DNA of 64,000 nt, taken from a bacterium HR11 (GTDB lineage Bacteria > Acidobacteriota > HRBIN11). A model generated the notes under the pieces. That model saw only the letters and a program-made list of their open reading frames with translations. It was not told where the DNA came from and made no database searches. Location of the stretch: the NCBI GenBank assembly GCA_002898535.1, contig BEHN01000003.1, positions 124,001 through 188,000 of the forward strand. Reading direction: 5' to 3'. Below, in pieces: positions 1 through 64,000 of the stretch (position 1 is the stretch's first letter; each line of letters begins with the position of its first letter). A program made the translations under genes and the position numbers.

Positions 1-1
1 G

Positions 2-2893
2 GTCCTGGCCCACGGCTATCAGCAGACTGTCCGCCTGCGGGTTCAGTCCATTGAAGACTTCTTGATGTTTCTGAGCGCCCGTATGGAGCGAGCGGTACGA
101 GGGGCGGTCTCCGGCCGTCCGGGAGAGGGACCGACGCTCTCGTCGGAGGCGGGGTACCGCCTGTCTTCCCAGGGGCAAGTCATACGGGTGGAAGGCACGG
201 ACGACGAAATCTTGGTGAGTCGGTCCTTGGCCCGAGACCCTGAAGCTTGGCGTCTCATCCGGGCCAGCGAGGCCCTGGTCGAGGACTTTCGGACCCTCCG
301 CCGGCAATACCCCTTCGTGACTTACTTTTATGTCGTCGCTCGGGGCTTCATGCGTATCTATCCCCGTGTAGACCTGGCCCGTACTTATGGCCCGGACTTC
401 GAACCCTCAGGCCTGGGTCTGTTTCAACTCGTGGGTTCGGTCGACCCGACCCGCCGCCGCGTCCTCTGGACGGCCCCTTATCCCGATGTGACAGGCCGGG
501 GGTGGGTCCTCACGGCGGCGATGCCCATCTACGGTTCGGACGGGGCGTACCAGGGTCTGGTCGCCGCCGACATCACCCTGACGGCTTTCTCCGAGATCCT
601 TCGGAATCCCGTCATCGAGCAAGTCCATGCCGTCGCCCTGATTTTCAACGAGTCGGGCCACCTCGTCAGCGCGTTTCCCCCGACGGCGGCTCGCCAGATA
701 TGGGGAAGTCCATGGCCGCCGGCCACGCCCGAGGTAGGGGCGACCGGCCGGTCGCCCCTACCCATCGATGGGGTGAACTACCCCTTCCGGCTGGAGGTAT
801 TAGATCGGCAGATCCGTGGTGCGTCCCCCGTAGGGGCGACCGGCCAGTCACCCCAGGTCCAGACGGTCCGCCTGGCCGACGAAGAGTACTGGGTCGCCCA
901 TCAGAACCTGGCACCGACAGACTGGCAGTTTTTCCTGTTAGTCCCGACCCGGGCCTGGGCGGCCGACGGATGGGTGACCCGGCAGTTGAAGCACAGCCTC
1001 TGGACGACAGCCGGGATGGCCATCGTCCTGTTTTACTTTTACCTGCTGGCCGTGCTGGTCGTACATTCTTACATGGAGCGCCGCGTATTTCAGCCCCTGG
1101 CGGCCATCGGGGAGGCCCTGGACCAGGGCCGGGAAGTCGTCCCGCCGGACCGGGCCTTGCGTCCGGTCGAGCGGCTCGCCCAGACGATTCGGGATTATCA
1201 GCAGTCGATTCAGGAATCCATCGACCGGCTCCGACGGACGATGGAAGAGAACCGTCTGACGCTTCAGACGGTCCAAGAGGCCTACGTCCGTCTGGATGCC
1301 CAGGGCCGGATTCAGGACGTGAACCCCGCCTTTGAGTCTCTGTTCCGACGGTCTCGGGAGGCCTTGATGGGGGCACCCCTGGAGAGTCTCTTCGGGGAGG
1401 ACAGCCGGTTCTTTATCCGGCACCGCATCCCCCTGTGGGCCCAAGAGCCGGAAGTCATCCAGCAACCCATCGAGATTCACACGGGTCAAGTCCTCCACCT
1501 GCTCTTTTCGGCGTCCCCCCTGGCCATCGACGGCCAGACGACGGGGATCGTCCTGTTCATCCGGGACATGACGGCGCTTCATCAGTTCGAAGTCCAGTTG
1601 ACCCACATGAGTACGACGGACCCCCTGACGGGTCTGATGAACCGGCGTCTGTTCATGGAGTCCCTCGAGTTGATGATCCGCCAGGCGTGGCAACGTCGGC
1701 GGTCCTTCAGCATCGTGATCGTCAACGTCGATTACTTCCGGATGATTGTCTCCCAGCACGGTGTGGCGGTCGCCGACGGTCTCTTGCGATCCCTGCCCGG
1801 CCTTATCGAATGGCCGGAGAACGCCCTGGCCGCCCGGTACGGGGACGACGAGATCGCCGTCCTCCTGCCCGACACTGCGCTGGACGGGGCCCAACGATGG
1901 GCCGAGGAAGTCCGGCGGCGCGTCGAACAGGCGGCCTTCCCCGTTCAAGACCGGACCCTGCGGATCACGGTCAGTTGTAGTGTCGTCGGCTTTCCGGATC
2001 ACGGCCAGAGCCTTTCCGAGCTCATCGGCCACAGCTACATGGCCATGCAACGGGCCAAACAGATGGGGGGCAACCGCGTGGTCACGCCCAAGCAGACCTT
2101 TCCCCTGCGGACCCAGTGGTACGAGTGGGCCGAGCGACCTCGCCAGCTCCTGGAGCTGAAGGAGCAGGGTCGGCTGATCCCCTTCCTTCAACCTATCGTG
2201 TATTTGCACGACCATAAAGTCTTGGGATTTGAACTTCTGGCTCGGATCATCGAGAACCAGGACGTCATCTCGGCCCAGGAGTTTTTGACCACGTGGGAGG
2301 CCTTGCCGCCGCTCGACCAGATCGAGCTCGACGTCTACCTGTACCGAAAGGCCCTGGGTCGGCTCCACCGATACCCGGGCGTCTGCGCCTTCCTGAACCT
2401 GTCGCCGGCCTTCATCGTCCTGCCGGCCCAGTTCCAGCGCGTGTGTCAGGAAATCGTTCAGATGGGCGTCGACCCCCACGGCGTCGTCTTTGAGATATCC
2501 GAACGGTCCATCCTGCGGGACATCGAGGGCCTCCGCCGCATGATCTATGCCGCCCGGGAGTACGGCTTCCGATTTGCCGTCGACGACTTCGGGAGCGGCT
2601 TCTCTTCCTTCCAGTACTTCCGGGTCCTGCCCATCGATTTTCTGAAGATCGACGGTTCTTACGTCATCGGCCTCCATCGTTCCCTGGATAACCGGCGGTT
2701 CCTGGAAGCCTTCATTTACCTGGCGCATCATTTCGACATCGAGATCATCGCCGAACACGTCCAGCACCCAGAAGACCTGGAGATCCTCCGAGACATGGGG
2801 ATCCCCTTGGGGCAGGGGATCTTACTGGGCCAGCCGATGCCTTACGACCAATGGGACATCACACGAGTGATCACGCACCAGCTCACGGAATAG
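2..2893 (+). CDS. Membrane sensor-PAS-GGDEF-EAL protein, 5' end beyond window
   Basis: Cyclic-di-GMP signalling protein. The frame is open to the left edge, so the gene is partial; the first in-frame ATG is at 62. Residues below count from that ATG. The order is an extracytoplasmic Cache-like sensor (about 1-315), a membrane segment (about 318-340), a PAS domain (about 395-510), GGDEF (about 515-685) and EAL (about 695-943). The GGDEF signature is degenerate: residues 594-598 read GDDEI and the usual FKxxND stretch is not conserved, so cyclase activity is doubtful. The EAL domain keeps ELLAR (E724), LNLS, FEISER, DDFG, LKID, AEH and GQG, so it is probably an active phosphodiesterase or a c-di-GMP sensor. 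The sensor part contains a 30-bp palindrome translated in frame. The next gene is convergent. Confidence 0.9.
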   Translation, partial: VLAHGYQQTVRLRVQSIEDFLMFLSARMERAVRGAVSGRPGEGPTLSSEAGYRLSSQGQVIRVEGTDDEILVSRSLARDPEAWRLIRASEALVEDFRTLRRQYPFVTYFYVVARGFMRIYPRVDLARTYGPDFEPSGLGLFQLVGSVDPTRRRVLWTAPYPDVTGRGWVLTAAMPIYGSDGAYQGLVAADITLTAFSEILRNPVIEQVHAVALIFNESGHLVSAFPPTAARQIWGSPWPPATPEVGATGRSPLPIDGVNYPFRLEVLDRQIRGASPVGATGQSPQVQTVRLADEEYWVAHQNLAPTDWQFFLLVPTRAWAADGWVTRQLKHSLWTTAGMAIVLFYFYLLAVLVVHSYMERRVFQPLAAIGEALDQGREVVPPDRALRPVERLAQTIRDYQQSIQESIDRLRRTMEENRLTLQTVQEAYVRLDAQGRIQDVNPAFESLFRRSREALMGAPLESLFGEDSRFFIRHRIPLWAQEPEVIQQPIEIHTGQVLHLLFSASPLAIDGQTTGIVLFIRDMTALHQFEVQLTHMSTTDPLTGLMNRRLFMESLELMIRQAWQRRRSFSIVIVNVDYFRMIVSQHGVAVADGLLRSLPGLIEWPENALAARYGDDEIAVLLPDTALDGAQRWAEEVRRRVEQAAFPVQDRTLRITVSCSVVGFPDHGQSLSELIGHSYMAMQRAKQMGGNRVVTPKQTFPLRTQWYEWAERPRQLLELKEQGRLIPFLQPIVYLHDHKVLGFELLARIIENQDVISAQEFLTTWEALPPLDQIELDVYLYRKALGRLHRYPGVCAFLNLSPAFIVLPAQFQRVCQEIVQMGVDPHGVVFEISERSILRDIEGLRRMIYAAREYGFRFAVDDFGSGFSSFQYFRVLPIDFLKIDGSYVIGLHRSLDNRRFLEAFIYLAHHFDIEIIAEHVQHPEDLEILRDMGIPLGQGILLGQPMPYDQWDITRVITHQLTE
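733..762. repeat. 30-bp perfect palindrome inside a coding region
   Basis: The half-site GGTAGGGGCGACCGG is followed directly by its exact reverse complement. It is read in frame as VGATGRSPLP in the sensor domain. A decayed second copy at 830-857 is read as VGATGQSP. It behaves like a REP-type palindrome that entered the gene without breaking the frame. Confidence 0.9.
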
Positions 2894-2949
2894 CGGCGGG
2901 ACCTGGTGTGGGGGCAAAGGGTAAAGAGTATTTGCCCTTATTACAATAA

Positions 2950-3043
2950 ATCCGACCATAGACCATGGACCATAGACCCCAGACCATAGACCGGCCTGGG
3001 CCCAAAGGGACTATGGTCTATGGTCTGTGGTCTATGGTCGGAT
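2950..3043. terminator. Long hairpin built of GACCATA heptamers between convergent genes
   Basis: The left arm is GACCATA units and the right arm their reverse complement. The outer 16 bp (2950-2965 and 3028-3043) pair perfectly. It lies between the 3' ends of the EAL gene and accC, so a bidirectional terminator role is plausible but inferred; there is no U-tract. Related hairpins occur at 53794-53873 and, as a half copy, at 21278-21312. Confidence 0.6.
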
Positions 3044-3087
3044 ATCGAGGGTCCGATCCCGGCCCCGTCGGCGTTATAAGACTGGTT

Positions 3088-4452
3088 CTAAGGACTCGCC
3101 GTCACCTGCCAGCGGGGGAGGATGCTCTCCAGGTACTGGGTCGAGAAGCGCCCCCGCCGGAAGGCCTCGTCTTCCAGAATCCGCAAGTGGAGCGGAATGT
3201 TGGTTTGGATCCCCTCGACCCGCAAGAGCGTCAGGGCCCGGACCATCCGGCTGAGGGCCTCTTCCCGGTCTTCGCCCCAGGCGATGACCTTCGCCAGGAG
3301 CGAATCATAGTAGGGCGGGACCGTATACGGCGAGTACAATGCCGTGTCGATACGAACGCCGAAGGCCTGCGGGGCGATGAAGCGGGTCACCGTCCCGGCC
3401 GACGGCATGAACGTCCAGGGGTCCTCGGCGCAGACCCGGCACTCGATGGCGTGCCCGCGGATCCGCAAATCGTCCTGAGACCACGGGAGAGGCTCGCCGG
3501 CGGCGATCCGGATCTGCTGGCGGACGATGTCGACGCCCGTGACCATCTCCGTCACGGGGTGCTCGACCTGAATGCGGGTGTTCATCTCGATGAAGTAGAA
3601 GCGGCCGTCCCGGTCGACTAAAAATTCCAGCGTCCCGGCGTTGACGTAGCCGACGGCCCGGACCAGTCGCAGGGCCGCTTCACCGAGCTTCTGCCGGAGC
3701 TTGGGGGTCAAGACCGGCGACGGGGCTTCCTCGATGACCTTTTGATGCCGCCGCTGGATCGAGCACTCCCGCTCGAACAGGTAGACGGCGTTTCCATGGG
3801 CGTCCGCCAGGACCTGAATCTCGATATGGCGGGGCTCGACCAGGTACTTTTCCATGTAAAGGTCCGGCCGGCCGAAGGCCCGGGCCGCCTCGACCTGGGC
3901 CGTCCGGAAGGCCGTCTCCAGCTCCCGCTCGCCCCGGACGATACGCATCCCCTTGCCGCCCCCGCCGGCGGCCGCCTTCAAGAGGACGGGGTAGCCCAGC
4001 TTGCGGGCGAGCTTCCGGGCCTGCTCCTCGTCCTCGACGATGCCCTCCGAGCCGGGAATGACGGGGACGCCGACTTCCAGGGCCAACTGGCGGGCCTGGG
4101 CCTTGTCACCCATCTTGCGGATCGCCGCCGCCGGCGGGCCGATGAACCGGATGTTACAGCTTTCGCAGATCTCGGCAAAGTCCGCATTCTCCGAGAGGAA
4201 GCCGTAGCCCGGATGGATCGCCTCGGCGCCGGTGACCTCGGCGGCGCTGATGATGTTCGGGATGTTCAAGTAGCTTTCCGTCGCCGGTGGCGGACCGACG
4301 CAGATGGCCTCGTCGGCCAAAAGGACGTGCATCGCCGCCCGGTCGGCCTCGGAGTACACGGCGACCGTCCGGATCCCCAGGTCTCGACAGGCGGCGATGA
4401 TGCGGACGGCGATCTCCCCCCGATTGGCGATCAGGACCTTCCGGAACATCAT
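3088..4452 (-). CDS. accC: Acetyl-CoA carboxylase, biotin carboxylase subunit
   Basis: ATP-dependent carboxylation of biotin on the carrier protein, the first half-reaction of malonyl-CoA synthesis. At 454 residues it has the usual AccC length. The N-terminus [16 protein letters not shown] is classic, followed by [10 protein letters not shown], the ATP-grasp glycine loop ([11 protein letters not shown], about 160-172), the [16 protein letters not shown] segment and the active-site strand [14 protein letters not shown]. No biotinyl domain is fused. It lies 77 bp downstream of an aminopeptidase P gene on the same strand; in many bacteria efp and accB sit between these two genes, and here both are missing. 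The identification is secure; a sister function such as propionyl-CoA or pyruvate carboxylase biotin carboxylase cannot be fully excluded. Confidence 0.93.
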
Positions 4453-4529
4453 AAGGCCTCATGTGGGACAGTACGGCAATGAGGCGAACAAACTGTATGA
4501 GTGGGGTAGACTGCCACCGTCTTCCGGCC

Positions 4530-5819
4530 TTACTGCTTCTTCCCCATGACCCGCTCGATCTCGTCGGGGTCCCGGGGCACCTTCCCGCTGAGCAGACGGT
4601 AGCCGTCGGCCGTGACGAGGACGTCGTCCTCGATGCGGACCCCGAGCTTCTTCTCCGGGATATAGATCCCGGGCTCGACGGTGATGACGACGCCCGGCTC
4701 GAGGGGCTTGTTGTAGTCCCCGACGTCGTGGACGTCCATCCCCAGGTAGTGGGACGTGCTGTGGGGGAAGTAGTCCCCGTACCCCTTTTCCCGGATGAAT
4801 TCGGCGGCCGCCCGGTGAACGACGTCCCGGATCTTGACGCCCGGCCGGATGGCGGCCAGCGCCCGATTCTGGGCCTCCAGGACGATTTCGTAAATTGCCC
4901 GCTGTTCCTTCGTGAACCGGCCGTTGGCCGGGACCGTCCGGGTCACGTCGGCGCAGTAATAGGCATAGCGGGCGCCCACGTCCATCAGGACGAGGTCGCC
5001 GTCCTCGACCCGGCCCCGGTTCTGATTGTAATGCAGGATCGTCGTGTGGAGGCCGGCCCCGATGATCGACGGGAAGGCCAACTGCATGGCACCCCGACGC
5101 TTGAACTCGTACTCGATGAGGGCCTCCAGTTCGTACTCGTACATGCCGGGCCGCACGGCTCGCATGGCCGCCAGCAGGGCCTCCCCGGTGATGTCGATGG
5201 CCTTCTGGAGGAGACCGAGCTCATAGTCGTCCTTGACCCGCCGCATGTCGTCCAGATGGACCGACAGGTTGATGACGGGCAGGGCCGGATACCGCTCCCG
5301 AATCTTCTGCACGAGTTGAAGATACCGGGTCGGCGGGTCATTCAGCCCGATGGGCTCGTTCAAGATGGCGACCGTCGGGTGTTGGCTCAGCAGACGCCCC
5401 AACATCGTCTCGAATTGGGTCGTCGGAAGCACGGTGGCGATACCCGTCAGCTCGGCGGCTTCCTTGTCGGGGGCCAGCTTGGGACCTGTCCAGACCTCCT
5501 GCTGGGGGTCCTTCGGCGGCAGAAACAGGATCTCCTTCCAGGTCTCCCGGGGCGCTCCCGGCCAGAGGACGAGGGCCGCGTTCGGGACTTCCAGGCCCGT
5601 CAGGTAGTAGAAGTAATTATTCTGCACGAATTCGTCGATGTCCGGTTCCGGGTTCGCCAGGACGATGGCCAGGGCGTCGCCCAGGAGCTGGGCCAGCTTG
5701 GCCCGCCGTTGTTGGTAAATCTCTTTCCTGTATTCGGTCGGCACCTGCGAGAGCAGGGCTCCCGTAAAGAGGGTCGTCCCAAAGAGCGTCATGAGCACGC
5801 TCCGTCGGCCAAACGGCAT
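4530..5819 (-). CDS. Aminopeptidase P family (M24B), exported
   Basis: Metallopeptidase removing N-terminal residues ahead of proline. About 429 residues from the chosen start, which has a GAGGG eight bases upstream; an upstream in-frame extension is spacer repeat sequence. The N-terminus MPFGRRSVLMTLFGTTLF has paired arginines and a hydrophobic stretch, suggesting Tat or Sec export. An AMP_N domain covers roughly 20-170 and a pita-bread peptidase domain follows. Metal ligands visible are the two Asp in DVGARYAYYCADVTRT, the His in HSTSHYLGMDVHDVG, the Glu in VEPGIYIP and the Glu in RIEDD. It precedes accC on the same strand. Export makes it different from the cytosolic PepP that usually sits in the efp-accBC cluster. 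Confidence 0.88.
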   Translation of the reverse strand: MPFGRRSVLMTLFGTTLFTGALLSQVPTEYRKEIYQQRRAKLAQLLGDALAIVLANPEPDIDEFVQNNYFYYLTGLEVPNAALVLWPGAPRETWKEILFLPPKDPQQEVWTGPKLAPDKEAAELTGIATVLPTTQFETMLGRLLSQHPTVAILNEPIGLNDPPTRYLQLVQKIRERYPALPVINLSVHLDDMRRVKDDYELGLLQKAIDITGEALLAAMRAVRPGMYEYELEALIEYEFKRRGAMQLAFPSIIGAGLHTTILHYNQNRGRVEDGDLVLMDVGARYAYYCADVTRTVPANGRFTKEQRAIYEIVLEAQNRALAAIRPGVKIRDVVHRAAAEFIREKGYGDYFPHSTSHYLGMDVHDVGDYNKPLEPGVVITVEPGIYIPEKKLGVRIEDDVLVTADGYRLLSGKVPRDPDEIERVMGKKQ

Positions 5820-5868
5820 GAGCATGTCCCTCATCCGGCAGTTCGGGAATTCGGGAGTTCGGCAGCGG

Positions 5869-5920
5869 GCGGGTCGGCGGCCCATCGGGTTCCGGGCCCC
5901 GCACGCCCGACCCTGCAAAT
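5869..5920 (+). repeat. 52-bp direct repeat, left copy, flanking hicBA
   Basis: This stretch, beginning GCGGGTCGGCGGCCC and ending GACCCTGCAAAT, is identical to 6484-6535. The two copies are 615 bp apart and enclose the whole HicAB module. The sequence is partly self-complementary at its ends. Confidence 0.9.
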
Positions 5921-5974
5921 CCCCGCCGACCGAATTGCTTGACTGTCAAGCGTTTCTACACGGCCCACCTTGAG

Positions 5975-6229
5975 TCAGTCAGGATGGCTCCGCAGAATAC
6001 GAACGAGTGCTTGCACCGTCGTGCCTGAGTGCTTGGCCACGTCTCGCAAGATTCGGTAAAGTGTACCGACCCGTAATGTACGGTGTCGAGGGATAGTTAT
6101 ATGATGCTCTCCCCGGGGGGTCTGACATGTAAGGCGGATGTGACTACCCGTCTGTCGGGTTACCGTGTAACCCAAGCGGCTCAGGGCTTGAATGAGTTCG
6201 TCGGCGGATACGTCCCTCGGGAGTCTCAC
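5975..6229 (-). CDS. hicA: HicA-family mRNA interferase toxin
   Basis: 84 residues with the YcfA/HicA fold pattern: an N-terminal LPRDVSADELIQAL helix, GYTVTRQTGSHIRL with the catalytic His in GSHIRL, then HHITIPRH and a C-terminal VGTLYRIL helix. The family cleaves mRNA and blocks translation until bound by HicB. It starts with GTG and overlaps the stop of the upstream antitoxin gene by four bases (GTGA), so the two are translationally coupled. The antitoxin-first order is common for this subfamily. The pair lies between 52-bp direct repeats. Confidence 0.87.
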   Translation of the reverse strand: MRLPRDVSADELIQALSRLGYTVTRQTGSHIRLTCQTPRGEHHITIPRHRTLRVGTLYRILRDVAKHSGTTVQALVRILRSHPD

Positions 6230-6435
6230 AGAGCCAGGACCTCTTCTCGAATGAAGTGCACCCGCACAAGACGGGGTAGGTCCGCAGGGTCAAAGTGACA
6301 GCGGACGGCGTCCACGATCATTTGCCGGAGTTCTTCATCCGTATCGGCTTCTGTATATATGGAAAAACCAGGTGCCCAAGCTTCGTATCCCCCCTGGGGG
6401 GATTCCTGCACGATAAAGAGAATTTCAGGCATCAT
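6226..6435 (-). CDS. hicB: HicB-like antitoxin
   Basis: 69-residue partner of the HicA toxin encoded immediately downstream. It has the short HicB-like layout FIVQESPQGGYEAWAPGFSI, then TEADTDEELRQMI and VDAVRCHFD, and ends PRLVRVHFIREEV. There is no separate DNA-binding domain, so autoregulation may be weak or absent. Two adjacent ATG codons are possible starts (6435 or 6432). This short family is often mis-annotated as 2-oxoisovalerate dehydrogenase; the context decides for antitoxin. Confidence 0.83.
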   Translation of the reverse strand: MMPEILFIVQESPQGGYEAWAPGFSIYTEADTDEELRQMIVDAVRCHFDPADLPRLVRVHFIREEVLAL

Positions 6436-6483
6436 GGGCGACTCCGTCCATCAATCATCCGAGACAGACGCCTGCCTCAGCAG

Positions 6484-6535
6484 GCGGGTCGGCGGCCCAT
6501 CGGGTTCCGGGCCCCGCACGCCCGACCCTGCAAAT
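6484..6535 (+). repeat. 52-bp direct repeat, right copy
   Basis: Identical to 5869-5920. It lies upstream of the hicB start. The rest of the 6436-6649 spacer holds only short GTTCGG/CCCGAA-type repeats. Confidence 0.9.
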
Positions 6536-6649
6536 TTCCGAATTCCCGTAACATACCCGACATGCATGTTTGAAGACGCCTGCCGCTCGGGTGTCCTCTT
6601 GACGCCGCCATGACGGCCGGCGTCTGCCGAACTCCCGAACGGCCGAATT

Positions 6650-8110
6650 TTACCGCCCCGGCGTCCCCAGGGGAATCTCCTGGACGGGGCCCAGGGACGT
6701 CAGGGAGCCGTCGAACTTCTCCGGCGTGCCGACGACCAGGATGGTCATCTGTTCGGGCTTCCAGTACGTCCGGATGACCCGCTCGACGTCGGCCCGCGTG
6801 ACGGCCTGAATGTTGGGAACATACCGGGCCAGGTAGTCCATCGGCAGGCCCGTCACGGCCAGCCGCAGGTAGTTGAAGATGACGTCCGCCGGCGATTCAT
6901 ACTCGAACACAAAGGAGTTGATCAAGGCCTCTTTGGCGACCTGGACCTCCTCGTCGGTCACGCCCTCCCGGCGGATGCGCTCCAGTTCGTCTTTTAGGGC
7001 CCGCAGGGCCTGCAGGGTGCTCTCGGCCTTCGTCGCCGTGGCGACCGTGAAGGTACCCGGATAGTCGAATTGGACGGCATAATTGCTGAAGGCGTAATAG
7101 GCCAGGCCGAGCTGGCTCCGGACCCGCACGAAGAGACGGCTCGACAGACCCTGGCCGAACAGGACATTAGCGACCTGAAGGGCGTAAATATCCCGGTCAT
7201 AGGCCCGTTTCGGGTCGAAGGGCGGGACGACGTAGCCCATCCGGATCTTCGTTTGCGTGACGTCCGCCTTCTTCACGAGGAAGATGCCCGGCCGGGTCGG
7301 TCGGAAGGTCGGGCGCGCCAGGGAGGTCCGGGGCGGCCGCCAGTCACCCAGGTACTTTTCCAGCCACCGCCGGAGCGTCGGCGTCGAGAAGTCGCCCCAC
7401 ACGCCGAGGACGAGCCGGTCCGGCCGGACATACTGTTCGTAAAACTGCTGAAGGTCCTCCCGCCGGATCGCGCCGATGTCCTGGGTCGTCGGATATCGCC
7501 CGTAGGGGGTGTCCGGCCCGAAGACGACCTTCTGGAATTCCCGGCGGGCGATGGCCTCCGGGTCGTCGTTTTCCCGCAGGAGGACAGTAATCCGCTGACG
7601 TTTTGCCACTTCCAGTCGCTCGGGGTCCCACTGGGGTGACGTCAGGAGCTCGGCCAGCAGGGCGAGCCCCGTCTCGAAATGCTCCCGCAAGGCCGCCAGG
7701 GTGACCCGACCGTTCGTGAGGCCGATGGAAATCTCGACCTCGATGGCCTTCTGGTCGAGGAGGCTGTCGACCTCGTCAGGCGTGTGCAGGCGCGTGCCGC
7801 CCGTCCGCAAGAGCTGACCCGTCAGGCCGGCCACGCCGGGCTTGGCCTCGTAAACGGCTCCGGCGTCGAGGTAGCCGACCAGACGGATCAAGGGCAGGTC
7901 ATGGTCCTCCAAGACAAAGACCCGTAAGCCGTTCTTAAGACGGAACGCCTGGGGCTGGGGCGGTCGAAAGGGCGGAAGCTCGGGAAACCGCAGGTCCCGC
8001 CAGGAAGTCGGCGGTGCCTGCTGAGCCCGAGTCGGCCGCCCACCCGGGAGAACCCCTATCACCAACAGGACTAACGAGCCGATGAGCACCCAACGGTGAC
8101 GCGACCGCAT
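6650..8110 (-). CDS. M16-family peptidase-like protein lacking the zinc motif
   Basis: 486 residues from the internal ATG that begins a signal peptide (MRSRHRWVLIGSLVLLVIG, cleavage near TRAQQ); GGAG lies seven bases upstream. The in-frame extension upstream is spacer repeat and was dropped. Two M16 halves are recognisable, but the position of the HxxEH motif reads GLTGQLLRTGG, so zinc and catalytic residues are absent. The C-terminal half keeps the R/Y region (QLGLAYYAFSNY). It follows a catalytic M16 gene by 168 bp on the same strand. The pair resembles heterodimeric M16B enzymes with one active and one substrate-holding subunit. Likely periplasmic. Confidence 0.85.
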   Translation of the reverse strand: MRSRHRWVLIGSLVLLVIGVLPGGRPTRAQQAPPTSWRDLRFPELPPFRPPQPQAFRLKNGLRVFVLEDHDLPLIRLVGYLDAGAVYEAKPGVAGLTGQLLRTGGTRLHTPDEVDSLLDQKAIEVEISIGLTNGRVTLAALREHFETGLALLAELLTSPQWDPERLEVAKRQRITVLLRENDDPEAIARREFQKVVFGPDTPYGRYPTTQDIGAIRREDLQQFYEQYVRPDRLVLGVWGDFSTPTLRRWLEKYLGDWRPPRTSLARPTFRPTRPGIFLVKKADVTQTKIRMGYVVPPFDPKRAYDRDIYALQVANVLFGQGLSSRLFVRVRSQLGLAYYAFSNYAVQFDYPGTFTVATATKAESTLQALRALKDELERIRREGVTDEEVQVAKEALINSFVFEYESPADVIFNYLRLAVTGLPMDYLARYVPNIQAVTRADVERVIRTYWKPEQMTILVVGTPEKFDGSLTSLGPVQEIPLGTPGR

Positions 8111-8240
8111 CTCCCCACTCCGGTCGAGGGCTCCATAGGGCAGGACGCAAGATACGAGATGCAAGATACAAGATGCAGGATAGGCATCCACGCCCCGCTC
8201 GCCCGAGCGGGGTCGCCGTTCCAATGCGACGTCATACTGC

Positions 8241-8287
8241 TCGCCATTCGCTACTCGCCGTTCGCCATTTGCCATTCGCTATTCGCC
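8241..8287 (+). repeat. GCGARTR heptamer tandem array
   Basis: On the minus strand this is six to seven units of GCGAATA, GCGAATG, GCAAATG and GCGAACG. The TAG stop codon of the upstream M16 gene (8279-8281) lies inside the array, so the repeat supplies the end of that gene. Confidence 0.85.
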
Positions 8288-9844
8288 GTCCTTCTTGGCC
8301 GGCGGTTGAATCGTCCCGACGATCCGTCGCTCCGGCACGCAGTAAGTCTGGACGACCCGCTGGACGTCGGCGGCCGTGACGGCTCGAATCTGCCGGGGCG
8401 TCTCGAAGAGCTTCCGCCAGGAGCCGGCGACTTTTTCGTAGAACGTCAGCTCCCGGGCCAGGTGCCCGTTATCTTCGAAGGTCTTATAGAAGTCGTGCAG
8501 GGCCTGAGCCTTAAAGCGCTCGAGCTCGTCGGGCCGGACGCCGTCTTTCCGGATCGAGTCCAGCTCCTCCAGGACCTCCTTTTCCAGGACGTCCAGCGCC
8601 ACGTCGGGATTGGGGACGACGAAAATGACCAGCAGATGGGGGTACTTTTCACCGGGAAAGCCCGTAAAGACGTTGACGGCCGCCGCCAGCTTCTTCTGGA
8701 GGACGAGCCGCTGATACAGGCGGGAACTCCGGCCGCGGGCCAGGACGTAGCTCAAGGCCTCAAGGGGCCAGTGGTCGGGATGCTTGAATTCCGGGACGTG
8801 AAAGGCCATGACCAGGAGGGGCTGGGCGTCCAGGTACAGGGTGAAGCGCCGCTCGCCCTCGAAGGGCGTCTCCTCCGTCACGATGGGCAGGCGGGACGCC
8901 GCCGGCGGCAGGCCGCCGAAGTACTTTTCAGCCCAGGCGGTCGCTTGCGCGGGGTCGATGAGGCCGACGGCCGCCGCCGCCATATAGTTGGGTCGGTAAT
9001 AGGCCTGATAGAACTGGAGGGCCCGCGAGATGTCGATATTCTCCAGGTCGGAGGGAAATCCGATGACGGGCCGGCCGTAAGGGTGCGCCAAGAAGGCCAC
9101 GCCGACGAGGCGATTGAACATCCGGCCGATGGGGTTGTTCTCGACCCGCAGGCGGTATTCCTCCAAGACGACGTCCCGTTCTTTGTAGAACTCCCGCAAG
9201 ACGGGGTCCCGGAAACGGGCCGACTCCAGGTAGAACCACAGCTCGGCTCGGTTACTGGGAAGACCGAAGAAGTACTCGGTCGAGTCGGCCGTCGTGAAGG
9301 CGTTCAGGCCCCGGCCGCCGTTGCGCTCGACGATCTGGCCAAACTCGTCGGTGACGACGTACTTTTGGGCCTCGGCCTCCCAGCGCTTGAAGTCGTCCCA
9401 GCAGGCCTGCATCCGGTCCCGGTCGGCCTGCTCGCCCTTCCACTTCTCCTGCAGGTAGCAGGCGTGGGCTTGCTCCATCTTGTCGAGGGCTTCTTTCTCC
9501 TTCGTCCAGTCGGAGGTCCCGATAGCCGAAGTCCCCTTGAAGGCCATGTGCTCGAAGAGATGCGCCAGACCGCTCTCCCCGAGGGACTCGTGGACACTCC
9601 CGGCGTCTACGTAATTGTGGAAGGCCACGACGGGAACGTAGCCCCGGGGCAGGACCAGGAGCTTAAATCCGTTCGGCAGGGTCTTCTCGACGACCCGCCG
9701 GGCCCACCGGGCCATCACGGGGTCCTCCTCCGCCTTGGGGACCATCCCCGGACCCGGCTTTTGGGCCGAGAGGACCGAGGCCTCCCAGAGGCCGACCCAT
9801 AGGGTGAAAAGAGCACCGACGATGAAGCCACGCCACCGCCGCAT
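8279..9844 (-). CDS. Zinc M16-family peptidase (insulinase type), exported
   Basis: 521 residues with an N-terminal signal sequence (RRWRGFIVGALFTLWVG, cleavage near VLSAQ). The zinc motif HLFEH is present, and the downstream Glu lies in ERDVVLEEYR. An insertion of about 70 residues rich in charged and Cys-containing helices (KEKEALDKMEQAHACYLQ to VVTDEFGQI) separates the motif from the GGRGLNAFTTADST segment; this arrangement is known in bacterial M16 proteins with the KGTSAIGT motif. The C-terminal half lacks a second zinc site. It probably acts with the non-catalytic M16 subunit encoded next downstream. The start has no strong ribosome site but no better choice exists. Confidence 0.9.
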   Translation of the reverse strand: MRRWRGFIVGALFTLWVGLWEASVLSAQKPGPGMVPKAEEDPVMARWARRVVEKTLPNGFKLLVLPRGYVPVVAFHNYVDAGSVHESLGESGLAHLFEHMAFKGTSAIGTSDWTKEKEALDKMEQAHACYLQEKWKGEQADRDRMQACWDDFKRWEAEAQKYVVTDEFGQIVERNGGRGLNAFTTADSTEYFFGLPSNRAELWFYLESARFRDPVLREFYKERDVVLEEYRLRVENNPIGRMFNRLVGVAFLAHPYGRPVIGFPSDLENIDISRALQFYQAYYRPNYMAAAAVGLIDPAQATAWAEKYFGGLPPAASRLPIVTEETPFEGERRFTLYLDAQPLLVMAFHVPEFKHPDHWPLEALSYVLARGRSSRLYQRLVLQKKLAAAVNVFTGFPGEKYPHLLVIFVVPNPDVALDVLEKEVLEELDSIRKDGVRPDELERFKAQALHDFYKTFEDNGHLARELTFYEKVAGSWRKLFETPRQIRAVTAADVQRVVQTYCVPERRIVGTIQPPAKKDGE

Positions 9845-9876
9845 GGCGCGCCCCCGCAGGATGAGACGGAGTTCCA

Positions 9877-9925
9877 GGACGCGAGATACGGGATGCAGGA
9901 TACAGGATGCAGGATACGAGATGCA
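9877..9925 (+). repeat. GGATGCA heptamer tandem array
   Basis: Seven 7-bp units such as AGATACG, GGATGCA, GGATACA and AGATGCA. Related short arrays occur near 8148-8187, 11110-11150, 22505-22530, 35467-35503 and 43192-43215. Confidence 0.8.
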
Positions 9926-9928
9926 AGA

Positions 9929-10185
9929 GGGCCGTTCGGTTCGTGAAAACCCGTATGGATTCGACTTTTCCGACCCTTCGGGGAGAATGGTTTTTCAAGC
10001 TTTGGCAGATAGGCAGTTCGGCAGATGGGCCGATGGTCCCAAAAGCCCTGGGGCTGATCCTTGCCCACCCGGCTTCTATCTGCCTATCTGCCGACCTGCC
10101 CATCGGCCGGATGCTTGAAAAATCGTGCTTTCCGAGCGTTGGGAAAGGTTGTTCCGACGCCGCTCTCACGAACCGAACGGCTCTG
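9929..10185 (+). mobile_element. Type 1 MITE-like element, copy 1
   Basis: The left arm starts GCCGTTCGGTTCGTGAAAAC and the right arm ends ACGAACCGAACGGCTCTG. Between them lie octamer repeats facing each other (GGCAGATAGGCAG against CTGCCTATCTGCC) around a CCCTGGGGCTGATCC core, so the whole can fold into a long hairpin. The right end abuts the TGA stop of the downstream coiled-coil gene exactly. The left outer bases are decayed. With the heptamer array it fills the 9845-10185 gap. Confidence 0.85.
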
Positions 10186-10818
10186 TCAGAACAGGGACTT
10201 GAGGAGGTTGACAAACGTCGGATTCAGGACCGTCATCAGGAGAAGCAAAAGGAGGATCAGGAAGTTCATCTTCAGATTAAGGCGCTCGTACTGGCCTTCC
10301 AGAACGGCCATGCGATTTTCCAGGTGGGCGACCCGGTCCTCCAGGCGGGCGACCCGGTCCTCCAGGCGGGCCGTTCGTTCCTCTAAACCGGCAATCCGTT
10401 CTCCGAACTCCTGGCGTAGCCCCTGGATTTGCGTTTGGAGCTGGGTCTGGAACTCTTGCCGCAGGCCCTGGAAGTGAGCTTGGAGCTGGGTCTGGAACTC
10501 TTGGCGCAAGCTCTGGACGTGAGCTTGGAGCTGGGTCTGGAACTCTTGGCGCAAGCTCTGGACGTGGGCTTGGAGCTGAGCCTGGAATTCTTGGCGCAGG
10601 CCCTGGATTTGTTCCTGGAACTTTGCCCACAGGGCCTCCATGTGGGCGAGGAAGACCTCCTTCGTGACTAACTTATCCAGGAGTTCGTCCCGTAGAACCG
10701 TCACCTGCACCGTTACGACGGCCCGGACGGCCTCCTCCAAGCCGTGCACGAGTTTACGAGCCGGCTCCTTGCCCAGGACGTCTTCCAGGGCCTCGTAGAC
10801 TTCCACGGGAATCGGCAT
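10186..10818 (-). CDS. Coiled-coil protein with C-terminal membrane anchor, paralogue 1
   Basis: 210 residues, function unknown. The N-terminal 60 residues (MPIPVEVYEALEDVLGKEPA onward) are mixed helix. Then come about four tandem 15-residue units of the type LRQEFQTQLQAHVQS, a heptad stretch (LEERTARLEDRVARLEDRV) and a C-terminal hydrophobic segment of about 18 residues (MNFLILLLLLLMTVL). The overall look is like DUF1640/CCDC90-type tail-anchored coiled coils. A paralogue at 12251-12871 shares the first 218 bp exactly and much of the 3' end, but has a different repeat block. A conserved promoter-like region precedes both genes. Confidence 0.8.
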   Translation of the reverse strand: MPIPVEVYEALEDVLGKEPARKLVHGLEEAVRAVVTVQVTVLRDELLDKLVTKEVFLAHMEALWAKFQEQIQGLRQEFQAQLQAHVQSLRQEFQTQLQAHVQSLRQEFQTQLQAHFQGLRQEFQTQLQTQIQGLRQEFGERIAGLEERTARLEDRVARLEDRVAHLENRMAVLEGQYERLNLKMNFLILLLLLLMTVLNPTFVNLLKSLF

Positions 10819-10825
10819 GCGGTGG
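10601..10825 (-). repeat. 225-bp exact duplication (with 12654-12878)
   Basis: The 5' ends of the two coiled-coil genes, including the start codons and a few bases upstream, are identical without gaps at a constant offset of 2053 bp. Weaker similarity continues another 70 bp upstream over the promoter region. This implies recent duplication or gene conversion. Confidence 0.92.
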
Positions 10826-10865
10826 CCCCCATTTGGCCCGGATGCGTCTTTATGGTCTGCCCGGA

Positions 10866-10895
10866 TATTCTGAGGTTTCCCCCAGGGATTTGCAA
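10866..10895 (-). promoter_or_regulatory. Predicted promoter of coiled-coil gene 1
   Basis: Minus strand: TTGCAA, an 18-bp spacer, then AGAATA, about 48 bases before the start codon. Exactly the same boxes and spacing are kept upstream of the paralogue at 12919-12948, although the spacer bases differ. Conservation against a diverged background supports function; the sigma factor is inferred. Confidence 0.45.
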
Positions 10896-10961
10896 GCCGG
10901 CGGATGCTTGGCCGGTTCTAAAATTCTAAAGTGCGGAACGGGCGATAGGTAGAATGTATTT

Positions 10962-11056
10962 TCAAAACACTCATTTTACCACCGAGACGCCGAAGACCCC
11001 GAGAAAAATCGAAGAAGGACCGTCGTCCTCTGCGCCTCGGCGGTGAGTGTTGAAAC
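10962..11056. repeat. CACCGCCGAGGCGCAGAG-type hairpin repeat
   Basis: The arms AACACTCA...CCACCGAG and CTCGGCGGTGAGTGTT face each other around a GAGAAAAATCGAAGAA core. A second copy at about 43807-43914 has the same layout. It occupies the middle of the 10819-11179 spacer together with a GGATGCA-type array at 11110-11150; no gene is seen there. Confidence 0.65.
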
Positions 11057-11179
11057 AGGCTTTAGCGAACGGCGAGGGGCGAATGAGTCCCTACCCCCCT
11101 TACTCCCCCATCTTGCGTCCTGCATCCCGCATCTTGTATCCTGCATCCCACAATCCCCTTCATGGCGGCGGGATCACGG

Positions 11180-12178
11180 ATGGGCGTCTGGTACATGCCG
11201 CCGTTCGAGCTCGTCCAGCCCCGGGACCTGGACGGGGCCTTGAGGCACCTGGCCGACTGGGCGGCTGACACGAAAATCCTGGCCGGCGGGACGGACCTCC
11301 TGCCCAGCATGCGTCAACGGCTGTTCGAGCCCCGGTACCTCCTGGCCGTCGGGCGTCTGTCCGAACTCCGGGGCATCGCCTGGGAGGGCGACTGGGTCCG
11401 CATCGGGGCCGCCGAGACCCTCAACGCCGTGGCCGCCCACCCTCAGCTCGTCTCGGCCTTTCCGGCCCTGACCGAGGCGGCCGCCGCCGTCGCCGCTTAC
11501 AACATCCGGAACATGGGGACTCTCGGGGGCAACGTGTGTCTCGACACGCGGTGCCACTGGTACAACCAGTCGTACTTCTGGCGGAAGGGCATCGGGTTCT
11601 GCTTGAAGAAGGACGGGACCGTGTGCCACGTGGCTCCGGGCGGACGGCAATGCTGGGCCGCCTATTCGGGCGACACGGCGGCCGCCCTGATGGCCCTCGA
11701 GGCTCAGCTTCGGCTCGTCGCCCCGACCGGCGAGCGCCTCGTCCCGATTCGGGCATTCTTCCTAAACGACGGCCAACGGCGTTTTGTCTTACGGCCCGAC
11801 GAAGTCCTCACGGAGGTCCGCATCCCCCGATGGATGGCCGGATACCAGGGCCGTTACTTTAAGTACCGCATCCGGCAAGCCGTGGACTATCCCCTGGTCG
11901 GCGTCGCCGTCCTGGTCCGGACGTCGGGGCCTCGCGTCCTGGACGTCCGCGTCGGTCTGACGGCCGTGAACCCCATGCCCCGATACTTCGACGTCCCGAG
12001 TGAATGGCTCGAGGAACCCCCGGACGTCTGGGTCGAACGGGTCGTCGAGGCCGTCGCCCGGTTGGCCCGCCCCCTGAAGACGAGCCTGCTCGTCGGTCCG
12101 GCCTACCGTCAGCACCTGGTCCGGGTCTTCGTCCGGCGGGGCCTCCGGTCCCTCCTGGCGCTCTCTGCGGCGGCGTAG
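11180..12178 (+). CDS. FAD subunit of a xanthine dehydrogenase/4-hydroxybenzoyl-CoA reductase-type enzyme
   Basis: Flavoprotein of the CoxM/HcrB family. From the ATG at 11180 (GGA six bases upstream; 11162 and 11195 are alternatives) it has 332 residues. FAD-binding motifs are ILAGGTDLLPSM (33-44) and TLGGNVC (114-120). Between them and SGDTAAAL is an insert with four Cys, C125, C141, C149 and C158, spaced C-x15-C-x7-C-x8-C. As I recall, this is the spacing that binds the extra 4Fe-4S cluster in the beta subunit of 4-hydroxybenzoyl-CoA reductase. The C-terminal CO_deh_flav_C domain is complete. The molybdenum and 2Fe-2S subunits are not adjacent, so the partner must be elsewhere or the protein has another role. 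Confidence 0.85.
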   Translation: MGVWYMPPFELVQPRDLDGALRHLADWAADTKILAGGTDLLPSMRQRLFEPRYLLAVGRLSELRGIAWEGDWVRIGAAETLNAVAAHPQLVSAFPALTEAAAAVAAYNIRNMGTLGGNVCLDTRCHWYNQSYFWRKGIGFCLKKDGTVCHVAPGGRQCWAAYSGDTAAALMALEAQLRLVAPTGERLVPIRAFFLNDGQRRFVLRPDEVLTEVRIPRWMAGYQGRYFKYRIRQAVDYPLVGVAVLVRTSGPRVLDVRVGLTAVNPMPRYFDVPSEWLEEPPDVWVERVVEAVARLARPLKTSLLVGPAYRQHLVRVFVRRGLRSLLALSAAA

Positions 12179-12250
12179 GGGAAATGGGGAGGTAAGGGGC
12201 GGTGCTATGGGGATCGGGCCGTATTCCATATCAAAGCCGTCCCGCCCTTG

Positions 12251-12871
12251 TCAGAACAGGGACTTGAGGAAGTCGACAAACGTCGGATTCAGGACCGTCA
12301 TCAGGAGAAGTATGAGGAGGATCAGAAAGTTCATCTTCAGGTTGAGGCGGTCGTACTGGCCTTCCAGGACGGCCATGCGATTTTCCAGGTTGGCGACCCG
12401 GTCCTCCAAGCGGGCGACCCGGTCCTCCAGGCGGGTCATTCGTTCCTCGAACTCCTGGCGTAGCCCCTGGATTTGGGTTTGGATCTGGGTCTGAAATTCT
12501 TGCCGTAGTCCCTGGACTTGGGTCTGAAATTCTTGCCGCAGTCCCTGGACCTGGGTCTGAAACTCTGCCCGTAGTCCCTGGATCTGGGTCTGAAATTCTT
12601 GCCGTAGCCCCTGGACCTGGGTCTGGAGCTGGGTCTGAAACTCTGCCCGGAGCCCCTGGATTTGTTCCTGGAACTTTGCCCACAGGGCCTCCATGTGGGC
12701 GAGGAAGACCTCCTTCGTGACTAACTTATCCAGGAGTTCGTCCCGTAGAACCGTCACCTGCACCGTTACGACGGCCCGGACGGCCTCCTCCAAGCCGTGC
12801 ACGAGTTTACGAGCCGGCTCCTTGCCCAGGACGTCTTCCAGGGCCTCGTAGACTTCCACGGGAATCGGCAT
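12251..12871 (-). CDS. Coiled-coil protein with C-terminal membrane anchor, paralogue 2
   Basis: 206 residues from the ATG matching paralogue 1; the longer upstream frame is spacer. N-terminus and C-terminus are nearly the same as in the protein at 10186-10818, ending in a hydrophobic segment (MNFLILLILLLMTVL) and NPTFVDFLKSLF. The middle is built mainly of 11-residue units (LRQEFQTQVQG) plus one or two of 15 residues, rather than only 15-residue units. Eleven- and 15-residue units are both compatible with left- or right-drifting coiled coils. No function is known. The two genes flank the FAD subunit gene on the opposite strand, so the intervening plus-strand gene may have been captured between duplicates. 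Confidence 0.8.
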   Translation of the reverse strand: MPIPVEVYEALEDVLGKEPARKLVHGLEEAVRAVVTVQVTVLRDELLDKLVTKEVFLAHMEALWAKFQEQIQGLRAEFQTQLQTQVQGLRQEFQTQIQGLRAEFQTQVQGLRQEFQTQVQGLRQEFQTQIQTQIQGLRQEFEERMTRLEDRVARLEDRVANLENRMAVLEGQYDRLNLKMNFLILLILLLMTVLNPTFVDFLKSLF

Positions 12872-12918
12872 GCGGTGGACCCCCTTCGGACCGGATGCAT
12901 CTTTATGTTCGGCCCGAA

Positions 12919-12948
12919 TATTCTGGGGTCCCCGCCAGGGATTTGCAA
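12919..12948 (-). promoter_or_regulatory. Predicted promoter of coiled-coil gene 2
   Basis: TTGCAA-N18-AGAATA on the minus strand, matching boxes and spacing upstream of paralogue 1 (10866-10895). Confidence 0.45.
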
Positions 12949-13023
12949 ACCGGGGGCTCAGCGACTGCGGATAAGCCCTTACTTCCCTACCTGCCCACTT
13001 GCCCGCCTGCCGACCTGCCCATC

Positions 13024-13629
13024 TCACGATGGGGGCTTTTCCCCTTTCGGCGTTTCCTTCTTGGGTGCTTCGGCGGCCTTCTCGACGAGGCGGCGGTACT
13101 GCTCGGCCAGCTCCTGATGGCGCTTCTTCAGTTCGTTCAGCTCGTCGATCATGCGCTGGATTTGCTTCTGGGCCCGCTCCCGCAGGCCGGGGTCCGTCTC
13201 CCGTTCGGCCTTCTGGATGCGGCCGTTGATATCCTCGACCATCCGCTGGATCGTCGCCTCCAGCTCCCGGATTTGGGCCAGGAGCTTTTCGGCCTGGGGG
13301 TCCGGCGTTTCGGTCGGCCGAGCCTTTTGCTGAAGTTGCTTGAACAGTCTTTCGTATTCTGGATAGAGTCTTTGAATTTTATAGCTGACGCGCAGGGCCT
13401 CTTCCATGAGGCGGCGTCGCTCGGCGGGGTCCTGCGTCGCCCGGGCCTTTTCCAGGAGGTCCCGGTACGTCTGATCCAAGGCCCGAAGTTGCTCTTCTTT
13501 GGCCTTGAGTTCCTTTTGCAGTTCCTCCACCGACGGGGACGTCGGGGGCGGGGGCGCCGCCTCTTGCGCCCACACCCACCAGGCGACCATCCCCAGACTA
13601 AGGCAGAGGATCCACGCCCTTTGGATCAT
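13024..13629 (-). CDS. Secreted coiled-coil protein, unknown function
   Basis: 201 residues. The start at 13629 has AGGAGG five to six bases upstream and begins a signal peptide (MIQRAWILCLSLGMVAWWVWAQ). The mature part is helical throughout, with heptads from VEELQKELKAKEEQLRALDQ to HQELAEQYRRLVEKAAE and a Lys/Pro-rich tail. The layout is like small periplasmic coiled-coil proteins; no enzyme motif is visible. It lies 87 bp downstream of pilY1 on the same strand and could be the last gene of the pilus operon, but I cannot show a link to pilus assembly. Confidence 0.78.
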   Translation of the reverse strand: MIQRAWILCLSLGMVAWWVWAQEAAPPPPTSPSVEELQKELKAKEEQLRALDQTYRDLLEKARATQDPAERRRLMEEALRVSYKIQRLYPEYERLFKQLQQKARPTETPDPQAEKLLAQIRELEATIQRMVEDINGRIQKAERETDPGLRERAQKQIQRMIDELNELKKRHQELAEQYRRLVEKAAEAPKKETPKGEKPPS

Positions 13630-13716
13630 CGACGCCTCCTTCGCCCGACTCTCCAACATGCGCATCGGGCATGCGCATACGCCCGGTCCCCAGCCTCCGG
13701 GGCCGGACTCTGAAAA

Positions 13717-16700
13717 TCATTGAAGCCGCTTCACGCCCCGAAGTTGAGGCAGGGGCGGGTTCCCCGGGATAAACTCATGACCCGGCAGGAAAGGCGTGGC
13801 GATGGCTTCCCCGTACCCCGTCCGCACGACGACGATCTTGCCGGCCACGGCCGTGATGCCCATGACCGGCGTCAAGCCTAAGGACCGTAAGGGCTTCAGT
13901 TGCTGACCCCACGTCCAGGCGTTCGAGGGGGTCGTAAAGCCGACAGACCCGCCGGATTCCTCGGAGAACTCGACATGGATGGGGAACAGGAAGGACTCGC
14001 CCGTACATGCGTTAGCCTCCGGGTTGGGGACCATCGGGTCATAAAGGAGGAAGAAGACCTGCGCCCGCCGGCCGCCTGTCTTTCGGAAAGATTCGACGAT
14101 GATGAGGGGCCGGGTCGTCACCCGCGTGTGCTCGCTCAGCGTCGGCGTCCGGTCTACAGTGCCGTTCCCATCGTCGTCCACGGGCACGGTGACCTTCGCC
14201 ATCTGGAGGCGGAACCGGCGCTTTTCCGGGGGCAGGCTGGGGTCCGTCTGAAGGTCCTTAGTATCCGTGACCTTGAAGAGGTCCAGTTGCACGAAGGTGC
14301 AGAACTGACCGCTTCCGCAAAAATCCCTGTTCTTGTCGTTTACGTCCCCGTCCGTTTCGAGGATCGAGCCCGTCGCCGTCGCCATGAGCATGGCCTTTCG
14401 GCCTAAGGCGTGGGCCAGAGCTGGCGTAAAGTAAATCGGTTGGGTCGGCCCCAGGTCCAGGATCGGCGACGGGGCGTTCGGACGCCATAGGGCGGAATTC
14501 GGGTCGGCCAGCCAGCGCATCGGGACCCGGCCGAGGGTGTCGGCGAACCAAGCGTGGGTCGCCAAAGTGTCGGGTCGGTTGATGTCCACGTCGGCCGACT
14601 GCATGGCCATATTGCCGTAGACGTGGAAGGGGACGCAGAAAGAATTCCCGTTGGGGTCGCAAGTCGGCAGAGCGCTGGGCCATACCAGGCTGTGGTTGAA
14701 GGGGTCTAACCGGCCCGTGTCGGCGGCCAGGAAGGTGGCGTAGCTTTTGACATGGGTGTCGGCCGAGTCGGTCGTGACGACGCCGACCATCCAGTTTTCG
14801 TAGAACTTGCCCTCGATGACTTGCCCGCCCCGGAAGCTCGGGGCGATGGGAACGCCGGACCAGACCTTGTCGCACGTGGGACAGGCCTGGGTTCGAGCCT
14901 CGGCCCCGTCCCAGTACCACCAGACCGAGAAGGGCTGGTTGGGGTCCTGCGCCGGGTTCGTGACGTCCAGGGCATAGAGCCCCGGAATCTTCGGACCCAT
15001 CGGCATCAGCAGAAGCGTCCGCCACTTGACTTCGCCGGGCCACCACCGGACCCACACGTCGGTCGTATTCAGCGGCGCCGACATCGTCCAGATGTGGTCG
15101 TCGAAGTTGGGAACCTCGGCCTGCCCCGTGGGGATATTCTTCCCCTGCTGGACGTAACTGCGGTAGTTCTGGAACAACTGAATGACGGCCGGGAAGGCCT
15201 GGGGCGGCAGGAAGGCAAAACGCTCGATGGGCGGAGAGCCGGGATTCCTGGGGTCATGCTTCAACTCGAAGGCGTGGAGCAAACCGTCGTTGGCCGTGAC
15301 ATAGGCCAGCGGCGGACGGTTCTGGACCAGAGCGTCAAAGACCGTCTTCGGCGGGACCGTCCCGCTGATGTAGGTATCCGGGTGGACGACGATGACCGGC
15401 GAACTCCCGACGAGGTCGCCCAGGAGCCAGGCCCGCTTGGCGCCGTTCCCGTCACCGCCCAGGATGAAGTCGATCAGCATGTCGATGTCGGCGTTGTCGG
15501 TCGAAGCCGGCGTTCCATTCCCGTTGAGGTCCAGGCTCCCCCAGTTGACGGTCGTGACATTATTCCGGAGCCAGTCGCGCAGAGCGGCATCGCCCTTGAC
15601 CAGCTTTTTCAGGGTCCGGCACTCCGGCGACGGGCCGGTCGCCGCGTCGGCGCGCCCGCAGGCCGAACTGACCGTATAGATGGCCCGTTTGTAATCGGGC
15701 TGGTCGGGGTTGGCCTGCTTCAGGAGGGAACAGGCGGCGTCCCATCGGAGCCGAAAGTAGGGCAGGTTTTGGGGATTGCCATTCGCATCGCCGCATCTCG
15801 GGTTGCCCGAGATGATCGTGAGCGTCGGGTCCTCCAGCTTCTGACAGAGTTCGCTGAACTTGATTTCGTTGATGTTCTTGAAGGTCGTGCCCGGTAGCGG
15901 GGGCGTGTCGCACGGGACGGCTTCCCAGTGCCGCAGGGAGCCCCTCCAGGTGGGGATCTGGGTCGAGGGTACCAGGACGGAACCCAGCGTCGCCGTGATG
16001 TCGCCCCCGACGGACGTCGAGGTCCCCATCGAGTAGTCGCCGGCCAGGATGCCGGCCAGGATCTTGTTGAAGGCGTTCTGGAGTTCGTCCGGGTCGCTGG
16101 CGAAGAAAGCGTAGTTGCCGCACCGCCGGTCACAGCCGGGCGTCGTGCGGTTGGGGTCGGGCTTCACGTCCGGCGGGCAGGCCGAGCATTCGGGTCGGGG
16201 CGGGGCCCAGTAGTTGTCGAGGGTCGTCGTACTGGAGGGGTCAGGGGGATTCTGGGGCGCCCGGTCCGTGTTGTCCTGCCAGCGGACGCCGGCGTCCTCC
16301 CGGCTGGCGTCGGTCCGACCCATGTAAGCCACGAGGTTCAGTTCACAGCGGGCGACGTCCGGGCTGACGCCGACGGCGAACGTCTGGACAGGCGTCGGAG
16401 ACTTCTCGCCGGGGGGCGGACTGGATTTCCAGCACTCAGTCCAATCCCGCGGAGGAGCTTTCGTCAGGAACAGGTCGTCGGCCCGGCCAGGGGGCATCTT
16501 GGTCCAGTATTTTTCAGCGCCCGGCGTGTTCCAGCCCGTACAACTGTTGCCCCATCCACCTTGGGGGAATTTAGTCCCGGAAACCCCGGGGTTGCACTTA
16601 TTGCTCTGGCCATCGGTCAGGAGGATCACGTAGTAGGGCCGCTTGCAGAACTGACCGGCCCTGTCCTGTCCGAACCACTGGTCCAGCTCGCCCTTGGCAT

Positions 16701-17604
16701 GATTCAGGCCCCGCTGGGTCGGCGTCCAGCCGCCCGGCTGGAAGCCCTTATTGCCCGAGCAGGCGCCTTTGGGCTGGACGGTCCCCATTTCGTTATTAAT
16801 GGCGGTGACAGAGCTCTGGTTGCTGTTGTTGTCGGTCGGGAGGCCCGGCGTGACGCGACTCGCATCCGAGCCCCATGCGGTGCTATCGCTACCGCTGAAA
16901 CGGTTCATCCCCCAGAAGGCCAGGTCCTTGTTGCGTTCGACGAACCGGAAGGGTGGGCGGGGACGGGTGTAGGCAGGGTCGCCCGGCGGCTCCTGAGTAG
17001 CACCTCCGCAATTGTAGTTCCACCAGGTTCCGCTTCCGCCCGTCGTCAGGTCCAAGTAGGCTCCCCCGGTCGGACCCCCGTTCCGAGGGAATCGAAAGTA
17101 ACGAACGCCCTTGGAGTCCACGCCCTGGCAGACGGGGGTCGCCGGGCAAGACGGTACGGTCGCAAGCCACTCCTTCTTGATTTCCCACAGGGTCACGCAG
17201 TTGCCGAAGAAGTTCTTGATCAGGACGACCCGGCTGGGGGGGACGAAGTACCAGTAGGAGAAACTGGAATCCCGCCGGGCCAGGACCCAGTGGCCGTGGC
17301 CCCGACAGTCGCTACCGGAGTCCGTATAGTCGACCCCGGTACACAGGTCAATGTCTGAAGAAGCCCCCGGGGGTCGGGCCGGCCGGCAGGTGTCAGAGTA
17401 ATCGGGCCAAAAAGCCAGAGAGCCGCTCTGGTCAAGGACGATATATATATTGGGCTTTTCCTTAGCCTGGGTGAAGATAATCCGGAGGGGGTCATGGCGG
17501 GCTTCCGAGGGGGCGCCGCCGGCGAGCCAGGCGAGGGCCCCGGCCAGGGCGAGGGCGGCGGTGCCGTAGCGTCGCACGGCGTGTCCATCTTTTCGGGACT
17601 TCAT
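13717..17604 (-). CDS. pilY1: Type IV pilus assembly/adhesin protein PilY1
   Basis: 1295 residues, in the normal range for PilY1/PilC. A signal peptide (ALALAGALAWLAGG) precedes a von Willebrand A-like region with a MIDAS motif DQSGS (58-62) and ILLTDGQSN further on. Cys-rich loops follow (CPPDVKPDPNRTTPGCDRRC). The C-terminal half is the PilC-type beta-propeller (about 700-1270) with Ca-binding-like loops DLNGNGT and DDDGNGTVD. The family promotes pilus extension and adhesion at the outer surface. GGGAGG seven bases before ATG supports the start. It is the last recognisable gene of the minor-pilin operon. Confidence 0.92.
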   Translation of the reverse strand: MKSRKDGHAVRRYGTAALALAGALAWLAGGAPSEARHDPLRIIFTQAKEKPNIYIVLDQSGSLAFWPDYSDTCRPARPPGASSDIDLCTGVDYTDSGSDCRGHGHWVLARRDSSFSYWYFVPPSRVVLIKNFFGNCVTLWEIKKEWLATVPSCPATPVCQGVDSKGVRYFRFPRNGGPTGGAYLDLTTGGSGTWWNYNCGGATQEPPGDPAYTRPRPPFRFVERNKDLAFWGMNRFSGSDSTAWGSDASRVTPGLPTDNNSNQSSVTAINNEMGTVQPKGACSGNKGFQPGGWTPTQRGLNHAKGELDQWFGQDRAGQFCKRPYYVILLTDGQSNKCNPGVSGTKFPQGGWGNSCTGWNTPGAEKYWTKMPPGRADDLFLTKAPPRDWTECWKSSPPPGEKSPTPVQTFAVGVSPDVARCELNLVAYMGRTDASREDAGVRWQDNTDRAPQNPPDPSSTTTLDNYWAPPRPECSACPPDVKPDPNRTTPGCDRRCGNYAFFASDPDELQNAFNKILAGILAGDYSMGTSTSVGGDITATLGSVLVPSTQIPTWRGSLRHWEAVPCDTPPLPGTTFKNINEIKFSELCQKLEDPTLTIISGNPRCGDANGNPQNLPYFRLRWDAACSLLKQANPDQPDYKRAIYTVSSACGRADAATGPSPECRTLKKLVKGDAALRDWLRNNVTTVNWGSLDLNGNGTPASTDNADIDMLIDFILGGDGNGAKRAWLLGDLVGSSPVIVVHPDTYISGTVPPKTVFDALVQNRPPLAYVTANDGLLHAFELKHDPRNPGSPPIERFAFLPPQAFPAVIQLFQNYRSYVQQGKNIPTGQAEVPNFDDHIWTMSAPLNTTDVWVRWWPGEVKWRTLLLMPMGPKIPGLYALDVTNPAQDPNQPFSVWWYWDGAEARTQACPTCDKVWSGVPIAPSFRGGQVIEGKFYENWMVGVVTTDSADTHVKSYATFLAADTGRLDPFNHSLVWPSALPTCDPNGNSFCVPFHVYGNMAMQSADVDINRPDTLATHAWFADTLGRVPMRWLADPNSALWRPNAPSPILDLGPTQPIYFTPALAHALGRKAMLMATATGSILETDGDVNDKNRDFCGSGQFCTFVQLDLFKVTDTKDLQTDPSLPPEKRRFRLQMAKVTVPVDDDGNGTVDRTPTLSEHTRVTTRPLIIVESFRKTGGRRAQVFFLLYDPMVPNPEANACTGESFLFPIHVEFSEESGGSVGFTTPSNAWTWGQQLKPLRSLGLTPVMGITAVAGKIVVVRTGYGEAIATPFLPGHEFIPGNPPLPQLRGVKRLQ

Positions 17605-17667
17605 CTTTGGACCTCCCGATGAATGCGTAATAGGGTGTTGGGGGCGGGGTTGCGGGCCCCGCCGGGT

Positions 17668-18390
17668 TCATTGCTGTTCGGAGGACCCGGGGAGCTTTGG
17701 ATTTTTCAACGGATCACCATAAATATTAAAAAGCCAGAGGTCGTACTGCATGACCGTCCGGGCGGCCAGGAGGAGCGGCCCGCCCGCCGGTTCGACGGCG
17801 ACGATCAGGGAGATTTCCCAGTCGCTGTCCTGCAGGACGTTCCCGCTGGGGTCCTGGGGGTTGTTCCGGACGTAGAGCGTGAACCGGTGGGGCGTCATCT
17901 GGCCATTGGGCAGGACCATCCGGCAATCGCAGAAAAGGCTCGCATTGCCGCATTGGAGGCGGAAGGGATTGCCCGCGGGTGTCATCAGGTTCCAGCCTGC
18001 GGCGGGGGGGACCGGCAGGATCCGTCCCTTGCAGGCCGACCCCCGAAGCTGCCAGAGGTTTGGGGGGACCTGGTTGCCGGCATCACAGGTGCTGGGCGGG
18101 GGATTCGCAGGGTCGCAGTCCGGCGTCAGGCCCTCTCCCAGGAGTTGGTTCATCGTGCCGCCCCCGATGAAGTGCATATCCAGGACGGCCCGACCGATAC
18201 TCTGATAGGTCTGCTCGACGTCCCCGACATAGAAGGCCTGCCGTTCCCGGAGGACCTGGGAAGCCGAAGACCGTTCGATCTCGGACAGGAAGACTAACGC
18301 CAGGCCGAGGCCCAGCAGGACCACGGCGACCAACAGCGTGGTGATGAGGGCCACGCCCCGTTCCTTCGAAGGACGCCCCTGACGTCGCAT
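17668..18390 (-). CDS. pilX: PilX-like minor pilin
   Basis: 240 residues with the PilX N-terminal pattern: a short basic leader, RGVALITTLLVAVVLLGLGLALVF as membrane helix, then SEIERSSASQVLRERQAFY, the usual E/R-rich helix. The cleavage site would be after the Gly of RG-VALI; position 5 is not Glu, as in other PilX-type subunits. Cys pairs in the globular part (CDPANPPPSTCD) suggest disulfides. GAGGAGG seven bases upstream fixes the start. It sits between pilW and pilY1, where pilX is found in Pseudomonas-type operons. It is thought to prime pilus assembly with PilV, PilW and FimU. Confidence 0.83.
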   Translation of the reverse strand: MRRQGRPSKERGVALITTLLVAVVLLGLGLALVFLSEIERSSASQVLRERQAFYVGDVEQTYQSIGRAVLDMHFIGGGTMNQLLGEGLTPDCDPANPPPSTCDAGNQVPPNLWQLRGSACKGRILPVPPAAGWNLMTPAGNPFRLQCGNASLFCDCRMVLPNGQMTPHRFTLYVRNNPQDPSGNVLQDSDWEISLIVAVEPAGGPLLLAARTVMQYDLWLFNIYGDPLKNPKLPGSSEQQ

Positions 18391-18497
18391 CGGTCTACCT
18401 CCTCACTAAGACGATAAAGGCCCGGGGACCGCATCGCTCCCCGACCCCGAAGGCCCGATGCTGGATTCCCGAGGTCCCGGACGGCCGAACGCCCGAG

Positions 18498-19832
18498 TCA
18501 TAACAGGGTCTCCCGATACATCAGGTTCCGAAGACTGCTGGCCGTGCATACCGTGTATGTGCGCCACCACAGGAGACCGAACCGCTGGGGGCCGGGCGGG
18601 GGCGGTAGATTCGGGTCGCAGGGCGGCTGGGCGATGCCCAGGGTCTGAGGGGCCGGATAGGGGGCCATCCCGGTAATCTGGATGACGACCCGTCGGATGT
18701 CGGCGATCGTGACGGGCTGGCCGGTCCCGGGACAGTTCGGGGGCGGCGCGGCCCAGTTCCAACGGAAGCACCCCAACGCCCGGCTCGGGTCGCATGGGGC
18801 GCCCGCCGTCGGCGGGGCGCTCCACTGGGCCTCATAGCAGATCTGGAGGTCCTCGACGTCGGAGGCGACGGGGACCCACACGGGATTGCCGTTAGCATCG
18901 ACCTGATTATTCCGCCAGACCATCAGAAAGCGCCGTTGACCCGGATGCGTCGGGTGGTTGTAGTTCGGGTCTGGCAATTGGTGCACCTGGTAATGGAGGA
19001 CCTCGACGGGAAGGACGACCTGGCACAGGGCATTCGTCGTATTCAAGAGGGGCGCCGGGGTGACGGCCCTGTCTATGGTGAGGACTTCCCAGTTATTCGG
19101 GGTCGGGCACGTGCCGTTGGAGTTGCGGGCGGCGCCTCCGGCACACAGGGGACCGTTGGTCACGACCGCCGGGACACAGCACAGGCCGCCGGTAGCGCCA
19201 CAGGCCGCCAGGAAGGTCGCGGGCAGGAAGGTCGGCGGCACGAACCAGCCTCCGTTGGTTCGGCAGGCCAGGCCCGTGGCGTCCGCACTGACGCCGCAGA
19301 CGACGACCGTCTGGCCCGCCAACTCATTGTCTCGCAGGCCCGAGGGCGTACACACGTTGAGGTGATCCCCTGCGAAACATCCGGCGCAGATGTCCCCCCA
19401 ACTCGGACAGTCGCCCCCACTCGGCGGATGCGGCCGCAGGAGGACCCGGTCCGGCAGGGGCACCATCAGGACGATCCCGTCCGGGCCGTTCACCGTCGGG
19501 TTCCCCGGATCCGGGTCGGGCACGCGATTGGGGTCACAGAACAAGGCGCCGGGCCCGGGACACAGGCCGGGGTCCGGCAGAAAGGCGATCGGCGCCGGGA
19601 CCTCATAGCCCGTGACCTGGAGCTTATTGGCCAGGACGACCTGGACGAAGCGGACGTTGCGTTGCATGTCCAGAAAGATTTCCGTCCGCTTGCGGACCTT
19701 CATCATCTCGACGAAGACCGTCAGGACGCCGACCAGGATCAACAGCAGGACCGTCAGGGCGACCAGGACCTCGACCAGCGAGAAGCCCCGGGCGTCCTGT
19801 CTCCTACGTTCGTTTCGTGAAGCGCCCTTCAT
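18498..19832 (-). CDS. pilW: PilW-like minor pilin
   Basis: About 444 residues from the ATG at 19832, which has TAGGAG seven bases upstream; the longer frame upstream overlaps pilV and is rejected. A typical type IV prepilin leader ends ARG-FSLVEVLVALTVLL, with Gly at -1 and Glu at +5. The large C-terminal domain has many Cys and Pro residues (CPSWGDICAGC, CGVSADATGLAC) and is longer than typical PilW. It lies 32 bp after pilV and 107 bp before pilX in the same direction. Processing by PilD and incorporation at the pilus tip are inferred from the family. Confidence 0.85.
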   Translation of the reverse strand: MKGASRNERRRQDARGFSLVEVLVALTVLLLILVGVLTVFVEMMKVRKRTEIFLDMQRNVRFVQVVLANKLQVTGYEVPAPIAFLPDPGLCPGPGALFCDPNRVPDPDPGNPTVNGPDGIVLMVPLPDRVLLRPHPPSGGDCPSWGDICAGCFAGDHLNVCTPSGLRDNELAGQTVVVCGVSADATGLACRTNGGWFVPPTFLPATFLAACGATGGLCCVPAVVTNGPLCAGGAARNSNGTCPTPNNWEVLTIDRAVTPAPLLNTTNALCQVVLPVEVLHYQVHQLPDPNYNHPTHPGQRRFLMVWRNNQVDANGNPVWVPVASDVEDLQICYEAQWSAPPTAGAPCDPSRALGCFRWNWAAPPPNCPGTGQPVTIADIRRVVIQITGMAPYPAPQTLGIAQPPCDPNLPPPPGPQRFGLLWWRTYTVCTASSLRNLMYRETLL

Positions 19833-19864
19833 CGCCGGACTCCTATCACTCCGTCGCTCCCTTT

Positions 19865-20371
19865 CTATCGGGCCTGGCCGGTCCCGATGCCGAAGAGCGT
19901 CACGGGTCGGCCCAGGGTCCCGACCGGGATGACGGTCACCCGAAGGAGGGCGTAAGCCCCGGCACCTCCGCCGGCCATGAACTGCTGGACGTCCCATACG
20001 GCCACACATTGACAGCGCTGGACGGCCGGGTCGGTCAGGTTAGCCGGCCATCGGTGACCGTCGTAGTTGGAAGCGTTGTAACAGTTCAGCCATTGACTGG
20101 GATTCCGGCAATTGGTATCCCAATAACTCCAGTTCGTATTCGCCAGGGCCGGGTCTCCCAGGGGGCGGCTCGTCAGGTCCTCCATGATTTGCTGGCCCAC
20201 GGCCAGCATGGACGTCTGCCGTTGGGTCGAGGTCTGAAGCGACATGGCCACGCCCATCAGTTGGGCGATCCCCAGGACGACAAAAGCCATGATGCCGATG
20301 GCGACGACGACCTCGACTAACGTCAAGCCCGCCTGGGCTTCTCCTTTCGCCCTAAGCGATTTGCCGACCAT
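19865..20371 (-). CDS. pilV: PilV-like minor pilin
   Basis: 168 residues from the ATG at 20371 (GGAG eight bases upstream). The prepilin motif is QAG-LTLVEVVVAIGIMAFVVLG, with Leu rather than Phe at +1 and Glu at +5. The helix continues SLQTSTQRQTSMLAVGQQIMEDL, matching the PilV pattern, and a small globular domain with three Cys follows. It is the second gene of the operon. A start 27 bases upstream is possible but has a poor ribosome site. Confidence 0.83.
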   Translation of the reverse strand: MVGKSLRAKGEAQAGLTLVEVVVAIGIMAFVVLGIAQLMGVAMSLQTSTQRQTSMLAVGQQIMEDLTSRPLGDPALANTNWSYWDTNCRNPSQWLNCYNASNYDGHRWPANLTDPAVQRCQCVAVWDVQQFMAGGGAGAYALLRVTVIPVGTLGRPVTLFGIGTGQAR

Positions 20372-20482
20372 GGCCTGAACTCCGTCATGCGCCCGCATGA
20401 CTGCAGGCGCTCGGTATCCTTACCCTTTGGGCGCCACCGGGACCGGTGGCGTTTGAACAGGCGGACGCCGCCGGGACTGCGT

Positions 20483-21241
20483 TTACGGGCACTGCAAGTC
20501 GGCCTCCGCCAGGGCCATGGGGGTTAGACTCAGACGGCCCCGCCCCGACAGGCACACGGCCTGCCATACCTCCGGTCCCTGCACGGGCCACCCGAAGCGC
20601 ATCGTCCGCTGGGCCTGATCCATGTTCGGCAGGGGCATGACGATGGGGGCTCTCATCTCCGTACAGTCCGCCGGCGTCGCCACGTCACCCTCATGGATGA
20701 ATCCTACGGAACCGTCTGGACCGAAGACGATGTAAGTCGTCGCCCCCCACCCCAAGGCTTCCGACGGGATATCGGCCCACATCGCAAATCGGGGCTCCGT
20801 CATCCAAAAGTCCTGGACGTACTCGCACATCTGGCCGGGCCGGACGTCCGGATCGCAGGCATCAAATGTGTCCGGCGCGCCGGTCAGCGTACCCCAATCA
20901 TCACTGGAGGGGCTACACCGGCCGACGGGAAGCCGAAACCGTTGGATACAAAAGATGTCCGTCAGGGGCGCCGGGAGCCGACGAAGCTGTAAGGAGTCCG
21001 GGCAATCGGTATAAGCGGCGACCAGCATCCAGTAACCCGTCGAGACGGCCGAGAATTGGGCGACCCGCAAGGAGCCCAGGACCCGCTGGACGTTCTGAGA
21101 GAACCGCTGCCGGTTGTACCATCGAATCATGCCCGGCATGGCGATCATTAAGATGACCGCCATCAGGACGAGGACGATGGCCAGTTCGACTAACGAAAAG
21201 CCCCGGACGCTCCGGCTGGCCGCATTCCATCGGACCTTCAT
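20483..21241 (-). CDS. GspH/FimT-type minor pilin
   Basis: 252 residues with AGGAGG six bases before the ATG at 21241. Prepilin motif VRG-FSLVELAIVLVLMAVILMI, then PGMIRWYNRQRFSQNVQRVLGSLRVAQFSAVSTG, the GspH/FimT helix. The C-terminal beta domain carries paired Cys (CDPDVRPGQMC and DCTEM). It is the first gene of the minor-pilin operon, so the promoter should lie in 21242-21698. FimU/FimT is the likely equivalent; I do not assign a symbol because the two are not separable by eye. Confidence 0.83.
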   Translation of the reverse strand: MKVRWNAASRSVRGFSLVELAIVLVLMAVILMIAMPGMIRWYNRQRFSQNVQRVLGSLRVAQFSAVSTGYWMLVAAYTDCPDSLQLRRLPAPLTDIFCIQRFRLPVGRCSPSSDDWGTLTGAPDTFDACDPDVRPGQMCEYVQDFWMTEPRFAMWADIPSEALGWGATTYIVFGPDGSVGFIHEGDVATPADCTEMRAPIVMPLPNMDQAQRTMRFGWPVQGPEVWQAVCLSGRGRLSLTPMALAEADLQCP

Positions 21242-21698
21242 CGACGACCTCCTGCTTCCGTATCCCACGGCTTTTTGATCCGACCACCGACCATAGACCT
21301 GAGACCATAGACCTGCCTAGGCCCACGGGGTCTCCTCGGCTTGAGGGGATGGCGCAGATGGGCAGTCGGCAGATAGGCAGGTCGGCAGGTCGGCCGATGG
21401 GCCGGTCGGGCGACTGCCCACCTGCCGAATGCCCATCTGCCGAATGCCTGAAACATCGTGCTTTCGTAAAGGTATAGCAACCTTTGTGCCTACCCGGAGT
21501 CTCCCGAGTCGAGCCCTACCGGAAATGGCCGGGAAGGCCGACGTCGTCCCGATCCCCCCGGGCCCCGACCCCATCCCGGGGATGCAAAAAACTGCAAAGT
21601 TGCCGGGAGGACAGGCCGGCAGGGTGTGCAAGAGTGTGCGAGAAGCTGGGGGAATGGACGGATCCGACCGATCCGGCGAATCCGTCGGGTCGGTCGGA
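21242..21698. other. Repeat-filled spacer upstream of the pilin operon
   Basis: No gene is seen. It holds a GACCATA half-hairpin (21278-21312), facing octamer repeats (about 21353-21450), a fragment of the type 2 element right arm (about 21450-21475, CTGAAACATCGTGCTTTCG) and a 9-mer inverted block of GACCGATCC units near 21659-21703. The pilin-operon promoter must be here, but I cannot pick boxes with confidence. Confidence 0.5.
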
Positions 21699-22469
21699 TC
21701 AACCCCAGCCCCCGGCCCGCTGGAGTTCCCACAGCTTCCAGTACTTCCACCAGGCCGTCTGCGCCTGCAGAAAGGCGACCCACAGGCCCGGCCGGCCGTC
21801 CCGCCAGGCGCCCCGGAGGAGCCACGTGTAGGCAAAGGCCCAGGCCGGCAGGACCCACCGGTGCCACCACCGACTCCGGACGCCCAGTTCGTAGAGGTCC
21901 CGGGCGCTCAGGGTCGTGTACAGCCGGAGCTTCCTCTGCACGTCGTCCAGGTCCCGGTAGGTCTCATGAATCAGGTACCCCCGCAGGTAGGCCGTCCGGC
22001 CCTCGACCTCGACCCGCTCGTGGACCCGCCGGCCCCGGGCGACGAACCGGCCCGACGTCCGACGGAAGAGCCGGAGTTTATAGTCGGGCCACCAGCCGCC
22101 GTGGCGGACCCATTTGCCCCAGAAGAAGTTCCGACGGGCGACCCAGTAGCCGTGCACGTCCGGCGGGGGGTCGAGGGCGGCGATTTCGTCGAGGAGGTCC
22201 TGGGAAGGGACTTCGTCGGCGTCCAGGTGGAGGACCCACGGTCGGGTCGCCCGGGCGAGGGCCCAGTTTTTCTGCTCGACGAAGGACGTAAAGGGCCGGA
22301 CCCACACGCGGGCGCCCCGCTGGCGGGCCACGTCGGGCGTCCCGTCGGTGCTCCCGCCGTCGACGACGACGATCTCGCCGACGTCGGGCGGCAGGGCGTT
22401 CAGCATCTTGGGGAGGCGTTCGGCCTCGTCGAGGGTGATCATGACGACGCTGATGTCCCGCCAGTCCAT
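21699..22469 (-). CDS. Family 2 glycosyltransferase, WaaE-like
   Basis: 256 residues. GT-A fold with the N-terminal strand ISVVMITLDEAERL, nucleotide-binding VVVDGGSTDGT, and the metal-binding LDADEVP. The later YKLRLFRR and HERVEVEG segments and C-terminal Trp-rich region match the short inverting transferases that add glucose or heptose to the lipopolysaccharide core. No transmembrane domain is obvious; the C-terminal WWHRWVLPAWAFAYTWLL may bind the membrane. It is a single gene, divergent from the S9 peptidase. The exact sugar is not predictable. Confidence 0.85.
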   Translation of the reverse strand: MDWRDISVVMITLDEAERLPKMLNALPPDVGEIVVVDGGSTDGTPDVARQRGARVWVRPFTSFVEQKNWALARATRPWVLHLDADEVPSQDLLDEIAALDPPPDVHGYWVARRNFFWGKWVRHGGWWPDYKLRLFRRTSGRFVARGRRVHERVEVEGRTAYLRGYLIHETYRDLDDVQRKLRLYTTLSARDLYELGVRSRWWHRWVLPAWAFAYTWLLRGAWRDGRPGLWVAFLQAQTAWWKYWKLWELQRAGGWG

Positions 22470-22605
22470 GCCGGGTTTCTCCTGGAAAGCCTGGTCGGGT
22501 ATGATCCGGGATGCGGGATGTAAGATGCAAGGGGGCAGATGGGCGGGTCGGCGATTCGACCGATTTGACCGATCGGACCGATCCGTCGGGTAAGGAGGTC
22601 ATCCC

Positions 22606-24663
22606 ATGCATCGGACGGCGATCCTGGCAGTCTTCGCATGTTTCGGGGCAGCGGCCGTCGTCGACGGCCTGGGTCCGGCCCGGGCCGCCGACGGCCATCC
22701 CTTTACGGTCCACGACCTGGTCGCCATGGACCGTCTGTCGGACTGGCAAGTCTCGCCCGACGGGCGGCACGTCGTCTTCGTCGTCAGCTCGGTCGACCTG
22801 GAGAACAACCGCCGGCGGACGGACCTCTGGCTCGTCCGGACCGACGGGACGGGTCTGCGGCGGCTGACGACCCATCCGGCGAACGACTTCAATCCCCGCT
22901 GGTCGCCGGACGGGAGGACCGTCTACTTTCTCTCGACCCGTTCGGGCTCGTCCCAGGTCTGGCGCATCTCGGTCGACGGCGGGGAGGCCGAGGCCGTCAC
23001 GAATCTTCCCCTGGACGTGGGGAATCTGGCCGTCTCGCCGGACGGCCGCTATCTGGCCTTCACGGTAGAAGTTTTCCCCGACTGTGACACGCTGGCGTGC
23101 ACGAAGCGGCGGCTCGACGAGGCGGCCCAGCGGAAGGCCACGGGGCGGCTCTTTGACCGTCTCTTCATCCGCCACTGGGACACCTGGAAAGACGGGCGCC
23201 GCGCCCATCTCTTCGTCCAGCCCGTTTCGGGCGGCGAGCCCGCCGACCTTATGAAGGGGATGGATGCCGATACACCGTCGAAGCCCTTCGGGGGGCCCGA
23301 GGAGTTTACCTTCACGCCGGACGGCCGGGCCCTCGTCTTCACGGCCCGGGACGCCGGTCGGGAAGAGGCCTGGTCGACGAACTTCGACCTCTTCGTCGTC
23401 CCCGTCGACGGGTCGGCCCCGCCCCGGAACCTGACGGCGACGAATCCGGCCTGGGACACGACGCCCGTCTTTTCGCCCGACGGCCGGACGCTGGCCTATC
23501 TGGCCCAGCGGCGGCCCGGCTACGAGTCGGACCGCTTCCGCATCGTCCTCCGGGCCTGGCCGGACGGCCCCGAGCGCTGGCTGACCGAGGACTGGGACCG
23601 TTCGCCCCAGACGGTCGTCTGGTCTCGGGACGGCAAGACGATTTACACGACGGCCCAGAACCTCGGCCAGGTGTCTCTATTCGCCGTAGACGTCTCGACG
23701 GGTCGGGTCCGGACGGTCGTCCGGGACGGTCACGTGCGGGCGCCGGCCCTCGCCGGCGACCGCCTCCTCTTCGGGCTGGACCATCTGCGGTCGCCCGTGG
23801 AACTCTACACGGTCCGGCCGGACGGGTCGGACCTGCGGCCTGTCACGCGGATCAATGCCGAGCGGCTCGCCGCCGTCCGGATGGGCGAGCCCGAGCAGTT
23901 CACCTTCCGGGGGTGGAACGACGAGACCGTGTACGCTTACGTCGTCAAGCCCGTCGACTTCGACCCCTCTCGGAAGTATCCCGTCGCCTTCCTCATCCAC
24001 GGCGGCCCGCAGGGCTCCTTCGGCAACGAATTTCACTACCGCTGGAATCCTCAGGTCTACGCCGGCGCCGGCTACGCCGTCGTCATGGTCGACTTTCACG
24101 GCTCGACGGGCTACGGCCAGGCTTTTACGGATTCCATCCGGGGCGACTGGGGCGGCAAGCCCCTGGAGGACCTCATGAAGGGCCTGGACGCCGCCCTGGC
24201 CCGCTATCCCTGGATGGACGGCCAGCGGGTCTGCGCCCTCGGGGCCTCCTACGGGGGCTACATGATCAACTGGATCGCCGGGCAGTGGCCGGACCGGTTT
24301 CGGTGCCTCGTGAATCACGACGGCGTCTTCGACATGCGCCTGATGTACTACTCGACCGAGGAGCTGTGGTTTCCCGAGTGGGAGCACGGAGGCCCCTACT
24401 GGGCGAATCCCCAGGGCCACGAGAAGCACAACCCGGCCCTTTACGTCGACCGCTGGAAGACGCCCATGCTGGTCATCCACGGGGCGCTCGACTTTCGGGT
24501 CCCCGACACGCAGGGCATCGCGACCTTCACGGCCCTCCAGCGGCGGGGCATCCCGAGCCGGTTCCTGTACTTCCCCGACGAGAACCACTGGGTCCTGAAG
24601 CCCCAGAACAGCATCCAGTGGCACGAGACGGTCCTCGGCTGGCTGGAACGGTGGCTGAAGTGA
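22606..24663 (+). CDS. S9-family prolyl oligopeptidase (acylaminoacyl-peptidase type), exported
   Basis: 685 residues with a perfect AAGGAGGT six bases before ATG. A signal peptide ends near ARAADG. Residues 40-400 form a TolB/WD40-like beta-propeller with repeated SPDGR motifs; the C-terminal alpha/beta hydrolase carries Ser548 in GASYGGY, Asp629 in GALDFRVP and His661 in DENHW. The family cleaves short peptides, often from the N-terminus or after proline. It stands alone between the glycosyltransferase and a MITE-like element. Confidence 0.92.
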   Translation: MHRTAILAVFACFGAAAVVDGLGPARAADGHPFTVHDLVAMDRLSDWQVSPDGRHVVFVVSSVDLENNRRRTDLWLVRTDGTGLRRLTTHPANDFNPRWSPDGRTVYFLSTRSGSSQVWRISVDGGEAEAVTNLPLDVGNLAVSPDGRYLAFTVEVFPDCDTLACTKRRLDEAAQRKATGRLFDRLFIRHWDTWKDGRRAHLFVQPVSGGEPADLMKGMDADTPSKPFGGPEEFTFTPDGRALVFTARDAGREEAWSTNFDLFVVPVDGSAPPRNLTATNPAWDTTPVFSPDGRTLAYLAQRRPGYESDRFRIVLRAWPDGPERWLTEDWDRSPQTVVWSRDGKTIYTTAQNLGQVSLFAVDVSTGRVRTVVRDGHVRAPALAGDRLLFGLDHLRSPVELYTVRPDGSDLRPVTRINAERLAAVRMGEPEQFTFRGWNDETVYAYVVKPVDFDPSRKYPVAFLIHGGPQGSFGNEFHYRWNPQVYAGAGYAVVMVDFHGSTGYGQAFTDSIRGDWGGKPLEDLMKGLDAALARYPWMDGQRVCALGASYGGYMINWIAGQWPDRFRCLVNHDGVFDMRLMYYSTEELWFPEWEHGGPYWANPQGHEKHNPALYVDRWKTPMLVIHGALDFRVPDTQGIATFTALQRRGIPSRFLYFPDENHWVLKPQNSIQWHETVLGWLERWLK

Positions 24664-24688
24664 GTAAGGCCCCCGGACCTGCCTCGGT

Positions 24689-24952
24689 TAACAGGGCCGT
24701 TCGGTTCGTGAGAGTGGCGTCGGGACAACCTTTCCCAACGCCTGGGAAGCACGGTTTTTCAAGCATCCGGCAGATGGGCAGGTCGGCAGATAGGCAGATA
24801 GAAGCCGGGTGGGCAAGGATCGGCCCCAGGGCTTTTGGGACCATCTGCCCATCTGCCGAACTGCCTATCTGCCAAAGCTTGAAAACCGTCCTTCCCGAAG
24901 GGTCGGAAAAGCCGAATCCATGCGGGTTTTCACCAACCGAACGGCTCTGTTA
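24689..24952 (-). mobile_element. Type 1 MITE-like element, copy 2
   Basis: 264 bp, inverted relative to copies 1 and 3. The ends read GTTAACAGGGCCGTTCGG and CGAACGGCTCTGTTAAC, so the terminal inverted repeat extends through the TA. The core has facing GGCAGATAGGCAGATAG and CTGCCTATCTGCC octamers. It starts 26 bp after the peptidase stop codon. Confidence 0.88.
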
Positions 24953-24994
24953 ACTCGGACCTTCGTCCCTCATTGCGAAGGGAGGTGGCCGTTG

Positions 24995-25978
24995 ATGGGA
25001 GCGGTCGAGACCTCGCCCTCTCCCCTGCGGGTCGCCCTGGCCCTGGGGACGCTCTATCTGGCCTGGGGCGGGACCTACCTGGCGATCCGTTTTGCCATCG
25101 AGACGGTCCCGCCCCTCCTGATGGCGGGGACCCGGTTTCTCCTGGCCGGTTTCGTCCTGTATGCCGTCCTGCGCCTCACGGGAACGGAACGACCCCGACC
25201 CGCCCACTGGAAGTCGACGGCCGTCGTCGGGGCCTGCCTCCTGTTAGGCGGCAACGGGGCCGTGTCTTGGGCCGAACAGAGGGTCCCCTCCGGATTGGCG
25301 GCCCTCCTTGTAGCGATGGCGCCCTCCTGGATGGTCCTCCTGGACTGGCTTCGACCGAACGGCGTCCGGCCGGGCCGGCGGGTCGTCCTGGGTCTGCTGG
25401 TCGGTCTGGCCGGTGTCGGCGCCCTGGTCGGGCCGGCTGATTTCCTGGGGGGCCGGCATGTCGACCCCGTCGGGGCCGGCGTCCTGCTGGTCGGCTCGAT
25501 GGTCTGGGCCTTCGGGTCCATCTACGCCCGGCAGGCCGACCTTCCGGCTTCGACGCTCCTGGCCACGGCGATGGAGATGATCGTCGGCGGGGCCTTGCTA
25601 TGGGGGGCCGGGCTGATGACGGGCGAGTGGCGCCGTTTCGACCTATCGACCGTTTCCGGCAAGTCCCTCGGCGGGTTCGTCTACCTGGTCGTCTTTGGGT
25701 CATGGGTCGGCTTTTCGGTATATTCGTGGCTCCTGAAGTCCACGACGGCGGCCCGGGTGGCGACGTATGCCTACGTCAACCCCATCGTGGCCGTCCTGCT
25801 GGGGTGGCTCGTCGCCGGAGAGCCCCTGACGCCCCGGGTCGGCGCGGCGGCGGCCTGCATCGTCGCCGCCGTCATTCTCATCACGACGGACCGCCGTCGA
25901 ACGACCGCTCCCCGACCGGTCGAACCGGCCGCCTCGGTCGCCCCCCTGCGGTCGGTGCTCCCGACGCAGTCGAAGTGA
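24995..25978 (+). CDS. EamA/DMT-superfamily permease
   Basis: 327 residues with about ten predicted membrane helices in two EamA halves. The first half starts LGTLYLAWGGTYLAIRFAIETVPP and the second ILLVGSMVWAFGSIYARQ-like. The start at 24995 has GGGAGG nine bases upstream; the longer in-frame extension runs through the MITE-like element and is rejected. It resembles YedA/RhaT-type drug-metabolite exporters. The substrate is unknown and neighbours give no hint. Confidence 0.88.
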   Translation: MGAVETSPSPLRVALALGTLYLAWGGTYLAIRFAIETVPPLLMAGTRFLLAGFVLYAVLRLTGTERPRPAHWKSTAVVGACLLLGGNGAVSWAEQRVPSGLAALLVAMAPSWMVLLDWLRPNGVRPGRRVVLGLLVGLAGVGALVGPADFLGGRHVDPVGAGVLLVGSMVWAFGSIYARQADLPASTLLATAMEMIVGGALLWGAGLMTGEWRRFDLSTVSGKSLGGFVYLVVFGSWVGFSVYSWLLKSTTAARVATYAYVNPIVAVLLGWLVAGEPLTPRVGAAAACIVAAVILITTDRRRTTAPRPVEPAASVAPLRSVLPTQSK

Positions 25979-26057
25979 AATTCGGCGGATGGGCAATAGG
26001 CCGATGGGCAGGTAGGCCGATAGGAGTAGGGATGGCCCCCGTGGTGTCCCCGGTCTT

Positions 26058-26139
26058 AGTTGAAAAATCGTGTTTCCCGGGCGACGGGCCAGGCCGGTCC
26101 GACATCCTTCTCCCGGGCGCAAGCGCCCTGTTCGGTCAC
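26058..26139 (+). mobile_element. Degenerate right-arm fragment of a type 1 element
   Basis: TTGAAAAATCGTGTTTCCCGGGCGACGG followed by GGTCCGACATCCTTCTCCCGGG and a decayed CCCTGTTCGG end recalls the right arm of the full elements. No left arm is present. The rest of the 25979-26201 spacer is octamer repeats. Confidence 0.55.
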
Positions 26140-26201
26140 TTTCACTCCCATCTGCCCATCTGCCGACCTGCTTATTTGCACCCCATCCACGGAGGCTGAT
26201 T

Positions 26202-26729
26202 ATGGACGACATTCGGTACCCCATCGGCCGATTCCAGTGGACGGGGCCGGCCACAGAGGAACAGCGCCAGGCTTGGATCGAGGACATCGCCGCGGCGCCG
26301 GCCCAACTCCGGGCGGCCGTCGCCGGCCTCGAACCTGAGCAACTCGACACGCCCTACCGGCCCGGCGGATGGACGCTTCGCCAGGTCGCCCATCATTTGC
26401 CGGACAGCCACATGAACGCCTACATCCGCTTCAGGCTGGCCCTCACAGAGGACCACCCGACGATCAAGCCCTTTTCCCAGGACCGCTGGGCCGAGCTGGC
26501 CGACTACCGGGTCGTGCCGGTCGAGGTCTCGGTGGCCCTGCTGGAGGCCCTGCACCAGCGGTGGGTGGCGCTCCTGCGGAGCCTGCGACCCGAGGACTTC
26601 CAGCGGACTTACTTCCACCCTGAACACAAGAAGGACTTCACGTTGGAATATGCCCTGGCCCAGTTCGCCTGGCACGGACGCCATCACATCGCCCAGATCA
26701 CGGCCTTCCGCCAACGGATGGGCTGGTAG
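26202..26729 (+). CDS. DinB/YfiT-family putative metal-dependent hydrolase or thiol transferase
   Basis: 175 residues from the ATG with GGAGG seven bases upstream. The YfiT pattern is clear: an N-terminal YPIGRF, then GWTLRQVAHHLPDSHMNAYIRFRLALTED and a C-terminal FAWHGRHHIAQI. The three His ligands would come from VAHH and WHGRHH. This family folds as a four-helix bundle; members use bacillithiol or other thiols or act as damage-inducible proteins. Substrate unknown. It is monocistronic or starts a unit with the YHS gene. Confidence 0.87.
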   Translation: MDDIRYPIGRFQWTGPATEEQRQAWIEDIAAAPAQLRAAVAGLEPEQLDTPYRPGGWTLRQVAHHLPDSHMNAYIRFRLALTEDHPTIKPFSQDRWAELADYRVVPVEVSVALLEALHQRWVALLRSLRPEDFQRTYFHPEHKKDFTLEYALAQFAWHGRHHIAQITAFRQRMGW

Positions 26730-26869
26730 GTGAGGTCTTCGGTGTCGGGGCCTCATCAAGATTTGATTTGGGGTGGGGTCTCCCCTCCGCCGAGGCGACA
26801 CGCGGCTTGCCCCCGGTCTACAGGGGGGTTATCTTTCAAAAAGACTTCTTCCCCCACGGAGCGCTTGCG

Positions 26870-27040
26870 ATGACCGAGACGACTCGGGTCCGGGACCCCG
26901 TATGCGGGATGGAGGTCGACCCCCAGACGGCCCCCGTGTCTCTCCAGTGGGAGGGCCAGACGTACTACTTCTGCTGCGAGCACTGCCTGCGGCGCTTCTT
27001 GCAAGAGCGGACGGGGCCGCGTGGGGAGAGCCCAGGATAA
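26870..27040 (+). CDS. Small YHS-domain protein
   Basis: 56 residues, GGAG eight bases upstream of ATG. The whole protein is one YHS domain: RDPVCGMEV with Cys12, then TYYFCCEHCLRRF with Cys35, Cys36 and Cys39. The positions 12, 35 and 39 are the same as in the N-terminal YHS domain of the CopA ATPase encoded at 28087, so this is a stand-alone version of that domain. It could pass copper or another metal to the pump. Its TAA stop codon is formed at the edge of the following MITE-like element. Confidence 0.82.
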   Translation: MTETTRVRDPVCGMEVDPQTAPVSLQWEGQTYYFCCEHCLRRFLQERTGPRGESPG

Positions 27041-27302
27041 CAGAGCCGTTCGGTTCGTGAAAACCCGCATGGATTCGGTTTTTTCGACCCTTCGGGAAGG
27101 ACGGCTTTTCAAGCTTTGGCAGATAGGCAGTTCGGCAGATGGGCAGATGGTCCCAAAAGCCCTGGGGCTGATCCTTGCCCACCCGGCTTCTATCTGCCTA
27201 TCTGCCGACCTGCCCATCTGCCGGATGCTTGAAAAATCGTGCTTCCCAGGCGTTGGGAAAGGTTGTCCCGACGCCATTCTCGCGAACCGAACGGCTCTGA
27301 TA
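27038..27302 (+). mobile_element. Type 1 MITE-like element, copy 3 (best preserved)
   Basis: 265 bp. TA-A-CAGAGCCGTTCGGTTCGTGAAAA at the left and TCGCGAACCGAACGGCTCTG-A-TA at the right. The left TAA (27038-27040) is the stop codon of the YHS gene. The core carries facing octamers around CCCTGGGGCTGATCC. No coding capacity is seen. Confidence 0.9.
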
Positions 27303-27336
27303 ACGGAAGTTTCTACCGGCCTCGCAGAGGGATGGG

Positions 27337-28065
27337 ATGAAGGCGATAGCGTCTTTCCTGCGACGCCTCCGGGAAGACCCGGCCTTCCGGGAGGAAGTCC
27401 GGCGGCAGGTCCTGACCGACGACCTGCTGGAGCTTCCCGGGGAGGTGCGCCGGCTTCGGGCCGAAACCGAAGCGAACTTTGCCCGGGCCTTCCGCCTCAT
27501 TGAGGAAAACGCCCGCCAGATCGCCGCCCTGACGGAGCGAATGGACCGGGTCGAGGGCCAGCTCCAGGAAAACGCCCGGCAGATCGCCGAGAACTCTCGG
27601 CAGATCGCTCAACTCGCTCAGGTCGTGCGCGGTCACACGGAGACCCTGAGCCGCCACGGCGTTTTCATCGGGGCCGCCGTCGAGGTTCAGGCCCGCAACT
27701 TCCTAACGGCCCATGCGGCGGGTCGGGGCCTGCGGCTTCTCCGGCCGTTCCGATTCGTCGCTGGACCCGATTGGGAAATCGACGGGGTCACCGAGGCCGA
27801 GGGCCCGGGCGGGCGGTTTTGGCTGTTTTTGGAAGCCAAGAGCCGGGTCGACTCGGCCGACATCCGGCGCTTTGCCCGGCTTTTCCGTCGGCCCGAGGTC
27901 CGGGCGGCCCTTCGGGAGCTGGGCGTCCTGGGCCGGGCCGAGGTGTGGGTCTTCGCACCGACGCTCGGATGGTCGGCGGAAGACGTGGCCCGGTCTGAGG
28001 GCGTGGGCCTCATCGAGCCCGAGGCCGGGGTCCTCGTCGAGGCGGTCCCCTTTGAATTGGCGTAG
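27337..28065 (+). CDS. Coiled-coil protein with PD-(D/E)xK nuclease-like domain
   Basis: 242 residues; AGAGG six bases before ATG. The first 110 residues are coiled coil with ENARQIA units. Residues about 115-242 look like a restriction-endonuclease fold: VEVQARNFL helix, then WEIDGVTEAEG and LFLEAKSRV, giving the D...ExK pattern, and a late VWVFAPTLGW strand. The arrangement is like the DUF3782 family. A nuclease or a degenerate nucleic-acid binder is possible. It sits between the YHS and copA genes in the same direction, 21 bp before copA; a role in metal handling is not suggested by its sequence. Confidence 0.75.
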   Translation: MKAIASFLRRLREDPAFREEVRRQVLTDDLLELPGEVRRLRAETEANFARAFRLIEENARQIAALTERMDRVEGQLQENARQIAENSRQIAQLAQVVRGHTETLSRHGVFIGAAVEVQARNFLTAHAAGRGLRLLRPFRFVAGPDWEIDGVTEAEGPGGRFWLFLEAKSRVDSADIRRFARLFRRPEVRAALRELGVLGRAEVWVFAPTLGWSAEDVARSEGVGLIEPEAGVLVEAVPFELA

Positions 28066-28086
28066 CGCAGAGGGCCGAGGCGCGCC

Positions 28087-30747
28087 ATGTCTGTCCAGGC
28101 CGTCGTTCGTGACCCCGTTTGTGGGATGGAGCTGGCTCCGGAGACGGCTTCGTATGCTCTCACCCGGAACGGCCGGACCTACTACTTCTGTTCCCCGACG
28201 TGCCTGACCCGGTTCGTCACGGGGGATGCGACCATGCCGGCCGACATGCCGGTCCCGGCCGAGGCGCCGCCGGCGGCCGGGTCGGCGTTTCCGGTCCTTT
28301 CGCCTGAGGCCTGGACGGTCCCGATCCGGGGCATGCACTGCGCCTCGTGTGTCCTGACGGTCGAGGAAGCCCTGAAGGCCGTGCCTGGCGTCCGTCAGGT
28401 CGAGGTTCAACTGGCGACGCAGACGGCCCGGGTCGAGGCCGACCCGTCGGTCCCGGCGGCGGCCCTCGTCGAGGCCGTCCGGCGGCGGGGCTACGACGTC
28501 GAGACGGCCGAATGGCGGCTCGTCATCGAGGGCATGCACTGCGCCTCCTGCGTCGAGCGCATCGAGCGGGCCCTCCGCCGCCAGCCGGGCGTCTTGGAGG
28601 CGACCGTCGACTTGGCGACGGGGACGGCCCACGTGCGGGTCGTCCCGGGCGTCGCTCAGCGGAAGGCCCTGGCCCAGGCCGTCGCCGACGTCGGCTACCG
28701 GGTCGTCGCCGTCGAGGCCCGGCCCGTCCGGGAGACGTGGGTCCACCGGGAGTACCGGGACTACCGTCGGCGGTTCTGGGTCAGCGCCGTCCTGACGGTC
28801 GGCATCGTGCTCCTCGAATTGCCCTCGATGCTGGGCCTCTCGGTCGGCCTCCCCCACGGCCCGTGGACGAATTGGCTTCTCCTCGTCTTGGCGGCGCCCG
28901 TTCAATTCTGGGCCGGGGCACCCTTCCTGCGGGGCGCTTGGGCGACCGTCCGGCGGGGGTCGGCCGACATGAACACGCTGGTCGCCCTCTCGACGCTGAC
29001 GGCCTTCCTGTACAGCCTGGCCGTGACGGTCATCCTCGGCATCCGGCATCCGGGAACCGGGGCCTGGGGGCGCCACACGTACTTCGACACGTCGGCGACG
29101 ATCATCACGCTGATCCTCCTCGGTCGGCTCCTGGAGACTCGCGCCCGCGCTCGCACGGGCGAGGCCCTCCAGCGGCTGATGGCTTTGCAACCGGCGACGG
29201 CCCGGGTCCTCCGAGACGGCATCGAGACGGAAGTCCCCGTCGAGGACGTGCGGGTCGGGGACCTCGTCGTCCTCCGGCCCGGCGACCGAGTGCCCGTCGA
29301 CGGCGAGGTCGTCGAGGGCTTTTCGACCGTGGACGAGTCGTCCGTCACGGGCGAGAGCGTCCCGGCCGACAAGAAGCCCGGCGACCGGGTCGTGTCGGGG
29401 ACGCTGAACCAGACGGGCCGGCTCGTGTTTCGGGCGACCCAGGTCGGCGAGGCGACGGTCCTTCAGCAGATGATCCGGCTCGTCGAGCGGGCGCAGGCGT
29501 CGAAGGCACCCATCCAGCGGCTGGCCGACCGCATCAGCGCCCGGTTCGTCCCGGCCGTCCTCGGCGTGGCCGTCTTGACGTTCCTGGCCTGGGGTCTGTG
29601 GGGTCCAGAGCCTCGGTGGGTGAACGCGATGGTCAGCGCCATCGCCGTCCTGATCATCGCCTGTCCGTGCGCCTTGGGCCTGGCGACGCCGACGGCCGTC
29701 GTCGTCGGCGTCGGTCGGGGGGCGACCCGGGGGATTCTCGTCAAGAACGCGGAGACCTTTGAAAAGGCCCACCGTCTGCGGGTCATCGTCTTTGACAAGA
29801 CGGGCACGCTGACGACGGGCGAGCTCCGGGTCCGGACGGTCGAGGCCCTCGACCCAGCCTTTTCTGAGGCGGAAATTCTTCGGCTGGCCGCCTCCGTCGA
29901 GCAGGCCAGCGAGCATCCCATCGCCCGGGCCATCGTCGAGGCGGCCCGGGGGCGGGGCCTCGAGCCGGCGGCCGTCGAGGGCTTCTGGGCGGAAGCCGGC
30001 GTCGGCGTCCGGGGCGTCGTCGAGGGCCGGCGGGTCGTCGTCGGGACGGCGGCCGTCCTGGAACGGGAGGCGGTCCCGGCGGCCGACGCTGAAAACGCTC
30101 GCGCCCGCATGGAAGCCCTGGGCCAGCGGGGCGAGACGCCCGTCGGGGTCGTCGTCGACGGCCGGCCCGTCGGGGTCGTCACGGTCGCCGACCGGGTCCG
30201 GCCCGAAGCCTCGGCCGTGATTCGAGACCTTCGGGCGATGGGCCTTCGGACCGTCATGCTGACGGGGGACATCCCGGCGACGGCGGCGGCCATCGCTCGA
30301 GAGTTGGGCATCGACGAGTACCGGGCCCGCGTCCTGCCCCACGAGAAGGCGGCCCATATCCAAGACCTTCAAGCGACGGGCGCCGTCGTCGGGATGGTCG
30401 GCGACGGCATCAACGACGCCCCGGCCCTGGCCCAGGCCGACGTCGGCATCGCCATGGGCCGGGGGACGGACGTGGCCATCGAGTCGGCCGAGATCGTCCT
30501 CCTCCGGAACGACCTGCGGGGGGTCGTGGACGCCGTCCGCTTGGCCCGGGCGACGGTCCGCACGATCCGGCAGAACCTGTTTCTGTCGTTTATCTATAAC
30601 GTCCTGGCGATCCCCCTCGCGGCGGGCGTCCTGTACCCCTGGCTGGGCCTGCGGCTCCACCCGAGCGTAGCGGCGGCCGCCATGGCGATGAGCTCCGTCA
30701 GCGTCGTGACGAACTCCCTCCGCCTCCGCCGGACGGCCCTGCGCTGA
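28087..30747 (+). CDS. copA: Copper-translocating P1B-type ATPase with N-terminal YHS domain
   Basis: 886 residues. An N-terminal YHS domain (Cys12, Cys35, Cys39) is followed by two heavy-metal-associated domains, both with GMHCASC. Then come the membrane helices, the TGES actuator loop (421-424), the metal-site CPC (526-528) in helix 6, the phosphorylated Asp570 in DKTGTLTTG, and GDGINDAP near 772. The pump exports Cu(I) from the cytoplasm using ATP. The added YHS domain is found in some bacterial copper ATPases and may receive metal or replace a chaperone. A stand-alone YHS protein is encoded 1 kb upstream. No CopZ or CueR gene is nearby. Confidence 0.95.
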   Translation: MSVQAVVRDPVCGMELAPETASYALTRNGRTYYFCSPTCLTRFVTGDATMPADMPVPAEAPPAAGSAFPVLSPEAWTVPIRGMHCASCVLTVEEALKAVPGVRQVEVQLATQTARVEADPSVPAAALVEAVRRRGYDVETAEWRLVIEGMHCASCVERIERALRRQPGVLEATVDLATGTAHVRVVPGVAQRKALAQAVADVGYRVVAVEARPVRETWVHREYRDYRRRFWVSAVLTVGIVLLELPSMLGLSVGLPHGPWTNWLLLVLAAPVQFWAGAPFLRGAWATVRRGSADMNTLVALSTLTAFLYSLAVTVILGIRHPGTGAWGRHTYFDTSATIITLILLGRLLETRARARTGEALQRLMALQPATARVLRDGIETEVPVEDVRVGDLVVLRPGDRVPVDGEVVEGFSTVDESSVTGESVPADKKPGDRVVSGTLNQTGRLVFRATQVGEATVLQQMIRLVERAQASKAPIQRLADRISARFVPAVLGVAVLTFLAWGLWGPEPRWVNAMVSAIAVLIIACPCALGLATPTAVVVGVGRGATRGILVKNAETFEKAHRLRVIVFDKTGTLTTGELRVRTVEALDPAFSEAEILRLAASVEQASEHPIARAIVEAARGRGLEPAAVEGFWAEAGVGVRGVVEGRRVVVGTAAVLEREAVPAADAENARARMEALGQRGETPVGVVVDGRPVGVVTVADRVRPEASAVIRDLRAMGLRTVMLTGDIPATAAAIARELGIDEYRARVLPHEKAAHIQDLQATGAVVGMVGDGINDAPALAQADVGIAMGRGTDVAIESAEIVLLRNDLRGVVDAVRLARATVRTIRQNLFLSFIYNVLAIPLAAGVLYPWLGLRLHPSVAAAAMAMSSVSVVTNSLRLRRTALR

Positions 30748-30761
30748 TCCCGTCTTGAACA

Positions 30762-31022
30762 TAGCCGTTGGATCCGGGAGAATCCCGATCAAATCGGCCT
30801 TTTCCGACCCCTCGGGGCGGACGGCTTTTCAAGCTTTGGCAGATAGGCCGTTCGGCAGATGGGCAGATGGTCCCAAAAGCCCTGGGGCTGATCCTTGCCC
30901 ACCCGGCTTCTATCTGCCTATCTGCCGACCTGCCCATCTGCCGGATGCTTGAAAAACCGTGCTTCCCGGGCGCTGGAAAGGGCCGCTCCGACGCCATTCT
31001 CACGAACCGAACGACTCTGGTA
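30762..31022 (+). mobile_element. Type 1 MITE-like element, copy 4
   Basis: The right end (CACGAACCGAACGACTCTG-G-TA) is good; the left end is decayed (TAGCCGTTGG). The core equals copy 3. It begins 15 bp after the copA stop codon. A CCCCGCTCTTGCGAGCGGGG hairpin follows at 31032-31051. Confidence 0.85.
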
Positions 31023-31057
31023 GAATGGCAACCCCGCTCTTGCGAGCGGGGCTGGGA

Positions 31058-31422
31058 TAGCAGAGCCGTTCGGTTGGGAGAAATGCGGTTCCCATCCGGG
31101 AAAACGGTGGCCCGGCAGCCTCGATTTTTCAAGCTTCTTCCGGATGACCCGGCCGTAACGGGCGGTGCATGAGGAGGACGCCCGCAGGACGGCGGGCTCT
31201 CTACGGAAGCCACCGGCATGACGGCCGGTGGGCCGGGGATCGACGCCCGTCGCCCGACCGGCCCGTCTGCCAACCTGCCCATCTGCCGACCTGCTGACTA
31301 CCCATCTGCCCACCTGCCTATCTGCCGACTGCCCATCTGCCGAATACTTGAAACATCATGCTTTCGTGGAGGTGCCCTTTCCGATCTCCATCGCACTTCT
31401 CACCTCCCGAACGGCTCTGTTA
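31058..31422 (+). mobile_element. Type 2 MITE-like element, copy A
   Basis: 365 bp. Same outer repeat (TA-G-CAGAGCCGTTCGGTT and CGAACGGCTCTG-T-TA) but different arms: the left continues GGGAGAAATGCGG and the right ends CACTTCTCACCTCCCGAAC. The core contains GACGGCCGGTG-type units and octamers. It separates copy 4 from the next methyltransferase gene, filling the 30748-31447 spacer. Confidence 0.87.
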
Positions 31423-31447
31423 GCCGACACGCCCCGGGATGTGTCCC

Positions 31448-32842
31448 ATGGCCAAGGAAGACGTCGAAGCCGTTGTCCCGTCGTCTGAGTCGACGGCCTC
31501 GTGGGCCCAGAAAGAATACGAGGCCTGGCAGAGGGCCGTCGAGGAGCGGAAGGCCACGGAGGCGGTCTACAACGAATGGCTCACGGAGGTCGACCGTCTG
31601 CACGACGTCCCGCCCCTCGAAGAGGCCGTCCCCGTCATCCGCCAGCTCCAGGGCGACTTGAATCGTCTATATGAGCTCCTGTCCGTATTCCGGGAGGTCC
31701 CGGTCCGCCGGTGGAACCCCCGGTGGTGGTTGAACCGCCTCTTGGAGTGGGCCTTGGGTCCGCTCCTGAAGCGCCAGCGGGCGTTCAACGCCGTCGCCGT
31801 CCATCTCCTCAACGAGACCCTCGATTACTTGGCCGACACGACCCGGCGGCTCCGGGCCCTGTTGGAGGCCCAGGTCCGCTACTTTCAGCAGGTCACCCCT
31901 TGGATCGACGTGAAGGTCCGGGAGCTCCGGGCCGAGCAGGTCCATAACGTCACGTACAACGTGGGCCGGGTCCTGGAGCACGTCCGCACCTGGCAACGGC
32001 AGACCCTGCCCCATGTTCAGCCGGATTTCCACAAGGTCGAGCGCCTGGCCGTCGAGCTGGAAGCCCTCCGCCAGCAAATCGCCGGCCCGTCGGAGTCCCC
32101 GTCTCCGAGCGTCCCGCCGGACTACGGCCGGCCGCTCCGGCCCTGGGATTTTCCCCTGGCCAGGGACTTCCGGTACTACGTGTTCGAGGAGATCTTTCGG
32201 GGGCCCTCGCCGGAGCTGAAAGAGAAGCTCCGGATGTATCTCCCGTACTTTGCCGAGGCCCCGGAGCCCATCCTGGACGTCGGATGCGGCCGCGGCGAGT
32301 TCCTCGAATGGATGCGGTCTCTGGGAAAGGACGCCTACGGCCTGGAGGTCAACGCCTACGAGGTCCAGAAGCTCCGGGCGGCCGGTCTCCGGGTCGTCGC
32401 CGAGGACGCCCTGTGCCATCTCCGGGGTCTGTCGCCGGGGAGCGTCGGCGGTGTCTTCTGCGCCCAGGTCGTCGAGCACCTGCTTCCGGAACACGTCTAC
32501 GAGCTCGTCGTCCAGCTCCACCGGGTCATGAAGCCTGGGGCCCCGCTCGTCATCGAGACGCTGAATCCCCTTTCCGTGTATGCCTTCCATCGGGTGTATC
32601 TCATCGACCCGACCCACGTCTATCCGGTCCACCCCCAGACGCTGGTCTTCTTCATGCGCTATGCGGGCTTTCGGGACGTGACGGTCCACGGCATCACGCC
32701 CGTGCCCGATGCGGTCCGTCTGCCCCCGCCGGGAGACGACCTTCCCGAAGACGTCCGTTCATACTGGACCGAGGTCGTCCGGCGGTTGAACGAATTCCTC
32801 TTCGACACCGTCGAATACTACGTCGTCGGCTATCGGCCGTGA
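31448..32842 (+). CDS. Coiled-coil SAM-dependent methyltransferase
   Basis: 464 residues from the ATG at 31448; another ATG at 31439 is possible. The first 220 residues are helical and coiled coil. The methyltransferase domain starts near 265 with motif I LDVGCGRGEFLEWM and continues with GLEVNAYEVQ, and FCAQVVEHL as post-motif I/II. The layout resembles the bifunctional O-antigen chain terminators (WbdD-type methyltransferase plus coiled coil), though the kinase domain is lacking. Surface polysaccharide capping is therefore a guess. A GCGARTR array begins at its stop codon. Confidence 0.82.
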   Translation: MAKEDVEAVVPSSESTASWAQKEYEAWQRAVEERKATEAVYNEWLTEVDRLHDVPPLEEAVPVIRQLQGDLNRLYELLSVFREVPVRRWNPRWWLNRLLEWALGPLLKRQRAFNAVAVHLLNETLDYLADTTRRLRALLEAQVRYFQQVTPWIDVKVRELRAEQVHNVTYNVGRVLEHVRTWQRQTLPHVQPDFHKVERLAVELEALRQQIAGPSESPSPSVPPDYGRPLRPWDFPLARDFRYYVFEEIFRGPSPELKEKLRMYLPYFAEAPEPILDVGCGRGEFLEWMRSLGKDAYGLEVNAYEVQKLRAAGLRVVAEDALCHLRGLSPGSVGGVFCAQVVEHLLPEHVYELVVQLHRVMKPGAPLVIETLNPLSVYAFHRVYLIDPTHVYPVHPQTLVFFMRYAGFRDVTVHGITPVPDAVRLPPPGDDLPEDVRSYWTEVVRRLNEFLFDTVEYYVVGYRP

Positions 32843-32909
32843 ATGGCGAGTGGCGAGTAGCGAATGGCGAGTAGCGAATGGCGAATAGCGAGTGGCGAAT
32901 GGCGAATAG
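32840..32909 (+). repeat. GCGARTR heptamer tandem array
   Basis: About nine to ten 7-bp units (GCGAGTG, GCGAGTA, GCGAATG, GCGAATA) starting right at the methyltransferase stop codon. Same family as 8241-8287, 36532-36629 and 58282-58337. Confidence 0.9.
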
Positions 32910-32935
32910 TCTGTAGTCCGGGGTCGGTGGTCTAT

Positions 32936-33280
32936 TATCAGAGCCGTTCGGTTGGGAGAAATGCGGTTCCCATCCGGGAAAACGATGGCCCGGCGATCTC
33001 GATGTTTCAAGCTTGTTAAGGATGACACCGCCATGACGGGCGGTGTTCAGAGGGGATCGACCCGGCCAGGACGGGCGGTGCATGGGGAGGACGCCCGCAG
33101 GACGGCCGGTGTTCCCAGGATAGACGCCCGTCGCCCGACCCGCCGACCTGCCCATCTGCCAACCTGCCCATCTGCCTATCTGCCGACTGCCCATCTGCCG
33201 AATGCTTGAAACATCGTGCTTTCGCGGAGGTGCCCTTTCCACTCTCCATCTCACTTCTCACCTCCCGAACGGCTCTGATA
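32936..33280 (+). mobile_element. Type 2 MITE-like element, copy B
   Basis: 345 bp; TTA-T-CAGAGCCGTTCGGTTGGGAG at the left and CCTCCCGAACGGCTCTG-A-TA at the right. The core has repeated GACGGGCGGTG-type units and octamers CGACCTGC/CATCTGCC. Together with the heptamers it fills 32843-33308. Confidence 0.87.
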
Positions 33281-33308
33281 AAAAGCTCATCGGCCCATGA
33301 GGCTACCG

Positions 33309-33941
33309 ATGCGGGAGTTTCGAGGCATCCGACGCGCCCTTTTCGTATATGGACTTCTGGTCGGGGTCGCGGCCCCGGCCCTGGCCCAGGCGAATCGGGA
33401 CGCGTGGCAAAAGCCCGACGAGGTGGTTCGGGCTCTCGGCTTAAAGCCGGGTCAGGTCGTCGCCGACCTGGGGGCCGGGAGGGGCTACTTCACCTTTCGG
33501 CTGGCCGAGGCCGTCCGACCCGGCGGTCGGGTCATCGCCCAGGACATCGATGCGGCCGCCCTGCGGTCTATTCTCCAGCAGGCCCGGACGCTGGCCCGGG
33601 AGGCCACCGACCCGAGCCAAGCCCCCAACGTGGACGTCGCCTTAGGGCTCCCGGACTACACGGGCATCGCCTCCGATACGGTCGACGTGGCCTTCATCTG
33701 CAACGTCTACCATCACGTCCGGGACCGGTCTGCCTGGGTCCGGGACGTATACCGCATCGTGAAGTCAGGCGGCCGGGTCGTCCTGATCGACTTCTACAAG
33801 CGGCCGACGCCGGGACCCCCGTTGGCGATGCGGATCCCTGAGGACCAGGCCCGCCGGGAATGGGAGGCCGGCGGATTCCGCCACGTGGAAACCCTCACGT
33901 TCCTGCCTTATCAGTACATGATGGTCTTTGAGAAGCCCTGA
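33309..33941 (+). CDS. Exported SAM-dependent methyltransferase-like protein
   Basis: 210 residues; GAGG lies six bases before the ATG at 33309. A signal peptide (ALFVYGLLVGVAAPALAQ) precedes a class I methyltransferase domain: VVADLGAGRGYFTFRLAEAV (motif I), VIAQDIDAAAL, NVYHHV as motif II and GGRVVLIDFYK. Export of a SAM-dependent enzyme is puzzling because SAM is cytoplasmic, but such signal-peptide methyltransferases recur in several phyla. Substrate unknown. It lies 64 bp upstream of queG in the same direction. Confidence 0.83.
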   Translation: MREFRGIRRALFVYGLLVGVAAPALAQANRDAWQKPDEVVRALGLKPGQVVADLGAGRGYFTFRLAEAVRPGGRVIAQDIDAAALRSILQQARTLAREATDPSQAPNVDVALGLPDYTGIASDTVDVAFICNVYHHVRDRSAWVRDVYRIVKSGGRVVLIDFYKRPTPGPPLAMRIPEDQARREWEAGGFRHVETLTFLPYQYMMVFEKP

Positions 33942-34005
33942 TCGTGAGGATTGCGCATTGCGAATCGGGGTCCTCCATTCGGGGCCCGGGGTCTGGAACT
34001 CAAGG

Positions 34006-35085
34006 ATGGAAGCTTTGCCCCCGTGGGACGACACGAGCTGGATCGTCGCCCAGGCCTACCTGGTCGGGTTTGACGTCGTCGGCGTCGCGGCCGTCGACGA
34101 GACGGCTTCGGCGACCGAGTCGATGTTCTACTGGCTCGCTCAGGGCCTCCAAGCGGATATGGACTGGCTTCAGCGGACCCGGGCCGTCCGTCTGGACCCG
34201 CGGCGGCGGTGGCCGGACCTCCGGGCCGTCGTGGTCGTCGCCAGCGGCTATCCGGCGTGGCCGACCCTGCAGGCGCCGCCGGAGGGCTACGGACGGGTCT
34301 CCTGTTACGCCTGGGGCCGGGACTACCACCGGGTCTTGGGGCGGCGCCTCGAGCGGCTCGTCGCCTGGGCCCGCCGCCGCTGGCCCGACGACTGGTTCCG
34401 CTGGTACGTGGACACGGGACCCGTCGCCGAGAAGGTCTGGGCCGTCCGGGCCGGCGTAGGCTGGATCGGCAAGCACGGCAACGTCATCCATCCCCGGCTC
34501 GGCTCGTGGACGTTCCTGGGCGTCGTCCTGACGTCTCGACCCTTGCGGCCCGCGCCCCATCAGGCGGTCGCCGACCGGTGCGGGACGTGCACGCGTTGCA
34601 TGGACGTCTGTCCGACCCGGGCCATCCTGGCGCCCGGCGTCGTCTCGGCCCACCGGTGCATCTCCTACTGGACGATCGAGCACCCGGGCCCGATCCCGGA
34701 GGCCGTCCGTCCGTGGATCGGCTCGTACCTCTTCGGGTGCGACGACTGCCAGACGGTCTGCCCCTGGAACCGGTGGGCCCAGACGGCCGGCTCGTTCGTC
34801 CCCGTCGTCCAGCGACGCCGGATATCCCTCCGAGAGGCCCTCTGGATGGACGAGGCGGCCTTCCACCGGACGTTTGCCGGGACGCCCGTCCACCGCCTCG
34901 GGTGGTGGCGCCTCCGGCGGAACGCCCTCGTCGTCATCGGGAATCACGGCGACGCCTCGTTGATGGAGGACCTCCGCCGCTTCCTGGCCGTCGAGACGGA
35001 CCCCGTCCTGCGGGAACACGCCGAGTGGGCCCTGGACCGCCTGACTCGCCGCCACGTATCGGTCGCGTCCCCGGTCCATCGGTAG
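34006..35085 (+). CDS. queG: Epoxyqueuosine reductase
   Basis: 359 residues from the ATG at 34006 (GGA eight bases upstream). Last step of queuosine synthesis in tRNA, using cobalamin and two 4Fe-4S clusters. Visible features are YVDTGPVAEKVWA with the catalytic Asp, GWIGKHGN, the first cluster CGTCTRCMDVCP, and the second CDDCQTVCPWN with an extra Cys in AHRCISYW. A C-terminal HEAT-like segment (RRNALVVIGNHGD, VLREHAEWAL) is present as in other QueG. The remaining queuosine genes are not in the window. Confidence 0.93.
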   Translation: MEALPPWDDTSWIVAQAYLVGFDVVGVAAVDETASATESMFYWLAQGLQADMDWLQRTRAVRLDPRRRWPDLRAVVVVASGYPAWPTLQAPPEGYGRVSCYAWGRDYHRVLGRRLERLVAWARRRWPDDWFRWYVDTGPVAEKVWAVRAGVGWIGKHGNVIHPRLGSWTFLGVVLTSRPLRPAPHQAVADRCGTCTRCMDVCPTRAILAPGVVSAHRCISYWTIEHPGPIPEAVRPWIGSYLFGCDDCQTVCPWNRWAQTAGSFVPVVQRRRISLREALWMDEAAFHRTFAGTPVHRLGWWRLRRNALVVIGNHGDASLMEDLRRFLAVETDPVLREHAEWALDRLTRRHVSVASPVHR

Positions 35086-35093
35086 TCCCCTAT

Positions 35094-35355
35094 TAGAGCC
35101 GTTCGGTTGGTGAGAATGGCGTCGGAACAACCTTTCCCAACGCCCGGGAAGCACGATTTTTCAAGCATCCGGCAGATGGGCAGGTCGGCAGATAGGCAGA
35201 TAGAAGCCGGGTGGGCAAGGATTAGCCCCAGGGCTTTTGGGACCATCTGCCCATCTGCCGAACTGCCTATCTGCCAAAGCTTGAAAAACCGTCCTCCCCG
35301 AAGGGTCGAAAAAGCCGAATCCATGCGGGTTTTCACCAACCGAACAGCTCTGCTA
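35094..35355 (-). mobile_element. Type 1 MITE-like element, copy 5
   Basis: 262 bp, inverted. Left end TTAGAGCCGTTCGGTTGGTGAGAATGG, right end TTTTCACCAACCGAACAGCTCTG-C-TA. It starts eight bases after the queG stop. A GGATGCA-type array at 35467-35503 and CCGAACTC-type octamers fill the rest up to 35534. Confidence 0.87.
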
Positions 35356-35534
35356 AAAGACTCATCCCCGCCCCGGCCGGCCCCCCATGCCCGATTTCCC
35401 GAACTCCCGAATTGCCGAACTCCCGGATTCCCGGATTCCCGACCTGCCGACCTGCCCAACTGCTCTTGCATCCTGCATCCCGTATCCTGTATCCTGCATC
35501 CTGAACTTTCGACTGTCGCAGGAGGGGTGGAAGG

Positions 35535-36530
35535 ATGCATAGAAGGATAGGAATCTTTCGGTGTGTCGGCCTTATCCTGGCGGCCGGCCTCGTCGCCGGG
35601 TCGGGCCTGGCCTTCGCTCAGCCGGCCAACGACTATCACCTCTTCGGGACCGTCAAAGATACCAAGGGGAATCCGATCCCCGACGCCCGGATCGTCCTCC
35701 GGGAGAAGGGCGGCTGGAAGGAACACGTCATCACGACGGACAAAAACGGGAAGTACGACCGGTGGTTCATCCCCCACGGCGTTTACGAGGCCCGGATCGA
35801 GAAGCCGGGCTACAGGACCCTGACCTTCGAGTGGGACCTGTCGGGCTATCGGGACGAGCCCATCCCCGTCGAGCGTCACTTCGTCCTCGTCTCCGAGGAG
35901 GAAATCCGCCAGCAGGAGCGGGCCCAGCAGGCCCAGAAAGACGCCGACGCGGCCGTCCAGGCCTTCAACCAGGGGGACTGTCCGACGGCGGTCGCCAAGG
36001 CCCGGGCCGTCCTGGAATTCGATCCCCAGTACCACGTCAGCTACCTGATCCTGGCCCGTTGCGCCGTCCGGGAGAAGAATTGGGACGAGGCCATCGCCCA
36101 CTACCAGAAGGCCCTCTCCATCAAGGCCGACATCCCCGAGGCCCACTTCGACCTGGCGATCCTCTATGTCGAAAAGCAGGACTGGGCCAAGGCGCTGGCC
36201 GAGTTCCAGAAGGCCGTCGAGCTGAAGCCGGACTTCGTCGAGGCCCTCGACCAGATGGCCCGCATCTACTACAACCAGAAGCAGTGGGACAAGTGCATCG
36301 AGGCCGTCGACCGGATCCTGGCCCAGAAGAACGACTACGTGTGGGCCTACCGCCTCGGCGGTTACGCTTGGGCCCAGAAGGGCGACCTGGCCAAGGCGGC
36401 CGAATACTTTAAAAAATATTTGGAACTGAATCCCAATGCCGAGGACCGAAAGGCCGCCGAGGACGTCATCCGCGCCGGGACGGCCAAGAAGCCGGGCGGT
36501 GGCGCCCCCAAAAAGCCGGGCCTATATTGA
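35535..36530 (+). CDS. Exported TPR protein with carboxypeptidase-regulatory-like domain
   Basis: 331 residues with GGAGG and a signal peptide (CVGLILAAGLVAGSGLAFAQ). Residues about 33-115 form a CarboxypepD_reg-like beta sandwich (LFGTVKDTKGNPIPDARIVL). Residues about 130-305 hold five TPR units, such as EAHFDLAILYVEKQDWAKAL and EALDQMARIYYNQKQWDKC. The C-terminal tail is Lys/Pro/Gly rich. It probably acts as a periplasmic scaffold; no enzyme is implied. A GCGARTR array starts right behind the stop codon. Confidence 0.87.
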   Translation: MHRRIGIFRCVGLILAAGLVAGSGLAFAQPANDYHLFGTVKDTKGNPIPDARIVLREKGGWKEHVITTDKNGKYDRWFIPHGVYEARIEKPGYRTLTFEWDLSGYRDEPIPVERHFVLVSEEEIRQQERAQQAQKDADAAVQAFNQGDCPTAVAKARAVLEFDPQYHVSYLILARCAVREKNWDEAIAHYQKALSIKADIPEAHFDLAILYVEKQDWAKALAEFQKAVELKPDFVEALDQMARIYYNQKQWDKCIEAVDRILAQKNDYVWAYRLGGYAWAQKGDLAKAAEYFKKYLELNPNAEDRKAAEDVIRAGTAKKPGGGAPKKPGLY

Positions 36531-36531
36531 A

Positions 36532-36629
36532 GCGAGTGGCGAAGGGCGAGTAGCGAATGGCGAGTGGCGAATGGCGAATAGCGAGTGGCGAGTGGCGAGT
36601 GGCGAAGGGCGAGTGGCGAGCGGCGAATG
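36532..36629 (+). repeat. GCGARTR heptamer tandem array, 14 units
   Basis: Ninety-eight bp made of fourteen 7-bp units without gaps (GCGAGTG, GCGAAGG, GCGAGTA, GCGAATG, GCGAATA, GCGAGCG). It is the longest of four arrays of this unit in the window. Confidence 0.93.
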
Positions 36630-36705
36630 AGGCCCTATCCACCCTACCGGCCTATTATCTGCCGGACTGCCCAAATTACCGAATAGCCTTACTGCCTTCC
36701 CATCT

Positions 36706-38346
36706 ATGCGGTACCCCATCGTCGAAAGCCTGAAGCAACAACGGGACCGGGAGCGCTTCTTGATTCCGCTGAAACGGCACGCCCCCTGGCGGGTCGCCCT
36801 GGCCCATCCCAACACGTACCACGTCGGGATGTCCAACCTGGGCCTCCAGGCGGCCTACCGGGTGTGGAACGAAGAGCCGGACTTCTTATGCGAGCGGTTC
36901 TTTCTCCCGACGGCCGCTCAGCAGGTGGCCTATGTCCAGAGCCGGACGCCTCTCCTGACCGTCGAGTCCCAGCGGCCCGTCGATGAGTTCGACGTCGTCG
37001 CCTTCTCGATTTCCTTCGAACTGGACTACGTCTGGCTCGTCCGCATGCTCCGGATGGCCCACCTGCCGGTGTATTGGGCAGAGCGGGTCGAGGGCCACCC
37101 CCTCGTCGTCGTCGGAGGCCCCTGTGCGTGGATGAACCCCCTGCCGATGGCGCCCTACGTGGACGTCTTCGCCCTCGGGGATGCCGAGCTCCTGATCCCC
37201 GTCCTCGACGAAGCCTTGCGAAACTATCGGGCCCGGGCCGACCGACTGGCCTTCCTGGCGAGTCAGCCCGGCTTTTATGTCCCGGCCGTCCACGGGACGG
37301 ACCCGGCTGTCTTGAAGGCGAAGGTCCTCCGGCCTCGCTTCGTCTCGGCCCGGGCGGCCATCGACCCGCCGTACTCTTGCATCCTGACGCCCGATACGGA
37401 GTTCGGCAACACGTTCCTCGTCGAGATCATGCGGGGTTGCGTCCACTGGTGCCGCTTCTGCTGGATCGGCTACAACCACAGCCTGCGCTTTGCCTCGGCC
37501 GAGCGCTTTCTCGAGATCGTCCGGACGCACGCCCCGGCGGATGCGACCGTCGGCATCCTCGGCGGCTCCCCGACGGACCATCCCGAGTTCCGAACCATGC
37601 TTCGCGCCCTCGTCGAGGCGGGCCGGCCCGTGACGGTCAGCTCCCTGCGCATCGATACCCTGGACGAGGAGCTCCTGACGCTCCTCCGGCGGGCCGGCAA
37701 GCGGAGCGTGACGATGGCGCCCGAGACGGGGAGCGACGAACTCCGGCGGGTCGTCCGCAAGCCCCTGACGAACGACGACCTCTTCCGGGCCGTCGAGGCC
37801 ATCGCCCGCCTGGGCTTTCAGTCCGTCAAGCTCTACTACATCATCGGCTTTCCGACCGAGACGTGGGACCACCTCCGGGAGACCGTCGAGGGCCTCCGGC
37901 GCCTGTCGGCCATCGCCCAGCGATACTCGCCGCACCTCGTCATCCGGCCCAGCTTCAACTGCCTGATCCCCAAGCCGGGCACGCCCTTCCAGTATGCGGC
38001 TATGGAGCCGGAGGACGTCCTGACCGAGAAGATCAATTACCTGAAGCGGGAGCTGAACCGGCTTCCGTACGTCCACGCGACCTTTATGAGCCCCCTCTAC
38101 GCGTACTATCAGGCCATCCTGAGCCTCGGCGACGCCTCCGTCAGCGCCCTCGTCGAGGCCATCGAGGCCCAGGACGGCGCCTGGCGGGACGTCGTCCGCC
38201 GACGTCTGGCCGATTACGCCGACCTGCTGTTCCGGGAACGGCGGGCCTATGCATTCCCCCACGAGTTCATCACGGTCGGCTTCCGGCCCGGCTTTCTGGA
38301 GGAAGAATACCGGAAAGCCCTGGCCGAGGCCCCAGCCGTCGTCTAA
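36706..38346 (+). CDS. B12-binding-type radical SAM protein
   Basis: 546 residues. The N-terminal third (HPNTYHVGMSNLGLQAAYRV to VVVGGPCAWMNPLPM) is a cobalamin-binding-like domain. The radical SAM core begins with CVHWCRFC, a CX3CX2C cluster motif, then GGSPTDHPEF, APETGSDELR and YYIIGFPTETW. The C-terminal part is helical. It resembles the TIGR03960-like or YgiQ-like group of uncharacterised radical SAM proteins. Reaction unknown. The start has no strong ribosome site, but upstream sequence is repeat, so ATG at 36706 is most likely. Confidence 0.85.
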   Translation: MRYPIVESLKQQRDRERFLIPLKRHAPWRVALAHPNTYHVGMSNLGLQAAYRVWNEEPDFLCERFFLPTAAQQVAYVQSRTPLLTVESQRPVDEFDVVAFSISFELDYVWLVRMLRMAHLPVYWAERVEGHPLVVVGGPCAWMNPLPMAPYVDVFALGDAELLIPVLDEALRNYRARADRLAFLASQPGFYVPAVHGTDPAVLKAKVLRPRFVSARAAIDPPYSCILTPDTEFGNTFLVEIMRGCVHWCRFCWIGYNHSLRFASAERFLEIVRTHAPADATVGILGGSPTDHPEFRTMLRALVEAGRPVTVSSLRIDTLDEELLTLLRRAGKRSVTMAPETGSDELRRVVRKPLTNDDLFRAVEAIARLGFQSVKLYYIIGFPTETWDHLRETVEGLRRLSAIAQRYSPHLVIRPSFNCLIPKPGTPFQYAAMEPEDVLTEKINYLKRELNRLPYVHATFMSPLYAYYQAILSLGDASVSALVEAIEAQDGAWRDVVRRRLADYADLLFRERRAYAFPHEFITVGFRPGFLEEEYRKALAEAPAVV

Positions 38347-38662
38347 TAGCCGAGCCGTCCGGCTCGTGAAAACCCATATGGATTCGGCTTTTCCGACCCT
38401 TCGGGGCGGACGATTTTTCAAGCCGAGGTTTTCATCCCAGCCCCGCTCGTTAGAGCGGGGTCCCCCTTCGGGGCGGACGATTTTTTTGAAGGGACGGAGT
38501 GACGAGCCGCGGTCTTGGGCCGACGGGCAAGTCGGGATCATCCTTCCATCGTCCCTTCGTCACTCCATCACTCCGTCCCTTCATCCCTTTGAAACATCGT
38601 GCTTCCCAGGCGATGGGAAGGGCCGTCCCGACGCCATTCTCCCGGGCCGAACGGCCCTGCTA
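38347..38662 (+). mobile_element. Type 1 MITE-like element with substituted core
   Basis: TA-G-CCGAGCCGTCCGGCTCGTGAAAACC at the left and GGGCCGAACGGCCCTG-C-TA at the right. The core lacks the usual octamers and instead has a CCCCGCTCGTTAGAGCGGGG hairpin and facing GGGACGGAGTGACGA and CGTCCCTTCGTCACTCC repeats. Its TA follows the TAA stop of the radical SAM gene directly. Confidence 0.82.
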
Positions 38663-38754
38663 ACGGAGTCGTCGGAATACCACGTCTCGAGATGAAGCGA
38701 ACCGGGCTTCCGAAACAGGTCGATAGTCTGGCACCCAACGGATGGAGACGGCGC

Positions 38755-39177
38755 ATGGACGGCGAGTGGCGGGTGTGGTGGCCGGCATTTCACGCCGCCC
38801 TCAACGGGACGACGGCCGTCCTGCTGGCGGCCGGCCGGTACTTCATCCGACGGGGTCGGATTCAGGCCCATCGGCGGTGCATGCACACGGCCTTCGGGCT
38901 TTCCGTCCTCTTTTTCGTGTCTTACCTGGTATACCACAGTCTCGTCGGGACGACCCGCTTCGGCCGCGGCGGATGGCTCCGGGCCGTCTACCTGGCCGTC
39001 CTGACGACGCATACGGTCCTGGCCGTCGCCGTCGTCCCCCTGGCCGTCGTCGTCCTCATCCGAGGTCTTCGCCGACAGTGGCCCCGCCACCGGGCCCTGG
39101 CCCGGTGGGCCTGGCCGATATGGCTATACGTGGCCGTCACGGGCGTCTTGATCTATTTTATGTTGTACCGTCTTTAG
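38755..39177 (+). CDS. DUF420 membrane protein
   Basis: 140 residues from the ATG with GGAG seven bases upstream; a longer version from 38692 is possible. Four membrane helices with the DUF420 pattern: HAALNGTTAVLLAAG, HRRCMHTAFGLSVLFFVSYLVYH, YLAVLTTHTVLAVAVVPL and ARWAWPIWLYVAVTGV. Conserved His residues fall in helices 1-3, so haem or metal binding is possible. DUF420 genes often lie near cytochrome c oxidase or SCO genes, but none is here. The TAG stop is formed at the edge of a MITE-type repeat. Confidence 0.85.
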   Translation: MDGEWRVWWPAFHAALNGTTAVLLAAGRYFIRRGRIQAHRRCMHTAFGLSVLFFVSYLVYHSLVGTTRFGRGGWLRAVYLAVLTTHTVLAVAVVPLAVVVLIRGLRRQWPRHRALARWAWPIWLYVAVTGVLIYFMLYRL

Positions 39178-39238
39178 CAGAGCCGTTCAGGCCGTGAGAA
39201 TCGGCCCTTCGGGAAAGACGATTTTGCAAGCTTTGTGA
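39175..39238. mobile_element. Solo end of a MITE-like element at a stop codon
   Basis: TA-G-CAGAGCCGTTCAGGCCGTGAGAATC, then CCTTCGGGAAAGACG and TTTTGCAAGC. No opposite end is seen. The TAG is the DUF420 stop codon. Downstream, a CCCCGCTCGGGCGAGCGGGG hairpin lies at about 39285-39304. Confidence 0.75.
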
Positions 39239-39396
39239 CGGCGTCCCAGGCGAATGGTCTGGAGTCTGTGGTCTATCTGGCGGCCCCGCTCGGGCGAGCG
39301 GGGCTGGGAGGCCAACGGCCGACCTGCCCATCTGCCCAGCGCTCCTATGTCCGCCGCCCCGCTGTGGAGATTTCCCATCTTTCGGAGGTGCCAGCG

Positions 39397-39687
39397 ATGA
39401 AACTGTTTGTCGTCCGTCATCAGCACGAGGCCGCCCGATGCCCGGCCCGGAACCCCGAGATGGGCGTCCTGCTGTTACAGCACCTGAGCGCGGCGAATGC
39501 GGAGCGACACGGCATCCGCATCCACGGCGAGGGCGTCCTCGACGGGCAACACACGCTCTTTCTGATCCTCGAAGCCGAGGACGAAGCGGCCGTCCGGCGG
39601 TACATGGCCCCCTTTGCGCAGGCCGGCACGGTCGACATCTGGCCGGCGTCCCCCTGTGAGGCCGTCGTCACCCGCCAGGGATGCTGA
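39397..39687 (+). CDS. Small uncharacterised protein, possibly DUF3303-like
   Basis: 96 residues from an ATG with GGAGG eight bases upstream; the longer frame upstream is repeat. It begins MKLFVVRHQHEAARCP and contains GIRIHGEGVLDGQHTLFLI, DEAAVRRYMAPFAQAG and WPASPCEAVVTRQGC. The alternation of strands and helices suggests a ferredoxin-like alpha/beta barrel of the DUF3303 or DUF4242 type; this is my impression only. Three Cys and three His are near the ends. It is convergent with the glycosyltransferase operon. Confidence 0.7.
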   Translation: MKLFVVRHQHEAARCPARNPEMGVLLLQHLSAANAERHGIRIHGEGVLDGQHTLFLILEAEDEAAVRRYMAPFAQAGTVDIWPASPCEAVVTRQGC

Positions 39688-39780
39688 CCCGGCCAGGAAG
39701 AATGGGGAATGGGTCTCTATCATTGATGCTGGATGGCCGGACGAATGGCCGAATTCCCGAACTCCCGGACTGCCGGGTCC

Positions 39781-41004
39781 CTATGACTTCCCCCGGACGG
39801 CCTCCAGGACGGCCCGGTAGCGGGCCAGGACACGGGGCCACGTGAAGTACCGCTGGACGTACTGGCGGCCCTGGCGGCCGAGCTGGCGGCGGATATCCGG
39901 CTTCTGGAGCAGGAAGTCCAGCATCGCCTCGAATTCCTCGTAGTCCCGATAGAAGAGGCCGCCGTGGCTCCGGACGGCGTGTTCTTTCAGGACCTCCCCC
40001 CGGGCGTTGACCAGGACGGGCGTCCCCAGGTACATCGACTCCAGGGCCACGATGGAAAGACTTTCTAAGAAGGACGGGATGACCGTCACGGCGGCCCCCC
40101 GCAGGATGTCCCACTTCTCCCACTCCGACACGAAGCCCACGTAAATGATGTCCGGGTCCGGCGGGAGCTCCATCCCCAGGGAGCCCAACAGGACCAGGTA
40201 AGGCGGTCGGGGGTGAGTCTGCTTGAACCGCCGGTAGTAATCGATCAACTCGTGGACATTCTTGCCGGCGTCGATCCGGCCGGCAAAGACGATGTAGGGT
40301 CGGTCCAGGCCCTGCTGGGTCCGGAATCGGGTCCCGGAGACCGAATGCGGGACCTGGACGCCGATGCCGGCGACCCGGTAAGGCCGGCCCCGGAGGCCGA
40401 ACCGGCGGTCGACCAGGCGGGCCTCGGCGTGGGAGTTGAAGATGAAGGCCCGGGGTCGTTCGAAGACCTCTCGGTACAGGCGGAGTCGGAGGGGCGGCTC
40501 GTCGTGGGCCGTCGGGACGAGGACGGCGGGCCGGCCGGCGGCCTTCAGGCCGTAGTACGTGGGGTAGTAGAGATACGTGAAAAATACGAAAACATCGTAT
40601 TGATTTCGGTTCTTTTCGATGTACTCGATCAGGTCCGGACACACGGGGCCCTGCTGGTCGAGCCACCGCAGTTCGTCCCGGTCCGTATGCGGACGGCTGA
40701 AGATCCACTCGGAAAACTCGTTGAAGCGGGCCATGTCCCGTTCCTGGATGGTCGGAAACCGATAGACGATCACGCCGTTGGACCGGCCCCGGCCGGGCGT
40801 GTACTCGTTCCGCCACGTCTGATAGTCCTTGGCGCAGGTCGTCAGGACCTCGACCTGATACCACCGGGTCAGCCGTTCGGCGACCATCCGGCAGAGGTAC
40901 TCGGACCCGCCGGTGATGTCTTGGCCGTAGCGCTGGACGACGAAGGCGACCCGGGGCCGTTCGGCCCGCTCGGGTGTGGCTTCTGCGCCGGTGTTCGCTT
41001 TCAT
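39781..41004 (-). CDS. GT-B glycosyltransferase (family 4)
   Basis: 407 residues; the ATG overlaps the stop of the upstream gene as ATGA. The N-terminal domain begins PRVAFVVQRYGQDITGGSEYL and the donor-binding domain has YIVFAGRIDAGKNVHELI, then SFLESLSIVALESMYLGTPVLVN, the E-x7-E signature of GT4 enzymes. Last gene of a three-gene operon, probably building a surface polysaccharide or glycan. Sugar donor unknown. Confidence 0.9.
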   Translation of the reverse strand: MKANTGAEATPERAERPRVAFVVQRYGQDITGGSEYLCRMVAERLTRWYQVEVLTTCAKDYQTWRNEYTPGRGRSNGVIVYRFPTIQERDMARFNEFSEWIFSRPHTDRDELRWLDQQGPVCPDLIEYIEKNRNQYDVFVFFTYLYYPTYYGLKAAGRPAVLVPTAHDEPPLRLRLYREVFERPRAFIFNSHAEARLVDRRFGLRGRPYRVAGIGVQVPHSVSGTRFRTQQGLDRPYIVFAGRIDAGKNVHELIDYYRRFKQTHPRPPYLVLLGSLGMELPPDPDIIYVGFVSEWEKWDILRGAAVTVIPSFLESLSIVALESMYLGTPVLVNARGEVLKEHAVRSHGGLFYRDYEEFEAMLDFLLQKPDIRRQLGRQGRQYVQRYFTWPRVLARYRAVLEAVRGKS

Positions 41005-42083
41005 GCCAAGACCTCCAGTTGTTCCCGGAATCGGATCAGGTAGGGGCCGGCCTCGAATTTTTGAAGGTGTTCCTGCTGGGTCATCCGGTAGGACGGGTCT
41101 TGGCGGTAGCGTTCTATGTTCGTGTCGAGCCACTCGCTGAGGACGACGGGGTCCCGGGTATAGACGAGGGCCCCGGCCGGGCCGACCGTCTCCGGGAGGG
41201 CCCCGGCGGCGTAAGCCACGACGGGCGCCCCGTAGTACATGGCCTCCAGCACGGGGAGGCAGAAGCCCTCGTGGTCGCTCAGCGTGATGAACAGGCTCGC
41301 ATGAGCGTAGCAGGCGGCCAGGTCTTCGTAGGGCAGGGGGCCCAGGAAGGCCACGTCCTGGGCCGTCAGGTGGAGGGCCGCCCGGAGCTCATAGAGCCAC
41401 CGGACGTACCGGGGCGTGTTGTTCAGCTTGCCGACGACCAGCAGGCGGGTCGAGCTCCGGTAAAACTTGCGGTACCAGAAGACGAGCCGGATCAGGGCCT
41501 CGACCTTCTTGTTCGGGACGACCCGTCCGACGAACAGCCAGTAGTCATAGAAGGGGTCGATGTACGTCGAGGCGGCCAGGGGGGACGGCGCCGGGTACCG
41601 GCCCCAGTCGACCAGGATCGGCAGGACGTCCACGGCCTCATAACCCAGCGCCCGAAGTTCCTCGGCGTTAAAGTGGGAGTCGGCGACGGCCCAGTCCGTG
41701 AAACCCCGCAGGCCCTCGAGCTCCCGGCGACCCGCCTGCGCCAGGAAGGCCAGCTCGGCCGACCAGGGCAGAAAGTACTCGGGCGGCGTGATGTTGTGGT
41801 ACACGAGGACCCGCCGGCCGGGGGCCTGCTTGAAGAATTCGGTCAGGACCGACGGCAGGGCGTAGTGCAGGACCCATACGGACCCGGCCCACTGCCGGGC
41901 CAGGTCCGGCGACCACGGCGTGACGACCGACCGCAGGGCCGGGTCGGCCTCCAGGGCGACGATGAAGGACTCCCACCCGACGGCCTGAAAGTAGTCGTGG
42001 ACCGTGCGGATGTGCTGGCCGATGGCGTCTTCCCGGTGAAAGGCCGGGACGAGCTGGACGATCCGTCGGGACCCACCGTTCAT
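41001..42083 (-). CDS. GT-B glycosyltransferase (family 4), middle gene
   Basis: 360 residues, ATGA overlaps on both sides. It shares RRVLVYHNITPPEYF, DWAVADSHFNAEELRALGY, WLFVGRVVPNKKVEALIR and SDHEGFCLPVLEAMYYGAPVVAYAAGA with the gene upstream, so these two are paralogues (retaining GT4 type). The conserved Glu pair is in EGFCLPVLEAM. Cytoplasmic or membrane-peripheral. Likely acts one sugar away from its paralogue in the same pathway. Confidence 0.9.
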   Translation of the reverse strand: MNGGSRRIVQLVPAFHREDAIGQHIRTVHDYFQAVGWESFIVALEADPALRSVVTPWSPDLARQWAGSVWVLHYALPSVLTEFFKQAPGRRVLVYHNITPPEYFLPWSAELAFLAQAGRRELEGLRGFTDWAVADSHFNAEELRALGYEAVDVLPILVDWGRYPAPSPLAASTYIDPFYDYWLFVGRVVPNKKVEALIRLVFWYRKFYRSSTRLLVVGKLNNTPRYVRWLYELRAALHLTAQDVAFLGPLPYEDLAACYAHASLFITLSDHEGFCLPVLEAMYYGAPVVAYAAGALPETVGPAGALVYTRDPVVLSEWLDTNIERYRQDPSYRMTQQEHLQKFEAGPYLIRFREQLEVLA

Positions 42084-43141
42084 ATCACGGCGTTAATGTA
42101 CCGGAGAAACATGTCGGCGTAGGGGTAACGGGCATAATACTGTAGCGCCCGGTCCTGATTTTGCAACACGCGGGCCCGCAGGCGAGCGTTGGTCATCAAG
42201 GTATGGACGGCCTCGGCGACGACGTAGGGGTCCTGCGTTTGGAGGACGACGCCCCCGCCCCGGAGGGTCTCCGGCATGGCCCCGGCGGCGTAAGCCACGA
42301 CGGGGACCCGGCAGTGCATGGCCTCCAGGAGGGGGACGCAGAAGCCCTCGTGCTCGCTCAGGGTGACGAACACGTCGGCCAGCCGGTAGAGCGTGACCAG
42401 CTCGTCCAGCGTCACGTGGTCCGTCAGGACGACGTCGGAAAGGCCTAAGGACCGGGCCAGGTGGAGAAGCCCCGCCCGGTAGCGTTCGAAGCCCTGAGTC
42501 GTCCCGGCGACGATCAGGCGGCTCCGGGGATTGTAATACCGCTGGTACACCCCGAAGGCCCGGATGAGGGCGTCGACGCGCTTGTTGGGGATGACCCGTC
42601 CGACAAACAGCCAGTTCGTCCGTCCGTCCCGGTACAGGTCCATCAGGTCCCGGCGAAGGTCGGCCCGGTCGAACTTTTCAAAGCGCACGGGGATGGGAAA
42701 GACGGCGTTGGGGGCGATGCCGTAGGCGTCCAGCTCCCGGCGGTTGAACTCCGAGTCGGCCAGGGCCAGGACGCAGGCGTCCCGAAAGAGCCGAAGCTGG
42801 TACCGTCCCAACAGGCACTGGGCGGCCAGGAGGGGATGGACCTGCTCGAAGTACGTATGGGGCGTGATGTTGTGGTAGACGAGGACCTTCCGACCCGGGC
42901 TGAGCCACACGAAGACGTTGATGTCCGACCCGATGGAGAAGTGCAGGATCAGGAGATGGTCCGGGGCCGGCCGGTACCGCACGAAGGGATGGCACAGGTG
43001 GGCGACCTTCGGATGGGCCTGCTCGACGAAGACCTCCGACTCGTGGCCGGCCGACCGGAGGATGGACTGAAGCTCCAGGATGGAGTCGCTGATGGCGTCC
43101 CCATACGACAGGACCGGCGTGAACTGATGGATGACGGCCAT
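42080..43141 (-). CDS. GT-B glycosyltransferase (family 4), first gene
   Basis: 353 residues from the ATG at 43141 (GAGG ten bases upstream); an extension to 43219 would run into a GGATGCA array. Motifs: RKVLVYHNITPHTYF, LALADSEFNRRELDAYGI, WLFVGRVIPNKRVDALIR and SEHEGFCVPLLEAMHCRVPVVAYAAGA. Closest in pattern to the next gene. The N-terminus QFTPVLSYGDAISDSILELQ is typical of acceptor-binding domains in mannosyltransferase-like GT4 enzymes. Confidence 0.9.
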   Translation of the reverse strand: MAVIHQFTPVLSYGDAISDSILELQSILRSAGHESEVFVEQAHPKVAHLCHPFVRYRPAPDHLLILHFSIGSDINVFVWLSPGRKVLVYHNITPHTYFEQVHPLLAAQCLLGRYQLRLFRDACVLALADSEFNRRELDAYGIAPNAVFPIPVRFEKFDRADLRRDLMDLYRDGRTNWLFVGRVIPNKRVDALIRAFGVYQRYYNPRSRLIVAGTTQGFERYRAGLLHLARSLGLSDVVLTDHVTLDELVTLYRLADVFVTLSEHEGFCVPLLEAMHCRVPVVAYAAGAMPETLRGGGVVLQTQDPYVVAEAVHTLMTNARLRARVLQNQDRALQYYARYPYADMFLRYINAVI

Positions 43142-43268
43142 GACGGTCTGACCTCGGCGACTCGAACTTACCCGGGGGCCTCCGTAGACCCAGGATGAAG
43201 GATACAGGATGCAGGCCACAAGAGGGGAATGCAGAGGGCGGAGTGGAATTCAAGCCCCGCTCATCGGA

Positions 43269-43346
43269 CAGAGCCGTTCGGTTCGTGAAAACCCGCATGG
43301 ATTCGGCTTTTCCGACCCTTGGGGGCGGACGATTTTTCAAGCCGAG
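43269..43346 (+). mobile_element. Solo left arm of a type 1 element
   Basis: CAGAGCCGTTCGGTTCGTGAAAACCCGCATGG onward to CGGACGATTTTTCAAGCC. It runs directly into a 120-bp tandem repeat block; no matching right end is found. Confidence 0.8.
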
Positions 43347-43347
43347 G

Positions 43348-43655
43348 TTTTCATCCCAGCCCCGCTCGCCCGAGCGGGGTCGGGGCGATCCGGCCATCCG
43401 GGAGTTCGGGAATTCGGCAGTTCGGCAGTTCGGCAGGTGGGCAGGTCGGCCGGGGGGCCAGCGACCCTTTTCATCCCAGCCCCGCTCGTCAGAGCGGGGT
43501 CGGGGGCGATCCGGCCATCCGGGAATTCGGGAATTCGGCAGTTCGGCAGGTGAGCAGGTGGGCAGGTCGGCCGGGGGGCCGGCGACCCTTTTCATCCCAG
43601 CCCCGCTCGTCAGAGCGGGGTCGGGGGCGATCCGGCCGTCCGAGAATTCGGGAAG
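43348..43655 (+). repeat. 120-bp tandem repeat, two full copies and one partial
   Basis: Units start TTTTCATCCCAGCCCCGCTC at 43348, 43468 and 43589 (periods 120 and 121). Each holds a CCCCGCTCG-CGAGCGGGG type hairpin, a GGGGCGATCCGGCC block, octamers of GGGAATTC/GGCAGTTC, and GGCCGGGGGGCC. Copies are near identical, so the duplication is recent. Confidence 0.9.
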
Positions 43656-43790
43656 GTCGTTCGGTGGTAGACGTAGAAGACAAGGGGCATGTAGCGTTCC
43701 AAGGCCCTGCGTCTCCCTGAAGTTTTCCCGACTCTTCGCCACCTCCTGTCGCCGACCGCCGGCGCCGGCCTCCAGGCCGCATCCCCGCCC
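43641..43790 (-). repeat. Dispersed repeat shared with 54091-54222 in opposite orientation
   Basis: About 130 bp with GGCGCCGGCGGTCGGCGACAGG, then AAACTTCAGGGAGACG, CTTGGAACG and TTCTACGTC on the minus strand, roughly 80 percent like 54091-54222. It may be a decayed gene end or a non-coding module. Beyond it lie a CCGAGACGCCGAGA-type hairpin (43807-43914) and CGACCTGC octamers (43921-44008), completing the 43142-44074 spacer, in which I see no gene. Confidence 0.6.
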
Positions 43791-43920
43791 CGGTGGGCCT
43801 CCCGATAGCGTATTTCCAAACCTCCATTCCACGGCTGAGACGCCGAGAGCGCCGAGAAAAATCAAAGAAACACCCTCGGCCTCTGCGCCTCGGCGGTGCG
43901 TTTTGCAACAGGCCCCGATG

Positions 43921-44008
43921 CCCGACCTGCCGACCTGCCGACCTGCCGAACTGCCGACCTGCCGAACTGCCCACCTGCCGAACTGCCGAATCCCCGAACT
44001 CCCGGATG
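43921..44008 (+). repeat. CGACCTGC octamer tandem array
   Basis: About ten 8-bp units alternating CGACCTGC, CGAACTGC and CCACCTGC, grading into CGAATCCC and CGAACTCC. The same octamer, in both directions, makes the cores of the MITE-like elements. Confidence 0.88.
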
Positions 44009-44074
44009 GCCCTTGGCTTGAAAAAACCGCCGGACACCCCCCGCGGCGCCGGGCCGGGCATCTCCGTCCTACTG

Positions 44075-46723
44075 TCACTCCGGGGCGCGCACCGATACGT
44101 GCCGGGCAACCCAGGCCCGGGCCTCGTCGGGGTCCTGGACCTGGCCGTCGATTTGGGCGACCCACAGGCGGTCCAGGATTTCCCGAAAGGCGGGACCGGG
44201 TTCGAGGCCCATCCGGCGGAGGTCCTCGCCGGTCAGGAAGGGCCGGAGGGACCGCCATTCGGTCAGGTACCGGCGGGCGTAGCTCCGGAGGGGCTCGTCG
44301 CTGATGGCCATCAGGAACAGGACCAGCTCGACGGGCCAGTCCCGCCACCGGCGGGCGACCTCGCCGGGCGTCGCCGAAGGCGTCCGGTGGTACCAGGCCT
44401 GAAACTCCCGGAGCAGGTCCCGTCCCTCGACGACGAGGCGGTAGACCTCCTGCGGCCACTGAAATTCGCGGATGACCGTCGGCCGGTCTTCGGCCGGCAG
44501 GTGCTGAAGGGCGACGAAAGCCCAGAACGTCCAGGCGTCCGGCCGTTCGGGGCCGAGCGTGACGCGCCACCAGTCGAAGACCTCGGCGGCCCGACGGACT
44601 TCTTCGAGGTCGGTCATGCGCCAGTTCCATCGGGGGTGCAGGTGGGGCCAGAGCCGGGCCTCCGTCATCCGGCGGAAGACCTCCAGGATGGCCGGCTCGG
44701 ACAGGAGGTACCGGAGCTCCAGGCCCTTCCGGGGGCCCGGCAGTCGTTCGAGGACGCCGGCGTCCCGGGCTTTCTCGAAGAGATGCTGGGTCTCGGGGCT
44801 GAGCCGAAAGCCGTAGCGGGCCGCGAATCGGATGGCCCGCAGGAGCCGGGCCGGGTCTTCAAAGAAGCTGAGGGAGTGAAGCACGCGGATGAGGCCGTCG
44901 TGGACGTCTCGCAAGCCCCCGAAGGGGTCGACGAGCTGGCCCCGCTCGGAGGGGTTCAGGGCCAGGGCCATGGCGTTGATCGTGAAGTCCCGCCGGTAGA
45001 GGTCCTGTCGGAGGAGCGTCCCGACCTCGACCCGGGGCGGGGCCCCGGGGTAGTCGTAAGTCTCCGTCCGGGCCGTCGCAAAGTCGATCCGGAGGCCGTC
45101 GGGAAGGGTCACGACGGCCGTCCCGAACTGTTCGTAGGCGTGGACCCGGCCGCCGTGGCGCTCGGCCCATGCCTGCGCCAGCAGGATCGCCGGACCCTCG
45201 ACGACGACGTCGACGTCCTGGGGCACCTGGTTCATCACGACGTCCCGGACGGCCCCGCCGACGAGATAGGCCCGCCAGCCCCGGGCCTCGGCGATGTCGC
45301 CGATTTCCTGGAAGTACGAGACCCACGTCGGCGGGCATAGCTTCTCCAGACGACGCCAGTAATTCATCGCCGGGCCGGTCGGCCGGGCCAGCCGGACGGC
45401 GCTCAGCTGAAGCCAGTCGTAGCGGGCCCGCAGGAGGTCCATGCGGGTGATGAGGCCCTGGACCGGACCGCCGGGTTCGGCGACCAGGACGATGCGGGAC
45501 CGATGGCGGAGGAGCGCCTCGGCCACTTCGTCCAGCGTGGCCTCGGGTCGGACGACGGGCGGCGGACCGGCCATGACCTCGTGAACCGGGCGTTCGTCGA
45601 GTCCCATCGCCCGGGCCTGGTCCAGGGCCTGGCGGGTGACGAGGCCGACGACCTGACCGTCGGCCTCCACCGGCAGGGCGTTGACCCGAAACCGGTTGAT
45701 GACCTCCGCCGCCTGGGCGACGGTCGTCGCCGCCGAGACCGTCCGGACGGACCGGACCATGACGTCCCGGGCGCGGGGCTCGGCCGGGAGGCGTTCCTCG
45801 ATGACCCGGATCAGGCGCTCCTTCACCTCGATGGCCGTCTTCTGGGGGACGGAAGCCGACCCGGCGTAGGCGTGGCCGCCGCCGCCGAGTTCGGCCAGGA
45901 TGGCCCCGACGTCGATGCGGTGGCTCCGGGACCGTCCGATCACGTACACGTGTCGAGGCGTCTCGAGGGCGACGAACAGGACCTCGATGGGTGTCTCGTC
46001 CATGATACGGTGGACGACGACGGCCAGGTCGGCGATGTACTGTCGGTGGCGGATCACCGCAAAGTGCACGGTCGCGCCCCGGACCGGCAGGACTTCCAGG
46101 CTCTGCCGGATCTCGTCGATGGCCTCGGCCTGCTCCGCCTGGAGGGCCACGGTCATCCAGTCCCGGATCATGCGGACGTCGGCCCCTTGCGCCAGCAGGA
46201 AGGCGGCGGCCTCGAGGTCGGCCGGCGTCGTGCCCACGAAGGTGAAAAAGCCGGTGTCCTCGTAAATCCCCAGGGCCATCAGGGTGGCCTCCAGGCTACC
46301 CACCGAGAGGCCCCGGGCCTGGATCTCCCGGACCAGGATCGTGGTCGTCGCCCCGTAAGGCGCCGTGTGGACTTCTACACTGCCCGGCTGGTCCCCGACC
46401 GACTCGCCCTCGACGGGATGCGTGTCGTAGATGACCCACCGGATAGGCCGGTGGCGGAGGCTCTCGTACACGGGCCCGATCCGGCTCGGCGTCCCGGCGT
46501 CGACGACGATGACGGTCCGAAGGGCGTCCAGCTCGATGTCCCGCCAGGCGTAGAAGGGCCGGGTCTCAAAGTAGGGATGCGCCAGGATCCGGCGGATCGT
46601 CGTCTCATACGTATCCGGCAGGACCGGGACGGCCTCGGGATACAGGTACGTGACGGCCAGCATGGCGCTGAAGCCGTCCAGGTCGGCGTTCATGTGCGTC
46701 GTCACGACGACTTCCGGCTTCAT
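44075..46723 (-). CDS. DHH-CBS-tRNA nucleotidyltransferase/poly(A) polymerase fusion
   Basis: 882 residues. N-terminal DHH phosphoesterase domain (HMNADLDGFSA; VVDAG; YDTHPVEG where the DHH motif reads DTH) and DHHA1 (GGGGHAYAGSA, about 285). Two CBS domains follow (about 318-435; VMVRSVRTVSAATTV and VMAGPPPVVRPEATL). The C-terminal half is a class II nucleotidyltransferase: YLVGGAVRDVVMNQ, the metal-binding DVDVVVEG, and RDFTINAMAL, plus RLLRAIRFAARYGF. Such fusions are known, for instance in Aquificae and Deltaproteobacteria, and some are A-adding enzymes for the tRNA CCA end. Whether it adds CCA or only A cannot be read by eye. Confidence 0.9.
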   Translation of the reverse strand: MKPEVVVTTHMNADLDGFSAMLAVTYLYPEAVPVLPDTYETTIRRILAHPYFETRPFYAWRDIELDALRTVIVVDAGTPSRIGPVYESLRHRPIRWVIYDTHPVEGESVGDQPGSVEVHTAPYGATTTILVREIQARGLSVGSLEATLMALGIYEDTGFFTFVGTTPADLEAAAFLLAQGADVRMIRDWMTVALQAEQAEAIDEIRQSLEVLPVRGATVHFAVIRHRQYIADLAVVVHRIMDETPIEVLFVALETPRHVYVIGRSRSHRIDVGAILAELGGGGHAYAGSASVPQKTAIEVKERLIRVIEERLPAEPRARDVMVRSVRTVSAATTVAQAAEVINRFRVNALPVEADGQVVGLVTRQALDQARAMGLDERPVHEVMAGPPPVVRPEATLDEVAEALLRHRSRIVLVAEPGGPVQGLITRMDLLRARYDWLQLSAVRLARPTGPAMNYWRRLEKLCPPTWVSYFQEIGDIAEARGWRAYLVGGAVRDVVMNQVPQDVDVVVEGPAILLAQAWAERHGGRVHAYEQFGTAVVTLPDGLRIDFATARTETYDYPGAPPRVEVGTLLRQDLYRRDFTINAMALALNPSERGQLVDPFGGLRDVHDGLIRVLHSLSFFEDPARLLRAIRFAARYGFRLSPETQHLFEKARDAGVLERLPGPRKGLELRYLLSEPAILEVFRRMTEARLWPHLHPRWNWRMTDLEEVRRAAEVFDWWRVTLGPERPDAWTFWAFVALQHLPAEDRPTVIREFQWPQEVYRLVVEGRDLLREFQAWYHRTPSATPGEVARRWRDWPVELVLFLMAISDEPLRSYARRYLTEWRSLRPFLTGEDLRRMGLEPGPAFREILDRLWVAQIDGQVQDPDEARAWVARHVSVRAPE

Positions 46724-46813
46724 CGGGGCTATCCGACCATTCGGCCATTCGGGAGTTCGGGAACTCGGCCATTCGGCCGGTGGACCGTCTTCATCCCGGC
46801 CCCGCTCGTCTCT

Positions 46814-47446
46814 TCACGGCGGGGGCTGGAGGAGATAGCGGCCCGGCAGGCCCCATTCCATCTGATAGACCGGGAGGGCCTCCCGATAGCCGGGGACGGG
46901 CACCGGAGGACGGCTCCGCCCGGGTAAGTAGGTGTAAACGGCCTCATAGTACGACCGTTCGACCCAGACCGTCCCGACCGGAGCCCGTCGGGCCAGGCCG
47001 GCGGCCGCCTCCGTCGCCGGGCCCCAGGCCTCGACCAGACCGCCTTGCCCTTCGAGGCACCAGACGTCGCCGACGGCGGCCCCGACCCGAAATTCCAGCC
47101 GAGGCCGGCCCTGCATCGCCGGGACCTGCCCTTTGTGCAGAGCCAACCAATGGTAGAGGGTCCGGGTCAGGCCGTCCTCATGGGGTGCCCACCAGAAGAC
47201 GTAAAGCCCGGGCAGACGCCACAGGACGGCGTCCGGCGGGACTTGAGCCGACCACCGCTCGACGAGGTCGCCCCACCGGGCCAGAAGGTCTTGGGTCTCC
47301 GCCAGGCGAGGGGCCTCCCAAAGGTCGGAGTGGTGCCAGCCGCTTCCCCAGAAGACCCATACGGCGGCCCTCCGCCGGACGGGCGCTTGAAAAGCCGTCT
47401 CGGCCCGCTCGGCTTCCGGCCGACCCCACGTCATCGGCCACCGCAT
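46814..47446 (-). CDS. Degenerate class III cyclase-like protein
   Basis: 210 residues; AAGGAA five bases before ATG. The C-terminal part RVGAAVGDVWCLEG, VEAWGPATEAAAGLARRAPVGTVWVERSYYEAV follows the order of class III adenylate/guanylate cyclases (RxGI-x-G, GxxVNxAARL, GxI-V). The Asn and Arg of NxxxR are replaced (ATEAAAGLA), and the N-terminal metal Asp residues are not visible, so it is probably inactive. It lies 90 bp upstream of the nucleotidyltransferase fusion gene. If not a cyclase relative it is simply unknown. Confidence 0.6.
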   Translation of the reverse strand: MRWPMTWGRPEAERAETAFQAPVRRRAAVWVFWGSGWHHSDLWEAPRLAETQDLLARWGDLVERWSAQVPPDAVLWRLPGLYVFWWAPHEDGLTRTLYHWLALHKGQVPAMQGRPRLEFRVGAAVGDVWCLEGQGGLVEAWGPATEAAAGLARRAPVGTVWVERSYYEAVYTYLPGRSRPPVPVPGYREALPVYQMEWGLPGRYLLQPPP

Positions 47447-47479
47447 CGCACTTTCCTTGGCAAGTCAGGAACTCGGCAG

Positions 47480-47612
47480 TTCGGCAGTAGGCAGATGGGC
47501 AGTCGGCAGATAGGTGGGCAGATGGGCAAATGGGCAGATAGGCAGATAGGGAGCAACAATCAGGGACTACTCCCTTCACCATCTGCCGACTGCCCATCTG
47601 CCTACTGCCGAA
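47480..47612. repeat. Perfect 32-bp inverted repeat of octamer units
   Basis: Arms at 47480-47511 and 47581-47612 are exact reverse complements (TTCGGCAGTAGGCAGATGGG onward) with a 69-bp loop holding further GGCAGATA units. It lies between two minus-strand genes, just after the stop of the helical-repeat gene. Confidence 0.93.
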
Positions 47613-47627
47613 TTCCCGGATTCCCGA

Positions 47628-48818
47628 TCAGTAATTGGTCCACTCCAGGGGAATCCGCCAGCCGCTCCGGAGCCGCCGCCGGATCAGCCGGTGGAAGTCC
47701 CGCACGTCGGGTCCCCGAAGGAGTTCCCGGTAAATGCGTTCCGCTTCCGCCGTCGCGCCCCGGGTGTCGAGGACCTGGGCCAGGCTGAGGCGGACCCAGG
47801 CGTCGAGCCAGGGGGGCCGGGCCCGGGGCATGGCCGAGAGGTAGCGGAGCCACTGTTCCGCCGCTTCCCATTGACCCGTATGCATGTACCAGCGGGCCCG
47901 CCAGTAGACGGCCTCCGTCCACGTAATTTCGGGAAGCTCGGCCCCCCGGACGATGGCCCAGGCGACCCAGTCCTGCCAGATAGCATCGGCCTCGGCCCAC
48001 CGCTCGCCGTGGACGGCCGCCCGCAGGAGAAATAGCCGGTGGGTCAGATTCTCCGGATAGACGGCGATCAGCCGTCGGCCCCACTCGAGGGCCCGGTCGT
48101 AGTCGTGTTCATAGAACAGGTAAATGTACACCAGGGTGCGGACGGCTTCCCACTGGACGACCGACGGCGTCGTCGCCGCCCGCTGGAGTCGGCGCAGGCC
48201 CCGGGCCCGGTCGCCCGGCGGAATCCCCAGGATCGAACCCAATACCCGGATGAGCCGGGGGACCGTGCCGGCAAAGTAGTCGTAATTCCCATATAAGTAG
48301 TCCATCCACGGACAGTCGGCCCCCAGGTCCCGGAGGACGCCCAGCTCGTGATACATGCGCCCGCCGGCCCGACCCGCCTTAAAGTCATCGCCCTGGATCG
48401 CCAGCCACAGGCTTTCCAGGCCGTACGAGCTGGCCCGCGCCAGGGCGGCGGCCCCGACGTCGGCCCCCGAGCGCTCCATGAGCCGGACTTTCTGCCGCAG
48501 GACCTGGAGGCGACGCTCGATCTCGGCCGTCGGGACGGGGTAGATGTAATCGTTCCATCGGACGGCGACGAGGGCATCGACGAAAAAGGGATAGGGATTG
48601 TCCGGATAGGCCTGCTCGCAGGCCGCCAGGGCCGGCCATAGCTCGGCGAACCGCATCCGGTAGAAGAGATTCAGGGCCTGAACGGCGCAGGGCGGGACTG
48701 CATCGACCAGCCGTCGGCAGAGGGCCTCATCGGCCGAAGCTCCGGCTGGCAGGACCACGACCCCGACGGCGACCCACGCCCAAGGTCCCAGCCGTCCCCA
48801 CCGCATGACCGTCGTCAC
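47628..48818 (-). CDS. Exported helical-repeat (TPR-like) protein, unknown function
   Basis: 396 residues. It starts with GTG overlapping the stop codon of the sigma-54 activator gene (GTGA), or with the ATG four codons later. A signal peptide (WAWVAVGVVVLPAGASA) is followed by helices that pair as TPR-like units, such as WEAVRTLVYIYLFYEHDYDRALEWG and AWVRLSLAQVLDTRGATAEAERIYREL. Trp and Tyr are abundant. No catalytic motif. Coupling to the regulator gene suggests co-expression, not that it is regulated by it. Confidence 0.78.
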   Translation of the reverse strand: MTTVMRWGRLGPWAWVAVGVVVLPAGASADEALCRRLVDAVPPCAVQALNLFYRMRFAELWPALAACEQAYPDNPYPFFVDALVAVRWNDYIYPVPTAEIERRLQVLRQKVRLMERSGADVGAAALARASSYGLESLWLAIQGDDFKAGRAGGRMYHELGVLRDLGADCPWMDYLYGNYDYFAGTVPRLIRVLGSILGIPPGDRARGLRRLQRAATTPSVVQWEAVRTLVYIYLFYEHDYDRALEWGRRLIAVYPENLTHRLFLLRAAVHGERWAEADAIWQDWVAWAIVRGAELPEITWTEAVYWRARWYMHTGQWEAAEQWLRYLSAMPRARPPWLDAWVRLSLAQVLDTRGATAEAERIYRELLRGPDVRDFHRLIRRRLRSGWRIPLEWTNY

Positions 48819-50803
48819 GGGAGCTCGGCCGACTCGGAGGGAACGATGCCGTACCGGGCCATCTTATCGTAGAGCGTACGACGGGAAATCCCCAGCAGGC
48901 GAGCGGCCCGGGCCTTATTGCCCCGGACGCGGCGGAGGGCTTCCCGGATGGCCCAGGCCTCGAGGCGTTCCAGGTTCAGGTCCTGGTCGCTGAAGGCCGC
49001 CGAGACGTCCCCGACGGCCGGCGACCGAATCCAGGGGGCCTGCTCGATGCCCCGCAGGATGTCGGGCGAGACGAGGTCGACCGTCAGGCGGCCGTGGCCG
49101 AGGGTCGCCATCCGGCGGACCTCGTTTTCGAGCTGGCGGACGTTGCCGGGCCAGGCATAGGCCATGAAGATTTGAATGACCTGGGGGTCTACGTAGACCT
49201 CCGGGAGATGGAGGGCCTCCATGACCTGCCGCAGAAAGTAGTCGACCAGCAGGGGGATGTCTTCCTTCCGGTCTCGAAGCGGCGGCAGGTCGATCCGGAA
49301 CACGTTCAGCCGGTAGTAGAGGTCTTCCCGGAAGCGGCCCTCCTGAACGTACTGCTCCAGTTTCCGGTTCGTGGCGGCCAGGACCCGGACGTCGACCCGC
49401 ACCGACTGCGTGGCCCCCAGGCGCCGGACCTCGCCGGTTTCGATGGCCCGTAGGAGCTTGGCCTGGAGCGCCAGGGGCATCTCCCCGATTTCGTCGAGGA
49501 ACAGCGTTCCCCCGTCGGCGGCTTCGATGAGGCCTTGGGTCGTCTGGTACGCCCCCGTGAAGGCGCCCCGCTCGGCCCCGAAGAGCTCCCGCTCCATCAG
49601 GGTCTCCGGGATGGCGGCGCAGTTGATGGCGACGAATCGTTGGCCGGCCCGGCGGGAGGCCTCGTGGATCGAACGGGCGACGAGCTCCTTGCCCGTCCCG
49701 CTCTCGCCCGTGATCAGGACCGGCAGGTCCGTGTCCTTGATGAGCTCGATCGTCTCGTAGATCCGTTGCATCGCCGGGCTGTGGCCGATCAGGCGGTGAT
49801 ACCGGGCCCGATACGTCGGGTCCTTCTTTTGCCATTCGAGCTGGATCCGGAGCTTCTGGAGCTCGGCGTCACTGGCCTGGACCTGGGCCTGCAGGAACTG
49901 GTTCATCATCTCGAGCTGGCGGCGGGATTCTTCCAGCTCTTGATACGCCTGGGCCAGGCGGACCATGGGGGCCGCCATGGCGGCAAACAGCGTGGCCGTC
50001 TCCCGGTCGTGGGCGTCAAAGGTGCCCTCGAGCTTGTTGATCAGCTCGAGGGCCCCGATCGGCCGGTCGGCCCGCTCGTCCTCCCGGACGACCAGGGGGA
50101 TACAGAGGAGGGAGCGGGTCTGGTAGCCCGTCTGAGCGTCGGCCTCGGCGTAAAAGTCCGGGTGCGAACGGACGTCGTCGACGATGAGGAGCTTCCCGTC
50201 CAGGACGCTCCGCCAGACGATGCCCCGACCCCGGGGGACCGAGATGTGGGTCCACGTGTCTAAGATGACCTGACCCCGGGCGTCCCGCCGGACCGACAGG
50301 AAGGTGTCCATGGCGTTCTCTTCCTTGTTCACCAGAAACAGGCTGGCCCGCTCGGCCTGCAGGAGCTCCGTCGCCTTTTGGGTGATCGAGAACAGGACCT
50401 GCTGGAAGTCCTCCATCTTCAGGATGGCCTGGGCCAGCTCCAGGAGCACGGACAAGGTCTCGCCCGAGGGCACGCCCCGGGGCGTCTGGAGGTCTTCCTG
50501 CCACCGGACGAGCCAGGCCAGGAGGGGCGTCCAGCAGGTCGGCGGCACATCGACGTCCGGCGGGATCCACATGAAGGCCACCCGCAGGCCGGGCCACCGG
50601 GCCGCAATGAGATGGCCCCCGGCGATCGTCTCCCGGCCGCAGGCGGGATACAGGGGCCAGCGCTCTAAGGGGTAGCTCCGAAAGTGCTGGGCGATCGTCT
50701 GCTCGAGCCGCTTCTCGGCCGGCAGGACCAGCCACGTGACCCCACGCTCCGTGAAGACCCCGCCGATCCACTGAGGCACGGGTCCAAGACTCACGGCGCT
50801 CAT
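48815..50803 (-). CDS. Sigma-54-dependent activator with GAF domain
   Basis: 662 residues; GAGG seven bases upstream. The first 120 residues are unassigned. A GAF domain (about 125-300) follows, then a short coiled coil and the AAA+ domain (about 345-580) with Walker A GESGTGKE, the sigma-54 contact loop GAFTGA, Walker B TLFLDEIGE and the arginine-rich RLNVFRIDLPPLRDR. The C-terminus is a Fis-type helix-turn-helix (NKARAARLLGISRRTLYDKM). There is no receiver domain, so a ligand or partner bound to the GAF domain should control it. Targets are unknown; I found no clear -24/-12 site in the window. Confidence 0.92.
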   Translation of the reverse strand: MSAVSLGPVPQWIGGVFTERGVTWLVLPAEKRLEQTIAQHFRSYPLERWPLYPACGRETIAGGHLIAARWPGLRVAFMWIPPDVDVPPTCWTPLLAWLVRWQEDLQTPRGVPSGETLSVLLELAQAILKMEDFQQVLFSITQKATELLQAERASLFLVNKEENAMDTFLSVRRDARGQVILDTWTHISVPRGRGIVWRSVLDGKLLIVDDVRSHPDFYAEADAQTGYQTRSLLCIPLVVREDERADRPIGALELINKLEGTFDAHDRETATLFAAMAAPMVRLAQAYQELEESRRQLEMMNQFLQAQVQASDAELQKLRIQLEWQKKDPTYRARYHRLIGHSPAMQRIYETIELIKDTDLPVLITGESGTGKELVARSIHEASRRAGQRFVAINCAAIPETLMERELFGAERGAFTGAYQTTQGLIEAADGGTLFLDEIGEMPLALQAKLLRAIETGEVRRLGATQSVRVDVRVLAATNRKLEQYVQEGRFREDLYYRLNVFRIDLPPLRDRKEDIPLLVDYFLRQVMEALHLPEVYVDPQVIQIFMAYAWPGNVRQLENEVRRMATLGHGRLTVDLVSPDILRGIEQAPWIRSPAVGDVSAAFSDQDLNLERLEAWAIREALRRVRGNKARAARLLGISRRTLYDKMARYGIVPSESAELP

Positions 50804-50935
50804 CGTTTGACCTCACCGGAAGACCCCGGACCGTAGACTACAGGCCCCAGACCTGTCCCGGGAGACTCAAAACGAGGCCATCCGGTTTGTTCGGGGGGGT
50901 CCGGGGCCCATAGCCCGTGGTCTGGGGTGACCGTT

Positions 50936-51148
50936 TCATCCTTCGGATTCTCCGCTCGTGGGGGACGTCGCCTGCAGGCGCTCGATCCGTCGCCGGGCCT
51001 CCTGAAGCTTCTGTTCACAAAATTCCGACAGCCGCTTTCCCTCTTCATAAAGTTCCAGGAGTTGCTCCAGGGGAAGGTTCCCACTCTCTAACTGCTGGAC
51101 GATCTGGCGCAGGCGTTCTAAGGCCGTCTCAAAGGTCAGCCCCTCCAT
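50936..51148 (-). CDS. xseB: Exodeoxyribonuclease VII small subunit
   Basis: 70 residues, the normal XseB size. The two-helix pattern LTFETALERLRQIVQQLESG, LPLEQLLELYEEGKRL and CEQKLQEARRRIERL is diagnostic. It binds several times per XseA to form the nuclease. GGAGAGGAG precedes the ATG. It follows xseA after 36 bp, in the same operon. Confidence 0.93.
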   Translation of the reverse strand: MEGLTFETALERLRQIVQQLESGNLPLEQLLELYEEGKRLSEFCEQKLQEARRRIERLQATSPTSGESEG

Positions 51149-51184
51149 GTCTCCTCTCCTGGATGGGGTCTGTCGTCTGGGTCC

Positions 51185-52894
51185 CTACTCCGTCAAGTCC
51201 GTGACCGTGGCCGTCAACCGGCCTCGATGCAGGCGGACCCGCACGGAGGCCCCGACCTGAAGCTGGTCGACGCCCCGCACGACCTGGCCGTCCTCCGTCA
51301 GGCAGATGCTGTAGCCCCGGGCCAGGACGGCTTCGGGTCCGGCCTGGAGGAGGCGGGTCCGGTAATGGTCCCACACTTGCCAGCCGTCGGTCCACCCCCG
51401 CTCGGCGGCCCGGTCGCACCGGTCCGTCAGGTCGGCCCAGGCCCGTCGGCGTTCCTCGTAACTCCTCTCCAGGAGGCGGATGGACAGGCGTTCCCGGACG
51501 GCGTCCAGGGCGCGCGCCCAGGCCTGCCAGGCGCCCCGGGCGCTGGACTCGAGTCGTTCGCGAAGGCGTTGCACGTCCACCATCCGTTCCGTGTAGAGCC
51601 GGTACAAGCGCCCCGGCTCCATCCGCCCCCTGAGGTCCCGCAAAGCCGCCTCGGCCTGCCCGAGGACCTGGCGGCACCGTTCGACCATCGCGATCGTGAG
51701 GTCGGCCAGCTCGGCCGTCCGGCGGTCGACCCACCGTTCTACGGAGACGGGCCACCGACCGCTGACGGCGGACCAGGGCGCATAGGCGCGCTCCTTGGCC
51801 AGGAGCGCCGTCCGGGCGGCCTGGTCCAGCCGATGGGACCAGAGCCGCCATTCCTCGATCAGGGCCCGTCGGGCCTGCAGGACCCGTTGGGCCGCCTGGG
51901 TCGGCGTCGAGGCCCGCACGTCGGCGACCAGGTCGCTGATCGTCTCGTCCTTCTCGTGGCCGACGGCCGAGATGACGACCTTGCCCATCGTCTCGGACAC
52001 GTCGCGAATCGTCCGGGCGAGCGTCTCGTCGTTGAAGGCCCAGAGGTCCTCGACGGAGCCCCCGCCCCGGCCCACGATGATGACCTGGACGTCGGGCCGT
52101 CGGCCCAGCGTCTGGAGGCCCTGGACGAGCTGGGGCGGGGCGGCGTCCCCCTGGACCTGCGCATGATACAGGACGACCCGCAGATAGGTCTCGCCCTCTT
52201 CCAGACGCTCCGACCGGATGAAGTCGGCAAGCGTCGTCAGACACGCCGGCGGGATGCCCTCCAGGACGAGGCCCGTGCGACCCTGGTCGTGCAGAGTCTT
52301 CAAGATGTCCCGCACGGCCGCCCCGTCGACGGACGTCACGACGCCGACCGTATCGACCCAGCCCGCCAGGGGCCGCTTGCGCCCTTCGTCCAGCAGGCCC
52401 TCGGCGCTCAGCTTCTCCTTGAGCTGAAGGTACCGGGCGTGGAGCAGGCCGGCGCCCTCGGGGACGACCGTCCGGACCCGCAGGCTACAAGAGCTCCGCT
52501 TTTCGCTGGAATAGAACGTGACCGTCCCGAAGAAGACGTAGACCTGGCCGTCCTCCGGGACGATCCCCACGCGGGCCCGGTCGAAGATGACGGCGTCCAG
52601 TTGCGCCTGCTCGTCCTTGATGGTAAAGAAGACCCAGTCGTTGTAAATGCGCCGGTTCGAGACCTCGCCCCGGACCCACACGGCCGGAAACTGGCCCCGC
52701 AGGAGGTCGTCGATCTGGCGGGCCAGCTCGCTGACCCGCCAGACCCGGACGCCCGGCGGGATGACCGAGGAGACGGGCGGACTCGTCTCCTGAAGGGCCG
52801 AGGAAATCGGCCCCCACAGGTCCTCGACGGCCGTCCAGTCCGTGTCTGCGGCCACCGGGTCCGCCGGCTCCGAGGGCTTGATTCGATCGGCCAT
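51185..52894 (-). CDS. xseA: Exodeoxyribonuclease VII large subunit
   Basis: 569 residues from the ATG with GGAGG six bases upstream; longer than the usual 400-460 because of an N-terminal extension of about 45 residues and an extended C-terminal coiled coil. OB-fold: VRVWRVSELARQIDDLL, VWVRGEVSN, WVFFTIKDEQAQLDAVIF. Catalytic core: VGVVTSVDGAAVRDIL, VIIVGRGGGSVEDLWAFNDE and ISAVGHEKDETISDLVADVRASTPT. The C-terminus ends with the ARGYSICL and VRGVDQLQVGASVRVRLHRG segment. Degrades single-stranded DNA from both ends; works with XseB in mismatch repair and crosslink tolerance. Confidence 0.95.
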   Translation of the reverse strand: MADRIKPSEPADPVAADTDWTAVEDLWGPISSALQETSPPVSSVIPPGVRVWRVSELARQIDDLLRGQFPAVWVRGEVSNRRIYNDWVFFTIKDEQAQLDAVIFDRARVGIVPEDGQVYVFFGTVTFYSSEKRSSCSLRVRTVVPEGAGLLHARYLQLKEKLSAEGLLDEGRKRPLAGWVDTVGVVTSVDGAAVRDILKTLHDQGRTGLVLEGIPPACLTTLADFIRSERLEEGETYLRVVLYHAQVQGDAAPPQLVQGLQTLGRRPDVQVIIVGRGGGSVEDLWAFNDETLARTIRDVSETMGKVVISAVGHEKDETISDLVADVRASTPTQAAQRVLQARRALIEEWRLWSHRLDQAARTALLAKERAYAPWSAVSGRWPVSVERWVDRRTAELADLTIAMVERCRQVLGQAEAALRDLRGRMEPGRLYRLYTERMVDVQRLRERLESSARGAWQAWARALDAVRERLSIRLLERSYEERRRAWADLTDRCDRAAERGWTDGWQVWDHYRTRLLQAGPEAVLARGYSICLTEDGQVVRGVDQLQVGASVRVRLHRGRLTATVTDLTE

Positions 52895-53002
52895 ACGAAA
52901 CCTCCGGAACCCTATTATAATCGTTTGCCTCCCCGACGGGGATAGAAGCAAGGTGTGGGGTATGGGGCCTGCACCGAACGCCCGCCACCGGATGGACAAG
53001 CT

Positions 53003-53782
53003 ATGGTCTCGGTCTTCTATGTGGGGTTGATGGGCCTGTCATTGGGTACCGTCTTGAGCCTGAGCCTACTTCGCGTCCGCCAGACGGGCGTCGGCCTGTT
53101 CGTCCTTATCAGCCTATGCGTGGCGGGTCTTGTCCTCCTCGGGACGGCCGGCCTGCCCCCGCAGGCCCGGACCATCGCCCCAAGCTTGTGGGTGGCGCAT
53201 TGGGCGTGGCTCATCCTGACACTCGTCTGGGGCGGGACGGCGTGGCTCTTGCCGACCCGCTGGGCGCAGGTCACGTGGTGGCTGGTCCCCCTGACGGCCC
53301 TGGGGTGGTGGGCGGCCGCCGTGCCTCACCTGCCGAACGCCGCGGGCGGGCCGCCGGGTCTCGCCGCCGGCGGGACGCTCCTCCTGACGGCCCTCCTGAT
53401 GGGCTCCGTCAGTACGGCGATGGTCGTCGGCCACTGGTACCTGGTGAATCCGGGCTTGAGCATCCGGGCCTTGGAGCAGATGAGCTTGGCTTATTTGGGG
53501 ATCGCCCTGGCCCGTCTGGCCTGGGCCGTCGGCTGGACCTTTCACGACTGGGGCCGCTACCGGGACCTCCTGGCCGGCTGGAGTCTCGACGCCGTCTTTC
53601 TGCTCCAGCGGTGGGGTTTCAGCCTCCTGCTGTCGCTGGTCCTGGCCTGGATGGTCTACCGGACGGCCAAGATCCGCTCGACCCAATCGGCGACTGGCAT
53701 CCTCTATGCGGCGATGGTCGTGACGATCGTCGGCGAGTTCGTCGGCCTCTACCTGTGGCTCCACCGGGGCCTCCTGCAGTGA
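53003..53782 (+). CDS. Multi-pass membrane protein, unknown function
   Basis: 259 residues with seven to eight predicted membrane helices, e.g. FYVGLMGLSLGTVLSLSLL, VGLFVLISLCVAGLVLLG, LWVAHWAWLILTLVWG and ILYAAMVVTIVGEFVGLYLWL. A His in HWAWL and one in VVGHWYLV lie within helices, and the layout vaguely recalls respiratory-chain membrane subunits, but I find no firm family. The start at 53003 has GGA six bases before. It is divergent from xseA, with about 108 bp between. Confidence 0.75.
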   Translation: MVSVFYVGLMGLSLGTVLSLSLLRVRQTGVGLFVLISLCVAGLVLLGTAGLPPQARTIAPSLWVAHWAWLILTLVWGGTAWLLPTRWAQVTWWLVPLTALGWWAAAVPHLPNAAGGPPGLAAGGTLLLTALLMGSVSTAMVVGHWYLVNPGLSIRALEQMSLAYLGIALARLAWAVGWTFHDWGRYRDLLAGWSLDAVFLLQRWGFSLLLSLVLAWMVYRTAKIRSTQSATGILYAAMVVTIVGEFVGLYLWLHRGLLQ

Positions 53783-53793
53783 AGCCATTGCTG

Positions 53794-53873
53794 ATATAGA
53801 CCACAGACTATAGACCATGGACCATAGACCCCTGGGCCCAAGCAGGTCTATGGTCTGTGGTCTATGGTCGGAT
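53794..53873. terminator. Long hairpin of GACCATA heptamers between convergent genes
   Basis: The left arm (TATAGACCACAGACTATAGACC) and right arm (GGTCTATGGTCTGTGGTCTA) face each other around GGGCCCA. It lies 12 bp after the membrane-protein gene and before a convergent unit, the same position as the hairpin at 2950-3043. Confidence 0.6.
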
Positions 53874-53874
53874 T

Positions 53875-54350
53875 TATCAGAGCTGTTCGGTTCGTGAGAA
53901 TGGCGTCGGAACCACCTTTCCCAACGCCTGGGAAGTACGGTTTTTCAAAGTGACGAAGTGACGAGCCATGGCCTTAGACCGATGGGCCGGTCGGGAGTTC
54001 GGGGATTCGGGAATCCGGCAATTCGGGAATTCGGGAGTTTGGGAACTCGGGCATGAGGGGTCGGCCGGGACGGGAGTGAGGCCTGAAGGCTGGCGCCGGC
54101 GGTCGGCGACAGGAGGGGGCGAAAAGTCAGAAAAGCTTCAGGAAGACGGGGGACTTGGAACGATGGATGCTCTTTGCCTTCTACTTCTACGTCGGCCGCC
54201 GAACAGCCTTCCCGGATTCCCGGACTGCCGAATTCCCGAATTTCCGAACTGCCCACCTGCCGAACTGCCCTTTGCTTGAAAAGCTATTCTCCCCGGAGGG
54301 TCGAAAAAGCCGAATCCATGCGGGTTTTCACCAACCGAACGGCTCTGCTA
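53875..54350 (-). mobile_element. Type 1 MITE-like element with long foreign core
   Basis: 476 bp. Left TA-T-CAGAGCTGTTCGGTTCGTGAGAATGGCG, right TTTTCACCAACCGAACGGCTCTG-C-TA. The arms match the other copies but the core differs: octamers of GGGAATTC plus the 54091-54222 module that also occurs inverted at 43641-43790. The last three bases (54348-54350) are the TAG stop of the minus-strand LuxE-like gene. It fills the 53876-54347 gap. Confidence 0.87.
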
Positions 54351-55439
54351 TGCCAGGAGGCTACAGCCGCGGGGTTCGGCCTCGGGGAGGCGGCCCTCGA
54401 GGGTCAGACCCTCGGCGTCGACGCAACCTACGTCTTCGGTGACGATGAAGGCGATGGAATCGAGGTTGGCCGGGTCGATGAAGGCGAGGGGCCCCGTCGC
54501 CGGGGGCTCGACGGGCCGTCCTGTCTCGGGGTCCCACACGGCGACGTGGACCCACGGAGGCCCGACGAGACGGCGGGAAGCCGGGCGTCCCTCCAGGGCG
54601 GCCCGGACGGTGACGTCGTAGAACTGGCTTCCCAGCTCGGTCATCCCGTACTCGGCGACGATGAAGGCCTCGGGGAGTCCGAAGGTCTGGCTCAGGCGGG
54701 TATAGAGTTCCTCTTTCGTGACGGCGACCCGACGGCCCTTGAAGCCGCCCGTCTCGACGAGGCGGCTTCCCGGCGGGAGGGGCCTCGGGCGGACGCCCCG
54801 CGTTTCCATCCAGAGGAGCCATTCGTAGAGGGCGATGGCCGTCCCGAAGATGAGGACGGGTTCCGGCGAAGCGTCGGCATCGGCCAGCCACCGGCTCGCG
54901 CCCTCGAAGTCGGGGCCGTCGGCCGTCCAGGCATGCAGACTCCCCGGCGTCCCGAAGGCTTCCATGAGCCAGTCCAGCATCTGGCCGAGGGACGACTCGG
55001 GCCGGTGACGGGTCGAGGGGCCGAGGAGGAGCATTCGGACCCGGTCCCGGTCGGGCAGAACCCACCGTCGGAAGTGGCTCAGGGCGGCAGACCGGTAGAG
55101 TTCGAGTCGGAAGAAGGGGTGGACGGACCGACCGGCGGGGCCCCGCTGGGTCCCGCTACTGTAGAAGACGGCCCGGGCGTGCTCTCGGGGGAAGGCCCCG
55201 ACCCAGTGGGTCTTAAACAGCGTGACGGGGACGAAGGGGACGTACCGCCAGTCGCGGACCTGTGTCAGTTCGACACCGAGCCGCCGGACATACCGCCGGT
55301 AGACGGGGTTGTACTCGACTTGATAGCGAAAGACCGTCAGCCACAGGTCGGCCCAGAGGGCCGGGTCTTCCGTGTACGCCTCAAAGTGCTCGATCAGCCG
55401 GTCGGCGAGTTCTTGGCCGGGCCAAAGGACGTCGTTCAT
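54348..55439 (-). CDS. LuxE/PaaK-like acyl-protein synthetase
   Basis: 363 residues from the ATG overlapping the MNT gene stop (ATGA). It fits the acyl-protein synthetase (LuxE) family: VPFVPVTLFKTHW, then an adenylation-type loop VFYSSGTQRG, STRHRPESSLGQML, ETGGFKGRRV, FIVAEYGMTELGSQFYD and AVWDPETGRPV. The family activates a carboxylate to an acyl-adenylate and transfers it to a Cys. LuxC (acyl reductase) is not next to it, so it may take part in another acylation, for example of surface glycans. Its coupling to a HEPN-MNT pair is unusual. Confidence 0.82.
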   Translation of the reverse strand: MNDVLWPGQELADRLIEHFEAYTEDPALWADLWLTVFRYQVEYNPVYRRYVRRLGVELTQVRDWRYVPFVPVTLFKTHWVGAFPREHARAVFYSSGTQRGPAGRSVHPFFRLELYRSAALSHFRRWVLPDRDRVRMLLLGPSTRHRPESSLGQMLDWLMEAFGTPGSLHAWTADGPDFEGASRWLADADASPEPVLIFGTAIALYEWLLWMETRGVRPRPLPPGSRLVETGGFKGRRVAVTKEELYTRLSQTFGLPEAFIVAEYGMTELGSQFYDVTVRAALEGRPASRRLVGPPWVHVAVWDPETGRPVEPPATGPLAFIDPANLDSIAFIVTEDVGCVDAEGLTLEGRLPEAEPRGCSLLA

Positions 55440-55825
55440 GGCCGGGCGTCCATTGCCTTCGAAAGCTGGGCCTCCAGGTGGAGGTCGTCGACGAGGAGGA
55501 TACGGGGACGAAGCATGGCCAGGACCTGAGCTTTTCGTTGCTGTAAGAACCTGCGAAACTCTGCCTCCGTATACCCCTTGGGTTCCACGCCCGGGGGTGC
55601 CAAGTGGATCAGGAGGCGAAACCGCTCCAGGGGGTCTTCCGGGAGACGGGCGGCGACCAGCAAGACGTCCACGTCGCTCCATACGTTGAAGTCGCCCCGG
55701 GCGACGGACCCGTAGACCCAGACCGTGACCGCTCCGAGCGCCGCCTTCGCCCGTTCGGCGAACTGCCGGCCCAGGGCGATGAGCTCGGCCTGCTGAGCCT
55801 TACGACGTTGAAGCACGCTGGACAC
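55436..55825 (-). CDS. MNT-type nucleotidyltransferase
   Basis: 129 residues from a GTG at 55825 with GGGAGG nine bases upstream; the gene overlaps the end of the HEPN gene by 26 bases. The core motif is WVYGSVARGDFNVWSDVDVLLV, giving GSxARG and SDxD. In HEPN-MNT modules the MNT protein is the antitoxin, which in studied cases AMPylates the HEPN RNase. A further GTG at 55816 is possible. Confidence 0.83.
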   Translation of the reverse strand: MSSVLQRRKAQQAELIALGRQFAERAKAALGAVTVWVYGSVARGDFNVWSDVDVLLVAARLPEDPLERFRLLIHLAPPGVEPKGYTEAEFRRFLQQRKAQVLAMLRPRILLVDDLHLEAQLSKAMDARP

Positions 55826-56222
55826 TGCGAAACGCCTCCCACACGAAGTCGATGATATGGTCGGCCCACCGGAGGGCTTCTTGAGCCTGCTCATCGTGAT
55901 AAAACTCGAAAGGGCTCCCCTCGGGATAGGCGTCCGGGTAGCGGGATGGAATATAGTGGCGTTCCAGGCCCTCGGCCGCGGTTACGACGCTGGACGGGAC
56001 CGAGAAGCCCGATGCCTCGACCTGTCGGATCAAGCGTCTCAGAGAGTGTCCGTGGGCGACTTGGCCGATACTGATCAGAAGAGCTTTTAAGGCGCATTGA
56101 GCCGCTTGCTCGGCCTTAAAGCAAGCCCATGCGTAGTCCCTCTCGGAACGGTCCCGCTCGGCGGACTCTAAGGTATGCTCAGCCTGCCGCATCCAGCGTT
56201 GGAATTCCCCTTCATCCAGCAT
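55800..56222 (-). CDS. HEPN-domain protein
   Basis: 140 residues; GAGGG five bases before the ATG. Typical HEPN helices: DYAWACFKAEQAAQCALKAL, HGHSLRRLIRQVEASG and the late RYPDAYPEG followed by YHDEQAQEALRWADHIIDFV. The RYPDAYPEG segment is diagnostic for the MNT-linked type. The usual RxxxxxH RNase motif is not evident, so it may be a non-catalytic variant. Toxin half of a predicted toxin-antitoxin or regulatory pair. Confidence 0.83.
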   Translation of the reverse strand: MLDEGEFQRWMRQAEHTLESAERDRSERDYAWACFKAEQAAQCALKALLISIGQVAHGHSLRRLIRQVEASGFSVPSSVVTAAEGLERHYIPSRYPDAYPEGSPFEFYHDEQAQEALRWADHIIDFVWEAFRSVQRASTS

Positions 56223-56325
56223 ACCCACCCTCTCCCCACGAAGGGTCCGGGTCCCGCGTCGGATGTCAGAATTTCGGTCCCGACCCTCTGCCTTTGACCC
56301 CAACGGCCTCTGGGACCCCGGCTAT

Positions 56326-58341
56326 TTACTCCGGGCCCCGGCACGTCGGGCAAGCCCGGCGGAGCTTCTGGCGGACGCGCTCGGGCTGAAATTCCAGGGG
56401 CGGCTGGAGGAGCCGTCGGGCGACGTCGAGGGCCTTTTGCCAGAAGGCGACGGCCTCGTCGGTCTTCCCCAGGGCCATGCAGATGTCGCCGGCGTGGTCG
56501 AAGACGACGGGGTCGAGGAGGTCCCGCCGGAGGACGTCCTGCATGACGGCCCAGGCCTGGGCGTAGTCGCCCATGCGATAATGGACCCAGGCCAGGCTGT
56601 CCAGGTAGGCCGGGCTTTCGGGCTCGACCTCCAGGGCCTTCTGGATGTAGGTGAAGGCCTCGGAGAGGCGCATGTTCCGGTCGGCCCACATGTAGCCCAG
56701 GTTGTTGAGGGCGGCGGCGTGATACGGGTTCTGCCGGAGGACCTGCTGGAAAGCGGCCGCCGCGTCGTCGACCCGGTTCATCCGCTCGAGGAGATTGGCC
56801 CATGTAAAGAGCGTTTCCACGTCCTGGGGATTCTGCCGGAGACGGTCCCGGACGATCTTTTCGGCCTTCTTGAACTGACGGGTCCGCTGGTAGAAGGCGA
56901 CGAGGGTCGTCCACTCGTCGGAGTCCAGCTCGAGGAGTCGCTGATAGAGCTTTTCCGCCTCCGAGGTTTGACCCCGGGCTTCCAGGAGCAGGGCCTCCGT
57001 ACGGGTCCAGCGGGCGGCCTCCCGGGGGAACCGGGTCCGGGCCGCATTCAGCATGTCGGGGACCTTCTCATACTGACGGGCCAGGACGGCGGCCCGGATC
57101 TGCTCTTCCAGGACCTCCGGCTGAGGGTCCAGGGCATAGGCTTCCGTGTAAGCCTGGAGAGCCGTCTCGTAGTCCTGCAGGCTCATGGCGGCCTGGGCCT
57201 TGAGGACCCAGACGGCCCGCTGGTAGCGCCGTCGGTCGGCCGGGGGCAAGTCAGAAGCCTGGGCCAGGTCTTGCAGGATGCGGTCGGCATCTTGACGGAC
57301 CTCGGACCACCGCCACGCGCGGGCGAGCAGAAGGAGCCGCCGGATTTGGACCTCGGGCGAACGGCCGATGCGGTCGGCGTGCTCGTCCAGAAACTGCAGG
57401 GCCGGGGAGGGGCCCTTCTGGCGGGCGAGGACCTGGACTTTCAGGAGCCAGGCCGACGACTCATCCGGATGGCGGTCCAGGTAGGCGTCCACGGCCTGGA
57501 GGGCGGCCTCGAAGAGGCGCTGTTCTTGTAAGGTTTGGACGGCTGTCTGGAGCAGGTCGAAGTCGTCCGGGGCGCGGGCCAAGGCGTCCCGCAGGGCCTG
57601 TTGGGCCTCGGTCCGGCGGCCCTGCTGGAGAAGCAGAAGGGCGTAAGCCCGGTAGCCGTCCGGGTCCTCGGGATGGGCGGCGATATAACGGCGGATGATG
57701 GCCTCCGCCCGGTCCGGGTGGTTGGCCTTCATGTAAGCCTCGAACAAGGGGAGGAGGACCTGGGGCGTGTCGGGGCTGACCCGCGTGAGGAGCTTCTCGC
57801 CGAGCTGAATGGCCGCCTCGTACTGCTGAGTTCGAATCAGCAGGTACAGGACCCGATGGGCGACCCGGGGGTCCGGGTCGAATTCCAGGTACTTCTGATA
57901 GGCCGCCACGGCCCGGGCCTGGAGGCCCTCGTCGCCATTGGTCAGGCTCAAGAACTCGAGGACCTCGCCGAGCTCCCGCCAGGCCGGCCACAGGTCGGCC
58001 TGGAGACTCACGGCGCTCTCGTACGCCTGGGCGGCTTCTTGCCAGCGGCCCTTTCGGCGGTAGACGGAGCCAAGCTCATAGTACACGTAGCCCGGGGCCG
58101 TCGCATGTTCGAGGGCCTGCCGGTACAGACGCTCGGCCCCGTCCAGGTCGCCGGCCAGGTCGGCCATCCGGGCCTGCATGTAGGCGACGTAGCTCTCCCG
58201 GACCGGGTCCGAAGCGGTCGCCTCTTGGGCAAAAGCCAGCGTCATCCCGAGGATGGCCCAGGCCCCCAAGAAGAGCCCCACGAGAATGGCAAATGGCAAA
58301 TGGCGAACGGCGAATGGCGAATAGCGAATGGCGAACCGCAT
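56326..58341 (-). CDS. Large exported TPR protein
   Basis: 671 residues from the ATG at 58341 (GTG at 58362 is an alternative). A signal-like N-terminus RFAIRYSPFAVRHLPFAI-LVGLFLGAW ends near FAQ. About 14-16 TPR units fill the rest (e.g. GYVYYELGSVYRRKGRWQEAAQAY, PAYLDSLAWVHYRMGDYAQAW). The first 16 residues are encoded by a GCGARTR heptamer array, so a non-coding repeat has become part of the signal region. If the start is later (GTG at about 58281), the array would be non-coding. Possibly an outer-membrane biogenesis or secretion scaffold. Confidence 0.83.
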   Translation of the reverse strand: MRFAIRYSPFAVRHLPFAILVGLFLGAWAILGMTLAFAQEATASDPVRESYVAYMQARMADLAGDLDGAERLYRQALEHATAPGYVYYELGSVYRRKGRWQEAAQAYESAVSLQADLWPAWRELGEVLEFLSLTNGDEGLQARAVAAYQKYLEFDPDPRVAHRVLYLLIRTQQYEAAIQLGEKLLTRVSPDTPQVLLPLFEAYMKANHPDRAEAIIRRYIAAHPEDPDGYRAYALLLLQQGRRTEAQQALRDALARAPDDFDLLQTAVQTLQEQRLFEAALQAVDAYLDRHPDESSAWLLKVQVLARQKGPSPALQFLDEHADRIGRSPEVQIRRLLLLARAWRWSEVRQDADRILQDLAQASDLPPADRRRYQRAVWVLKAQAAMSLQDYETALQAYTEAYALDPQPEVLEEQIRAAVLARQYEKVPDMLNAARTRFPREAARWTRTEALLLEARGQTSEAEKLYQRLLELDSDEWTTLVAFYQRTRQFKKAEKIVRDRLRQNPQDVETLFTWANLLERMNRVDDAAAAFQQVLRQNPYHAAALNNLGYMWADRNMRLSEAFTYIQKALEVEPESPAYLDSLAWVHYRMGDYAQAWAVMQDVLRRDLLDPVVFDHAGDICMALGKTDEAVAFWQKALDVARRLLQPPLEFQPERVRQKLRRACPTCRGPE
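58282..58337 (-). repeat. GCGARTR heptamer array overlapping a coding start
   Basis: Eight 7-bp units (written on the plus strand GAGAATG, GCAAATG, GCGAACG, GCGAATG, GCGAATA, ...). Twenty-one bases, three units, make seven codons, hence the period FAIRYSP/FAVRHLP on the minus strand. Confidence 0.88.
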
Positions 58342-58368
58342 CCTGGGTCTCGTGTCCCGCACCCCCTT

Positions 58369-59829
58369 CTATGAGAGGTCCACCCAGACACTCTTGACCT
58401 GGGTGTACATCTCGAGGGCGTGCATGCCCAACTCCCGGCCGAAGCCGCTGTGTTTGTAGCCCCCGAAGGGCATCGATACGTCGTACAGGTTGTACGTGTT
58501 GACCCACACGGTCCCGGCCTTCAGGGCGCGGGCCACACGGTGGGCTTTCTTGACGTCCCGGGTCCATACGGCCGCCGCCAGGCCGTAAATCGTCTGATTG
58601 GCGACCCGGATCATCTCTTCTTCGTCCCGGCAGGGGATGACGGCCAGGACGGGGCCGAAGATCTCCTCCTGGGCGATCGTGTGGGCCGGGTCGACCGAGT
58701 CGAAGATCGTCGGCTCGAAGAAGTAGCCCCGCTCGAAGGGAGGCCGCCGGCCGCCGATGACGAGCCGGTCGCCCTCCTCGAGGGCCTTCCGGACGTAGGA
58801 TTCGACCTTTTCCAGCTGGGCCTTGTTGGCCAGGGGGCCCATCCGGGTGTTCGGGTCGAGGGGGTCGCCGGGACGGAGCTTCTGGGTGCGCTCGACGAGC
58901 CGTTCCAGAAGCCGGTCGTGGACATCCGCATCGACGATCAGGCGGGACCCGGCGGCGCAGACCTCGCCCTGGTTGTAGAAGATACCGATGTAGGCCCCCC
59001 GGACGGCGGCCTCCAGGTCGGCGTCGGCGAAGACGATGTTGGGCGACTTCCCGCCGAGTTCGAGGGTGACCCGCTTGAGCGTGGCGGCCGCCTCCCGCAT
59101 GACCCACTTGCCCGTCTCGGTGCTCCCCGTGAAGGCGATCTTATCGACGCCGGGGTGGCGGACGAGGGCGGCCCCCGTGACGGCGCCGGGACCCGTCACG
59201 ACGTTGAAGATACCCGGCGGGGCGTCGGCCTCCTGGAAGATTTCGGCCAGCTTCAGGATGCTCAGGGGCGTCGTCTCGGACGGCTTGTGGACGACCGTGT
59301 TCCCGCAGGCCAAGGCCGGGGCGATCTTCCAGACGGCCAGCAGGAGCGGGAAGTTCCAGGGCGTGATGGCCGCACAGACGCCGAGGGGCTCCCGGAGGGT
59401 GTAGCAGAAGGCCGGCCACTTGGTCGGGACCGTCTCGCCGTGGATTTTGGTGACCCAGCCGGCGTAGTAGTGAAACAGCTCGGCGACCATCGGGACGTCC
59501 ACGTTCCGGGCGTCCCGGATGGGCTTGCCCGAGTCGAGGCTCTCGATGTAGGCCAGCTCTTCCCGGTGGGCCCACACGAGGTCGCCGATCCGCCACAGGA
59601 GACGACTTCGCTCGTAGGGCGTCATCCGGGACCAGGGCCCCTCCTCGAAGGCCTGCCGGGCCGCCCGGACGGCCCGGTCGACGTCGGCCTCGTCGGCCAG
59701 GGCGACCTCGGTGATGACCTCCTCGGTCGCCGGGTTGACGGTCGGGAACGTCCGACCCGACAGGCTCTCACAGAACTCGCCGCCGATGAACAGCCGCCCG
59801 GATGGCAACGTGACCCTGGGCTCCGTCAT
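58369..59829 (-). CDS. Aldehyde dehydrogenase (NAD(P)-dependent)
   Basis: 486 residues; GGAGG seven bases before the ATG. Conserved motifs: TPWNFPLLLAVWKIAPALACGNTVVHKPSE, FTGSTETGKWV, LELGGKSPN with the general-base Glu, and NQGEVCAAGSR with the catalytic Cys. EEIFGPVL and YGLAAAVWT and the C-terminal MPFGGYKHSGFGRELG complete the ALDH pattern. It resembles the betaine/phenylacetaldehyde-type ALDH group. It lies 75 bp after the enoyl-CoA hydratase gene, so oxidation of an aldehyde to a carboxylate in a degradation pathway is plausible. Confidence 0.93.
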   Translation of the reverse strand: MTEPRVTLPSGRLFIGGEFCESLSGRTFPTVNPATEEVITEVALADEADVDRAVRAARQAFEEGPWSRMTPYERSRLLWRIGDLVWAHREELAYIESLDSGKPIRDARNVDVPMVAELFHYYAGWVTKIHGETVPTKWPAFCYTLREPLGVCAAITPWNFPLLLAVWKIAPALACGNTVVHKPSETTPLSILKLAEIFQEADAPPGIFNVVTGPGAVTGAALVRHPGVDKIAFTGSTETGKWVMREAAATLKRVTLELGGKSPNIVFADADLEAAVRGAYIGIFYNQGEVCAAGSRLIVDADVHDRLLERLVERTQKLRPGDPLDPNTRMGPLANKAQLEKVESYVRKALEEGDRLVIGGRRPPFERGYFFEPTIFDSVDPAHTIAQEEIFGPVLAVIPCRDEEEMIRVANQTIYGLAAAVWTRDVKKAHRVARALKAGTVWVNTYNLYDVSMPFGGYKHSGFGRELGMHALEMYTQVKSVWVDLS

Positions 59830-59904
59830 AATCCGGCCTCCCTCGGTCTCAGAGTGAAGCGCCCTGGGCTTTTTGCCCCAGGTCTCGGGATACCTCCCGA
59901 ACAC

Positions 59905-60693
59905 TCAGGTGCCCGTGAATTTCGGCGTCCGTTTCTCGACCCAGGCCGTCAGGCCCTCTCGGCCATCGTGACTCAGGAACAACTGCTGTTGAAGCTCCCG
60001 TTCGACGCAGAGACCCCCGATGAAGGACGTCTCGTCGGCGACCTGGACGGCCCGCTTGATGCGGCCGACGGCAAAGGCCGCCTTGTGGGGCGGCAGGAAC
60101 TGGCGAGCGTACTCGAGGACCCGGTCCATGAAGCCGTCGGACTCGAAGATGTGGTGGATCAGGCCGATCTCGAGGGCCTCCTCAAACTCCATCAGCCGGC
60201 CGGTGACCATCAGCTCCATCGCCCGGCCCTTGCCGAGGAGCCGGGTCAACCGCTGGGTCCCGCCCGTCCCCGGCAGGACGCCGAGCGTGATCTCGGGGAG
60301 GCCGATCTTGCCGGCCCCGCGGCGGGCGATGCGAATGTCGCAGGCCAGGGCGACCTCGAGGCCGCCGCCGACCGTGTGTCCGTTCAAGGCGGCGATGACG
60401 AGTTTCGGCGTGTGTTCCAAGCGGTTCAGGGTCTCGTTCGCATGGAGACAGAAGTAGTACTTGTACTGGGGCGACACGCGGGCCAGCATCTGGATGTCGG
60501 CCCCGGCGCAAAAGAACTTGTCGCCGGCCCCCCGCAGGACGAGGACGTGCACATTCTCGTCCATGCGGGCGTCGAGGATCGCCTCGTCCAGTTCCCGCAT
60601 CAATTCATAGGTGTAGCAGTTGGCCGGCGGGTTGTTCAACTCCAGGACGGCAATGCCGTCCTGTTTCGTGTACCTCACCAGGGGTTCGGCCAT
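59905..60693 (-). CDS. Enoyl-CoA hydratase/isomerase family protein
   Basis: 262 residues from the ATG with GGAGGG seven bases upstream. Crotonase fold: oxyanion-hole strand FFCAGADIQML, then VIAALNGHTVGGGLEVALACDIRIA, PEITLGVLPGTGGTQRL with the catalytic Glu, and a C-terminal helix rich in Arg/Gln. The first catalytic Glu position reads GGGLEVAL. Hydrates enoyl-CoA or isomerises it. Probably forms a two-gene unit with the downstream aldehyde dehydrogenase. Confidence 0.9.
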   Translation of the reverse strand: MAEPLVRYTKQDGIAVLELNNPPANCYTYELMRELDEAILDARMDENVHVLVLRGAGDKFFCAGADIQMLARVSPQYKYYFCLHANETLNRLEHTPKLVIAALNGHTVGGGLEVALACDIRIARRGAGKIGLPEITLGVLPGTGGTQRLTRLLGKGRAMELMVTGRLMEFEEALEIGLIHHIFESDGFMDRVLEYARQFLPPHKAAFAVGRIKRAVQVADETSFIGGLCVERELQQQLFLSHDGREGLTAWVEKRTPKFTGT

Positions 60694-60903
60694 GGCGGAT
60701 CCCTCCACTGGATGGTGTCGTGACGACGTAAGGACGTGGTGCCGTGACGACATGATAAGGAGTCACTCATGGCCGGACCTCGTCACGACATCCCGCCGTC
60801 CCTTTGGAACAGCGAATGGCGAGGGGTCGGTGGTCTGGAGTCCGTGGTCTATCTCGGGACCCAGCTCTACCGAGCGGGGCTTGAATCGCCGTTCCGCATT
60901 TCT

Positions 60904-61261
60904 TATCAGAGCTGTTCGGTTGGGAGAGACGCTACTCCCATCCGGGAAAACGATGGCCCGGCCATCTCGATGTTTCAAGCTTCCTCCGGATGACCCGGCC
61001 AGGACGGGCGGTTCATGAAGATGACGCCCGCAGGACGGCGGGCTCTCTCCGGAAGCCCCCGGCATGACGGCCGGTGTTCCGGGGATCGACGCCCGTCTCT
61101 CGACCTGCCCACCTGCCGACCTGCCCAACTGCCCATCTGCCAAATGCCCATCTGCCCATCTGCCGACCTGCCCAACTGCCGAATGCTTGAAACATCGTGC
61201 TTTCGTGGAGGTGCCCTTTCCGCTTCCCATCGCACTTCTCACCTCCCGAACCGCTCTGGTA
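60904..61261 (+). mobile_element. Type 2 MITE-like element, copy C
   Basis: 358 bp; TTA-T-CAGAGCTGTTCGGTTGGGAG at the left, CACCTCCCGAACCGCTCTG-G-TA at the right. Core as in copies A and B. The rest of the 60694-61289 spacer has GTGACGAC-type repeats near 60715-60765 and no gene. Confidence 0.87.
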
Positions 61262-61289
61262 TCCCGCATGCCCCATGCCTCTCAGTATA

Positions 61290-62825
61290 TCACGTCTCCC
61301 GTCCCGTAGGGAACCCCAGCAGGCTCTTCAGACGTCGGATCAAGACCTGGCGGACCTTCTCGGGGGGTTGGCCCTTCATCTCCTGGGTCTCGTCCGTCAG
61401 GAAGGCCTCCAGGGCCTCCATGCGGGATTCAAACAACTGCATGATGTTGTCCCGCAGGGCCGGGTAAGTCTCCATCCACTGCCGGACGGTCTCGAGGGGG
61501 AGCCGGATGACCCAGGCGTCCTGGACGGCCCGGGCCGTGCCGGTCCGGACGTCCTGTCGGATGAGGGCGATTTCGCCAAAGACGTCGCCGGGCCCCAGCA
61601 GGGCGATGCGGTGCTCCTGCTTGTGGCGGCGGACCCAGATACCGACCTGGCCGTCCAGGACGATGTACATCCCGTCCGGCGGGTCGCCCTGATGGAAGAT
61701 GACTTGGTGGCGGGCGTAGGGCAGACACCGGACTTCTTGGGCTATCTTCTGCAGGACTTCGTAAGACAGACCCTGAAAGAGGGGATGACTCTCGAGAAAG
61801 CTCGTCAGCCGCGGAAGGGTGACCAGCGGTTCCTTGGCCTCCCGCCGATGATACTCGACCTGGATGGGATAGGGGATCTCGATGCCCTGCCGCCGGAGGG
61901 TGTACCACAGGTTGTACCGCAGGTCGGCCTCCAGCTTGTCCAAGACACCGAAATCGTCGTAGGCATAGCGAATCTCGTAGATGATACTGTACGCGGCAAA
62001 GTCGACGACGCGGACCTCCGGCGGTGGGTCCCGGCGGACGTTGAGGTCTGCTAAAGCCTCCAAGAGGGCCCGCGTGACGTGCTCCGGGGGGACCTCGTAG
62101 GGCAGGCCGATGGTCGTCTTGTGAATCCGGGGCCGCCCCGACGGCCGGGAATAGTTGACGATGACCTCCCGGGCGATGGCGGCGTTCGGGTATACGACCG
62201 TCTCCCCCGTCCGGGTGACCAGGTGGACCGACCGCCAGTTGATCTCCCGGACCTGGCCGATATGGTCCTGGACCTTCACCCAGTCCCCTAAGGCGAAGGC
62301 CCCCTCCAGGTTCAAGCTGATGCCGGCAAACAGATTTGACAGCGTCTCCTGCAGGGCCAAGCCCACGATGATCGACAGGACGGCCGACGTGGCCAAGAGG
62401 GGGGCGACCTGAACTCGAAAGAGCCATTGGATCGACAGGACGAGGCCGAAGGCGAAGAGGAGACCGATGAGAATCTCTCGCAGGAGGGAGGGCACTCGGG
62501 CCCCCCGAAGGATCAACTCAAAGACGACCGTGTCCAGGAGGCGCAGGACCAGCCAGCTCAGGGCCGCCAGCCACGCCAGGCGGAGCCATCGGTCCAGGAC
62601 CGGCCATGCCACGGCCTGGCCGTAAATATACAATGCGCAACTGACCAGGAAGGTGACCCAGAAAGACCGGCGCAGACGACGCCAGTGGGACCAGTGGCCC
62701 CGAAGCCACCAGTCCAGGACGGAGGCCACGAACAGCAGAGCGACGACGATGAGGGTCAGGACGCTGACGGCCATCGATAGGGGCTGGGCACCCTGGGGAT
62801 TGGGTGTCGGGTGTTCGGTGTCCAT
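61290..62825 (-). CDS. MscS-family channel with cNMP-binding domain
   Basis: About 511 residues; the start at 62825 has AGAGG four bases upstream, and 62774 or 62840 are alternatives. Five or so membrane helices precede the MscS pore (VAPLLATSAVLSIIVGLALQETLSNLFAGI) and the beta domain (GDWVKVQDHIGQVREINWRSV, VYPNAAIAREVIVNYSRP). Residues about 365-490 are a cyclic-nucleotide-binding domain (GMYIVLDGQVGIWV, GDVFGEIALIRQDVRTGTARA). The family opens on membrane tension; the cNMP domain may gate it by ligand. MscS-cNMP fusions are known in cyanobacteria and others. Confidence 0.9.
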   Translation of the reverse strand: MDTEHPTPNPQGAQPLSMAVSVLTLIVVALLFVASVLDWWLRGHWSHWRRLRRSFWVTFLVSCALYIYGQAVAWPVLDRWLRLAWLAALSWLVLRLLDTVVFELILRGARVPSLLREILIGLLFAFGLVLSIQWLFRVQVAPLLATSAVLSIIVGLALQETLSNLFAGISLNLEGAFALGDWVKVQDHIGQVREINWRSVHLVTRTGETVVYPNAAIAREVIVNYSRPSGRPRIHKTTIGLPYEVPPEHVTRALLEALADLNVRRDPPPEVRVVDFAAYSIIYEIRYAYDDFGVLDKLEADLRYNLWYTLRRQGIEIPYPIQVEYHRREAKEPLVTLPRLTSFLESHPLFQGLSYEVLQKIAQEVRCLPYARHQVIFHQGDPPDGMYIVLDGQVGIWVRRHKQEHRIALLGPGDVFGEIALIRQDVRTGTARAVQDAWVIRLPLETVRQWMETYPALRDNIMQLFESRMEALEAFLTDETQEMKGQPPEKVRQVLIRRLKSLLGFPTGRET

Positions 62826-62883
62826 CCAGCCTCTAAACACCCGACGCCCAAGACCCGATGCCTTCCACCCGACCCCGCGGCGG

Positions 62884-63999
62884 TCAGCTGGGCTTCTGGC
62901 GGCGCAAGACCTCTAACTGCTGAATCCGCTCCGTCACGTCCCGATAGCGGGTGTCGATGGAGTAGACCTCGATGTAAAGGTCATACGCCCGGTCCAATTC
63001 ACCCATTTGCTCATACAGCATCGCCATCATGTACTTCACTTCTTGCAAGACCTCTTCGGCCCCGCCGCCCATCTCCAGGACCCGTTGCAAGCTCCGCAGG
63101 GCCGCCTCGGGGAGGCCCTTGCGGGCAAAGCACTCGGCCAGTTGGATGTGCGCCTGAATGGCGTAGTCCCGATGCCGGGCCGCCTTCTGGAATTCGGCGA
63201 TGGCCTCCTCGATGAGGTCCATCTGCATGTAGGCCACGCCCAGATGATAGTGGGTCGAGGCGTCCTCCTCGGGGACGACTTCCTCGACCTTCCGGCGGAA
63301 CTGGTCCAGGGTGACCCGCCAGGACTCTTCCGAGGCCGTATCCAGGACGGCTTCGGTCTTCAAGAGGTCTCCCTCCCAGTCAGCGGAGAGGTCTTCAAAC
63401 TCGAGGCCCAGCTCTTCGTCCACGTAGACCGGGATGGGTCGGGCCGGGGTCGAAGCCGGCGGGGCGGACAGCTCTTCCGGGTGGACGGTCGGCGTCTCCG
63501 AAGGCGGCTCGACCGTCGCCTCCCCTTCGGGCGTCGGCTCGGACGTCCACGCCGGGACACCGGCCTCGGGCTGTTCTTCCGGCGTCGCCGGTTCGGCCGG
63601 GGCACTCGCCGGCGCCTCCAGGGGCTGGAGAAGGCTTTCGATGAACTCCGGCGAGAGGGCCGGCGGGAGTTCCTGCGTCAGGGCCGGGGCCGACACGGGG
63701 GCCTCGGGTTCAGGAAGAGGGGCTTCTTCCAACTCGACTTGGATCTCGATTTCCTCGGCTTCCGCCGCCTCGGCCGGGACCCCCGGTGCGGCGGTCATCC
63801 GTTCGGTGACCTTCTGGAGCCAAGCTTCCAGCTCCAGGTGGTTGGGCCATCGACGCAGGCTCTTGACGATCAGCTCGTGGGCGGCCGCATAGAGGCCCTG
63901 GTCGACGTAGAAGGCGACTTCGGAGAGTACGCTCTGGAGCTCGTCTTGGTCTTGAGTCATGTAAGACTGGAGGTCGGCCGAGATGAGCTCGGAGATCTC
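62884..63999 (-). CDS. TPR protein with acidic Pro-rich linker, 5' end beyond window
   Basis: The frame is open past the right edge; the first in-window ATG at 63960 gives 358 residues, but upstream codons (EISELISADLQSY) continue the same helix, so the true start lies outside. A helical N-terminal part (VAFYVDQGLYAAAHELIVKSL) is followed by an acidic Pro/Glu/Ala linker (about 60-190 from that ATG) and a TPR block (HYHLGVAYMQMDLIEEAIAEF, AHIQLAECFARKGLPEAALRSL, MAMLYEQMGELDRAYDLY). Cytoplasmic by lack of signal in the visible part. Function unknown. Confidence 0.8.
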   Translation of the reverse strand, partial: EISELISADLQSYMTQDQDELQSVLSEVAFYVDQGLYAAAHELIVKSLRRWPNHLELEAWLQKVTERMTAAPGVPAEAAEAEEIEIQVELEEAPLPEPEAPVSAPALTQELPPALSPEFIESLLQPLEAPASAPAEPATPEEQPEAGVPAWTSEPTPEGEATVEPPSETPTVHPEELSAPPASTPARPIPVYVDEELGLEFEDLSADWEGDLLKTEAVLDTASEESWRVTLDQFRRKVEEVVPEEDASTHYHLGVAYMQMDLIEEAIAEFQKAARHRDYAIQAHIQLAECFARKGLPEAALRSLQRVLEMGGGAEEVLQEVKYMMAMLYEQMGELDRAYDLYIEVYSIDTRYRDVTERIQQLEVLRRQKPS

Positions 64000-64000
64000 G

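Follow-up and report, generated by a model that had tools for sequence, protein, structure and literature searches.

A genus-specific MITE family in Acidobacteriota duplicates a 4-bp NTAN target that may contain a stop codon

The window analyzed here (64,000 nucleotides, positions 124001-188000 of contig 3 of the host genome, which comprises 2.99 Mb in 49 contigs) carries repeats that are transposable elements, forming a bacterial MITE family with CAGAGCCGTTCGG…CCGAACGGCTCTG ends. Their target-site duplication is 4 bp long, N-TA-N, and is not TA. With a probability of roughly 93%, the repeats are non-autonomous MITEs that a DDE-type transposase mobilizes in trans, with duplication of the NTAN target. 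Points against this reading are the failure to find a transposase or autonomous copy, the numerous copies with unlike flanks and arms with no partner, exceptions to the central TA, and a one-letter difference at the empty site in the window. Insertion at NTAA or NTAG duplicates the whole stop codon, and the upstream gene still ends at its original stop, in the proximal copy. The family offers a clear case of a 4-bp target rule that lets a mobile element enter a stop codon while the protein is unaltered, and it corrects the inference that such an element builds the stop codon.

Copies in the window and anatomy of the element

Ten two-ended copies were found, in keeping with the at least nine given in a preliminary description of this DNA, and at least two single ends are also present, at 39178 and 43269 (Table 1). 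The TA-N reported there to flank the ends does precede most of them, but the real flank signal is the 4-bp NTAN rather than TA plus a base of the element. An identical 4-bp duplication is kept in only two of the ten copies, those at 24692 and 27041. In six further copies the two flanks both read NTAN but disagree in their outer letters.

Table 1. Element copies, adjoining genes and target sites in the window (TSD, target-site duplication)
Feature	Position	Strand	Evidence or remarks
YHS-domain gene	26870..27040	+	Pfam PF04945, E 1.8e-14; stop inside left TSD
Left 4-bp TSD ATAA	27037..27040	+	27038-27040 forms the YHS gene's TAA stop; identical to 27300-27303
Two-ended element, arms A/B, 259 bp	27041..27299	+	Perfect CAGAGCCGTTCGG inverted ends
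Right 4-bp TSD ATAA	27300..27303	+	Sequence
Two-ended element, arms B/A	24692..24949	-	TSD TTAA/TTAA at 24688-24691 and 24950-24953
Two-ended element, arms A/B	9927..10185	+	Flanks GCAA/TCAG, no TSD
Two-ended element, arms A/B	30760..31019	+	Left end badly degraded; flanks TGAA/GTAG
Two-ended element, arms C/D	31061..31419	+	Flanks ATAG/TTAG; missing in both congeners
Two-ended element, arms C/D	32939..33277	+	Flanks TTAT/ATAA; missing in both congeners
Two-ended element, arms B/A	35094..35352	-	Flanks CTAT/CTAA; missing in congener L040
Two-ended element, arms A/B	38350..38659	+	Flanks ATAG/CTAA
Single element end	39178..39220	+	Directly 3' of the TAG stop (TTAG) of the DUF420 gene
DUF420 gene	38755-39177		Pfam confirms DUF420
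Single element end, arm A	43269..43345	+	Runs into tandem repeats
Two-ended element, arms B/A	53878..54347	-	Flanks TTAT/CTAT
LuxE-like gene	54348-55439	-	Pfam confirms LuxE
Two-ended element, arms C/D	60907..61258	+	Flanks TTAT/GTAT
Unoccupied counterpart of congener insertion L062:4015-4353	39720..39723	-	ATGA on minus strand

The anatomy of the element was derived from 1.85 Mb of the host (62% of 2.99 Mb). Elements start with CAGAGCC, finish with GGCTCTG and are mostly 223-531 bp long, the bulk measuring 258-400 bp. They are non-coding, with CAGAGCCGTTCGG inverted ends and an interior of degenerate 7-8-base repeats, as is usual for MITEs, and their interiors were found to hold no transposase-like open frame. 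Four arm types could be distinguished, which have in common only their outermost ~15 bp and, further in, a box near CGATTTTTCAAGC. The usual arm pairs are A/B (22 of the 58 validated copies) and C/D (23 of 58), while the chimeric pairs B/C, B/D and A/C are also present. The A/B form, typically 258-260 bp in length, folds into a single long hairpin, for which a free energy of -167.1 kcal/mol (z -16) was calculated in the copy next to the YHS gene.

Degenerate 7-8-base arrays also fill intergenic DNA outside the elements, with GGCAGATN, GGATACAG, GAATGGC and GGGAATTC types found in many intergenic gaps (for example at window positions 32843-32935, 35390-35520 and 43200-43600). Such array-filled DNA is replaced wholesale from one congener to another, the genes of these congeners being ~90% identical. 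The GGCAGAT array of the element interior (query 78-110) was matched, over ~30 bp each, in three other genomes (G133, G150 and G317). As these represent distant Acidobacteriota families that are free of the element, the arrays may be independent of it.

A promoter-like sequence, TTGACC-17-TATAGT, precedes the gene at 31448 in both congeners (L040 4780-4830; L041 4230-4290). It is gone from window positions 31020-31448, where the elements at 30760 and 31061 stand instead.

Target site and neighboring stop codons

The preliminary description had proposed a TA duplication. Genome-wide alignment of flanks and inspection of empty sites gave a different result. At four positions and no others, identity between left and right flanks was elevated (55, 68, 62 and 54 of 78), compared with ~30 of 78 beyond them. 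With relaxed ends, 39 element pairs with identical NTAN were found in 1.22 Mb, versus 0.2 per control offset. In 1.85 Mb there were 58 two-ended copies with identical NTAN, against ~0.3 expected and 2 summed over seven shifted offsets.

Three empty sites were found. The element at C1:397480-397739 is nested in another element, many unoccupied copies of which show one TTAA, and that at C3:110660-111013 lies in another repeat whose unoccupied relative has a single TTAT. The third is a congener insertion flanked by ATAA/ATAA; its joined flanks align to the window with 89.6% identity over 299 bp, and the empty site there differs from ATAA by one letter within the 4 bp (last row of Table 1). Taken together, the flank identity, the NTAN pairs and the empty sites establish a duplication of 4 bp, the kind of insertion signature expected of a MITE. 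The outer letters of NTAN match between left and right and vary among copies, and thus belong to target DNA and not to the element. The central TA is not absolute, as single validated-looking duplications of TCAT and TTGA were seen. About half of the arm-paired copies have no identical duplication; recombination between copies and point mutation would have blurred their flanks.

Some targets are clearly preferred. TTAA was observed 10 times versus 2.0 expected, CTAA/TTAG 16 versus 4.8 and ATAA/TTAT 19 versus 6.7, while GTAN/NTAC sites were avoided. There is also a weak palindromic T/A preference three bases outside the target. The element's own ends fit this outer preference, which may explain an excess of element-NTAN-element junctions (55 sites versus 9 in the control).

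Several gene stops adjoin element ends exactly as first described: the TAA of the YHS gene, the TAG of the DUF420 gene, the TAG (minus strand) of the LuxE-like gene, which lies within the right flank of its element, and the TGA (minus strand) of the gene at 10186-10818, next to the right end of the element at 9927..10185. A further copy, placed at 38347 and said to abut a TAA, starts at 38350; the gene there has its in-frame TAA stop at 38344-38346, followed by a duplication-like ATAG. In all, 23 ends lie exactly on the stop of a called gene (10 TAG, 8 TAA and 5 TGA), with the YHS stop at 27040 as one more. These counts, like those given below for insertions at stops and within genes, are approximate, as genes were called by a basic procedure that overlooked the short YHS gene.

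It had been suggested that the first base of the element restores the stop. This does not hold. TAA and TAG are the last three bases of an NTAA or NTAG target, so the stop is target DNA. Since it lies wholly inside the duplicated target, the element's first base has nothing to restore, and since the whole site is copied at insertion, the stop codon survives unchanged. Genes lacking the element bear this out, the same stop being found at the same place in four of them: the orthologues in the congener G001 of the genes at C1:43296 (ending ATAA) and C1:161680 (TTAG), the DUF420 orthologue in the congener G002 (TTAG, within TTTTAG) and the paralogue of the gene at 10186-10818 (CTGA). Two other relatives have TGA at that stop position. 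The paralogous genes, at 10186-10818 and 12251-12871 (minus strand), lie side by side, are 86% identical in DNA and encode coiled-coil proteins with internal repeats; only one of them has an element at its stop.

The remaining part of the earlier claim, insertion within stop codons, stands insofar as several copies lie exactly on stops, but with target preference taken into account any special targeting is marginal at best. Active targeting of stop codons by the element is very unlikely. It would account for the 23 ends on called stops, for the 8 of 39 validated insertions at stops (9.4% expected, P = 0.03) and for the presence of TAA or TAG on one strand in 54 of the 58 duplications, versus 75% of intergenic NTAN. 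Nevertheless, the excess is about two-fold and is not significant in the larger set (11 of 72 events versus 9.4% expected, P = 0.07, with sites weighted by target preference). Moreover, most insertions are away from stops, the 4-bp preference alone accounts for the TAA/TAG content, and the same picture would be expected of an IS5-like enzyme that uses YTAR as its target. Any over-representation of stop-codon sites is mild at best, and target preference together with loss of in-gene insertions is sufficient for most of the link.

Distribution, age and mobilization of the family

With up to one mismatch allowed, 531 end matches were found in the host genome, versus 12 for a reversed-pattern control. 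Two congeners were compared, of which one gave 223 matches and the second 9, which is background; 37 other Acidobacteriota were also at background. In the window, 69 end matches with three mismatches allowed exceeded a shuffled maximum of 57. In 1.45 Mb of the host, 102 two-ended copies were accompanied by 97 unpaired arm hits. The copy number and dispersal are thus those of a MITE family. When element DNA was compared with 396 Acidobacteriota genomes, full-length matches were confined to the host and G001, with weak partial ones in G002 and elsewhere. An Rfam scan of the window and searches of phage and plasmid nucleotide sequences with the element gave no match. A scan of IMG/VR with the 15-mer end returned 63 stretches with one end each, which were taken as chance. 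Judging from isolate names, the host genus belongs to hot-spring Acidobacteriota and is probably thermophilic. The repeats accordingly represent an abundant, genus-specific MITE family of these bacteria, the transposase of which is missing.

Although ~75% of NTAN sites are genic, none of 39 validated copies lies within a called gene, which probably reflects selective loss of in-gene insertions. Divergent, tandem and convergent gaps all hold copies, approximately as their share of intergenic length would predict. Gene identity to G001 is 85-94%. None of the window elements compared with L040 is present there; usually the intergenic stretch concerned has been replaced entirely. One insertion, at C1:167766, is common to the host and G001 and is the only shared one seen, and the two congeners carry different element sets. 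Such differences in element content between genomes with close genes suggest that amplification has continued since the species split.

These observations also bear on a reading in which the repeats are not mobile but are functional 3'-end hairpins, such as terminators or RNA processing sites, that are selected and spread by recombination. The very strong hairpin (z -16) and the several copies immediately 3' of stops are consistent with it, and BOX repeats of pneumococcus likewise supply stops at gene ends (PMC3049150). It is nonetheless improbable to a high degree: insertion is evident from the 4-bp duplications and empty sites, divergent gaps are occupied as well as tandem and convergent ones, and every testable window copy is missing in the congeners.

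The preliminary description recognized no transposase in the window, and none was recognized here. Seven Pfam DDE transposase families, presumably typical of IS630, IS4/IS5, IS701, IS1182 and IS1380 transposases, had no match in the host genome, and the six of these that were also searched in the congeners were absent. Neither an autonomous copy nor a long copy with a transposase reading frame was found in 1.85 of the 2.99 Mb. Long pairs with matching NTAN (C15:471-1623, C23:9305-11147 and C4:130094-130933) proved to be several elements abreast, two of them enclosing a host gene. The pair at C23:9305-11147 has two perfect ends with TTAG on both sides; between them lie several elements together with a gene for a protein that resembles tRNA (guanine-N7) methyltransferase. 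The arrangement is possibly a product of composite transposition, or of chance. The only mobile-looking multi-copy gene in 1.2 Mb encodes a TnpB-like protein, which would not make a 4-bp duplication. The assignment was made by inspecting the protein sequence. Two such TnpB/IS605 OrfB-like genes (C5:4812-6140 and C2:10-861, one at a contig end) are 95% identical and have zinc-ribbon CxxC motifs.

The mobilizing enzyme of the MITEs would be of DDE type. It may have been lost, may lie in the unassembled or unexamined part of the genome, or may belong to a family other than those tested. It is conceivable, if doubtful, that an undescribed transposase family mobilizes the elements and that its preference for TTAA, CTAA/TTAG and ATAA/TTAT fits TAA/TAG stops, making insertion at gene ends harmless.

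The earlier attribution to an IS630/Tc1-type MITE, with a 2-bp TA duplication and a stop completed by the element's first base, finds support in the TA that flanks nearly every end and in bacterial MITEs such as RUP, which have been linked to IS630 and to TA as target (PMC2229807), but is barely tenable given that the outer letters of NTAN match left and right well above background, that empty sites hold the full NTAN, that the same third stop base is present without the element, and that the IS630 DDE domain PF13358 (DDE_3) is absent from the host genome.

Relation to known mobile elements

Correia/NEMIS elements of Neisseria and RUP of pneumococcus resemble the window family in being short and non-coding, with inverted ends and a TA-containing target, and in having ~100 copies or more, mostly intergenic, with strongly paired transcripts (PMC2229807). 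The window family differs, in a comparison made by description and not by sequence, in its 4-bp NTAN rather than TA duplication and in being G+C-rich rather than A+T-rich. Furthermore, no partner IS was found for it. BOX repeats of Streptococcus pneumoniae are dispersed and occur at extreme 3' gene ends, with 36 genes receiving their stop from the repeat (PMC3049150). There the repeat supplies the stop itself, whereas in the window family the stop is pre-existing target DNA.

Members of the IS5 family (IS5, and IS711/IS6501 of Brucella) use the target YTAR (PMC10359306; PMC2266754). IS711 also prefers existing palindromic repeats, and the window elements likewise recur beside existing copies. 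YTAR is fitted by 26 of the 58 duplications (TTAA and CTAA/TTAG). Unlike IS5 family targets, ATAA/TTAT (19) and ATAG/CTAT (7) are outside YTAR on either strand. IS5-type transposase domains (DDE_Tnp_1, DDE_Tnp_1_2, DUF772, DDE_Tnp_4; PF01609, PF13586, PF05598, PF13359) were absent from the host and both congeners (G000-G002). The IS701 family makes a duplication of exactly 4 bp (PMC2266710), as does the window family. Its end consensus, ---YACT-Y--YR, has no obvious fit to CAGAGCCGTTCGG, and an IS701-type DDE_5 (PF13546) protein was absent from the genus genomes.

The NTAN duplication thus appears closest to those of IS5 (YTAR) and IS701 (4 bp). The family is assigned to no IS family, since none of the tested transposases is present and its target does not wholly follow YTAR. 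Bacterial MITEs are already known as a kind, to which this genus-specific NTAN family is an added member.
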